In this document: positions 1 to 64,000 of the stretch, piece by piece
Layout of the letters: every line of letters starts with the position of its first letter
Position numbering within the stretch: the stretch's first letter is position 1
Assembly (NCBI RefSeq): GCF_029227915.1
Contig: NC_079886.1
Location: 24,528,501-24,592,500 of the forward strand
Reading direction: 5' to 3'
From: Hydractinia symbiolongicarpus
Lineage: Eukaryota; Cnidaria; Hydrozoa; Anthoathecata; Hydractiniidae
Length of the DNA: 64,000 bases
Made by a program: the position numbers and the translations under genes
Notes under the pieces: model-generated
Databases searched by the model: none
Seen by the model: the letters and a program-made list of their open reading frames with translations, nothing else
What the model was told of the DNA's origin: nothing

Positions 1-3000
1 CTACGCGGTGAGGATTTATGTTTAATTTACTATTTTATACGCTGAAGCTTAGCCGACACAAGGCACAACAAAGAGTAAAGAACATTTTCAAATGTGAAAC
101 AAAAGTATGACCATGAAAACAAATGTTTAAAGACAATTAAAAAGATGAGTCAAAGTTTTCTGTTGTTTTTTGTTATACTCTCTCTTTCTTATTCAACTAG
201 CGGAAGATTCCCAATATGGTCGCGTGATATAAATATGGCCAAAAAAAAACTTGTCGAGAAAAGCAGAACAGAAAGCAATTAACTCAAGCATGGAAAACAT
301 GAAAAAGTTTCTCGTCACAACATTCTAGCCGAAAGCTTCTCCTTTTAAGGCGTTTTTTTATTTTGTACGCAAAGTTGCGGTTACGAAAGAAAGAAAGATA
401 ATTGATGATGTCAACACAGAATGACACACTATTAACCTCAAGGTTTTCTTTATAACATTTAATTATTAATTACAAAAAATGACAGTTAAGCAAAAAACAT
501 GTTTTACCGCATCAAAGAGAATTTGATTGAAATTTACCACTATTTAAATTACTGTGCATGGCACCAACCAATCATAATAAATATCGAATAAGTCTAATTC
601 TGATTGGTTAAGAAACACTGACAAATAGTGTTGCTTCTTTTTCGGTATGTTATGTCGTGATATATTTCGCATATGGTAAATTCGAAGGTTTTTAGTGGCT
701 CTTTTTAGAGATTTGCAACTTTCTGGGAATGTTTGTGTCAAAATCATATTTTAAGGCTATCAGGTCTTGTTTTGTAGCAAAATTATATCACGCTCCAAAA
801 GATACCAAATTCTAGGTAATTCAAAAAATTTGCATATTATTATAACATGATACGAAGTCCAGGTTTTAATACTGGTAATAAATGTAATCAAAAACGAAGC
901 AAAGTAAGCAAAGATAGGAGATGATTCACTCAAAATAACCTTTCCGTTTTAGCACTGTTTGCATTTTTTGTCACTGAGAACTCGCCCCACCATGATAAAA
1001 ATTTAAAAATGGCATCCATTTCCAAAACTATGTATTGCAGAGGATTGAATGCAAATTGCAGTAGGTTTTTAAAGAAAATGATAATAAATAAATAGCCCTT
1101 GGTTAATTCGCATGTAAGCCAAACACAAATTGTGAAATTCACAAAACAATAAAAAACGCATCATAAACATATAGACATAAATAAGGACTAACTTTTTTAA
1201 GTAAAAGTTCAGGATGTTACATCAAGAATAGAAATGCTGATGGAATTTTCACACCAACTTTTCAACACGAGTTATTAAATATTTCATAGGAAGAAAAGTT
1301 AAGAAACCAGTTTTCTCCAATATTTGTTTTGATCCGCAATGTTATATTTAACAACTACTAAGTTCTTAAATTAGCTTTCTGGAAAACTAAAATTAATTTG
1401 CCAAAGATTATTTAAAATTTGCTTAACCCATTAATAAATTTTATCAGCTTCAAGCTGCCTTAGGATAACAACTTTAGAATCTTGAGAAGGGGCGCTCAGT
1501 TAAAAAGTAAAGGGACGGCGGTCAATTGAGGGACAACCGGTCAAAACATTTTAATTGAAAGGCGGCTCTTTTCAGGGTAAGACTCTATTGACTAGGTGAT
1601 TTCATTCGAGCAAACACGGTAAACATGTCTTTTTAATAAAACATAGTTACTTGCATGGTAATTTAATTTTCTTTCTTAGAGTACTATTAAGCACGTGTTT
1701 ACCAATAAATGTTTGATCATCACCGAAGATGACTATCTTACGGTAACCGATTGTAACAAGGAAGACAGACAACAACTATGGAGATTCAGTAATTACCAAA
1801 AGAAACTTTGGTGAATATGGCAAACACGTGATGCAAAAAAAAGGCGAAATGTATGAAGACCAACACGTGATATAACTGATCAAAATGTGATATGGCGAGC
1901 AACATAAGATAAAACGATCAATATGAGATATTAACGACAGTGATATGAAATACCAACATGTGATATTAACGATCAATATGCGATATGAAAGACCAACATG
2001 CAATATTAATTCTTAACAAGTGATATCAACAATCATATGATATTAACGAGAACTACCAACATTCGATACGAACGAACGACATGTAGTACTGTGGTAATAT
2101 GTAGAAGAATTCTTTTTGAAACAAAAAGTACGTCAAACAAGATGAGAAAGATATTATTGGGTGGACACTTTTGAGTTGAGATAACAAAGTAAAAAATAAA
2201 ATCCCATTATAGAACATTTTAGATTTAACATTACGCAGAATAACAAAAATTTTGTATTTTTGCGCGAGTAATTTTTGCGGATAAAAACAAGTAGTCAATG
2301 AACTTATTTTTGCAGCTTATAAACATTTACTACTTGAAATAATAGCAGACGTCAATTTTTTAAATTTATTCATTGGATTAAACTTCTTGAAAAACCTATA
2401 GGACATGGTTCTAGCTTATGTAAGACATGTCATAGTTTAAAAAATTTTACTTGTAACTGTGCACAGCAGAGCTACCTGTAAATAAGATTAAAATCAATGC
2501 TCTTCTTGTTCGTATAAAAAAGTAACTTGTAAATTTTTTGAAAGATTTAAACACTATATTTTAAAACCAAACTTTCGTTAAAAGCAAAGCAAATTAATAT
2601 GTACACCTAAAAAAGCAGTGATAAAGAAAATGTAATCTCTCATATTGACAAACATAATCGATGCAAATGTATTGCCTATGGCAGATCGATGCAATCCTAT
2701 ATGGCGAAACCTTGACTTGTACTTTAAGGATACCAACGACCATCTGCCTTGGGAAGGAGGGGAGGGACGGGGAATCATGTCAGTTACGTGTGAAAGTTCT
2801 TTATAAGGCGATGTGTCATACAAATAACAACATTCCTGATGACTTCTCCAAAAAGTAAAGCAATTTTAAGTATATGCCAAAGTATTGTTTGAGCGCCCTA
2901 TTTTTTTACAGGATGCAACAATTTTATCCAAGTTTGTTATTTATAATTTATATCCACGCTAGAGATCTTAAAAAAGCCTTGACTTATTTCTGTTTGTATT

Positions 3001-3440
3001 CTTTGTTATTTTAATTTGGACTTATACAGTAAGCACATCAGGTAATAGAATGAATGATGAACCAAACTACAATCCTGAACTACGTTAAAATTTAAGCTCG
3101 ACGAAGCTTTCCCGCAAATATAATGGGGTTTGTATGCAAAAGATTTCCATGGTGATAATCGCATATTTTGTAAACATACCGTAATTCCTCTTTTTAGCCC
3201 CTTCCTTTTATTTAGTCCCCCCCCCCTTTCCAGCGACTCAAAAAGTTATTTATTCCTCTGTAAAGATTAATACTCTGATTACAATTTTTTTTAAAAAAAA
3301 ACATTTATTTTTTATTTTTGTTGGAATCTTTCGGAATAAACTTCGCGGTTTCGCTTATTAAAATTTCACTATATACACAAAAAAACTCGCGACACTTTCT
3401 GAGTAAAGTAAATGGGGCGAAATGTTAGTCTTATCTACCT
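1..3440. other. Left flank, no supported gene
   Basis: No exon with recognisable homology was found on either strand. The stretch is AT-rich and holds a degenerate minisatellite near 1855-2085. It also has a short plus-strand frame (145-282) with a hydrophobic start, discussed as a finding, and C-rich and T-rich runs near 3195-3230. A TACCGTA-type start at about 3178 resembles the ends of a MITE seen at 60.8 kb, but no partner end was found. Confidence 0.5.
1855..2085. repeat. Degenerate AT-rich minisatellite
   Basis: The words GATATGAAA, ACCAACATG, TGATATTAACGA and TCAATATG recur in shuffled order at roughly 20-22 bp spacing. Copies are imperfect, so no clean consensus can be stated. The minus-strand frame covering it is a by-product of the repeat. 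Confidence 0.6.
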
Positions 3441-5753
3441 CTACGTCACACTTTCTTGGATAATCGAGTCATATTCCGTTTTGCCTTGTTTTTTCGATTG
3501 GAGATATTGTTCTTCGGTCAGCAGATTAGAACAAATATCAGTGCCAAACTTGTGAAGGATGATAGCAATATAGCCGTTAGTTTCTGGCTGAAAAAAGAAA
3601 ATATAAATAAGAAGAGGAATTGTATCCAATTTCCGAGTCACAGGTTCTCAAAGTCAATTATAACAGCGCGTTATTGCAAACACGGATTTGTTGATAACAG
3701 CAACAATAAATCGTCTTAGGTTGTTAAAAATGCGCAGCAAGTTAAAAAAAAATTGTGGATAGCAAAATCTTGTGAGTACAGTCTTGAAGAAAAATAAAAG
3801 TCTAGTAAAGTATTTACCATTTTGTCTAAAATTGTTGTATCTTTCAACAGGTTTACGTTAGTTTCACATAACTTACCAAAAACGCCACTAAACAAAAAAA
3901 AAAATAAAAATAAAAAAAAATATTTTGCTAATCCAATTAATTAGAATATTAAAAAACAGAGATGGTTTAAAACAGATTTTATGCAAAACAAAATGTTAAA
4001 GAAAGCTATTAAAAAAATGATGATGGTGGTGGTGGTGATGGTAGTAGTGGTGGTGGCAGAGATGATGGTGGTGGCAGAGGTGATGGTGATGGTGGTGGCA
4101 GAGGTGATGGTGATGGTGGGGCAGAGGTGATGGTGATGGTGGTGGCGGAGGTGATGGTGGTGGTGGAGATGATAGTGGTAGTGGTAGTGGAGGTGATAGT
4201 GGTGGTGGAGGTGATAGTGGTGGTGGAGGTGATAGTGGTGGTGGAGGTGATAGTGGTGGTGGAGGTGATAGTGTTGGTGGAGGTGGTAGTGGTGATATAG
4301 GTGATAGTAGCGGTGGTCGGGATAGTTTTGGTGAAGGTGATAGATGTGGTAATGGTGGTGATGATGGTAGTAGTGGTGGTGGTGGTGGTGATGAGGGTTG
4401 TGGTGGTGATGGTAGTAGTGGCACGGATATATGCAATATTGTGGCTGTTAGCGGCATCTTTGATCATTGATACTATGTGTACCTTTTAATTGTATATTTA
4501 TTTCCTGCACCAGACACAATTTCACAAATGTTGGTTTCTGGGTATACTTTAAAAGCATCTAATTTCTTTTTCCCATGTACTTTATTCTCTGCACCAAGAT
4601 CTTTGCCATTAATTACATAGCTAACACTCGTTATTGGACCTTCAGACAGCGCTTTGTGGTCTGGTACCAAAGTGACAAGACAAATTCTAAAATTAGAATC
4701 AAAACAAGCAAATTTATGCCAAAGAAAATATGTAAAATATGTAAAATAGTGAAAGAGAGTAGTTAAATAATAATAGAAACAGAAACACAACAAAAAACAA
4801 CATGTAAAAAACGATCATATATATGTCGAAGTGCTTCATATTTGAATGCTTTGGTGGCTTTTTTAACAAAACCATATCACTTTGATAACACACACAATGA
4901 CTTGTAGGGAGTTCTTCACTAAGTATATCCTGTATAAAATTGAATAACTACTCTTTAAGACACAATGGACAATGATACATATTCAAATTTACAGGTGAAA
5001 AACAGTCTCGAAATATTAAACCAATCATTGGTTAAACTGCACAATCTTCATAACAGAAACAGTTTATTTGCAGCCCATCTAGAGTTAATGTTCTTTAGAT
5101 AAAAAAAAAGGTTCCGGCATTGCACTAACAAAATTTATTTTTGTTACAGTTTGACACTAGATTATCCCCGGGATTATATGACTGGTCAGTATGAACCAGC
5201 ACAATGTCTTAATAACAGAATTTTGGTAATCTCTCTTATTCTAAGAGTTCTTCAAATAACAATGTGAATGTTTGGATATTTTCAACATTTTTATTTTAGG
5301 TTGGTATCAACAAAAACTTTATCACCATGAGTAAAATGGCTATCAATTAATGCTTTATAAAGCTAAACTGATATTATGACTGAATTTCTTAATATCCTCA
5401 AAAAAGCTTGAAAAGAAGGCAAAACTTTTTTCTTTTAAGAATTAGAAATATTACCTAAAGGAGAGTTATGATTTGGTAAATATATTCGAGAAGAAAGGAG
5501 AAAGGGGGTAAATTAAATGAATTTTTAAGGGGAGATTACATATGATGGGGAAATTTATCACCTCTGCACACCCTAAAAATCTTATCTTGAATCAGAGCTG
5601 TAAAAACAACATCATTATAAAAAAATACTTTAGGTTACAAACTGAAATTTGATTCCAACTGAAGTTTGTAAAGCAACACAAATTTTTCACATATTTTAAA
5701 CCTTTCTCACCTATTTGAATGTGCTAAAATGCAAAGATCTTCATTGGCTTTAC
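3441..5753 (-). CDS. ABITRAM: ABITRAM (FAM206A/Simiate) homologue, 5' exon missing
   Basis: Four coding exons on the minus strand join in phase: 5753-5711, 4686-4483, 3887-3818 and 3587-3441 (stop TAG at 3443-3441). The products line up with vertebrate ABITRAM, an actin-binding, nucleus- and neurite-associated regulator of about 180 aa. Visible matches are CILAHSN followed by RICLVTL (vertebrate CILQHSN, RICVITL), then GKLCETN, and a C-terminal NGYIAIIL followed by LLTEEQY. All junctions are GT-AG: for example the acceptor TTTTTTCAG before the last exon and the donor GGTGAG after the first one listed. The first coding exon, expected to carry the conserved D-R-Y-F segment and the start codon, should lie upstream on the minus strand between about 5760 and 9500. 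It could not be located. A G/T-rich minisatellite sits in the intron between exons 4686-4483 and 3887-3818. Identity is confident, but the gene is incomplete here. Confidence 0.88.
4009..4430. repeat. GGT/GAT minisatellite in ABITRAM intron
   Basis: A 420-bp purine-rich block of GGT, GAT and AGT triplets contains a cleaner stretch near 4185-4275. There the 18-bp unit GGTGATAGTGGTGGTGGA repeats about five times. It lies between two ABITRAM exons and produces long artefactual frames (Pro/Ser/His-rich on minus, Val-rich on plus) that are not genes. Confidence 0.9.
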
Positions 5754-6310
5754 CTGAAATAAACAAGAAGAAAAACAATACTTTTTAAATAAATAATGTT
5801 TAACATAATTAAATATTAAGATGTAAATAACAACGTGTTGACAACGCTTTGGGTGTACACGCAAGAAAATTATTATTTTTATTTAATTTTTTTATCAAAA
5901 AATCTCATAAGAAAATAGGTGTTTTCATTTAATATGATCCGTACATTATAAAATGTTTCTTGAAAACGAAAGGGGGCTTTTAGCGTAATTGAAATCACTC
6001 ATGAAATACAACATTATGAAATATCATGGTGCCCAAGGAAGCTAGCTATGCTTTCTGCCAATTGCTGAGTCAGAACATCAAACTTCTGTTCCCACCATCC
6101 AGGCATTTCAGTTGTATGTACAATGACAGGAATTCGAGTTAGCAGGTGATGAATGCAATTCGCAAGTCACTTCTGTTTTTCCACAAATCAAATTACCTAC
6201 TAAAATCCACTAGTTGTAACAAAATGTAGCGTAATTTACACTTCAAAACACAGTTTTTTAACAATTTTTATGATGATAAAAGGTAATGTTTAAGCTTTGA
6301 AAGAACCCAG

Positions 6311-6520
6311 ATGACAATATATTGGTTGCATATAGGTTTTCAACAGTTTTGTAACAAATACAATGATATTCAGGCTACGAAAAAGTTTTGTAGCTATTTT
6401 ATAACGAAATACAGCAATGTCAAGCTGTGTAAGAATTTTTGTGTAAGAGTTTTGTTGTACAAATTTCTAAGAAATACAATGACATTTAGGCTTTATAGAA
6501 AAGTTTTTAGGCCATTTTAG
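6311..6520. repeat. Degenerate ~65-bp tandem repeats
   Basis: Words such as CAATGACATTTAGGCT, AAGTTTTGTAG and AACGAAATACA recur three or four times with drift. The same words (TGACATTTAAGCTGTGTAAG) resume right of the neighbouring MITE, at 6877-6900. The array therefore predates the MITE, which split it. Confidence 0.6.
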
Positions 6521-6864
6521 CCTATCAATAAGGGGAGAACAATTGCTCTTGCTCACGCAAAGTCTCGCCCAATTCTGAGAAATTAGAAACTAGCTAAGCT
6601 GTTAATTGCTTCCCGAATTTCTGAAAGTTTTCTGGCTGAGCAATATCAATTCATCTCACATGGAAATCAATGTTCCCTTTCTTATTTTGTATAGTAAAAA
6701 AGAACCAAAATATATAAAAAATATAAAATAAAATTGATAAAAAAGACTGTGATAAAATAAGCGTTTATAAACTTATTCTATTTATTTAGATTGCTCACCC
6801 AGTTTAAATTATTGTAACCTTGTGAGAGCGATTTATTTCTCGGGTGTTACTTTCCTATCAATAG
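6521..6864. mobile_element. MITE family A, copy 1
   Basis: This non-coding element of about 345 bp starts CCTATCAATAAGGGGAGA and ends with the imperfect inverse TTTCCTATCAATAGG. A second inner pair, GAGAACAATTGCTC and GAGCGATTTATTTCTC, can also fold. A diverged copy with the same order of motifs lies at 47348-47692. No coding capacity and no certain target duplication were seen. Confidence 0.7.
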
Positions 6865-9547
6865 GCCTAAAATGTAGTGACATTTAAGCTGTGTAAGACC
6901 TTTAAAGACCAATACGCATTTGTATTTTACTCATTCTTCTACTCTCGGTAGAAGAAAAATATTTTAAATTCACAGATCAGTTTTGATTTTGATTTTGAAT
7001 ACTGAATCAGGCATGTAACAGATCATCAACATCAAATTCTTAAAAAATTGAGAAAGGTATTTGATGGTTCTGTATGACCTGTAGTACTGTTATTAAAAAG
7101 TCACAAATTGTATATATATTATTAACTTGCAGAGGATATTTTTAAAAATCCAAACAGTAGCAAGTTTTTACATACCAGAGAAGAGTATTCCTGAACATAA
7201 AAGCACATTACAAACTATCTAGAAAAAAACCTGGAACAAAACAACTTAATCCAAATTAAATAGCCAAAAAAATCGTTATATGGTCTTAGCATTTTAATCA
7301 TTTAATAATGGCACAAACACAGTTTGTATAGAAAATTCGTTAAAAATAAAACTTTCTAAACTTAATCTGAGAACATAATCTAATATTTGGCAATAATGGA
7401 GACCTTCCTCTCCGAAACGATCTAGTTCGGCAGACGTGAGAAAAATGTAAACAAATTACATATACCCAGTTATAACGCAAATGTAATCTTTTAGCGCTTT
7501 CGCAGTATTAATTGAACCCAATGTTTTTGTAAAGAATGTGTTTTTTCAAGCAGGCGATTCAGATTCTTACCTTGTTCCCAGAACTTGTTCTCTTTTTTTT
7601 ATATTTAGTTTTTGAGATAATACTTTCTTATAATTTTCTAATTTGCTGTAAGGAGTGATAGTACAGTGTTGAGGACATTGTATGGGCTGAGATTAACCAA
7701 GAAAACATTGTCTTCGTCAGGAGACTGGAAAAGTTATAATTGATCATGTATATTGTGAACTAAAATGATGTGCACAGTAAAAGGAAAAAAACAAATATGT
7801 TTTAATAATAGGAATAACATGTTGTATTATTGTGCAGAGATTATACTTATCCCTTGCATCCGTTATGAGTACTACGTGCGAATGTGATCGTTATTTTCAG
7901 AACACTTCTATGGCATTTTTTAATCATACCATAATTAGGGAAAAACTATACAAAGTGAAACACATTCTTCTAACAGTTAAAATTCTTGCGTTAAAAATTT
8001 ATTAAACCACTAAGCCTCACTATTTTTGACGAAAGCTGCTTGAACTAAATTTAATGATAAAATTGCTCTTATAAACACATATTAAAACAAAACTTAAACT
8101 TTTAATCAAGAGATATTTTATCAAAAGTATGCCCAAAATAAAGCATACAAAGATACCCAAAGTAAGGCTACTCTAGTCGGGATTTATGAAACTTTACATC
8201 TTTATTTGGCTCTAAAGTGATGTGAATAAAGGTTAATAGTTTTACAAGAGTTTGTATATACTTTTTTTAAGTTTTAGGCTAAGGCTTTTGTTTAAAAAAC
8301 AAGGTTGTTTTTCTTAAATTAACCTGGAACGTATCATTTTCCTGATCTTGACAAAAAACATCTGTTTTGACTGGACCTACTTTGGTTTAATTGCACAGAG
8401 CTGCACTGTGATTTATCATACATGCACCACTTAGGGTAAAAACTCTCAGGTTCAGGTGGCTAAAACCAGGCAAATGTTTTTGCCCATCCTTGTATAAGGC
8501 CTGACTTGGTGTGGGACATATATACTTTTGCAGAAACAAAAATGCGTGGTTCTCAATAAAAAGTATTAATTCTCTTCTCTGATCTAATATATTTCATAAA
8601 GCAATGTTTTAAAATTGGAAAAATCTTAAAGGTGAAAACATTACAGTGTTTTTCTGCCACAATTGTTCAGCATATTTTTTGTGTACTTTAAATCAAAACT
8701 TGCATATAGGCAAATTCTCCATTATGTATGCAGGGTTTTTCAAAACAGCGTGAGCATGTACTAGAGATTAAAAAGAAATTATTAATTATTGAATTCTTTA
8801 TTCACACCAGATATTTTCGATATAAGAACAGTTTTTTCAGGTGGGAGGTCCCCCCTAGGTATAATATTTTTCTAACCAGGATTGTAGTTGGCTAAAAATT
8901 AAACTTACCAACATGATAAAACTTTTGAAAATATCGATCCACAACAGATGGATACATGGGTGATGGGTTATTATAGCTGACAAGTTAAACTTGAATTCAA
9001 ATGCAATTTCCAAGAATTGGTTACCCCAGCCCCTTACTCCTTCAAAAGATATTAGCAAAGTACTGAAAAAAGCCGTAGGCACAAAGTTGGCATCAGCAAT
9101 TTTTTTCTCACGGCAACCGGGGTAGTTAGTTATTCGGCGGGTTTTTTATAAACAAAACAAATCTTAGCGCACAACAACCAGACGCATCAACGACTTTTTT
9201 ATATATGTTTTCTTTTCCTTGCTCTGTTGTATTTCTTATATTTATGAGCTTGTGCAACCTAAGGTAGATAGGGGAAATTTGAAAAAAGATTAAGTATGTC
9301 CGTAACTCTAGCTAGCTAGCTAGACTAGCTACCTGTCTTGTCTTTTTAAAAATTTGATATAAAAATATTTTCTGTGTCAGGTTCCCTTTAACAATAAAAA
9401 GGGAGTGATAGATGCAAGAAAAACATTATGTCCATAGTTTCTTCCATTCAGATCTGGTTAAAGTATGTTGTTTTTCTAAAAAACAGAAAATTTACATGGT
9501 TTACATTTACATGCTTTATTTTGTTGCAAAATAGAATATATTGTGTA

Positions 9548-9868
9548 TAGACCTTTTTGAATGTTTACATTTTCCGCGATAAGCCCTTTCGGCTTTAACA
9601 ATCACGTGGCAGGCAAAAAGATGCAGGTGCTAGGTGAATTGAGGTCCTTTTTAGTCTGTTTCTTTGCGCGAAGGTATCATTATGACTTTATATGAATATA
9701 TGTCAATCAGAAATTATCTATTTACACTTGATAATAGTTTAAAGCCTCAAAAATATTTCCGCAGAAAGAAATAGGCTGAAAAAGACCTTCCACATTTTTC
9801 TGCCTGCCTCGCAGTTGTTAGCACCAGAAGGGCTTACCGCGAAAAATGTAAACATTCAAAAAGGTCTA
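9548..9868. mobile_element. 321-bp MITE with TA target duplication
   Basis: Inverted repeats of about 45 bp start TAGACCTTTTTGAATGTTTA at both ends, with the inner parts differing by only a few bases. TA dinucleotides flank it on both sides (9546-9547 and 9869-9870), as expected for Tc1/mariner-type insertion. There is no ORF. It lies 500 bp upstream of the CCDC177-like start codon, so it may sit in the promoter region. Confidence 0.8.
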
Positions 9869-10370
9869 TAGCTAGCCATAGCTATAATAAGCGGATATTC
9901 AGCAAGGTAAAATCGGATATCCGTAATTATTCAGTCGAGCTTCAGCCAAACGTTTGCGCTTCAGTTATTTTCAGCTCTCTGTCTGATTGCTTATCTTTTG
10001 TGTACTACTATTGAGAAAAATAAAAGATGGAGTGTGATATAATTCTTTGTTTGATAACTTTTTTATTTTTAATTAGTTTTAACTCTCCATCTGATTGACT
10101 TGCATGTAATTTTTTAAAGAAACTATATGAATAAAAGAAATATAAGTGCTGAAGAGACTATGGAATATCTTGAGCAGATATTTGATATTGAATATCTGCT
10201 GAGACATTCGACTCTCGGCTAACAACTTCACGACTATCCAAAAATATTCTGTCAGCCTGATGTGCATGATAATAGCTAATAACAAAATATGTGTAAATCA
10301 CATTTTAATAAGAGCACTTGTTTCTTATGGTTTTTATCTCAGCATCTTTTAAAATTGTTTTAGCAGTAAA

Positions 10371-13300
10371 ATGAGTAGAGAATATCCTGATTTAACTCCA
10401 CACTTAGATCTCTATAACTTTACAGACTCACTGGCAATTGATAGTCGATATGTTCTTACAAGCCCACGATCATTGGAGGTAAGAGTTTTTGCTTAAGATG
10501 ATTTTTAAATGTCCTCTGTAAACTTCTAAAGTAAAAATTAGTAAGAAACCAGGAAGTTAGAATAAAAACATACCTTTAAAAATGTCTTACATATATTTTC
10601 ATAACTTATATGCTATACTAAATGTTTGTTTGCATTATTTGTTAACACATGTTATGCGAAGTTAAGGAGAAGCAATGATTTTTTGCAATAACATGCAATA
10701 CGCGGTTTCAAATTAATGTAGCAAATTAAACTGTGAACCCTTATTCCCTGAAAAGGTTTTTCCTACAGTACTGGAATCAGGACACCAACATGAGTGCAGA
10801 TCATGTGTGATACACACGTTCCACAAGGGATTGTTCTGCAACGGTTTCAAAAATAATTGTTTCCATTTGTATAAATTTTAATTGAAACAATTTCTACATA
10901 CAGTACTGGAAAAAGGTTGTTTAACATCGCGCTTAGCGTATCGCGACGGTATTCTTGATCCGCGATAGACGTTTTTTACTTTCAAATTTATCGAGAGGGC
11001 TTCGCGATGCACCCGTCTTGATGTCATTCTCGAGGCCATTAACACTTTTTCATAATAGAACTATTTTAAAAATAAGAGTTATTGAACAATGATCTCGGAT
11101 GTTTAAATATAATTATACTTCCTTTGTGTTATATTTTTTTAACTTATCTAGGGTATACAACTAGCGTTAATCTTTCTTTTTTAGATCACATTTTAAAAAT
11201 GTAAGAACTAAGAACGGCGATAGAAAAGCTTCGTTAGATCGCATTTTAAAAATTTAAGAAGGAGGAACGGCGATAGAAAGTTTTTTAGATCGCATTTTAA
11301 AGTCTTAAGAACGAAATGCGACGATAGAAAGGTTTTTTAAGATCGCATTTTAAAAGTTTATAAACGAAAAGCGGCGATAGAAATGTTTTTTAAGATCGAA
11401 TTTGAAAAGTTTTTATAAACGAAATGTGACGATAGAAATGCTGTTTTAGATCGCGTTTTAAAAGTTTAAGAACGAAAGCGGCGACAAAAAAAAGCTTCGT
11501 TAGAGATCGCATTTTCAAAGTTTAAGAACGAAAAGTAGCGTTAGAAAAAAAATACATTGAAGAAGTAATGCGCTAGAATAACTTTAATAAATACGAAAGT
11601 TAAAAAATTTTTTTGTAATATACACCTATTTAAAATAAAAAAAGATAAAGCAGAGATGTTAAAAAATAAGAACGACAAAATCTACGACATAACCAAATAT
11701 ATCTTTCAGCAAGCTTTCGCCAACGCCCAGGTTGGCATGTTCACACTGTTTCTAAATTTTATTTTACAAGTTAGAGATAAAATACTAAACAAGATATAAT
11801 AGGAAGAAAATAGAGCTATTATAGTAATTCTAAAGGCATAGATTTTACCGTGTTATTAAAAATGGGACGGTCACGCTCAATTAGTAAGCTCTCCATCAGA
11901 GTAAGTTTAAAATCTTTAGACTCTTCCGCAAGTACTGAGAAGTTGTGAAACGATGCTTGAGAGTAATTACAAAACATTAAATGTTCAAGAACGGCACTGG
12001 CCTGGGGACCAGGTTTAATGCGTTTACCCGTAAGTGCAGAAATACCTAAATGCTCAGACATACGGACTTTAAAATGGCGTTTTGTTTTGCCATAATAAGT
12101 GGCGTTGCAGCCACTACACTTAAAACAGTAAACGAGTCCGGAGCGTAACGATTCGGGTATTCTGTCCTTAAAGGCAAAGCAGCTACGTAGCCTCCTCTTA
12201 GAAAAAAATATAAGTTTAACATTACAATGTGCCAGTTTCTGCTTAAACAAACGGTGCAAACGTGTTCTAATTTGTAAGGTAATCTTTCCTAAAAAAGGTA
12301 AAACAAGGACTAACTCTTTCTTAGGAGCAAGGGACACTTGTTCCTTCGGTTCGTAATTTCTGCTCTTGAAAATTCTGAGACAGAATTCAAAAACCTTTGA
12401 AGGGTATCCATTCCTTCCAAGAATAGTCTTCAACTGAGATATTTCTACATGAAATTTATTAAGATCTGAACACAGATGGTAACAACGATAAAGTAAAGAA
12501 AAAATCAAGCCGTGTTTATATTCCATGGGTATGAAACTAGAAAAGTTAGTATAAACTCCACTAAATGTTGGTTTCCTATATATGTTGGTGACAAAAGAAT
12601 CACCTTCCCGCATGACGCAAACGTCCAAGAATGGCAAAACCTTATCACATTCTTCTTCAAACGTGAATTTAATATTCTGATGCCTAGAATTAATATATTC
12701 ATAAAAATTTTGAACATGCTCACGTGATTCAAATAAAACAAAAATATCATCAACATATCGTCTATAATAAATCGGCTTAAATTCAGACGGACAATTTTCA
12801 AGCCAAATGTTTTCATAATGACACATAAAAATATTGGCCAGTGTAGGCCCTAACGGAGACCCCATAGCCACACCGTCAATTTGCTTATAATATACGCCGT
12901 TGAAAACAAAAATAGACTCGGTAGTCGCTAGAGTAAGAAGATGTTTCAAATCTTTCTTAGGAATACCATCTATACAATTAGATTCTATCTCATTGATAAT
13001 AATATCAATCGTTTCATGTAATGGAATATTCGGAAAAAGTGAATTAACATCAAAACTAGCCATATAACAGTTAGGATTCTGCTGAACAATTTCTGACGCA
13101 AAACTGAAGGAGTCTTTCACGGTATAGTCATTGATAGTGAGACTTACAAGCTTAGGTACAAGAAACTTTGCAAGCTTGTACGTGGGAGTACCAATAGCAG
13201 AAAGAATAGGACGAAACTTCGGTACGCCATTAACACAAGGTTTATGTACCTTGGCTAGACCATACAAAACACCAGGTTTGGACCCACTGGGACAAAGTTT

Positions 13301-16300
13301 CTTGTACGTAGTTTCATCGATATAATTATTGTTTAATAAAGATCTATAGGAATTCCTCAATCTATTTTCTATATTAATTATATAATTAATGTCCTTACCA
13401 GGAGGAATGTTCAATTTAGCAAATTTTGTATCATCATCGAGAAGGGACTCAACAGCTACAATATAACTATCTTTGTTCAACAATACTACTGTGTTTCCTT
13501 TATCAGCTTTTTGTATTACGATATCATCACGATTCATGAGGTCTTGCAATGCTTTAAACTCATTGGCAGGAAGGCTGGGCTTCTCTGGATTACTGTTGTA
13601 CGAGTAATAAGATGAAAAGGCAGTATCTTTCAGTCTTGTTTTTATGTAGTTTTTGTCTTCTTTAGACAGGTCGTCTCTGTTGATATCTCTCATCAAAAGT
13701 TCGAAAGGTACGAGATAGCTTGCATATTCCAACTTCTTTGGGGGGATAGCGAAATTTAGTCCCTTACAAAGCAACGATTTTTTTTTTTTTTTTTTCTGAG
13801 TCAGACAATTTATAAGATGAAAAGTTAAATATAACTTTGTTCGGATCGTGTCCTACTTTCACATGTTCAGTTTCATTATTTCCCAACTTATGTAACTTCT
13901 TCTGTTGTGTGTCGTAACAACGTTTAATTGATCTGTCGTTTGAAACAAGAAAAAGTGTCGTGATATGGAGAAAATCAATATAATGTAAAGTCTCAGAAAG
14001 AGATCGTTTAAGTATCTCTAGATTATTTTCAAGCACGCGTAACCTACTTCTTTTGGTTTGATTTCATCGTTAAGTAGCGCTAGTTGACATTTACGATACG
14101 CAGTAGAGTTACGAAGATTTCTATTGGCGACTCGAAAATTTAAGAAATTCAGTGTGACATTGTTTACTTTGCAAGACTCCAAGAATTCAAGATCCAGTTT
14201 ACATTCTCTTAATTTATAATCACATTGTTCAAATTTCCTAATGTCCTTCAAAATTGAATTTCCATACCTTTGATTAATAACATTAGCGATAGATTTTGAA
14301 CGTGGAAACCGAATACGGATAATGAAAACAAAAACTAATCCAAGGGCTTTCATAAACATCGTGGGTGAACAATGCTTTTGGAGCGAAGTACAACGTTAAT
14401 GATTGATAAACGACTTACGGCGGAGATTGTGAGTTCGGCTTACTGCGTTATCCAAAATGTACTTAATAACTGCTTCGTCGATTAATAATAGTTGGTAGAG
14501 CAGTTTTTTAAGATGTTAAAAAATAAGAACGACAAAATCTACGACATAACCAAATATATCTTTCAGCAAGCTTTCGCCAACGCCCAGGTTGGCATGTTCA
14601 CACTGTTTCTAAATTTTATTTTACAAGTTAGAGATAAAATACTAAACAAGATATAATAGGAAGAAAATAGAGCTATTATAGTAATTCTAAAGGCATAGAT
14701 TTTACCGTGTTATTTAAAATGGGACGGTCACGCTCAATTAGTAAGCTCTCCATCAGAGTAAGTTTAAAATCTTTAGACTCTTCCGCAAGTACTGAGAAGT
14801 TGTGAAACGATGCTTGAGAGTAATTACAAAACATTAAATGTTCAAGAACGGCACTGGTCTGGGGACCAGGTTTAACGCGTTTACCTGTAAGTGCAGAAAT
14901 ACCTAAATGCTCAGACATACGGACTTTAAAATGGCGTTTTGTTTTGCCATAATAAGCAGAGATGTGTGACAAACAAATTACAATCAAAAAAAAAACACAA
15001 CGGTAATCACTACAATCAATTATTGTAGAGATATTTTGGATGTCTCCAAAACCTCAAGCAACTTGTTTGGAGACGCTTCATGCTTTGTCAAGCAGTCGGC
15101 TAATTGGTGTTTTCCTTCACTGACAGTAATCTTACTATCTTGTTCCACCATCTGCCTCAATCTGGCTATACCAACTCGCAGTCTCAAATACTTTGTGACA
15201 TTTGTCGTTTTCAAGGTTTCAAATAATGATTTGTTGCCGTTAATACAAGTGATCTTTGGAATCTTCGTCAACTTGCAGATTTGCTGTATGACATTTGCCA
15301 AATAAAAACTAGCATCAGCTCCTTAACTCAGAGCAAGTGTTTCCGAAGCAATTGGGCTATTGGTTACCCTTTGTAGTTTCTTTGATTGCCAGCAGATTGG
15401 TATAACTTCACTTAGGTGTTTCACAAATATGATGAATGCACCTTGTGATGATCCACACTTCAAACTGGCATGAGTTGCATCTGTGTAGCAAATAATTTCA
15501 CAATTTTCATATTTGCAATTTTGGCAATGGTTATTGCTACATGTCTGCTCTTAATTTTTCGAATAATCTTGTTGGCATCTTTCTTTCAAATTTTGAACTG
15601 CATCTATCTTTCAAATTTTGAACTGCATCTTTCAAATTTTGAACAACTATCATAAGCTACATTGGGGCAGGTTTGTCTGGCCACCCAAGCAATTTGCCCA
15701 CTCAACGATCTCAGCATGGTCTTTTCCTTGCTTGTCAATTTTCGTTCATTTTTAACATCATTTTCAATATTACCAGTTATCAAAGACTCTATATAGCTCA
15801 CTTGATTAATCTTAATTTTGCTTTTAAATTGATCCACATCTTATCCTAGACACTTAAAGATTGAGCTTGATTGCGTACTCATTTTGAACGTTCCGAAAAG
15901 TTTAGCAATAACATCTTTGTGTAAAGCTGAACTACCACCATACACAAAGTCATCAACATGGCAAACAAGAATTCCAGTGATTTGCTTGCCTCTATACCAG
16001 TAAAATACAGCAAGGTCGTAGGTACACATTTCACCACCAAGTTTCAACATTTCACTTCTCACTTGTTTGTACCATGCTCTAGATGCATTGTTTAACCCAT
16101 ACAAACATCTCTTTAGTTTCCACACTGTTCCCAATGCCAATGTGTCTTTTGGTGGTTGTAGAAACAGTTCTCTTTCAATAGCATCTCCATGAAGAAAAGC
16201 TGCAATGCTATCAAGTGAATTGATCTGCCAATCATTGCTAACTATGATAGCCATAGCAAGTCGAAGACTTTGTTTGCCACAAGTTGGAGAATCTGTTCTC

Positions 16301-16909
16301 AACGATTGTGAATTTTCTTCAAATCCTCTAGCCACCAATCTAGCTTTCACAACACTTTTTTCACCTTTGAACTTCTCAGTTGTGACCCATTTGCTTGATA
16401 CAGTTGTTTGACCAGTGTCTGGAACTTCTTCAAAGACATCATTTTCTTTTAAATTCTGCAATTCTCTCTCCTTCGCATCAACTACTTCCTGTGAAAACAT
16501 ATCGAATCACACATATAGACGGGGAATTCCGGATTTTCCAGCTCGTCCCATTTGGCCACATCATTCCAATTGATGCTTTTTAGCTTTTAATCACCATCAT
16601 TAGACACATTAACCCAATTTTTATAAGTGCCACTTCTTTTGGGTTGTGCTGAGAGAACTCTTGCACGATACCATCTTCCATTTAGATTGTATTTGATGTA
16701 TGATTTTGCTTTTGGTTTTGATTCAACTTTCTTGGATTCTGTAGATGGTCTTCTGAAAATGTCACTTGTACAACCACTACCTTCGTCTTCTTCAGTTTCA
16801 TTATTTTTATGAGTATCCCTGTTTTCCTCAACTTCATTTTCACTTGTGCCAGAATCTTCTTGGCAATTTTTGTCTACATTTCCAGCTTGTTCTTGATGAT
16901 ATTGCTCCA

Positions 16910-16965
<56 letters not shown>

Positions 16966-19900
16966 CCATCACCATCACCATCACCATCACCACCACCATC
17001 ACCATCACCACCATCACCATCACCATCACCATCATCACCGTATATTATATTTATGATGAACCAGAAAAATCGTATTCAACCATATTATTAGTTAGCTAGC
17101 TGTTAATGTCATTGGATGAGATGCTTGGCCAGCCAGCAATATCATAGTCTATAGAAGAAAAACCTTATAGACTATGCTAATATGGTTGAGTAGTTTCAAT
17201 TTTTTATACATAAAATACATGGTATATATAAATTTTTGGCCTTTTGATTTTCCAAGAAAAGTTTCAATTTAAAGTTCGTATAAAGAGGTAAATTCTAAAA
17301 ATTTTATTGTTCTGTTTGTCTTCCACAATTTTTCTAAGATTGGGCACCCATTGGCCACCCATTTGTCACTGTCGGAAGATTGGCCTGGCCAGTCTTAAGA
17401 CGGGGCGCGTTCCAAGATTGGGCAGAACAGTGTCCTTGAACTCGGTCCCTCGATTGAAACGACTCGTACCTTAACCCATAGACTGGAAACAAATATTTGA
17501 AGAAGTATCTAGCATAGCTCATCAAATAATATTAAAATAAAAGTCTATAACAATATTTGTGATTAAATTCGTAACGCAGTCTTTACTTTTTGCCAATTTC
17601 ACGAATATCAAGATACGCACACAGCCGGCGTAGCGCTAGGTTGTGGGGTCAGGTCGGACTTTAACGTCGTGATGTTACGGCAATCGGTTAAAATGAAGGA
17701 GAATGAGAAGAAGAACAAGAAGAAGGAGGAGGAAACAACTGCTCGTTTAAATAAGATTTCTGATACATCCGGAATCTTAATAATACGAAAAGAACTAAAG
17801 AATGGGTCTCTCTTCTGGTATTACATGCTTAACACTACAACCGAAAGGAATAGTATGGAAATTTTTTACAAAAAAATCTCCGAAATTACAACACACTGTC
17901 ATTACAAAGTGTTTATAAATAACAATTTTTGGATTAGATGTTATTTAAAAAAGTAACACGGTTGCTTTCCATTACACAGTGTTTAAATTCAAAGTACTTT
18001 GGCAAATAAATTGTGAGTCTTGTGTATGTGAAAACAAAGAACTGCATATTTTATACTTTACCTCTTATAGGCTTGTGCACGCCATAATATTAAGGTACAC
18101 ATATTCTCTTCTATATTATATATATTGTTGCTTTATATATTTTTTTTAACATAAATTTTATTTGATTGTGATATTTGACTTTTAGCCTCTGCAGCTTTTG
18201 CCGAAAACAAAGAAAGAGTTTGTGCAGGGTTTAGCTTCAACAGAATCTTACAACAAGGATCTGATTGAAGTTATGTACAAAAAAAGTGAAAGAGATAGAC
18301 TGAGTAAGTGACCATATAAGAGCTTTTTTCTGTGTAGATTTACAATTTTAAGACAATTTCATTTTTGCCATTTACCTGGTTTTGTTCATTTTATTTTCTA
18401 ATTAGAGCTTTTAAGAATGTGTCGTGAGGAGCGCGAAAGGATAATTGATGAACAAGCTTCACATAAAATGTTACAAGATAAACTATTACACGGATACGAG
18501 GAAAGTGATGAGGAAAGTATTGAAGACATCGAAGCTTTAGACACATGGCATACTCTAAAACCAGCAGAGCGAGATGGTGAGAACCATTTGCTAAATCGTA
18601 TTAGTTATTTCTATCAATTCAAATCTCTAAAGTGTTTAATCAAACCAAGTTGTAATAAACTATCTGGTCTAAGGATTCTCATTTTACTAATAATTAAATT
18701 TTTGGTTTTTAGGAAAGATTTTTTTGACAGATTGTAATTTATTTTTAACTCAGTTTTCTTTAACATTCTTAGTTGTGTTCCCATGCTCTCCATGTTTTTA
18801 ACGTAAAACAAACAAGAAAGCCTGTTGGTTTAAACCCAATTTAAACAATCACAACATGTTTTCCATTATGATATATTTTGCATTGCCCAGGTTTTATGAG
18901 GTTTGTGTTAGGAGTTTGATGTTGCATAGAAGTGGGACAGTACAGGGGACTGGACAATTGCTGATAAATGGAATGAGCATAAATTGGTGATTGTGTAAGA
19001 AAGAAACTAACTATCTAACTCATTAGCGGGTCTAGGTTTTTAAAGCATTAAGTAAATAGTGATAAAAATATATTAAGTGCAGAAATATTTTTAGTGCAAT
19101 TTAAGTTGATATTTATTTTTGTCTCTTCAGAGCGAACACCCAGGACATCAACCAAAGTGAAACCATCAATACTTTCTTTCCTTGATCCAGAGAGTAGTCC
19201 ACGGTAGGGAAACTTTGTACTGACTGTTGCTAGAGTATTTTTATTAAACCAAGATCTGTAAAGAGACCCTTTGCTTAGGATTTGAAATATGATGAAAGCC
19301 CGTAAAGCTGACATTCTATTTGAAAATAAGTGTGCAAACCTTGTTCTGTATTCATGAATCACTCATTAATAGTAAGTTTACCTCTTTGAATTAGATTCAG
19401 GCCGCATATCAGTCCAAGAACATACGGTGCAACCTCAAATGAAATGTCGGCAAAAGAAAAAACATTTAATGTTCTTCCTGGATCAGATAGTGATGAAGAC
19501 ATCTGTAGCGGTAGATACAGTCAAAGAAGTGTAAGAATACATTCGTGGAAGCCGACATCTGCAACAAGACCTTCCTCTGCTGCAACAAGGAAAGTAAAAG
19601 ACCTTAATTTGTCGGATGTGTCTGCAAACTTACCTGTATCGTTGCAAAAGAATCTGTCTCTGATGTCTGATAAGGTTGGTTTAGATTATTTAGAAAAATA
19701 TGAAAAAAGCTTCAAATCTCCTCAATTTCTTTTTCATAAAAAATATAGTTATTTTCTTAAAAATCCTAAAAAGTCTAGAAATTGGACTAAAAAGAATGAC
19801 AACCCTGATATTATGCTTCTTTAATTCATTAGTTTAGTAAAATAAAAATAATTTGAGATAGTTCACTAAAATAAACTTTGGGTCAAAGGTAGCGTACTAC

Positions 19901-22900
19901 TATACTGTGACCACTTATCATTAGAATCCATAAAACTAAAAATTTTCTCAAAAACTCAACGATACAGTAATCCCTTTTGACACACAAGCAGTATATCTAA
20001 AAAACCTCTAAATCGTGACAATTTTGTGTGATTTAAAAGATATATCAATTTGCTATATACGATCATGTATTTTATTTAATATGTAAAAAACACACCCTTG
20101 ACTTCGCTGTCTCAAAATCTCCTTAACAATAATAATTAACATCACTTTTTTTTCAATTTTTTTTTGTCTTTTTTTTCTGATATATTTGGCGCCATATCTC
20201 ACTAAAAACTCATTTTCAACATTAGAAAACCCAAGTCTTGCAGGTACAGGTATCGGCGACACAACAGCGTTCATTGCGTAATATCTCAACCAAAGAGAGG
20301 AGAGTTATCAAAAAAATTCCCATCCAATATTAAAGAAATTACTTTACGAGAAAAATCATTTTAAATACTTGGCCCTTAAAAGAGAACTTTAGGGTTGCCA
20401 GAATAGCCTTAATGTTATCTTCGGCTGTCCAAAAAATCTTCCTATTTTTTTTTTTTTTTACTGAAAACTGTTTTGAATATGTTTCAGGACCGCAGACTGT
20501 TAGAAGTCATGATGTCAAAGGAAAAAGAAGAAAAGGAGAGTCGCAAAGTTTCTCTCTCTGGTGAATTAAATTATTCTGAAGAAATTCCTCAAATGTCATT
20601 AATACATCAGCAAAAATTAAAGAAGAAGGAACAAAAGCAGATAAACAAATTAAAAGAACGAGAGGAAAGAATGGTAAGGTTTTAGTAATAACCTGTTTTG
20701 TATAGAAAAATATTAAGGTTTGTAACCAATTACTACTTCGTATTATCAAGCTATCGTGTGCATCCCTTCTCCCTTCTTTGTAAAAGAAATTAAAGTAATG
20801 GGATCGACTTTGATTTTGAAAACTCTGCATTCTAAATATATTTTTTATACAAACTTTTTGTTTCTTATAAAACACGGTTTAAGAATTATGTATGTGTAGT
20901 TTGTTTAGATAATGTCAGCATCTTTGTGCTTTGATTATTTCAGAATGATGTTCGATTGAGAAAGGAAGCAATTGATCGAGAAGCTCAATTACATCGAGAG
21001 GCTGAGTTAAATGTTAAAAATTCAAAATGGCAGAGAGAATACAATAAACAAATGCAAAAAAAGGTATTGTTGGCTAATTAATTATTTTAGATGTATGCAA
21101 TGGGGGAGAGAGGGGATATGTTTTACTAGGGATGCCTCATAACTTTTGAGTAATTCGCTAAAAAATTTCTCTCTGCTTGTTCATAAAAAACGGTACGTAT
21201 AATCGAAAATCATTTGCATTTATGTGCTTTGAGAGGATGGTAACTAGTGATGAATGTATGATTTCATAATACATGCCAAGTGAATAAATACTGGGTTTTG
21301 TTAGCAGTTCAACGTCTTTATGGCATGAACTGAGCAGTCAGGAGTTTGGAGCCTATGTTTAAAAAATCGTTGATTCAGCCCTGTATACATAACCCCTTGA
21401 TTAGTCACTTAAAATTTCACAAAAGTACACATTTTTTCGTAATTATAGGAGTAAGAACTAGACAAGTTATAGTTAATCTGGCTCGTAAATATAGTATATA
21501 TGTGGATCGGACTATGTAAAGGCAGTATTCTTCATCAAACAGCATTCATGTTTTAGTGAAATGCTAATGCTCTCTTTGTTTCCTATTTAGACAAACCAGA
21601 TATCAGATGGATCTTATTACGATCATGCTGAGTTTGAAAGAAAAAAAAGGTAGATTTCTCATTTCCGATAGGTTTGACGTAGTTTGTCTCGATTCTACAA
21701 AGTTACCTTGTTTGTTCAGGTTAGAACACGATGCGTTGTTAAACGATATGGAAGATAAAGAACTTCATGCCCAACAAAGTTTTCAAAATCAAATGAAGAA
21801 GAAACGTTTACAAAGAGATAAAAAGAAGTGAGTTACAATAGTTATGTGTGTTTTATTAGCAGAAATTTTCGAGGAGATTTGGATTTAGATCAGTTTATTT
21901 AAGTTTTTTTCGCTAGAAATAATTTCGCGGATTGGCCTATTATTTTTTAAGTGTCATCAAATTGATTTATCGTATGTTTAGCCTTACATATTTTTGTTTT
22001 ATAACGGTCATAGTGTGTATATATCTTAAACAACACGTGAAAATAAGTAGGGCATACCTGCAACCATTTTCCTTTCGTGGTTAGCAGTAAAAAATATTTT
22101 TCGCTGGCATATAATTTAACAGATGGGGTCCCAAAAATATTTTTCACAGGATTTCTAACGTATATTTTACGCAAAAATTTCTACTAAAAAGTCTACATTT
22201 AAAATTTATTGTCGTGTTTTTTTTCATAAAGAATAAAAGAGATGGAACGCAAAGAACAACAAGAAAGAAATCTGAAAGCAATGCAAAAAGATCTGGAGCT
22301 GTGGCAGAGAGAGCTAGCTGAATTTCAGAACGTCGTACGTAAACTTTTACGATACACTTTTTTATATGAACAATTGATTTTTTGCATTTCACCGCTACGG
22401 AGCGTCATATCTGCCAAAAAAAGCACCACTACTTTCACTGTTTCTTTATGACGTCCTGCGGATCTGTAGGACGTCCTACGGGTGTCTAGGACGTCCTGCA
22501 AACTTCTAGCACGTCCTAAAAATCTCTAGGACGTCCTGCAGCCCTCTAGGACGTCCTAAATACCTCCAGGACGTCCTAAATACCTCTAGGACGTCCTGAA
22601 GATCTCTAGGACGTCCTACGGGTCTCTAGGACTTCCTAAATACCTCTAGGACGTCCTGTAGACCTCTAGGACGTCCTTAAGATCTCTAGGACGTCCTGTC
22701 ACGTGAAACCAGGTTTAAAGTATAGCATTTTAGCTTTCGACCAAAGGGGATATTATCGGCAGTGCGTTTTGTCTGTTATGTCGACATTGAATGTGGATTT
22801 TGACTAATGTAAAAGAATTTAAGAAGAAGGGACTTGCAAGGAACGGATTGTGGTGAGTGGCTTTTCATGATTTTTCCCGTTTCTTTTCTTCATTCAGTAA

Positions 22901-25900
22901 ATGTATCATTTGTATTTTCTTTATCTTTAGACTTGGGAAAAAGATATGGATAGTTCAGGTATTGGGAACTCCAAAAGAGACATTATCACTCATTTTTTTC
23001 GTTGTGGATATCAGTATAAAGACATTTTAGAACTCTTGCGCCGGTATCACGATATTTCAATAAGTATGAGAACTTTGCATCGCTTTTTAAAGGAATATGG
23101 CCTAAAGCGAAAGTGTGCTGATGTATCAACATCCACGATATTAGACAAGGTCAGACAAGAGATTCAGGAAGTTGGAGAAAACCGTGGATACCGTAGTATA
23201 TATCAGCATTTGTTAGAAAAAGGAATACAAATACCAACCAGGTTAGTTAGAGCAACTTTAAAAGAGCTAGACCTATCTGGTGTTGAAAGGAGAACAAAGC
23301 ATCGATTGAAAAGAAGGGTATATAGAACAAATGGTCCGAACGATGTCTGGCACATTGACGGGAACGATAAATTGAAACCCTTCGGGTTTTTCCACGGTGG
23401 AATCGACGGTTTCAGTCGTAAAATTATTTGGCTAGCTGTTTTAGACACAAACAAGAACCCATTTATTATAGCTCACTATTATACTAGTGCAGTGAAGACT
23501 TTATGTGCCGTGCCAAAATTAATTAGAGGGGATAGGGGGACAGAAAATGTGAATGTATGTGGTATCCAACGATTCCTTCGAAGAAATCATCATGATTCAT
23601 GGAGTGGTTGGAACAGTTTCAAGTACGGAAAATCTGTATCAAATCAACGAATAGAGCAGTGGTGGTCATATTTGAAAAGAAATACCACTCAGTCTTGGAT
23701 AGATTATTTTAAAGACCTGCGAGACCAGGGACTATATGACGACAGCAATAACATTCATGTTGAAGCATTGAAGTTTTGTTACTACGGTCTCATTCAGTTA
23801 CATTTAGATCAAGTTAAACATACTTGGAATCACCACAAGATAAGAAGTACAAAATATTTAGAAAGCCCATCTGGAAGACCTGACTTAATGTTTTTTCTAC
23901 CACACAACTACAATGCCATAGATTGTGCATTCGTATTCAATGCAGACGAGCTCGAATTGGCTGAATCCATGTATTCAAAAAAACCTCGAGCTATTCCTTG
24001 TCAGAATGAGTTTATAGGACTATCAAATATTTTGATGGAAGAGCAGAATTTGCAGCATCCGCGTTCACGCGAAGAGGCTGAACATATTTATTTATACCTT
24101 GTATCGACAATAGAAATGTTGTAATTTTAAATTTTATTTATAAAATTTGTGTGAAATAGAAATGAAAAATACGTACAATTTTATATCTTAAAAAACTGTA
24201 TTTCAGTAGTAAAAAGAACAAAAACAAAATGATACAATATAAATCACGTCAGAACTTAACAAACATATATTTAACAAAACACAACTGAGTCTTATTAAAC
24301 CACGTAACCTTATTGTGTACTTTTGAATCTTGTCGGTGATGACTCAACCAAAAGAAATGTCACAAGTTAAAGAGGTCATAGCCAAAAAAGGAAAGCAAAT
24401 GTTGAAAAATTTCTTCGAAACCAACAAGAATAATCTATCGTTATAAAATCATACACATTCAAAAATAAAACAAAAATAGAATATACTTCCAAAAATACGC
24501 TGTTTCATTTTGCTAAAACTATTTCCTTTCAAAATAAGATAAAAATACTACACAATGTGTCAAGCAAATATTTAAACCTATGTATGAAAATTTAAACAAA
24601 TAAATGTTAAAGACTAAAAAATAACATACTCTTTTCCGTAAGTTAACAAAAAGATTCGTAAAAGACTAAAAAGATATTGTCTCAATAAGAACAAAAAGTG
24701 TGTTCACATAAACAGAGTGTATCCAAAAAGTATGAAATTCAAAATTAACCAAGAATACTTAAACCATCATACACAGACCAATGGCCATTGCTGTTGCACT
24801 GGACATTCAAACTGGTTTGAAATTGCGTAAATGATTGAAATTGACGTGGTAGGATTAAAATTTTGAAGCATGTTTTCGCTAGAAGATACAAGTATTTTGG
24901 ATTCTGATCAACAAATTCAACTTTTATTGAAGACGTAGGTAACAAACTTGACGATCCTGTTATAAATCTAACCAATAAAAGCAACTCTGATTTTGTACAA
25001 CTTCTAATATAGCGATTAAGATATGTGCTGATTATTCGGTCCTGTGGGCATGTTTCATTAAAAAAAATCTGTTCAATTAGTGATTCTGCGGTTGGAGTAC
25101 AAGTTGAATAAAGTGAATCAATCATACTTTCACTCAATTTCTGCCAAAATGACCCCATACCTTTAACAATATATTTCATTGGTAGATATGGTCTGTTTAT
25201 CAAAGCAGTGTTCGCAGCTTTCAAACATAATGCCAATACGTTATTTGGTTTTGGCTTATCGAAAACGGTATAACTGTAAAGGACGTCGACTATAGGTTGA
25301 TCACTTGTCTCTTCTTCTTTGGAAAATCGCAATATTGTTTCTGTCTCATATGGTGTGACAAAATTGAGAAAGGAACATAGTAATTGTTGTTTATCAACAC
25401 GATCAAACAAAAGTTTCTTCACAGTGCTTTTACACAGTTGCAAAGGGAAAATAGCATACTGAATGAAAGCATGGTTTACAATACTTCCAATTATTTCCAA
25501 CTCCTCTTCATCAACACAGTCATCCAATGGTACTTTTTCCATAACACCGTCCATTTTCTCATAAAGTTTTTTGTAAAACTCAGCATAACAATCCTTTGTA
25601 ACACCATCTCTATAAGCTTCCTCGCCACTAAATCTAAATGTAGCTTTATGTGAAATAGTTCCACGCTTTTTGTAAATATCAATTAACTCTTAGTACACAT
25701 CTCTGGAAATATCAAAATACAAAGTAGAGTTATTTAGCTTTGATAGTTCATTTGCACGAAAGTCTTGCAGGCTATCAAACTCTTTTTTAGATTCACCAGA
25801 TTGGCTGTAAAGATAGTCCTCCAACCCAATCATACACCTGAGTAAATTTAGCAGTGTCATGAAATAGACGTGCTTTATTTCCTATAACAGGATGGCGTAT

Positions 25901-28900
25901 GGATATTGTGACATGTGCCTCACTAAGATCAGGTTCTGGCATGACTCGATTCTTTCGTATGTTCATAATATCAATTAACTGACGTTCTTTTACTGCTACA
26001 GTATCCTCTATTTCTTCAGTTTCATTTAACAATGATTGTGGTTGTTTATTTTCGTTTTTAACATCACTTTTCTTTTTATCGGCCTCTAGTGACGTATTAT
26101 AAGCTTCATCAATTTCATCTCTCAATCTTTTGCGTTCTACGGATGAACCTAACAAAATAGGACGGTTATTATCTTCATCACCAACAAAATTAATATTAGC
26201 AACTTTATGAGTATTGAAAGGACTTTCAAATAAAACATCGTCGTCTTGGTCATCCTCAAAGATATTGCTCTTTAACTTTGTGAACAAACTGGACAAAATG
26301 GATTTCTTTTTTATTTTGAGATAAATGCGAATATGTTTCAGATTATGTTCTTTAACATAACTCTCTAATGTCAAATCATCACTTAGCTTGTCACCAGAGA
26401 AACTACCAACATATGTTTCAAACAGTGACAATGAACCCAAAACTGGATTGTTATCCTTTGGAAAAAAGGTTTTATGCAATTGTTCTTTTATACCACTCAT
26501 AGTAATGTCCCGAGGTACGGAAAGTTTTCTGGATCCACCAGTACATTTCACATAAGAATATTTTTTTAATCTCTCATTAAAGTTCTGCAAACCAACATTT
26601 ACAGTAAATGAAAGTTTATTTGGTTTCTCCATTGCATGACCATTTCTAATGGCAGCAACTAATTCAGCCTTAACTTTATCTTTTTCACAGTCAGATAATT
26701 TGGCTTTACCATGTTTTGTATAAGCTCTGACGGCAAGGATATCTCCTAATGCTGTCAAACCCATTGATTTCATCATTTCGTCAGTGGATGCATTAATAGC
26801 TTCACCATCCATCTGAAACAGACAATAGAAATAATAATAAAATGTTTGGATATATTATTATCTATCTATCTACCAAGTGGTAAGAAAATAAAATTAATAG
26901 TAACTAATACCTTGTTGGTTCTCAAAGTATCTACTGTAGGATTGTCCACATCTCTTTTAATCAGAAATTGGCAGATCTATAAAATAACAAAAAAGTGGGG
27001 GATCAGACAGGACAGTTTAGCTAGCTAAACTTTTCAGTTTTGATAGCTATGCAGCTAGCTACAAAGTAAATCACAAGATTTGGATATCTCAATACGGAAA
27101 TGACACACTTTATATCCTTAATTACTTACTTCTTCGACTGACACTGTTGCCATAATCAATATAGTCCTTTCTGCGTCCGTGTCAAAGGAAAGCAATATCT
27201 TGTTAAAATCAATTTGTCACAATGTCATTATTCGAAATCGCAGCCATTAGAGCAAATACGACATTAGTATTAAAAAATATAAGCTTAAAAAATCTTCTTT
27301 GCTTCTAATATTATTAGTTATACGTAGACGCCACAAAACCATGTGGTTATTCCCTAGGACGTCCTAGCGATCTCTAGGACGTCCTAGAGCCCCGTAGGAC
27401 GTCCTAGATATACTTAGGACGTCTTGAGACCCTTAGGACGTCCTAGAGCCCCGTAGGAAGTCCTAGATATTCCTAGGACGTCCTAGAGAACCTGTAGGAC
27501 GTCGTAGAGACCCTTAGGACGTCCTAGAGAACCTGTAGGACGTCCTAGAGCCCCGTAGGACGTTCTAGATATTCCTAGGACGTCCTAGAGAATCTGTAGG
27601 ACGTCCTAGATATTCTTAGGACGTCTTAGATTCACTTAGGACGTCCTAGAGCCCCGTAGGACGTCCTACAGTCCCGTAGGTCATCCTAGACACCCTGTAG
27701 GACGTCCTAGAGCCCCGTAGGACGTCCTAGAGTCCCGTAGGTCATCCCAGACACCCTGTAGGACGTCCTAGAGGACTGCAGGACGTCCTAGAGATTTTTA
27801 GGACGTGCTAGAAGTTTGCAGGACGTCCTAGACACCCGTACGACGTCCTACAGATCCGCAGGACGTCAAGAAGAAACTGTGAAAGTAGTGGTGCGATTTT
27901 TGGCAGATATGACGCTTCGTACACCGCAAACATATTGTACCTACTTATGGAAATAACGCCCCCAAGAATTGTTAAGTTTAATAGTTGAAAAAAATTTAAA
28001 GTATTTATTTCATTTATTATTATTTATCACTTAAAATGTTGGCAATTTAGGGAGGGGGGATTGTTCAAATTTGGCATTGGTTATAAAAAACAGATTAAAA
28101 TTTTGCACAGTACATAGTTAAATAAAAATTATGTATACAATTTGTTTTAAGATAATTAAATATAAGTACACTTTTTTCTATTAAATGAATTTTACACATG
28201 CTAAATCTATATTAATGCTAAACTAACAAAAACGATATTAAGTAAGCGGCTGAATACAAAATATAAAATTAAACGGATAAATTGATGATGAAGTGCTTAA
28301 CTTGTTTATTGAGGCCTGGTTTCAACCAAAAAATATACATACCCTCTTTAAGTTTCCTCTGCCAATCAGTGTCTGCATAATTTAAAATGGAAAAACAATT
28401 GTCGTTACATAGTCATTTACAGTTAACATTTGACTGCATATGCTGTCCTTGCAAGAAAAATAATCTTTAATTTTACACGACTTAAAAACAAGGCACACAT
28501 TGATTTCTTTACACATCTCATTGACAAGTTGATTGACTTTTTCTTTGGCGGTATTACAGTACTTGCCAATGTGCCTTGTGTCTGTATATTATTATTGTCG
28601 GTATATTATTATTATTATTATTATTATTTTATTCTTTGTGCAGAGTACAAAGCGGGTAGATAACGTCGTAGACAGCAGGAATGTATCAAAAAGTATGAAA
28701 GCTCATAACAAAAGACTGCAAAAAGAACTCCACCATCTCTCCGTGAAAGCCAAGTTAGAACTCATTCTCTTTGCTTTTTAATTGTTCTGTGTTTTTGCGC
28801 TTATTGTTTTCATCAATACTTTCCTTGTAGAGTCGATGAAGAAGAGAGGTTACGACAAGAAGAATTAAGAGCACTGATAAATTTAAAAGATAAACGATCG

Positions 28901-29866
28901 AAACTGATACAACAAGAAAAAGAAGAATACAGTAACATGGTTTGTGTGTTTTAGTACCTACAGTAATTTTGGTAAAAAAAATCATGTTTTTTATCTAACA
29001 GCTTTTAGAAGTGAATGTATTTTCAAATGATAATCAATGGCTTAGGTCCTACAGGGAGGCGAAGTACCAATAAACGAAAACCCTTTTACCTGGACTACCT
29101 CTAACTAGATTCTATCCTTTACTTCCTGAGATATTCATACCCGATTAATTAACTCGTAAGTTTAGGTGCTATATCTATTGCCTCTACCTCGGTGAAAAAT
29201 TCGTCACAAACCTCAAAATCACTAACAAGTGCAAAAATAAAAATATTTTTGGTTTTGATCAGCATTTAAAGGATTTAATCAAACATTAAAAAATTTCCAT
29301 TGTCCTGAAATTTCCTTACTTTTTATTTTGACGCAGCTCTCCATTTTTAATTCAGTTCCTTGTTAGTTGACACATGGAACTGTCCGAACTCTTACTCGCG
29401 CAAAATGTTTTTTTCTTCGAACTAGTCCAAAATGTTTTCTTCATCACAAATTTTCCAAATACTAACTTCTGACCTTTGATTGAATCGATTATCTTTTAGA
29501 GTCGCGGTGCAGCCAGAGCATCTCGAGCAGTTCGTGATGTGATCAAAGAACAAACATTTAGGAGGTATGTCTTTCTGGGTGGTTAATACTAATCGAATTT
29601 TTCTTTCGTGAACTGGTTCTAATTAAGGCCTAGTGGGTTAGTAATAATCAAGATCTATTTCTTTTTTGTCAGTTAGTATGAACTGAGTCTGACTTTTTTG
29701 TGTCAGAGAAATGGAAACTCCCAACCTATTTTATTTCAGTTCATTCGCAGAAATGGCGGCTGAAGCAGAAAAAGTGGCACGTATCGAGAAACTTGGACAG
29801 CAACATAAAAAACCTTCGTATCTCGGTAGTGTATCTAAAAACACTACGACTATGTTATTAGGTTGA
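10371..29866 (+). CDS. CCDC177: CCDC177-like coiled-coil protein, 15 coding exons
   Basis: Exons: 10371-10478, 18071-18094, 18186-18303, 18406-18576, 19131-19203, 19395-19674, 20488-20673, 20944-21063, 21591-21649, 21720-21827, 22232-22334, 28644-28753, 28831-28939, 29500-29564, 29740-29866. Together they give 1761 nt, or 586 codons plus TGA, with every phase closing. The N-terminus (LDLYNFTDSLAIDSRYVLTS, then PRSLE, ACAR, LLPK) matches the signature of vertebrate CCDC177. The charged coiled-coil body is rich in Lys, Glu, Arg and Gln. The C-terminal motif ARASRAVRDVIKEQTFRRSF matches the CCDC177 end. The molecular function of the family is not established, as far as I know. A 5' UTR splice acceptor (TTTTAG) precedes the ATG by only 7 bases. 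Two large introns (10479-18070 and 22335-28643) are swollen by mobile elements. The exon 6 donor (AAG|GTTGGT) and the exon 11 acceptor (AAAG) are weak. Orthology is confident from both ends. Exact splicing rests on phase and homology only. Confidence 0.88.
10905..11575. mobile_element. Foldback-type element with 52-bp minisatellite, right end lost
   Basis: The left end (CAGTACTGGAAAAAGG, then TTTAACATCG) resembles the terminal repeat of the complete relative at 50958-51548. Inside, from about 11177 to 11560, roughly seven 50-56-bp units start AGATCGCATTTTAAAAG and end near GCGGCGATAGAAA. A matching right end was not found before the Penelope-like insertion, so the copy looks truncated. It lies in intron 1 of the CCDC177-like gene. 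Confidence 0.65.
11654..12099 (-). repeat. Pseudo-LTR, 3' copy
   Basis: This is the 446-bp direct repeat partner of 14511-14956, containing the C-terminal GIY-YIG coding part and the 3' untranslated end. Differences seen are single substitutions only, so the duplication is young or arose at insertion. Confidence 0.9.
11819..13774 (-). CDS. Penelope-like RT / GIY-YIG endonuclease ORF
   Basis: This 651-codon open frame would copy element RNA and nick its target. RT core motifs are visible: FDVNSLFPNI (residues 241-250), GVAMGSPLGPTLANIF (301-316) and the catalytic YVDD at 340-343. A GIY-YIG endonuclease follows, with GLVY at 546-549, TYYGKT at 559-564 and a downstream RMSEH. A CxxC pair (CFKCSGC) lies between the two GIY-YIG strands, as in other Penelope-type nucleases. 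The frame opens just after a long T run (13779-13797), an A run on the coding strand. Two further frames, 14036-13764 and 14359-14018, continue the same protein upstream with small overlaps. The natural ORF was therefore probably about 840 codons and now has two frame breaks. The element is probably inactive unless the A run is bypassed. Confidence 0.93.
   Translation of the reverse strand: MLCKGLNFAIPPKKLEYASYLVPFELLMRDINRDDLSKEDKNYIKTRLKDTAFSSYYSYNSNPEKPSLPANEFKALQDLMNRDDIVIQKADKGNTVVLLNKDSYIVAVESLLDDDTKFAKLNIPPGKDINYIINIENRLRNSYRSLLNNNYIDETTYKKLCPSGSKPGVLYGLAKVHKPCVNGVPKFRPILSAIGTPTYKLAKFLVPKLVSLTINDYTVKDSFSFASEIVQQNPNCYMASFDVNSLFPNIPLHETIDIIINEIESNCIDGIPKKDLKHLLTLATTESIFVFNGVYYKQIDGVAMGSPLGPTLANIFMCHYENIWLENCPSEFKPIYYRRYVDDIFVLFESREHVQNFYEYINSRHQNIKFTFEEECDKVLPFLDVCVMREGDSFVTNIYRKPTFSGVYTNFSSFIPMEYKHGLIFSLLYRCYHLCSDLNKFHVEISQLKTILGRNGYPSKVFEFCLRIFKSRNYEPKEQVSLAPKKELVLVLPFLGKITLQIRTRLHRLFKQKLAHCNVKLIFFSKRRLRSCFAFKDRIPESLRSGLVYCFKCSGCNATYYGKTKRHFKVRMSEHLGISALTGKRIKPGPQASAVLEHLMFCNYSQASFHNFSVLAEESKDFKLTLMESLLIERDRPIFNNTVKSMPLELL
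13764..14359 (-). pseudogene. Frame-broken N-terminal part of the Penelope-like ORF
   Basis: Two overlapping minus-strand frames (14359-14018 and 14036-13764) carry Lys/Asn/Leu-rich sequence of the kind that precedes the RT in Penelope-like proteins. They are out of register with each other near 14030. They are out of register with the RT frame at the homopolymer 13779-13797. No catalytic motif is present in this part. Confidence 0.7.
14511..14956 (-). repeat. Pseudo-LTR, 5' copy
   Basis: This partial upstream copy of the Penelope-like element retains only the last about 90 codons (GIY-YIG C-terminus) and the 3' end. It is nearly identical to 11654-12099, and its right edge abuts the putative target duplication. 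Confidence 0.9.
15020..17040 (-). mobile_element. Decayed Ty1/copia-type pol
   Basis: On the minus strand the fragments follow copia order. A linker (16910-16587) has WYRARVLSAQ. The reverse transcriptase (16500-15841) has FLHGDAIERELFLQPP, CLYGLNNASRAWY and the catalytic VDD in CHVDDFVYGG. A connection segment (15837-15604) has LSGQIAWVARQTCPNVAYD. RNase H (about 15500-15020) has PICWQSKKLQ, then SKHQL-type EGKHQLADCLTKHEAS. Frameshifts near 15840 and 16500-16590 and an in-frame stop near 15320 break the ORF. LTRs, gag and the integrase were not recognised. The element is antisense in intron 1 of the CCDC177-like gene and next to the Penelope-like insertion. It is certainly non-autonomous as it stands. 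Confidence 0.9.
16908..17040. repeat. (CAT)n / (ATG)n microsatellite
   Basis: About 44 triplets, pure CAT on the left and mixed CAT/CAC on the right. On the minus strand they read as a run of Asp codons directly in frame with the acidic copia linker (VEQYHQEQ follows). The plus-strand poly-His and poly-Ile frames are artefacts. Confidence 0.95.
22396..22545. repeat. Left terminal inverted repeat
   Basis: It pairs with the reverse complement of about 27772-27921. The outer 50 bp are unique sequence (GCGTCATATCTGCC, then GCACCACTACTTTCAC). The inner part is the first five units of the palindrome array, with spacer sequences also matched between the two ends. Confidence 0.9.
22446..22702. repeat. 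Left AGGACGTCCT array, 20-bp period
   Basis: About 13 units, each the 10-bp palindrome AGGACGTCCT (a few with one change) plus a 10-bp spacer, so the centre-to-centre distance is 20 bp. Spacers vary but often end TCT. The core GACGTC is a CRE-like bZIP site and contains a CpG. The likely role is binding of the transposase or a host factor. Confidence 0.93.
22703..22945 (+). other. Transposase gene leader with possible UTR intron
   Basis: Between the left array and the transposase ATG lies about 240 bp without an ORF. A good donor (GTGAGT at 22853) and acceptor (TTATCTTTAG ending at 22930) could remove a 78-bp intron, placing the ATG 16 bases into the second exon. Confidence 0.5.
22946..24124 (+). 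CDS. DDE integrase-like transposase
   Basis: An intact 392-codon ORF for the enzyme expected to cut and join the transposon ends. Residues 1-60 form a helix-turn-helix-like region (YKDILELLRRYHDISISMRT, then LHRFLKEYGLKRK). A central retroviral-integrase-type core follows. It carries D138 in WHIDGNDKL, D196 in RGDRGTEN and E236 in NQRIEQWWSYLKR, a complete D-D-E set in the expected order. The C-terminal third is Tyr/Leu-rich and has no motif I recognise. The protein style resembles IS3EU-type transposases and the related integrase-core proteins that are abundant in cnidarian and fish genomes. It reads in the same direction as the host CCDC177-like gene, inside its intron 11. No frame breaks were seen, so the transposase may still work. 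Confidence 0.92.
   Translation: MDSSGIGNSKRDIITHFFRCGYQYKDILELLRRYHDISISMRTLHRFLKEYGLKRKCADVSTSTILDKVRQEIQEVGENRGYRSIYQHLLEKGIQIPTRLVRATLKELDLSGVERRTKHRLKRRVYRTNGPNDVWHIDGNDKLKPFGFFHGGIDGFSRKIIWLAVLDTNKNPFIIAHYYTSAVKTLCAVPKLIRGDRGTENVNVCGIQRFLRRNHHDSWSGWNSFKYGKSVSNQRIEQWWSYLKRNTTQSWIDYFKDLRDQGLYDDSNNIHVEALKFCYYGLIQLHLDQVKHTWNHHKIRSTKYLESPSGRPDLMFFLPHNYNAIDCAFVFNADELELAESMYSKKPRAIPCQNEFIGLSNILMEEQNLQHPRSREEAEHIYLYLVSTIEML
24125..24744. other. Convergent 3' region of the transposon genes
   Basis: This AT-rich spacer of about 620 bp lies between the two facing genes of the transposon. Sequences like AATAAA and its reverse are present, as expected for two 3' ends, but AT-richness makes them weak evidence. 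No further ORF is supported. Confidence 0.5.
24745..27153 (-). pseudogene. Transposon-borne SAM / ubiquitin-fold / HECT-like gene, broken
   Basis: On the minus strand, coding exons 27153-27130 (MATVSVEE), 26976-26911 and 26812 onward join in phase with clean GT-AG sites. The N-terminus reads as a SAM domain (ICQFLIKRDVDNPTVDTLRT, then MGLTALGDILAVRAY). The middle is charged, with a ubiquitin-like or UBX-like piece around ISIRHP and VYDWVGGL. The frame then shifts near 25800 and a TAA follows at 25692-25690. After that a HECT-like region runs to 24745, with FRFSGEEAYRDG, RFITGSSSLLP and a C-lobe motif KTCFKILILPRQF. The candidate catalytic Cys is C229 of the last open frame. The domain order resembles the many SAM/HECT or G2E3-like proteins predicted in cnidarians and fish. 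The intact form would be a ubiquitin ligase. This copy is disrupted. Confidence 0.8.
27350..27885. repeat. Right AGGACGTCCT array, 20-21-bp period
   Basis: About 26-27 units of AGGACGTCCT or one-base variants, with 10-11-bp spacers such as AGAGCCCCGT, AGATATTCCT and AGAGAACCTGT. It is twice as long as the left array and its inner spacers form their own higher-order repeats, so it expanded independently. The outer units match the left end in reverse orientation. Confidence 0.93.
27772..27921. repeat. Right terminal inverted repeat
   Basis: Reverse complement of 22396-22545 with few differences. It ends ...GCAGATATGACGCTTCGTA at 27921 and is followed at once by the CACCGC target duplication. 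Confidence 0.9.
28596..28630. repeat. (ATT)n microsatellite
   Basis: A short ATT/TTA run just upstream of the exon 12 acceptor (TTTGTGCAG at 28643) of the CCDC177-like gene. It may act as part of the polypyrimidine-rich tract. Confidence 0.8.
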
Positions 29867-31643
29867 ATAATTTTTAATTTGTAAATATAACAGTATTTAT
29901 TCACATGCGCAAGTGCTGGAGCTTATCATGCAGCGTGCTGGTTCAAAGAAAATACAACGATTTTCAAACTTATTTGCTGTTTTTTTAACTGTTAATGTTC
30001 TTGACAGCTCTGATGTGAATGCCCTGAGGCCATAAGTAAAATTTAGCTATATTTGTATATACTAGTCGGTGGACTGTGAAAAAATCCACGGGAAAAATCC
30101 ACGGGTTCGCCCATCCTTTATATTTACCCATCGCAACAAGGTGGATAAAAATATATTGCATTTGATATTGGTGTTTCCGTAACATCATTTATATATTGCA
30201 TTTCGTGGTTCTGCAGCTCGGCTTTTTTCTCGCGCACAAGCAGACAGATGGAATACGGCTATTATTAAAGAGATGCTAATATTAAAGGATGCATGTTTGT
30301 CAATAATTTTCTGATGGGAAATACAAATATTAGTCAGGAACCCATTATGAAAGGATGGCCACAACTAAAATTTCACAACCAAAAATTTAGACCCAAATAT
30401 TGTTTTTTTCCTGAAATTTTCTAGACTTGTATTTCCTGACATGCTTTTCTCAAAGTATTAATTTTAGGACATTAAGACAGGCTTGATCATTGACAGCTGT
30501 TTACTTCTAAAATTTTGTTAAATTATCCTAAAATATGAAAGTGTTATCATACACTCTTCTCTAACTCTCCTTTTGTTTCGGCGCACTGTGCCCGTGGCTG
30601 GCCGTTTTTATGTGCTGCTTTAGGTCTAAAACGCTACAAGTTCGTCAGAAGATTACCTATCAATCCACGTTTGACGGCTGTCGCTCATTTCCAATCAAAT
30701 TTGCATCAATGTCCCCAGGTTTTGTTACCTGCAAGAACCCCTGTGGACGAGGTTATCAAATTAATCAAACATGACATTATTCCGATCCAGAAATTCCACG
30801 CATTATAAAACTATAACTTATCAGTCCTACTCAAGTCAGTAGTAAATTTTAAATAGGGATGGTAAACGAAATTTTCTTTGTATTTTTTCTTGCATGAATA
30901 GGCTGACAAAAAAGCATCCTGGCTTGTAACAGAATTGTGCAGTGTGACCACAAGTCAGGGAAAACGGAAGGAAGGCTCCTGATATTTTGGTGACTGCTTA
31001 TTTCCATTTTTAGCATATTATGATTTGTTTCTATAAATTCATATTGACAAGCTGAATATTTTTAGATTCTCAGTTTTTCTTTTCCTTGACTTAAATTTCC
31101 AACCTCGTTCCCAGCGCCTGTTGTCTCTTTTCTAAAACCAGGACGCCGTCCGATGTCAGAAAAGATACAAGATGCCTTAAGGACCAGGTTGTTAAATTTA
31201 GACTTTTTGGATACATGTTACTGCGTTTGGTGGCCGTGGAAAATTATGTAAAAGTCCCGCGAAATTTTTTTTGCGAGATTTTGGTGGCAACTCTCAAGGG
31301 AAATAAAAACATTGTAGTTTTACCTTGATTTGATTTTCTTTCAACTGCTTTTTGTTTACAAAACCATCTAAACAAGCACTACACAATATAAAAATATATG
31401 AAAACTTGTGCTCGAAAACTCAAAAGCGAGTTCCCCAGGTAAAATATGTGAATAAGGTAAAAGAGAGAATCCCACATGCTACTACGAAAAGTAAATGATA
31501 AAAAAAATTTTCATGTGCATATATGTACAAATCCAGTGCCCATTGACAGGAATAATAATTTTTAGTCGTAAAGGACGAAATATCGGCGTTAAAAATAGAA
31601 AATCGGGCTTTGGGAAACTTTCTTCGCATTTCGAACACATAAC
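29867..31643. other. Spacer between convergent genes
   Basis: A spacer of about 1.8 kb separates the CCDC177-like stop and the ankyrin-gene stop. It contains repeat-like pieces (two ATCCACGGG words near 30088-30105, and AACCTCGTTCCCAG near 31104, a common MITE end). It also has a stretch with two overlapping open frames (about 30590-30808) behind an acceptor-like TTTAG. No gene is supported. Confidence 0.45.
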
Positions 31644-34600
31644 TTAATCGTCGACGTTCATGTCGTCAGGTTCAGCTTTTGATATCGACGCCCGTTGTAA
31701 CGTCGACGACAACGACGTATCAGTAGATGGCGGCAACATCGCCAATAATATTACACGCAAGCATTCAGCCACTTCTTTCGATGGAGCGCAGGACATGGCA
31801 GGCCAGTAACCTAAAAATAAACATCGAAAAAATTAAAAAATTTCGATAATTTGACGTACAACCATAACGCTATATATAAGCAACGACATATGACGTTTCA
31901 ACATACCCGTCGCTTTTTTCCAGACTTAAGTTTTTTAGTCCGAGATTTAGATAATCGAGAAAACTTTTAACCGGAGGAAACTTTAGTCTCCAACTATCAA
32001 AATTAGTCCGCGTCAAACAAAAACAATGTGTACCTTCTTTGTCTTCAGCGATGACATTTGCGCCTCTGTCAACAAGGGCTCCAACAACGTGAGGTAAACC
32101 GTGTTTTGCTGCGATGTGGAGAGGCCTAAAACACAAAATACAAGTACACACACGGACATAAACACAGAGTTTTAAGAATCTAAGGAACAACCGAACCGTT
32201 TGAACCGTTAGTTTAGGGGTGTCTCGGGGACAGCCAAGCCAAACACTTACGTTTGTCCATCCAAGTTTGCAGCACTGATGACGTCATCACTGATTTTGTC
32301 AAGAATCTGCAACGCGCATGTTTGGTGACCCTAAATATTTGAAAGCATAATTTCAGTTTCTACTGGTAGTGAAAGTAGGTTGGGTGAAATTTCAAAACAA
32401 TAAGGATTCAAAAAAACACTTACGTGTAAACACGCCATATGAAGGGCGTTGTTTTGTTGTTTATTTGACATATTCACATTCGCGTCTGCTTCAATTAGTG
32501 CATCTGAAAGAAATAAACATTAGTGATCAACTCGCACAAAACATTTGAGTCTTGTTTACACTGACAGATTTAACAGCATTAAAAGCGTTATCGTTATCGG
32601 TGAAGAAATAATCAGCATTAAGGATACTGTAATGGGTCGGACACATGTTCAGTATACTCATTATTGCTAGAAAGTTTTTTTTTCTACAAAATTATTTATT
32701 AGATGTAAAAGCAAATTAAATTGTCTATAAGATAATATAAATATAATTTTTTTTTTTTCAAGTAGCCATAAATCCACATTTTTTATTTTCACCAAAACGT
32801 TCGAAAACATTACAGTATCCTAAAGGTGTTGGAGATAATATCAAATAGTTTTGATATCGTAAAACCAACATTAAAGAGGGTGTTATCACCTTCATTGACT
32901 GCTAGACGTGCTAACGCACTTAACGCCGACTTCAGAAAACGCTTTAGGCCCCTAAATGACCGTCATTTATGGCCGTTCAACCATTAGAGATTTGAGCGTG
33001 TATTACGGTAAGCAAACAACGGTCTTACCAAGTACATTTTGGTGTCCTCGTTTTGCTGCCATCATTATAGCAGTTTCACCATTGCTACACAAACCATTGG
33101 TATCGGCTCCGTGTTCAATTAAAGATTGCAGACAATCCGCACTGTCACTGAACGCAGCTGCATGTAACGGAGTTCTAAACACGTTTGTTACAGATGGTTA
33201 ATAATGTACATGGCACCTTTGAACACTGGGTAATCTTGGTCACACTTACCTCCCTTTTGAATCTTTAGTATTTACGATATCACTACCGAGCGTGTCGAGC
33301 AGAACTTCAAGGCAGGAATCGTTACCACGACAACTAGAAAGTATAATTTAAGGAAATTATGTACGTACCAAAAAATATAGGGGCGCATCTATAACAGATT
33401 TAAAAAAATTTGTTTTAGCCATGTGTCAAAGGGTAAAAATTTTGATTTTGCTCTCAACGTTGTTAATTGTAAAGGACAGTTTTTAATTTGACTGCTTTTT
33501 AGCGAGGCTTGCACGCAAATCCCTATGTACTATTAGGCATAATATTTCAAACATTTAACTAATGAAAGGTAAACTCAACAAGTTGCAGTGTACTGCAGCC
33601 ACAAGAAAAACTTTGGGACACTAATAAAATATTACCTCGCACAGTGTACTGGAGAGAATGAGTTACCGACAAACGCTTGCTTCGAATTTTCCTAAGAAAA
33701 AAAAATGTGCCATATTTAGCAATCTCTTAAACAGTGAAGACTTGATAAACTTGTCTACAATATGAGGGAAGTGGTCAAATCTGCAAATACTTTCAAATGA
33801 CTTTACTTTTGGTAAGTAAGAAGTCAAGCTTGTATTTTATACGTCACATTTAAAGAAGAAAGAATATGTTAAATTATGTTAATTTATACAATCACATAGC
33901 CAGCCTCTTCTTACCTCAAGTAGTAACTCAGCACAACTTTCATTACCTGTGTTAACAAAATAAACAATTATCAAAAAATAATTCATCGTGTTTATCAATT
34001 GCTAGGCTGTATAACCTGATCCTATATATAGCTAACACAAATTGAGCGTCGAACAGTATCCACCTTGGATAACGTTATGTAAGTACAGTAGACTCTTGGA
34101 CCAAAAAAAATTTGTTCGACATATAGAGTTGGAATTAAAGAACGGTCGAGCTTCATTTTGATCTTTTCCAGTTAATGTCCATAAATTCAAATATTTTAGG
34201 ACCTTATCATTTAAATACAACAATAATTTCTTCTTCGGATTTGTTGTTGATTTATTGTGTTCATAACTTACGATTAGCTAAGGCACCTTATACACGGAGC
34301 AGGTTTTCAAAATAAAGAGAGAAAATGCTCCAAGGGACAAGGTAAACATTCGAGAATTTAGAAGGACATTGTAAACTATGCTAAAAAATTGGTGGAATAA
34401 AGGGGTTCGAATCATAGGGTTCGAATCATAGGGAGTCAAATTATTATAGAGTCCACCATATGTACTTTAGATATGTACATGTTTTCATATCCATCGATCA
34501 AGACCACCAAGTGATGGACTTAAATAGAAGTTTATTACTATCATATATACAGGTTTGATCGTAAACATATATCACTTTTTTAAATAAGGCTCATCATTTA

Positions 34601-37600
34601 ATACTTACCAACGTAACAAGCCCAGTGAAGAGCGGAGTATTTCCGATTATCTAAACCATACGCATCACCACCGGATTGGATTAACGTACCGAGAATACCA
34701 ATGTGATCGCATATAGATGAATATGTAATGGGAGTACGACCAATGAAATCCCTAAACGAATGCGCATATTCTCATATCTGTACGGTAATCTCTAGGAATA
34801 GCTGAAAGACAAAAACTAGATTAAGGGAAGAGAGTAAATGTGATGACATTATTCCTTACCTAGCGCTCGGATTTGCTTCAGCATTCAATAGTGCATCGAC
34901 ACATTCTTCCTGACCGCATATCGCCTGTCGAAAAATATCAAATGCAATTGAAAAACACGACTCAAATGTGTTGGTTAAACGATTTTTACTATTGTCCTGA
35001 ACACCACTTCTGATTGGCAATACCACAGTAAAATTTTACGCAAATGTAACTAGCTGTTTAAACTACACTTTTAGGTTGATCTCACTATTGTGAGGTTCCG
35101 TAACAACTAAATGTTTTCCGGATTTTTAGAAAATACATCTAGCCGAAAAACAATTTTTTTATTCTCTTCAAATAAAATTTTTTGTGGAAATGTGCTTTAA
35201 AATCTCTGCCGATGTGACAAAATAAAGATAGATCTATCAAATAGATAGATTGATGAATAGATACGAAATGTGCCGTAGCGTTAGAGGCCTAGTTACACAG
35301 AGCAAAAGCACAGACAAAAAGTATCTTACTCCACGATGTGCGGCAGTGCGTCCGTTTATGTCAACAGCATTTGCATTCGCAGCTTGTTCCAGCAGCAGTA
35401 AAACGCTGTCTCTGTGCCCATTCATCACAGCTAACATTAGCGGCGTTCTTAAAAAAAGCATAAAAAACAAGTCAAAACCACAGTGAGTAGAAAGCTTGGT
35501 GTGTAACGTAAAGTATATGAAATTATGGCCGCATCCGCTGTGATGCAACATGGTTCCAAACAAAACTCAACAGTTTATCTAATGCCGATTGTTAATACTT
35601 AATTTTATGTTTTTACCTATCCTGTCCATCCAAACAGTCGACCACTCCTTCAGCTTCTGCATTTTGTAACAATAACTTCAAACATTCCGTGTGTCCGTTA
35701 TATGCTAAACATAAGAAACAATACGTATGTTAAACAAACTGTAGAACCTACGGATGACGATCGCCTGCTTGGCAAAATCATTTGGACAAACCTGCTGCGT
35801 GTAGAGCTGTTCTTCGTGACTTGTGCGAGTAGACGAGTACATCTGCTTGATTCTCACTCGTCAGTAGAGTGTTCACACACTCCGTATGACCTGCGTACGA
35901 AGCAAGATCTAACGGCGTACATCCGTTATCATCTTTTGCGTTTAAGTTTTTATACGCAGACATGAGGGCTCGCAGTGCGGGGTTGTGCCCATGGAAAGCG
36001 GCAAAGTGAAGCGGGGTGGTGGATGACAACGGCTGCTGTCTGCTGTCATGGGAACTAATAGTTCCAGTGCTGTCCAGTAGCTGAAAATAATTTAGGATAT
36101 CTTAGTTAGCATATCTAAGTTAACAGTGTATTAAGAGAGGGTGGGTTGGTTTGTTAGAGGGTGGGTGGGTTCGTTAGAGGGTGGGTGGGTTTGTTAGAGC
36201 GGACGTCTATTACATATGCCAACAATACCATGAATGAATTAAACATACCATTTCAATTGTAAGCTTGTGACCGTTTAAAGCTGCGTAATGTAATGGAAGG
36301 AAACCTTGTTTGTCTTCTAGATTGGGAGTGGCGCGATACTTGAGAAGCAGTTCAATCGATCTAATACGGAATGTAAACTACATAATTGCTGAAAGTAAGA
36401 TTTCTGATCCAAAAATTTTTTATAAATTTTCTTAAAAAAATAGCAACTGGGGTAGTTTCAATTCGTGGTTAAGTCACAATAGAGCTTTTATAATGAAAAT
36501 TCATTATTTTAACACTTACAAAGCATCTTCGTCTTTGGCAGCTGCGTAATGTAACGGAGTACACCTGTTTGTGTCTTGCTTATCAACCGAACAACCTTTG
36601 ACAAGAAGAACTTTCACACACTTATGATGAGCGAAAGCTGATGCATAATGAAGGGGTGTACGACCTAGCTTGTCAGATAAATCAACCTCCGCGCCTAAAA
36701 AGGAAAAATCGAGTAAAGAGTTACGACGAGGGATAGCTACAAAACGAAAAAATAATAAATAAACAAATTAGAAATCCACCTTGTCGGACTAACAGTTGTA
36801 AACATTCATGATTTCCAGAGCAAGCAGCACAGTGAAGCGGAGTACGATCATTTCCATCAATTGAATTGACATTACATCCGTGTGCAATTAAAGTTCGACT
36901 GCAATCTGTGAAACCACCCAACGCTGACATATGCAACACAGTCATACCATCTTCGCCACGCCTAAAGATACGTGCGAAGAAATACAATACTACAGAAGAA
37001 CAAAAAAATGGATACAGAAAAATAGATAAAAGTTATGGAAGATGATCATTTAACAGAAAATGTATCTATTATAAGAGAACTAGTCCGGATATAACAAAAG
37101 TATTGTGACATCCGGAACCGCTTGCCGAGGTACAGATATAAGAAATGAGAAATTATAGTATTGCATGCGAGGATAAAGTAGAGATGAGCTAAGAGGAACA
37201 TTAAAAGCCGCCATCTTTTTTTTTGCATGTATGATCGTGTTCGGCGACAGTGTATATTTCATTCCAACATTATGACAAGTCACTACTACATTAGAAAAAA
37301 AGCTCACATGTATGGATCACCACTTTGACTCAACAATTCCATCACAAACAGTTCATGTCCATATTTAGCTGCTAGATGGAGGGGTGTGTTCCCTTTTTTA
37401 TCCATAACATTAATCTTCGCGCCTTTTTCCATCAAAGATCTTACTCTCGATACATGTCCATGGACAGCACAAGTATGAATGGGCGAGCGGCCAAACGTGT
37501 CCTTAATATAATATAGCATATATTATACTTATTTGACACGCCAGTATCAAGATAATTAACGTTAAAAACAAATTTAAGAGCAAAGTATTTAACATTCAGA

Positions 37601-40600
37601 TATTTATATAAATGATGGAGACTAAAGACAGATTGAGGATTGGAAATTCACTTACTTGGAGGTCTGGTTCTGCTCCATGATCAAGCAACAAATCGATACA
37701 CATCCCACCAGCATGGCTAGCACACGCTAGGTGGAGTGGCGTCTACAAAAAAGGTAAGTCTTCAAAATAGCCTCTGTCTGTGTCATGCAGCGCATTTAGA
37801 TTTTAAAGCTACTAAGGGTTCGATTACGTCATCGATTTTTCAGGACTTTTTGACCCCTCCCTTTCTTCCCTCCTAGATTATGTCATCATTTTCTTTTCTT
37901 TACTCTTATGAAAAATACTTATCAACTAGATAGCAGTGTGACAATATTTCTTTTCGTTATAAAATTTTTGAGTGTCCTTAAAGGATTACTTATTGAAGCA
38001 TGTTTTGACACGATAAAAAGGACTAAAAATCCCGAGTGTGAAATAATAAAACCTGATGGAAAAGACTATGATTACTACAACCTTACCAGGAGGATTTCAA
38101 CCGTATTTCATGAATTAGAAATAATTGAAATAGAACTCACAAACTTAGAAACTTGTAAGGAAGAATTAATTTGCTTGCATCATCATATACCCATAACCTC
38201 TCCCACTTCCCCATAACCAAGTATGATCATTTCATAAAATCCTCCAAACTCTCTTGTTGATGACTTAATATGTGAATAGTCCCTAAATTATCCACTTTTT
38301 AAAAATTTGGACTTTACTTAAAATTTGTTAAATTTCCACACTTTTATAACAGTGTGAGAAACCTCACTACATATGTATATTTACTTAGACACATATTATA
38401 TATTTTCAGTTCATGTGACCAATGAATTTTCATGTCTTCAAAACACCTTTTTATTACAAAATAACTCACTTAATCGAAAAAATATATATAATTTAGAAAA
38501 TATTGCTTACTTGCTGGTTATTATTTAAAGCGTTAACATCAGCATTGTGTTTCATCAGGACAGCAATGATGCTGCCTTGCCCATTTAGACAAGCTATATG
38601 CAATGGAGTGTTGCCAGCTGTTGTTTTAGCACCAACCTATGAGACAAAAAATCATAATGAAGTGACTGCTCTTTTAACTACAGCCGGCAAGAAGGAAATT
38701 GATAAAAAAAATATGCAGTTCTTTGTAAAACAGTCATTTTTAAATAAAATGCTTACGTTAGCACCAAAATCTAGAAGATCCGACACAACATCTGTCTGTC
38801 CCATGGATGCAGCAGAATGAAGAGGTGTATAGCCCTACGAAATAAAAATGCAGTGTCAGCCTAAACTACCACAGTACTATTACCCCGTGACAATATTACA
38901 TTCAATTACTACCTTCTTGTCCACGCAGTTGAGCTCAGCATTATTACTTGCCAGTCTGTGTAAGATCTCACGATGTCCTATAAAACATAGAATCATTATT
39001 ATACATTCTTCTACAGTGAAAAGAGCAAATTAAAACTGAGAATCCTTTACCCATAAATCCTGCATAGTGTAGTGGCCGCCTGTCTTTTCTGTCCGTAGCA
39101 TTCACATTCGCACCTCGAAACATCAATAAAGTTAACATCTATAGGAAAAACAGGTCAAACAATGTTATAGGTTTACAATAATAACAACAGACGAGGAAGA
39201 CTAGTTCTTGCGTAGGACAAATATGAATAAGGCTTCACACTGTTTGCACCCACCTCTGCATGGCCATTGTAAGCAGCATGATGCAAACTAGATCTCCCAG
39301 CTCTGTCTGTTATATTCACATTACTGACAAGAGGAAGCAATGCGTCTACAAATACAATTAGCACAATAGGGTACTAACAAAAAGGCACTGTCTGGTAAAC
39401 AAGGGTAAAAGATACTAAAAAATATCGGTTGACTACAAAAATGTCACCTGCAGCATGCAGCTTATTGTGAGCAGCTACGATGTGTAGTGGTATTTGCCAG
39501 TTCTTGTCTCTTGCATTCACATCTGCTTGGTTTTCAAGCAACGCTCGTATGCATGACTAACAAATAAAAACAATTAAACAAATTACACATAGAAAGTTGC
39601 CAGGTTAAAAATACTGATTATTTTCATTTGCTTATGCAAATTCTCAAATTCCCACTAAAATCATTAGTAGAAAGGATATCACCTCATTTCCAGCTGCACA
39701 AGCTCTATGCAATGGTGTCAGCCATCTTGAATCTTTGGCATTCACTTTTGCACCTAAAAATTAAAATCATGTAATACATAATTAAATCAATAACAGAAAG
39801 CAGACAGCCCTGTCTAAAATTACAGCTAAGACTTGACTGAAGCAAAACAGTAGCAACCAGTTATTCAACATACCGCTTAGAATGAGAACTTTTAAACATT
39901 CCAATTCACCACAATGTGCAGCAGCATGTAGTGGTGTGCGCTTCTCAGAATCCTAAGAAATAAACATTATATACTTTTGAAATACCTTTTTTTGCATATG
40001 TCATTATTTTATTTATGTTATTTGGGACACCCACATGGATTTAATGAAAATTGTGCATGTACTATAAAAACATTTTTAAGGAAAAGTACATAATGCAATA
40101 GAATACTTATCATAATGTAAGAAAATTTTACACCAAATGGAAACATAATCAAACACAAAGAAAAACATTAAATAGTCTGTTTGGAATAAAAAGCATGAAC
40201 GAAAAATTAAGAAAAGCAAGTTTATTATTATTAATACCAGTCAATGGAAAAATCCACTGAGGCAGGTCTGTCTTTGAATTTTGACGACATTAGCGATGTA
40301 AATTTTAATTACCCGTTTGCTCTATTATGTAGAGCTTGAAACCCTGACCAAGAAAAAGTATAGGATCATGTGTTTTTTACAAACAGTTGCAGAGATATTG
40401 AGGTTTAAGTTATCAACAGGTCTGTTCCAAAACAGTTGGTACCATTTTGGTCGCAGGTCCCTAGTTACCCAGGCAGGTGATGATGTCGATTTTTTTACTT
40501 GGTTTCAAGTTATTTTCCTCACATGGCATGCATTGACACGAAGCTGTGGTAAAGGCAGTTGCTAAACATGTCTGCACTATGGACAGAACCACGGACCTTG

Positions 40601-43600
40601 TGATTACGAAGCAAACCCATAATCACAAGACCATGTGTTATGTTGCAACATTTTGACTAAAACCAAATTACCTGGTAGTTGACATCTTCTCCTTTAGAGA
40701 CAAGACATCGAATTTCATCTGCATTGCCATTAAAACAAGCTTTCACAATAGGAGGCTAGAACAAAGGAATTAGAATAAAGGACAAATGTTACATCAACGT
40801 GCAAATGCTTACAAAAGCTCACACAAAATGTCAATTGTAGGAAAGATAGATGATAGAAGATAGACTCAGACTTCCAATTTAAGCTGTACCTGTTTTTTTT
40901 AAAAATCCTATTGGAACCCAGATGTAGTCAGAAAATTGCCATTAGGTAAACAAAAAAACAAAAAACTGGAATATTAAACAGATTATACATATGTTAAATT
41001 TAATTAAAGAGTAAATTTATTTTTTCACATGTTGAAATTTATCGACATGAATTATATTTCATTAAATCCAGCTCATCAAGTCCCCAAAAATAAAAACAGA
41101 GGATTGGATGTTATTTTTTACATTAAAAACAAAACACAAAAAAGTTTTCAAATCCAGTGATTTTAAAAATTCAAGGTTTAAAAACTCTTAATTTATAAAA
41201 AATCGGCTCAACAAAGAATTCAACTTTAGTAGCTGAATGCAAATACAAAATAGAATGCTTTCAAATACATTTATGTAAACATTGCATAAAAAGCTACAAT
41301 TGTGTAGTAGAAAAGACTGGGTATAAGCATCATCCTCCTCCCTGGGAGCATCCCAACCACCATCACCAAACCCACGCACCCTTTTTCACATTAAGGAGCC
41401 ATAAAAGGCCCGGTCTCAGGTAGGAATGGATAATAAAAAATTCTTTGATAATTCTGCTGAAGATATTGTTCTGTTAAAATTTTCACACATTACAATAAAT
41501 ATAAAAGCCACTAGCCACTATCCAAGCAAACCAAGGTAAACAAAAACAAACGTGGCAAAATAAACAAAAATAAACAAACCAAATCAAGGATTATTCCCAT
41601 GCTGCATCTGTATAAATCTCATTTTAAAGTTTACCACAAGTTTACCAAGCGTGCCATTTAAAATATTGAAATAATCTTAAAATTTATTTTTTACACACAC
41701 ACAACATTTGTTTTACATTATTTTTACTAAGGTGTAATAGTAATCACGCACAAACACAACAGAGTAGCAATGAGTTAAATTTATGCACAATGTAACACAC
41801 CCCTAACAACGAAACCAGGGTTAACAGTTTTTCAGTGTTTAGGATAAACTATTACTTGATTAAGCTGTTAAATCTTTATACAGAGAACATTTGAACAGAA
41901 CATTAGCAAAACAGTTTTTTATAAACTTATCTTTAGCATCATTATGTTAATAAAAAGAAAAATATATAATAATAACAAATAGAAAGATGTTAAAACGTGT
42001 TAACCCTGTGTAAAAACGTTAAAGCAGAATTTATCTTTTTCGAAAGATACACTTAAATAGGTTATTAAAATCACACCAACCAAGAAAGTTTAGAATGAAA
42101 CCTTAATCAACGTTAATTTCAACTGCAGCCACAGCAGTTATGCACAAATAAAATAAATACATCAACCGAATTTATGTTATATGTAAACTTATAAAGTTCT
42201 GTTTATAAGTTTAAACACAAAAATATGTTAATTTAACTTGACACATGTTTTACAGAAATGTTAATTAAACTTCACCAGTGCAAGACCTGGATAGTGACAG
42301 TCTATGTGAAGTTTGTTCAAAGTATTACTCTTCAAGTGGAAAGCTGCCATTGAGATTGTCATCTTTTTGACAATAGCTTCTTTCATGATGACATGATCTC
42401 CATCTACTTGTGCATAATATACTTATAGAAGGAAGGTAGCTTTCCACTTAAAGAAAACTTTTTACGAAACAGAAAAGCAAAAAATAAAGCTAATTGCTTA
42501 TGCTGCTAATTATTTTGTTATTCATAAATTTTTCTGTTCCTGTGGAAAATGTTTAAATTGTAAGATTTTCTGCAAAATATATCAAAAGAATAAATGAGTC
42601 CGTCAAATCAGTTGCAAATCACTGTTTCCTGTTCTGTTTAGTTCTTGAAGTAAAAATCTGCTTTTATTGTTAAAATACAGTACTAAGTATTTCTTCATTC
42701 TAAAAATGCCAACATTCAGTATATTTTTTTAAGAAAAAAAGTTTCCAAGCATTCATTAGTTTATAATTCTGATAAAAATATTATTGGAGGTAAAAATTTA
42801 ATCAGGATAAAATATTAATAAAAGTTTGAATAAATTAATGGCGCCATATCAACTACTTTATAGAACTTGATACTTGTATCAAATAGATCAGTTAAAAAAG
42901 AAATTTAAAATTAAACTCAGAGGTGTGTAAAACACATATTCTTTTTATCCTTTGTTATTTATAATTTATCAATATTTAACTAAATTCTAAAATTATTATT
43001 ATTAATTAAATTCTGAAATTTAACTAAATTCTAAAACCCTATCTTAGTGAGAGATGTTATGCAGTGCAGTTTAAATGAAACAGAAAAAGTCCTTGTGGTT
43101 TTAACACTTGTTATTTTGTTCTAAGTAGAGTCTGAATATCTGAATACTGGTCTCGTAAATGCTTTTTAGTAGACCATTACAGGTAAAATGTAACAACTTT
43201 TTGACACTATCAGGAAAAGCCTTATAAACAAATCTGTAAATGCAAAATCATTCTTCTTTATACTTCCTACTTCCTAAGAATTAATTTTCAGTCTGTGACA
43301 CATTATGCAACCATTAATTTTTGCCAACAACTAAGTGAATTATAAAAGGAAGATTGGAAAAAGAAATTAAGTTTAACGCACAAAATTTATTTTCAAAATC
43401 CCTGCGAAACCCCTTAATGGAACGCTTTTTTTTGCTTGTAAAAAGACCAATCATAAAGCTCGATTTTTGCAAACAACCAATCCAAGTTCTTTGTAACCTC
43501 ATTATTTTACAAAGAGATATGAAAAACGGCTTGACGAAGGTCACTTTGGTTTGAAAGTGGTGCGGTGGTGTTGAGCTGAGGCTTGTAGGTCACCTGCTGA

Positions 43601-46600
43601 CCTTTTTATTAACAGTTTTTTTAATAAGATAAATACATTTAAATCTTAAACAAAAATTTTTTTAGATGTTGGCTATATACGTAGATTTTAAAGGAGCATC
43701 CTAAAGCCAGCCAGCTAACTAGCCTTATTTATTACAATATTTTGTTTCTAATCAGTTTAGTATTATCCTAGCCATCATTATTTCCATTTGTGCTGGCCTT
43801 GGATTGTGAATATTTGGCTTTTTAGCTACCTCTGGCTGCAAAACAGTCTTAATTAACCCATGGTACTTAGCTAAGGTTTTTTTAGTCTCAATTAATTCGT
43901 AACAACAGGATTTAGGATTTTTTTTCATTTTAACTGCCAATGAACAACATAAAATTACTGAGTGACAATGGGCTTTTATTTCAGCTAAAGTTGCAGAAAA
44001 GTTATTTTTAAAAAAATATATTGCACCTAAAACACTATAATGCTGTGTGCGATTCATTCGATTTACGACATACTGTATACCTGGATGTGTTGTACAGTTT
44101 CTTATTAAGCACTTAACCTAGAATGCAACGCCTGGTCACAGTTATTTGTGGCTTAAAACCTAGCTTTTCTGCCTGGTCACAGTTATTTGTGGCTTAAAAC
44201 CTAGCTTTTCTGCATCAAGTTAAATTGAACATCTACACTTTCCATTGAATAAAAGCTCTCCTTGCAACAAACTATATCTTCTGTTTGTTCACTTATTTCC
44301 ATAATAATAATAATACCTGTTGCCTGTTTATTTTTAATGCAAAATGGTATCCAGAGCGGCAGCGGCTTCTTTGATTTTACTGCAAAGCGATTATAAATTA
44401 AAGACTCCGTTCCTTTGATGAGTGCAACATAAAGTTATAAATTTATTGCTATTCTTTTAAGATTTGATTCAGTTTGATACAAAAGCTTTTTATCCGAGCT
44501 AACATTATTTATTGTTGTGTTATCTTCACCAATCTGATTTTACTCAGCTGCACCTAGAATCGGGGCTGTTGTGAGCTAACCCTGGCTAAAAAATGAAAGT
44601 AGCCAAATACAGTTAACTGTAACAAAATTTTGAAACAATCTTTCTTATGCTAAATGCAGTTAGGTAGCTAGCTACACTTTTTACTGTGTAAAATAAACTT
44701 TGTCAAAAGTCTAAGTTTTTTTGATGTGAACTCTCTCAATTGACCTTTGATAATGGAGGTTTGAACCCAAAATCAATTTGGTATTGACAGGCTTTGACAG
44801 GTTTTTATTTAAACTTAGCCAACTTATTCTGCAAAATAAAATTTTTGTGTGAAAGTTGGGTAATGGACTGTTTCTCGTGTTTTTATTTAAACCATAGCTG
44901 CGTTAAACTCTTCAGACACTTTTTTAAAACGGTACTAAGCCTATAGTAAGCACTTGGTTGTGTGACATCATTTACCTGTACTAATTTTTGGAATTTCACG
45001 GGAACTAATTTTACAAACTAAAGAAATTCCAGCTGACTGTTTTTGAAATAACAAGGTAACAATAGGTAGTGTTTTTATTTCAGCTAAAACTGCAGAAAGT
45101 TTATTTTTTGACTATTGTATGGGACAAGAATTACACATTAGAAATTTATTGTTATATAGTGCTGTGATTATATCGAGAAAGAAAAAATTATAAAGAAGTA
45201 TGCAGGGAAATTATGCTTACAGAAAAAGGGATGCAGATATGAATTAGATATTAAGGTTTATGTTGACCAAGCAAAATGCAGTATTTTTGTGAACTTTGGA
45301 TTATGTAATTGCATACGTAAAAGTATTTGTAAACCCTTTGATGTCTGGAGGCTGTAATTTTGTTTGCATCGTGCAAAATGCTTTTTGGCATGTGCAATTA
45401 AATGATAAATCTTGCTAGAACAATTTTATGGTGGTCCAAATACTTTAACGTAATAATAACAGGTTATGTGTTTGTGCAATATTATGTCAGAAACAAAAAG
45501 TTTTGAGTGCGTCATTTACACCACAAACACTTATTAGGGTTATTAAATACTAATGGTAGATCAATGCAACAAAAAAACCATTAAAAACATCAAAAATTTA
45601 ACACAGAATGATTTCTACCTTCTATTACAAAATGATTAATTTCCAGAAAGACATCCCTGCTTTCATAATTCACTCAAACATACCCAAAGAATTAAATACA
45701 TACTTCTGCACATCTGTTGTCATTACTTCTGTGTTGCTCAACACCACTGTTTATATTAAATGACTTAAAGGTCTTTTGTAATGTTTTATACGATACAACA
45801 ACTTTGCTTTCTCTTTTGGTGCTCTGTTCTTCGCTTTTCTCATCCTTGTAATTGTCAAGACTATCTTGTGTTGTTAGTGTTCTTATCGAGACACGTTTGG
45901 ACACATGCACAAGATTTTCTTGGCTCATGGTAGATCAAGCATACAGGGAGATTTTCGCAAAGATTCTTCACTAACTAAAAATTCTTGCTAGTATCTTTTA
46001 AAACCTTCTATTTTTTAAAAAACCCAGTACAATGTCTCTCCAATTGTTTACCAACAAAATTTCTCTTCTAATGTCCTATTCAAATATGCTCTTTGAAAAC
46101 TACAACAGACTGATAAAGAAGAATTATCAAACATTAATTATTAAACAAGCTATTTAAGGATAGGGGTAAAAGAAGAAAAACTTGAAATTAGATGTGAAGT
46201 ATTCACATAGAATCTGGATCAGCAATTTTTATCACACGTTAAATACACAAAGGTTAGAAGTGATCAGTATTTCATCTCTTTAAACTTTTAAGCTCACCAC
46301 AACAAACTAATTAAACAGCAAAGAAAGAATACTTTTATCCAAGTGTTAAGGAAACAACAGACAGAAATGTATCCAAGGAAACCAATAAGTTCTGCTCACT
46401 TTCATGTTGGATTTGAAGTTCCATATAAAAGTTTTTCTTTGTTGATATGAATAATAAAAACAATAAAGTAATAAAAACCTGCCACCTTACTGAACAAGCA
46501 TTAAATATATTAGTTTATAGAGTAAACAAAAGTAATTTTACAATACCACACATGCCTTGTTATTGTTTAGCATGTAATAGAAAGCATGTGTTTATTTATT

Positions 46601-49201
46601 GTAAAAATGACGAAGTTATTCAAAGAAAACTTAGAATGATTAAACAAATAACACAACCTTGTAAACAAACAAAAATTTGTAAACAACATCTGATCTCTGA
46701 CATTATATTTTAATACAATGTCAAAAAGTTAGTTGGTATAACAAGTTGTAATGTCTAGTTTTAGTAATTAGTGATTTGTCTCAAGAAACAAACAAAATAA
46801 TTAACTGTAATCATAGGTGAATAGATAAAAAAAGATTTAAAAAAATAATTTTAATTTAACAAAAGGTTAATAAATCTGATTATTTTTTTAAAAATAGTTT
46901 TTTTGCATTAAAAATGCCTTTTTCATACTGACTGACAATAAAATTCTAAGAAAGTTTTTTTATTTAAATTAACTGACTCTAAAAAATACACATACACAAA
47001 CAAATTATTAAAGTTCTGTAAATAATGATAGACTAGGTCACGAATTACATTAACAAGTTATCACTTCAATTTTTTGTTGCATATACTGTTGTAGTTAAAT
47101 TTTAAGAGTTAACATACATCACATTTTTATACACAAGTTCAAAACAAAAGAAAATAAAGTTCTACTCAGTGACCAAAGTCTCCAGAGAATTATTAGATGT
47201 GAGAAAAAGCAGAAAGTAAAGCTGATATGGCTGTGAAACCTTGCACAGCCAACTTTTCGCTGTTGTACTTTATAACCGTCAGCCATATATTAAGAGTTGT
47301 AGTCAAACTCACACAGGTACTCATTACCATGCAAACCAATTTACAGGCCTACCAATAAGGGAAGAGCAATAGCTCTTATTCATGCAAAGACTTGCCCAAT
47401 TCTGAGAAATGAGAACTAGCTGAGCCATTAATTACTCCTCCAATTCTACAAAAAGTTTTTCAGGCTGAGAAATATCAATTCATCTCACTAGAAATCAATG
47501 TTATCTTTCTTATTATTTGCAGTAAAAAATAACTAAAAATATATCAAAAAGAGATGATAAAATAGGTAAAAAAAATTTTGTAACAAAATATGGTTTATAA
47601 ACTCATTCTACTTATCTAGGTTGCTCGCCCAATCTAAATTACTGTAACCTTGGGAGAGCGATTTATTGCTCGGGTTTATTTTCCTATTGATATCTACCAT
47701 TTATCCTTGGTTACAGTTTCAGGCTTAAAGAAGAGCTAACGAAAAAAGTTTTCGTAATAAAAACATTCTTACATAATTTTTTTAAAATTTTTTAATGTCC
47801 CCTGAACCGATAATGACATTAACGGTTGTCACCATTATCTAACAAAAGCCAATTTGATTTGTACATATTTTGTTCATTTGTGACAACAGATGGCGTACAT
47901 AGCTCAACAGGAATAATAATATAAACATTCTTGCATATCAAACAACATGGGACAAATTTTAAAATTTTTGCATTATATGTCCAAATTTCGTACTCGAAAA
48001 GCCATAATTATATTACTGTTTGCCAACATTATCGAACAAAAGCCAATAGCTAAGCAGGACTTGTGAAGATTCAGTTACTTCCTGGTCTTCACAGAGTGAT
48101 CAAAATTTGAGGTTTAAGCGATGAAGAAGACAAGCTAAATTCTAGTAGAATAACATCATCATAGAAAAAATATTTTGTTTAATAATTTAACTACATGCAA
48201 AAGTAGGTAAACAAAGAAAAACTTTAAGATTTTTATTGAGCAAATTAAATGAACCACATGCTGTCTTTTTAAATGTTTTGATACAAAGATAACACAAGAA
48301 AAAATTCATATATTTGAATACACATAACTAATACTTATTTTTTTCCAAGTGATAACACATGTCTGAGGAAACATAATTATATGCTGCAAAAAATATTTAT
48401 TTCAAAACATGATGAATAACATTACTCTTAGACAATCGCAGAAGACACAGTTAAGCATTCCCTTGCTTCGTTTATTAAGAATGCATTTGTTTACATCCTC
48501 GAGACTTATGTCACACAAGTTAGTATTTTTATCAACAGAAAGTCCTAATTGACACTGTCCTAGTGCCGACCGTATAACTGCTTTGACTTAAATATCTCAA
48601 GAACCAAAAAAAATAATAACACAGTTCATATTTATACTGTAAAGAACATTTTAAGCACAACTTGTTAGCAATCATTAGTTCTCCTTTAAGTCAAGCCACA
48701 TTTCACTCACTCCAATAAGATTAAATATTTTGTCTTTTTTAGAATTCTTGAAAAGTTGCAGCGAAAATTATTAGACAAAGAAATTATCATGATTTAATTT
48801 TTATACGCAATAAATTTAACTTTTTTTAGATAAATATTTTACTAATTTGTGGATAAAATGTGGAAAATGTTCAAATTATTAGTACTCAGTATTCAAAATT
48901 GACAAAAGCATCAACTAGGCAATAGTCTAAAAGTAGGCTGCAGATGCATAGGGCAGACAAAGTGTTTGAAATAAAGCTAGTTGTGCTTTATTGTTATACT
49001 AGACTTTGCACTTTACCTCAGAGACCAAACAATGTCTAATATGGAAGGAATGTATTTGGTTGTGAACAATAGAAATAGAGGAAAAGCCCAAAATTGTTAT
49101 AACAATGTTACAGCCAAGACATAATATTTCCTAAGTTTTCCAGAAAATCTGCAAATAGACATTTAATCACTCACCTCAGATGACAGGTTGAACAAAGCCA
49201 T
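31644..49201 (-). CDS. ANKRD28: PP6 regulatory ankyrin-repeat subunit (ANKRD28/44/52-type), 28 exons
   Basis: Coding exons (minus): 49201-49175, 40755-40672, 39952-39874, 39753-39683, 39556-39448, 39345-39254, 39138-39051, 38977-38913, 38834-38757, 38636-38511, 37742-37656, 37501-37308, 36961-36780, 36694-36520, 36360-36249, 36080-35792, 35704-35617, 35447-35330, 34924-34860, 34751-34609, 33946-33915, 33691-33636, 33333-33250, 33174-33029, 32503-32424, 32330-32251, 32125-32034, 31810-31644. They total 3009 nt, or 1002 aa, and all phases close. The start MALFNLSSE parallels vertebrate MAFLKLRDQ. Tandem ankyrin repeats (TPLHAAA, GHRE, ALHWACY types) match the ANKRD28 order, from [20 protein letters not shown] to the last repeat. 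The C-terminal PSKEVAECL corresponds to the family's tail. In vertebrates these proteins are scaffold subunits of protein phosphatase 6. Human ANKRD28 is about 1050 aa, so the length fits. Intron 1 is 8.4 kb. Which of the three vertebrate paralogues it matches best cannot be decided here. Confidence 0.93.
36128..36200. repeat. Three 23-bp tandem repeats in an ankyrin-gene intron
   Basis: The unit GAGGGTGGGTGGGTTTGTTA is repeated three times with one or two changes. It is G-rich on the plus strand, opposite to the gene, and could form G-quadruplex structure. Confidence 0.85.
40240..40650 (-). mobile_element. tRNA-headed SINE, copy 1
   Basis: On the minus strand a tRNA-like head lies near 40650-40575 (A-box-like TTGTGATTATGGG, B-box-like GTGGTTCTGTCC). 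A body follows with the word GCCATGTGAGGAAAATAA, and then an AT-rich tail with TAA triplets near 40230. The central word is shared with the SINE at 52874-53216. It lies in the intron between ankyrin exons 40755-40672 and 39952-39874. Confidence 0.65.
42332..42452. repeat. 120-bp nested inverted repeat
   Basis: The outer arms TTCAAGTGGAAAGCTGCC and GGTAGCTTTCCACTTAA match at 16 of 18 positions. An inner pair, GAGATTGTCATC and GATGACATGATCTC, also folds. It could be a very short MITE or an RNA hairpin. No target duplication was identified. Confidence 0.6.
44126..44207. repeat. Perfect 41-bp tandem duplication
   Basis: A 41-bp unit starting GCCTGGTCACAGTTATTTGT and ending CCTAGCTTTTCT is present twice with no difference. 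This points to a recent local duplication in the intron. Confidence 0.95.
45704..45928 (-). CDS. Putative alternative first exon of the ankyrin gene
   Basis: A minus-strand frame starts with ATG at 45928 in a fair Kozak context (ACCATGA). It runs 75 codons to a good donor (GAA|GTATGT at 45703) and would stop four codons later if unspliced. The donor phase is 0, the same as the canonical first exon (49201-49175), so it can join directly to the exon at 40755. The joint then reads ...RCAE then PPIVK, parallel to ...LSSE then PPIVK. The peptide is hydrophilic and Ser/Lys-rich ([20 protein letters not shown]) with several possible phosphosites and no membrane segment. The product would be about 1068 aa. 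There is no homology support, only phase and signals. Confidence 0.5.
45929..49174. other. Ankyrin-gene intron 1, 5' half
   Basis: AT-rich sequence with one MITE (47348-47692) and no supported gene. If the alternative first exon is real, its promoter would lie just right of 45928. No core promoter motif is clear. Confidence 0.5.
47348..47692. mobile_element. MITE family A, copy 2
   Basis: It aligns along its whole length with 6521-6864. Shared words are CCAATAAGGGAAGAGCAAT, GCCCAATTCTGAGAAAT, AATATCAATTCATCTCA, then TTGGGAGAGCGATTTATTGCTCGG and TTTTCCTATTGATA near the right end. Many substitutions and small indels separate the copies, so the family is old. Confidence 0.7.
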
Positions 49202-49659
49202 CCCAAAGTTATAATTTTGTTTTTTTCTTTTTTTTCTAGATAACAAAAATATGAAGATTAAGGCAAAACAATTTATTTATTTCAGTTCATAATGAAGTGT
49301 AAAGCAAACTAGCAAAGTTTGAATAAATACATCTGAATATACATTTAGTTATATTTCACTGTTAATGTTTTCTTTTATATCAACTGCCAGATAAACTTTA
49401 CATGTTAAGCAAATGTGAAAATGGATTTGGCATTAGTATTAAATTTTGTTTTCAAACACAATAGTCACATAGATTATTATAATATTCACAACAGCTAAAG
49501 GATTAGTCAGAGTATTACAAGTACAGCTATTAAGACCAGAAGAGTATGAATTCTAACCTTTTAAATTAATGATCATGCAAAAATGTAGTCCTATCTTTTT
49601 TTGCTCAAAAGTCAATCAAAGATTGGATCAAGGCTTTTAATAAAATCAAAACCTAAATA

Positions 49660-50610
49660 ATTTGAAGGATGTCCCTCAAGGGTTGATATTGGGACCTTTG
49701 TTGCTTATCGTATTTTTTAATGATATTGTAGACTGTCTGCATCACTCTAGAATTATTTTATATGCAGATGATGCAGTATCATGCTCACAAGAATATACAC
49801 TGTATAGAAGAAAGCCTCAATGATGATTTCTTTCGTATTGTAGACTTTCTCAATAAAAACAAACTTGTTATTAATCTTAAAAAAGGCAAAACCGAATCCT
49901 TATTGTTTGGATCCAAACATGATATTGAATAATAATTTTGAAAGTAGATATTGAAAAGCATCTAACAGATTGCAACTCCTTAATAATTTACGACAATATG
50001 TCACCAAATCTGTTTCAGTCATGATATATAATGCAATGATTGTACCAATACATACATTAAATTTAAATTTAAATCGTTCACAAAAATCAAAATTGGAGTC
50101 AATTGAAAATAGAGCGCGTAATATTACAGAAACAGATAATTTGACACCCATACAAAATCGAATTGAAAAACCAGCAAATATAGTTGTTAGACAATCTCCA
50201 CTCGTATTTTGAGATAAATCATCACGCAAAAGGAACTCGGAATCAGAACTTCCAAATCAAATTATCTAAGTAAAACTAGAGGTTGCAAGAAAATCGTTCT
50301 ACTTCTCAGGCGCAAAATTATATAACGCCTTACCAATTGACATACGGAAGGAAAACTCTATCGTTATCTACAAGAAACTCCTGAAGAATTTTTAATGTAA
50401 ATAAAAATGAAGTTGCAAATATTTAAATTAATCTGTGACCTTCCCGTTACATTGTTAGTCTAGCCTAATTCATGCCTAGTCTTTTTTTTTCAGTCCAATT
50501 TTTTTCAGTCCAATTTTTTTCATTTTTCTTTAAAGCAGGGCACAAATTAATACCAGTATATACTTAAATACTGAATTGTACATATCCTGGGCAAAAATTC
50601 ATAAATAATA
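49660..50610 (+). mobile_element. Decayed LINE (non-LTR) RT 3' half
   Basis: Plus-strand frames carry VPQG, then ILGPLLL, IILYADDAV (the RT YADD box) and later LNKNKLVINLKKGKTESLLF. Further on is a C-terminal type segment (HHAKGTRNQNFQIK and YNALPIDIRKENSIVIYK) in changing frames with stops. A short 3' UTR and an AATAATAATAAG tail near 50600 mark the end. The style is CR1/jockey-like. It is 5'-truncated and inactive, in the spacer upstream of the ankyrin gene. Confidence 0.8.
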
Positions 50611-50957
50611 ATAAGAATAATGATTAACTTGAATGTAACTTTGTTGTTCACAAGTTTAATGTAGCACAAATTTAAAAAGTTAAAATATGGTATTAGAAAA
50701 AATGCATATGTTTTACCAGTTTAGGCTATGGAAAGTTAAAAGGGCTTTTGCAGAGAATCTAAATTTACTTCCTCCATTATATATTGGTTTTTGCAAATTA
50801 AACAATACCAATCCTGGGTATTTATATTTTCAGAGTTCGGATTAGCAACTTGAAATTCGCAATTTGTAAACCGAAATGCTGTCTTAGCAAATCATTCTAC
50901 AAAGGAAATGTTAAAATTTTGAATCCCAATTCTTAACCAATCATTTGTTTTACCTAC

Positions 50958-51548
50958 AGTACTGTGAAAAGGTTTGTTAACATTGTGTTTGTGTAACGAG
51001 TATGGTACACACAAATCACAATAAAATCGTGGTCTTTATATGTAGCAAACATTCAAACATTCTATTGTGGCCACCACGCTAATATTATTATCTCCACGAA
51101 GGATCATGTGTCCCACAATTATTTTCACGAGCACCAGGATATTTATAGCCAGCTGCAATAGAAATGTGTTTTTTAGATCACATTTTAAAAGTTTATAAAC
51201 GAAAAGCGACGATAGAAATGTTTTTTACATCACGTTTTGATTCATGAACGATTAAAATCTATTATTTAGCTAGCTTTATGACAACAAATTAAAACAACAA
51301 GTGCTAATTTATTTTTTGCCGTCGGTTTTTGATTTAATTGATGAACTAATACGGTCTTTGTTGTCTTACAATAGAAGTTATCTATCGTGGACGCCACGGT
51401 GTAATGTTTAATTTTTGTTCGTGTAGTCCATGAAACAAGATTGTGAGGTCCACAATTGTTAAAAAAATACGCATCGTGGGCTATCGTGGTTCATGCGTAA
51501 CATGAAATAAACACAAACCACGATGTTAACAAATCTTTTCACAGTACT
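50958..51548. mobile_element. Foldback-type element, complete copy
   Basis: Terminal inverted repeats start AGTACTGTGAAAAGGTTTGT, with about 28 of 29 matching bases between the ends. Inside is one full and one partial copy of the unit AGATCACATTTTAAAAGTTT with GCGACGATAGAAA, from about 51174 to 51245. This is the same unit that is repeated about seven times near 11.2-11.6 kb. There is no ORF and no clear target duplication. Confidence 0.75.
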
Positions 51549-52873
51549 TCATTTATATAACGGTTTTTGCAACAAAATAACCATTGCCAAGAGATTAATT
51601 GCAAGTCACATACAGTCCTTCTAGACAATTGTATAAAGTTTTTCTTTTCTACATTCCCTAAATTTTTACAAACTCACTTTATATTCTAATTCAAACCCTG
51701 AGTTTATTATTAGCGCAAGTTATATTATGGTACTATGGTACTATGTCACATATGGTACTATGTGACCAAGGTATAAAATGATTTAGACTATATAATAGAG
51801 CTAAAAAAGTTGGTTAACAATTTTGTCATCGGTAATTCTAGACCTGTTAAGGGATGTGCATTTAAACTTTATCAATGCATAGATATTATAAAGGTGATTT
51901 GATTAACATAATTTGTTTTGCCAAAATGACACTCGTTTGCTTGTCCCAGGCCTTTTATAACTCGGGATCTGCAACTTGGTTTATGCACATATAAATTTTA
52001 CTTTCAGTGTTTTATATGTTTCTTTATTATATGTTTCTTTATGCTCACAAACAACTTGAATTTTCGTGTTTGTTTTTTCTTTGAGAAATCATTCATTATC
52101 TTTCTTTAATCTTCTGCATGTATGTATCAATAAGTTAGACTTTAAACCATCCATTTTTTGTAGCTAAGCATACAAAAAGTATAAAAAAGAAGAGGCCAGC
52201 CTGGGGCAAGATTCTACTGATAAACAGTGTGGACACTTAATTCCGCCATACTTTAGAAAATGTTTGTAGCACAAAAGATGAATGAAAATACTAAACATTG
52301 TAGTTGATGATTAAAAAAGAAACAAATTACTAACTTTGAGATTTCCCCATTTTTTGTGATGAAAAGACCTCAGTATCCATGACTTTGCGTGAAAAAATTT
52401 TTGTTTTTTTTGTGTGTGGGGTTGTTTAAAACTTTGACTATGGGGTTAAGAATTAGGATGATGATGATGCAGACAATAACAAGTCGCAAATAAGCAACTT
52501 TAGCTGTGATTGGCTATACAAAGCGGATTCGATGGTGAAATGAGATTGAAACACTAATTTACTTAAAAGGTAAAAAAACAATGTTTCTTATAAAAAAGTA
52601 AAAATTAATTAATTTTTTATCTAAAAAATTAACAAAGATTATATTTAGCTTTAGAAATATTTAAAGGCTAGTGTGTCCAGTTCATTCACGAAGGTGCCAA
52701 CAAGCCGCATATGCCGTAAAAAAATGCCACCGTTTTCGGCCAAGTTCATTCTCTTGTTCATTCGCTGCCAGTTCTCTGGTTGTTTTGTTCAATCGCTGTT
52801 GGCTCTCTGATCATTCTAGTTGTTCTGTTAGAGCCAGTGGTTACATGTTTTAGTTCTAACAGTGTACACCAGC
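51549..52873. other. Intergenic, nothing recognised
   Basis: No coding or repeat signal was found beyond a short direct repeat (TATGGTACTATG near 51725-51760) and a GC-richer patch at 52670-52860 with no open conserved frame. Confidence 0.4.
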
Positions 52874-53216
52874 AAGATAGATAGATAGATAGATGTGCAT
52901 ATTTCACATGGCTAGCCTCACTAATATCGAGGGATATACCCTGTCTATTATTTTCAGGAGGGGCCATGGCTTAGATGGAGAGTCCTAAAGTATTTAATGC
53001 TCGTTTTGAGCTACGCAGACCCAATTAGGGCCTGCTCTCTACTAGACAACTCCCGGCTACATCCAACGGCCCACACACAATTTTCCTCACATGGCTTGGG
53101 TTAACCAGGGGCTATGGTAACATTCACTCGCCCATGTTGAGTCAACGTCAAGAGGAATGGAACCCCGGTCTCCCGCACAAGAGTATGAGAGCTATAATCA
53201 CTAATCTACGGTGCCA
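52874..53216 (-). mobile_element. tRNA-headed SINE, copy 2
   Basis: On the minus strand the head reads GGCACCGTAGATTAGTGATT, with the B-box-like GGGTTCCATTCC about 45 bp on. The body follows, with GCCATGTGAGGAAAATTG and later GCTAGCCATGTGAAATATGC. The 3' end is a TATC microsatellite (52874-52895 on plus as GATAGATAGATA). The length of about 340 bp and this layout are typical of tRNA-derived SINEs. It is GC-richer than its surroundings, so it is probably a recent insertion. Confidence 0.8.
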
Positions 53217-53423
53217 CATTAAAGCAACATTACAATAAAGCAACATTACATTAAAGACATTTGCAAACTTTCCACAGGCAAAGATGATTAATTATAAAAA
53301 ACAGGACTGGACAGAGTATAGGAAATCTTTAAGTTGTGAGTTGCAAGCTGCATATTTTGTGAGTAGAAAATATGTACTAAAATATATACATACTGTAATT
53401 ATCACTTGAATAGGAAAAATGCG

Positions 53424-53622
53424 CCTGACACTCAGGGCATTTCTCATACACCTGATGCTAAGGATATAAATAAAAACACCGGTAATTACTATGTGCCTGA
53501 CGCTCAGGACATGTTGATGGGCCTGATGCTCAGGGCATCCCAATTCTCTCACACACCTGACGCTCAGGGTATAAATGAAAATCCCATAATGCATATCCTG
53601 ACGCTCAGGATATGCATTATAT
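53424..53622. repeat. CCTGACGCTCAGG hairpin cluster
   Basis: Six copies of the near-palindrome CCTGAYRCTMAGG occur in 200 bp at irregular spacing. The last one sits in a perfect hairpin with 16-bp arms (53586-53601 and 53605-53620) and a CGC loop. Confidence 0.85.
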
Positions 53623-54138
53623 GTTTGTGCATGTGATGAAGCATGAACAAGTCACCTGCATTCCTACACATTCAAAAATAGTGAACGTAGAAATACATAG
53701 TTTCTATATCTTTGTGTTATTATTCTGGAACCCGAAGCAATTAACGCTTACTCTAGTACATTTTGAAAAATAAAATTTTTGATTGGAATGACTTGTTACA
53801 GGGGTAAATGTACTCAACTTATCAACATTGTTTAAGCAATGCTAACTTTCTCAAGTAACATAAACCTGGATGCTAAATAAGATTGTTGTATTTAGTAGAA
53901 GAATTAATGAATTAATGATCACGGAACCGAAATGTAAGTTTATAATAATTACGCCCCCATTAGTGCAACTTACATTGACACATTTTGAAAACACTTCACC
54001 GTGGAAGATTATAAACATCACATAACATTGTTTATACCAATCATAAAAAGCATGTGGGGGGGATGGAGATTTATTAGACCAAGACAAGAGAAATAAAACC
54101 TGTATATAAGAGAACAAAAAGAGAAAGGTGTTAGTAGT

Positions 54139-54205
54139 TTAGTATAGCTAGATGAATTCCAGTGTGATGTTAAATATCACACTGGAATTCATCTAGCTAT
54201 ACTAA
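54139..54205. repeat. Perfect 30-bp inverted repeat with 7-nt loop
   Basis: The left arm 54139-54168 (TTAGTATAGCTAGATGAATT then CCAGTGTGAT) is the exact reverse complement of 54176-54205. The loop is GTTAAAT. The absence of mismatches indicates recent origin, for example by template switching or a foldback insertion. Confidence 0.97.
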
Positions 54206-56182
54206 TTTTTTTAAGGTGTTAGACTAATTATTTCTTTAGAAAATGAAAAATATTCATCCTCCCACGAAAAATGAAGTTAAGCTCATATGAAATATCTTTG
54301 AAAGTTCTAGGAATCTTTTTATTTTTTTGAAAAATCTTTATCCGTTCCAAGATATTTGTTTTAAAAGTTGAGCTAATTATGAAGTCATGAGTTAGCATTG
54401 AGCATAATTATGGTAACTAAATATTGAACTTTATGTAAAATGGCCAGAAAACATTTTTATGGCTTGTCAAAAATGTTAAATTAACCCCCTTGCAGAGCAT
54501 ACTCTCATGAAATCATGCATAATTAGTGAATCTTTAGTCCAAATTCTAAAGAACCAATCAAGATTTATAAAAAAAAAACTATTTAAATTCCTAGACAACC
54601 TTTCAAGCTCTTTCATATGCAATTAACTTTATTTTTCGCGGGAGGTAACCTTTAAGGGAACCTCCTCTTATGCATTATATACCTGATGACTTTATTATGA
54701 TGAAATCTGAGGTAGGACTTTTAAAAAATAACAATCCTTTCCCACTGCTATCTATGGATACGTGAAACCTCTAGTTAACACTGTTCTTATACTTTATAGT
54801 TTGTGTTGTTTTTTGTTTCTCATAAAAGTGAAACTAGTGTAAAGTTGAGTGGCCCTTCCCATGATTTTTTAATACTAATCTGGTAAAGTTTAAAGTAATG
54901 TCTTTGATATAGTATCTATTGTACCTTAAAAATCTATTTGGTAATGTGTTCTCTCGTAAAAGATGTAGCTGGATGTTGGATTGGATGCGGCTAGGGTTAA
55001 AGCACGCACACTACTCCGTCTACCATTTTTCATGCCCTGGCCAATCCTTATTTGCAGGAAGGAGTTGGAGCACTCACTTTCACGGGGGGAAGAGAAGAAA
55101 ACGACTAAAGTTTTGCGGTCTCATATCCCCAGGGTTTCTGAGCCTGGCGGGCAAGAAACACCTAGCGGCTTCGATAATTAATATGCAAAAAACCCTAAAA
55201 TGCAGTCAAGTCGTAAAATACGAGCCTGTTGTTTTTTTAATTCTGAAGGAAATGTTTATAACTGTTACTAGAAGAAATAAGTAAAACTTACAACATAAAC
55301 TTTCGCCAATCGATGCAAAATTTTGCGAGCATTCAACTTTCATGTAAAGTAAGGCTTAAAAATTTCAAGCATTGAACCTGAAAAGATATTCTCTTTAACT
55401 ATTACAGCACTTGGACGTATTTTCCCTTTCCGCTGCCCATATATGCCAAGAATATTTTTTGGATTTTTAAACCTTAAAAACTATTGATAAAAATAATTAT
55501 ATATGCATGGAGAACAATAAATATAAACATTCCGGATTTTATTGTTTCGACAAAATAAACATTATTTGTTACCACCCTCATGGATTACATTCTTTTAGAA
55601 TGCGCTGTAAAATATATAAACAAACTTCTTTTCAGCCCATATAACTGGGCCGGCTCGCTTAATATGAACAGCCCCTAAATCCTTCGCAAACAACTGAGAT
55701 TTTGCTTTGTCTAAGCAAATGCAATTTAATTGTATAACATTGTCTGAGCAGAACACAGACACACTTTTAATAAGAATTATTTTTTATAACCTATTATTGG
55801 GTGAGTTCGCTATAAAGAGGTTAGCCCTAAAGAGTAATGTAAATTGGGACCTTGAAGTTCTTTCTATGAAGTGCATACATAAAGGCTTTGTCATGACACT
55901 TGACGATCATTCATCTGAGAACTGTAGCGAGGTTTCCGCTAAAAGAGTTCCACTACAAGGAGGTTTTAATGTATTGTCAACAGAAAACAAACTGGCTTAT
56001 GATTAATTTTTTGAATTTGTGTTTTTGTATCTTTTATAGAGTTGAATATAAACTCATTGACCCATGGACGGTTTATTGTCTTTTATGCGGGGAATGGGTA
56101 CGATGCATTTTTTACTGTTTCATAAAGCATATTCATAAAAAGAGCATCAATAAAGCGTGAGCAAACAGAAAAATCTATTTCA
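54206..56182. other. Intergenic, one unexplained GC-richer patch
   Basis: No gene is supported. A GC-richer stretch at about 54965-55190 holds two overlapping plus-strand frames (54919-55284 and 54981-55181) with no motif I recognise. It may be part of a repeat. Confidence 0.35.
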
Positions 56183-56256
56183 ACCTCGTCCCCAAGGGTT
56201 GTCAAGTAAGCGCTAGATGTTTTGACATCAGGCAACAAATGCTAGGGACAAGGATG
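56183..56256. mobile_element. Very short MITE (about 75 bp)
   Basis: The ends CAACCTCGTCCCCA and TAGGGACAAGGATGG are imperfect inverted repeats around a short core. Similar AACCTCGTTCCCAG and GACGAGGTT words occur near 31104 and 30747, so the end sequence is repeated in this genome. Confidence 0.5.
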
Positions 56257-57552
56257 GAATTTATTTCACAAAGATCTACAAACGAGAGAAAGGCGGAAAG
56301 GGCGAAACGAAATCGTCAAAATATGCGAAATTATTTACACACCCTTTTTGAAATGCAATTGAAATGAAAATAACAGGAAGAATTGATTTATTAATATTTA
56401 ATGTTCTTATTAATATTTGTCATGTTTTTTACTCATCATATAGTAACCTATACATTTTGTTTTAAAGAGGCATCGTTGTTCTTAATTTTTCATAACTTTT
56501 GTATTCTTTTGTAAAATTTTTTTTAAGAAAAAATTACTCTTAATGAAAGCATTTCTTTTATCCAGTCTTAAAATATGTTTATATTACGCTTAAAAGTAAG
56601 AAGTTTCAGCTTGTATATGCTTATTCATTGAAATTTATTCATAAAAAAAAAGATGTACGATCACTCTCCAATTATTTATTGGTTTCTTTTGGCATGATTT
56701 ATAAAATAAGTGTGACGAAAGTTTAAAAATATTACAACTTATCTGTTCACTTATTGCCATTGCATAATATAGATATTATCCAGGCAAAAGCTATTTAGGG
56801 AAACTCTAGATAAGGCGGGTGATAACTTACGAATTAAGAAAACACCACACAGTTTTAGAGTACAGGTCCACTTGATATGAAATTATTGGAGTAACACAAG
56901 ACAAATCCGTTCTTACTTACTACTTTATTTTATTTCTCAAGTTCCAAACTTATCGTACGTTCTCTCTCACTCTCTCTCTGTGCCATTTTCCTTACGTATT
57001 ATTTACAGCGTTTTGAGAATCACTTTTCTCTTCAAAAAGTTCAAACTTCAAAAAAGACGTCAGAAATACAATGTTGTTTAACTTACGGCAGAGATAATCG
57101 ATACTTGCAATTGCAAATTAAAAAAAAAATGAGAAAATGGTACAAGTATATTGGGACGATTGTCTCTTACTAAATCATTTAAAGGGTACAAAACGCGGGT
57201 CTTAATTTATAAAATACAAAAAAATCTCACTTTAATTTAAGAAGCATTCAGGCTGAATTCAAAAAGCATTTCATTTCATCAGCATTTCTTATAAAAAAAC
57301 ACTACGTCTTGTATGAATGATTTAAATTTATATGAAGTACACAAGTGGTAGATAATTACACAATGTTCTATAAATAGCTATCTGCAACGCAGTTTCGTGA
57401 CACTGCTTTTTCGTGTCTATCTATATTTGTCTTCGTATGTCTTCTTTGTATTCTCGACGAATTTAGTAATTCGATTTTCTTATAGACATGCCAAAGCGAA
57501 GTTGTCGGTTTTCTTAGCGAAGTTGTCGGTTTTCTTAGCATATTGTCGCTGA
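56257..57552. other. KAT2 3' flank
   Basis: AT-rich region downstream of the acetyltransferase gene, which reads leftward here. It probably contains its 3' UTR. A 21-bp unit GCGAAGTTGTCGGTTTTCTTA is tandemly duplicated at 57496-57538, and a short CT run lies near 56960-56980. Confidence 0.5.
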
Positions 57553-63642
<6,090 letters not shown>

Positions 63643-64000
63643 CTATAAATACAAAAACACAGAAGTTACTATATATATTTATACATAGTAACATATATAA
63701 TATATAACATCTTGGTAACGTATAGCACATGTCAGCAAGACATCTAAACTTCCTAAAGTCACAAAGCACCAAATTAAAGATATTGTTTGAAAAATTAGCT
63801 TCTACAATAAAAAATTTTTTAATAGAAAGCAGGAGACATAACGTGCTAATTAGCAATACGTGTAGAACTACTTAGTCAAGCTCATGCAATTATTTTAGTA
63901 CCAACTCCTTCCAGGTCAAAAATAAACTTAAAATTACATTGGCATTAAAAATGACATCACACATGTCGATAATTGACAAATCTTATAGCGTTCACTACAA
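63643..64000. other. Right edge inside a KAT2 intron
   Basis: No exon was recognised between the acceptor at 63643 and the window end, so the preceding KAT2 exon lies outside. Confidence 0.6.

What the first reader, a model, noticed from the sequence alone, without database searches (positions are those of the whole stretch)
22390..27927. A complete two-gene DNA transposon combining a DDE transposase with a SAM/HECT-like gene
Seen directly: a 6-bp target duplication, long terminal inverted repeats, an intact D138-D196-E236 transposase, and a second, spliced, convergent gene with SAM, ubiquitin-fold-like and HECT-like parts. All of it lies inside one intron. Known: HECT proteins are E3 ubiquitin ligases, and IS3-type DDE enzymes exist in eukaryotic transposons. 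Inference: the ligase may control transposase or host-repressor stability. I am not aware of a described function for such a cargo gene.
Basis: partly seen in the sequence, partly recalled or inferred. Interest (0 to 1): 0.87.

Follow-up and report, generated by a model that had tools for sequence, protein, structure and literature searches.

The report
Transposon carrying a ubiquitin-ligase gene
This is a jumping gene, probably from a hydroid animal, that carries beside its transposase a second gene for a ubiquitin-tagging enzyme; this particular copy is damaged, but the same gene pair appears to travel together in some relatives, so the enzyme may be part of the transposon's toolkit.

Summary
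The element is real: 5526 bp (22396-27921), 6-bp duplication CACCGC, 163-bp inverted repeats 95% matched, TA..TA termini and a DDE transposase, which fits the known IS3EU/GingerRoot superfamily. 'Complete' is wrong for this copy. Against a Hydractinia homologue the second gene lacks 87 codons with a change of frame, has a premature stop and lacks one more codon; the transposase lacks one residue that 120 of 120 listed relatives have. The second gene's family has a HECT ligase fold, a FAF1-like coiled coil plus part of a UBX domain, and a SAM domain in the window's exons; the catalytic Cys is kept in 7 of 7 relatives that reach it. Three other contigs, matched only by exactly equal length, hold a related transposase and a related HECT protein. 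No open-licence PMC paper holds IS3EU together with HECT. I read it as a new variant of a known kind: an IS3EU transposon with an E3-ligase accessory gene. The mechanism is inference. The own-genome search did not complete, so copy number, empty sites and dN/dS are untested.

The parts
22390..22395 (.). target-site duplication, left copy (CACCGC)
   Evidence: identical to 27922-27927
22396..22558 (+). left terminal inverted repeat, begins TACGGAGCG
   Evidence: 163 nt, 95% complementary to 27759-27921
22448..22697 (.). left array of 13 copies of the palindrome AGGACGTCCT (up to 1 mismatch; 10 exact), all spaced 20 bp
   Evidence: no copy in the 64 kb outside the two end regions
22853..22930 (+). 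possible GT..AG intron in the 5' untranslated part of the transposase gene (inferred by eye)
   Evidence: sequence; no transcript evidence
22946..24124 (+). DDE transposase ORF, 392 aa, D138 D196 E237; lacks one residue of the conserved PFGFxxH segment
   Evidence: model of relative P0001 has an integrase-like fold
24745..25803 (-). linker and HECT part of the second gene, in a different frame from the upstream part; in-frame stop at 25690-25692
   Evidence: 95% identical to P0121 residues 425-776
25802..26812 (-). third exon of the second gene: second half of SAM, middle region, FAF1-like coiled coil and first half of UBX; the next 87 codons of P0121 are missing at the junction
   Evidence: 96% identical to P0121 residues 1-337
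26911..26976 (-). second exon (SAM, first half), GT..AG borders
   Evidence: SAM_2 3.3e-5 when exons are joined
27130..27153 (-). first exon, start codon MATVSVEE, donor GTAAGT
27356..27849 (.). right array of 23 copies of AGGACGTCCT (up to 1 mismatch; 16 exact), spaced 19-21 bp with two 41-bp gaps
27759..27921 (-). right terminal inverted repeat, ends ..CGCTTCGTA
27922..27927 (.). target-site duplication, right copy (CACCGC)

Best explanation
It is a decaying copy of an IS3EU/GingerRoot-type DNA transposon whose source element carried two convergent genes: a DDE transposase and a SAM - coiled coil/UBX - HECT protein. Shown: the ends, target duplication, transposase, architecture of the second gene and its lesions here. 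Probable: both genes occur together on three other contigs. Inferred: the source transposase binds the inverted repeats and perhaps the palindromic arrays and moves the element by cut and paste, and the second gene makes an E3 ubiquitin ligase that helps it. Most likely mechanism: the SAM and UBX parts place the ligase on a chromatin-bound target, either the transposase-DNA complex (to take it apart or limit dosage) or a host silencing protein, and HECT ubiquitylates it. The window copy cannot make the full ligase from its present frames.
Against: The three contigs were matched only by equal length; I could not read them, so distance, orientation and shared ends are unseen. The other 8 of 11 HECT hits have no partner among the 120 transposases listed of 559. 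Among the ten best transposases, 3 of the 6 on contigs of 5.9 kb or longer (P0007, P0008, P0010) have no HECT hit; both HECT searches scored only about 8000 candidates. This copy's second gene is broken. Domain calls are uneven: Pfam found no SAM or UBX in P0121, P0123, P0126 or the fuller P0128 even at E 5, HECT in P0126 is below the cut-off, Pfam gave nothing for the window's 353-aa piece, and P0121 alone meets FAF1 only at 0.059; UBX rests on the 11-sequence profile. The fold search tested mainly residues 417-765. No activity, target or transcript is known.
Confidence: 0.75

Rival explanations
1. The HECT gene is an ordinary host gene captured once by an IS3EU element and carried as dead freight.
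For: It is broken in the window copy. A UBX-HECT-like relative (P0128, 846 aa) is annotated in the coral Desmophyllum pertusum with no transposon context visible to me. 8 of 11 HECT hits have no visible partner.
Against: Three diverged contigs probably hold both genes. The annotated Hydractinia homologue P0121 itself departs from the family: at 9 differences in conserved columns P0121 keeps the consensus 3 times, the window copy 5 times, neither once, which looks like two independently drifting copies rather than one constrained host gene. The count is small.
Confidence: 0.15
2. The second gene is a regular accessory gene, and the ligase acts against the host: it removes a host silencing or restriction factor.
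For: TET+ fungal IS3EU families carry TET/JBP and alpha-kinase genes, the alpha-kinase in opposite orientation to the transposase as the HECT gene is here; the TET/JBP genes are proposed to help escape from methylation-based silencing (passages of PMC12730594). So host-modifying second genes occur in this superfamily.
Against: No target known; no experimental data here.
Confidence: 0.35
3. The second gene is a regular accessory gene, and the ligase acts on the element's own transposase or its strand-transfer complex, limiting dosage or helping p97/Cdc48 take the complex apart, in the way that ClpX remodels the Mu transpososome (recalled, no call).
For: FAF1-like coiled coil and UBX in one protein with HECT. 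Ubiquitin/SUMO-processing domains (OTU, Ulp1) recur on Ginger1 transposases, and their authors suggested that the ubiquitin pathway takes part in transposition (passages of PMC2836005).
Against: The FAF1 alignment stops before the UBX loop that in known UBX proteins meets p97 (recalled), so p97 binding is neither supported nor excluded. The examples in the passages read remove ubiquitin or SUMO rather than add it.
Confidence: 0.3
4. This copy (not the family) is an inactive relic whose open transposase frame only reflects recent insertion. This can be true together with the other readings.
For: The transposase lacks a residue at or next to the start of strand 149-155 of the modelled relative; at its 10 differences from P0001 it matches the family consensus 0 times, P0001 7 times. 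HECT gene broken.
Against: Frame open over 392 aa; TIRs still 95% alike.
Confidence: 0.6

Closest known systems
IS3EU / GingerRoot superfamily
   Same: TA..TA termini, 6-bp TSD, DDE transposase; fungal TET+ members carry extra genes, one in opposite orientation to the transposase
   Different: Extra genes named in the passages read are TET/JBP and alpha-kinase; the word HECT occurs in neither of the two papers. Long arrays of a 20-bp-spaced palindrome at both ends here; whether others have them was not checked.
Ginger1
   Same: integrase-like transposase associated with ubiquitin/SUMO-processing domains (OTU, Ulp1) in Hydra and others
   Different: Ginger1 has 4-bp targets and TGT-type termini, and its extra domains are C-terminal parts of the transposase that remove ubiquitin or SUMO; here a separate gene would add ubiquitin.
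HECT E3 ligases (UBR5, HUWE1, AREL1, Smurf)
   Same: HECT fold and TC active-site context
   Different: N-terminal SAM and FAF1-like coiled coil/UBX; location in a transposon.
FAF1-type UBX proteins
   Same: coiled coil followed by UBX, first half aligned
   Different: HECT follows; other FAF1 parts were not identified.

Membership tests
IS3EU/GingerRoot superfamily | TA..TA termini | tested here: met
   TACG..CGTA; criterion
IS3EU/GingerRoot superfamily | 6-bp target-site duplication | tested here: met
   CACCGC both sides; one copy only
IS3EU/GingerRoot superfamily | transposase groups with Repbase IS3EU transposases in a tree | not tested
   Repbase sequences not available; PF24764 hit is consistent, the link of PF24764 to IS3EU is recalled
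Ginger1 | 4-bp TSD and TGT-type termini | tested here: not met
   6-bp TSD, TACG termini; criterion
HECT E3 ligase | HECT fold | tested here: met
   on homologue P0121; Pfam on the window piece
HECT E3 ligase | catalytic Cys in the C-lobe | tested here: met
   7 of 7 relatives that reach it, of 11; present in the window's HECT piece but behind a frame change and stop
HECT E3 ligase | ubiquitin transfer activity | not testable with these tools
   needs an assay
UBX p97 adaptor | UBX domain | tested here: inconclusive
   FAF1 profile match 1.5e-8 over coiled coil and first half of UBX; Pfam finds no UBX
UBX p97 adaptor | p97-binding loop | tested here: inconclusive
   alignment ends before it
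SAM-domain protein | SAM domain above curated cut-off | tested here: met
   SAM_2 24.4 bits, cut-off 20.5, on the window's joined exons; not found by Pfam in P0128, which has the matching N-terminus

The most novel reading that the evidence does not exclude
A lineage of animal IS3EU transposons keeps, under selection, its own HECT ligase with a FAF1/UBX-like module, which ubiquitylates the transposase-DNA complex and recruits p97 to dismantle it after strand transfer: a eukaryotic counterpart of transpososome remodelling by ClpX in phage Mu.
Probability: 0.15. Interest if true: 0.88.

Novelty: new variant of a known kind. Interest (0 to 1): 0.6.

Why it matters
Transposons with enzymes that remove ubiquitin or SUMO are in print; one that carries a ligase would add the opposite activity and make testable whether the ubiquitin system takes direct part in transposition or in escape from silencing. 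It also suggests that some HECT genes annotated in cnidarians (for example LOC130621994 of Hydractinia symbiolongicarpus) may be transposon genes rather than host ligases.

Tried and rejected
Bacterial-style promoter/terminator scan: not informative for an animal genome. A profile-based HECT search returned 8 proteins, all among the 11; both scored only about 8000 candidates, so the HECT list is incomplete. Transposase profile against solved structures by sequence: none at E 0.1. Considered and rejected: that the frame change in the HECT gene is a normal intron. Of the 87 missing residues (338-424), the first 35 (338-372) have counterparts in 9 of the other 10 relatives (P0125 begins near their end), so coding sequence has been lost; residues 373-424 are a poorly conserved linker, gapped in several relatives. 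Cryptic splicing is not excluded. Strand folding of the left end shows strong self-pairing, z -10, which palindromic repeats make expected, so I draw nothing from it. Literature: IS3EU 35 papers; IS3EU with HECT none; GingerRoot 9 papers, most unrelated by title; 'DNA transposon' with HECT one paper, unrelated by title and abstract; none; listings had nothing relevant (one search showed 10 of 188); (10 of 913 shown) gave the Hydractinia genome paper. Only open-licence PMC papers were searched; Repbase Reports were not. Of the four papers opened I saw passages found by terms, not whole texts.

Full report
What is there. A 5526-bp element (22396-27921) is flanked by the 6-bp duplication CACCGC. 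Its ends are inverted repeats of 163 nt, 95% complementary, beginning TACGGAGCG and TACGAAGCG. Inside each end lies an array of the 10-bp palindrome AGGACGTCCT: 13 copies on the left at exactly 20 bp and 23 on the right at 19-21 bp with two 41-bp gaps, allowing one mismatch; none occurs in the 64 kb outside the two end regions. A spacing of about two helical turns would put sites on one face of the DNA, so binding sites for the transposase or another dimeric protein are a reasonable inference.

Transposase. The + strand ORF 22946-24124 (392 aa) hits PF24764 (rva_4, integrase core) at 1.9e-37. The triad is D138, D196, E237. In the 120 listed relatives the spacing is 58/40 in 105, 58/37 and 58/35 in one each, and 13 were not matched by my patterns. 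A model of the closest relative P0001 (97% identical; mean pLDDT 90.2) matches retroviral integrases, TnsB, IstA and MuA by fold (best E 8.7e-6, TM-scores low). The window's protein is not pristine. It lacks one residue between PFGF and H that 120 of 120 listed relatives have (83 by the exact pattern, 37 by the printed variants; a stricter pattern matched 116, and three of the four misses show the two residues). At its 10 differences from P0001 it matches the family consensus 0 times and P0001 7 times.

Second gene. On the minus strand, exons 27153-27130, 26976-26911 and from 26812 have GT..AG borders. Joined, they give a SAM domain above Pfam's cut-off, which supports the splice model. The closest relative, P0121 (LOC130621994, annotated as Hydractinia symbiolongicarpus), is 96% and 95% identical over the two parts, but its residues 338-424 are missing from the window copy, the parts lie in different frames, a stop sits at 25690-25692 and one further codon is lost. 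The first 35 of those 87 residues have counterparts in 9 of the other 10 relatives; the rest is a variable linker. So the gene is a pseudogene in this copy. The near-identity to P0121 suggests, but does not prove, that the window is from Hydractinia.

Is the pair more than a local accident? Three HECT relatives and three transposase relatives lie on contigs of exactly equal length: 8858 (P0004/P0123), 20822 (P0009/P0129), 32612 (P0002/P0125); each is a one-member, one-contig entry from the same source. From the length distribution 0.026 such coincidences are expected (P 2.9e-6). Identities to the window fall together: on contigs 32612, 8858 and 20822 transposase 72, 62, 52% and HECT 59, 40, 34%, the HECT values over 49, 95 and 46% of the read-through query. 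Against this: 8 of 11 HECT hits have no partner among 120 listed of 559 transposases, and of the six best-ten transposases on contigs of at least 5.9 kb, three (P0007, P0008, P0010) have no HECT hit. The HECT searches were capped, so absence is weak. Long open frames at 27-59% identity, with the Cys kept where it is reached, imply selection in those lineages (inference; dN/dS was not computed because no second nucleotide copy could be read).

Host gene or transposon gene? P0121 and the window copy differ at 28 of 687 compared residues; at 9 differences in conserved columns P0121 keeps the consensus 3 times, the window copy 5 times, neither once. Both copies therefore seem to drift, as dispersed transposon copies do, and LOC130621994 may be a transposon gene. 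The count is small and its genomic surroundings were not seen.

Comparison. IS3EU is described with TA..TA termini and usually 6-bp TSDs (passages of PMC10045372). TET+ fungal members carry TET/JBP and alpha-kinase genes, the latter in opposite orientation to the transposase (passages of PMC12730594). Ginger1 transposases carry OTU or Ulp1 domains, and their authors proposed that the ubiquitin pathway takes part in transposition (passages of PMC2836005). The Hydractinia genome paper reports 48.11% unclassified repeats and its main text has no 'IS3EU' (passages of PMC10411563). No paper of the open library holds IS3EU with HECT, and 'DNA transposon' with HECT gave one paper, unrelated by its title and abstract. 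Repbase was not searchable, so an undescribed status is likely, not certain.

Verdict. The element is an ordinary IS3EU-type transposon by its ends and transposase, and a damaged copy. Its unusual feature is the second gene, which probable linkage in relatives makes a likely accessory gene of a sublineage. Mechanism remains inference.

Noticed in passing
window 11819-13852 (-): 677-aa reverse-transcriptase ORF (RVT_1 2.9e-12); its C-terminal part recurs in a 125-aa ORF at 14676-15053, which has no Pfam hit. It looks like a Penelope-like element with a GIY-YIG-like end (recalled, not tested).
   Followed up: partly
window 15841-16506 (-): Fragment of a copia-type reverse transcriptase (RVT_2 8.4e-26; 'copia-type' is recalled).
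   Followed up: partly
window 60099-60494 (-): Exon-like ORF with a weak acetyltransferase match (0.0038, below cut-off); by eye it resembles the GCN5/KAT2 HAT domain.
   Followed up: no
window 31870-32283 (-): ORF with an ankyrin repeat (Ank 4.9e-5).
   Followed up: no
window 22448-22697 and 27356-27849: Dense arrays of palindrome AGGACGTCCT spaced about 20 bp in both ends of the element, absent elsewhere in the window; possible binding sites.
   Followed up: partly
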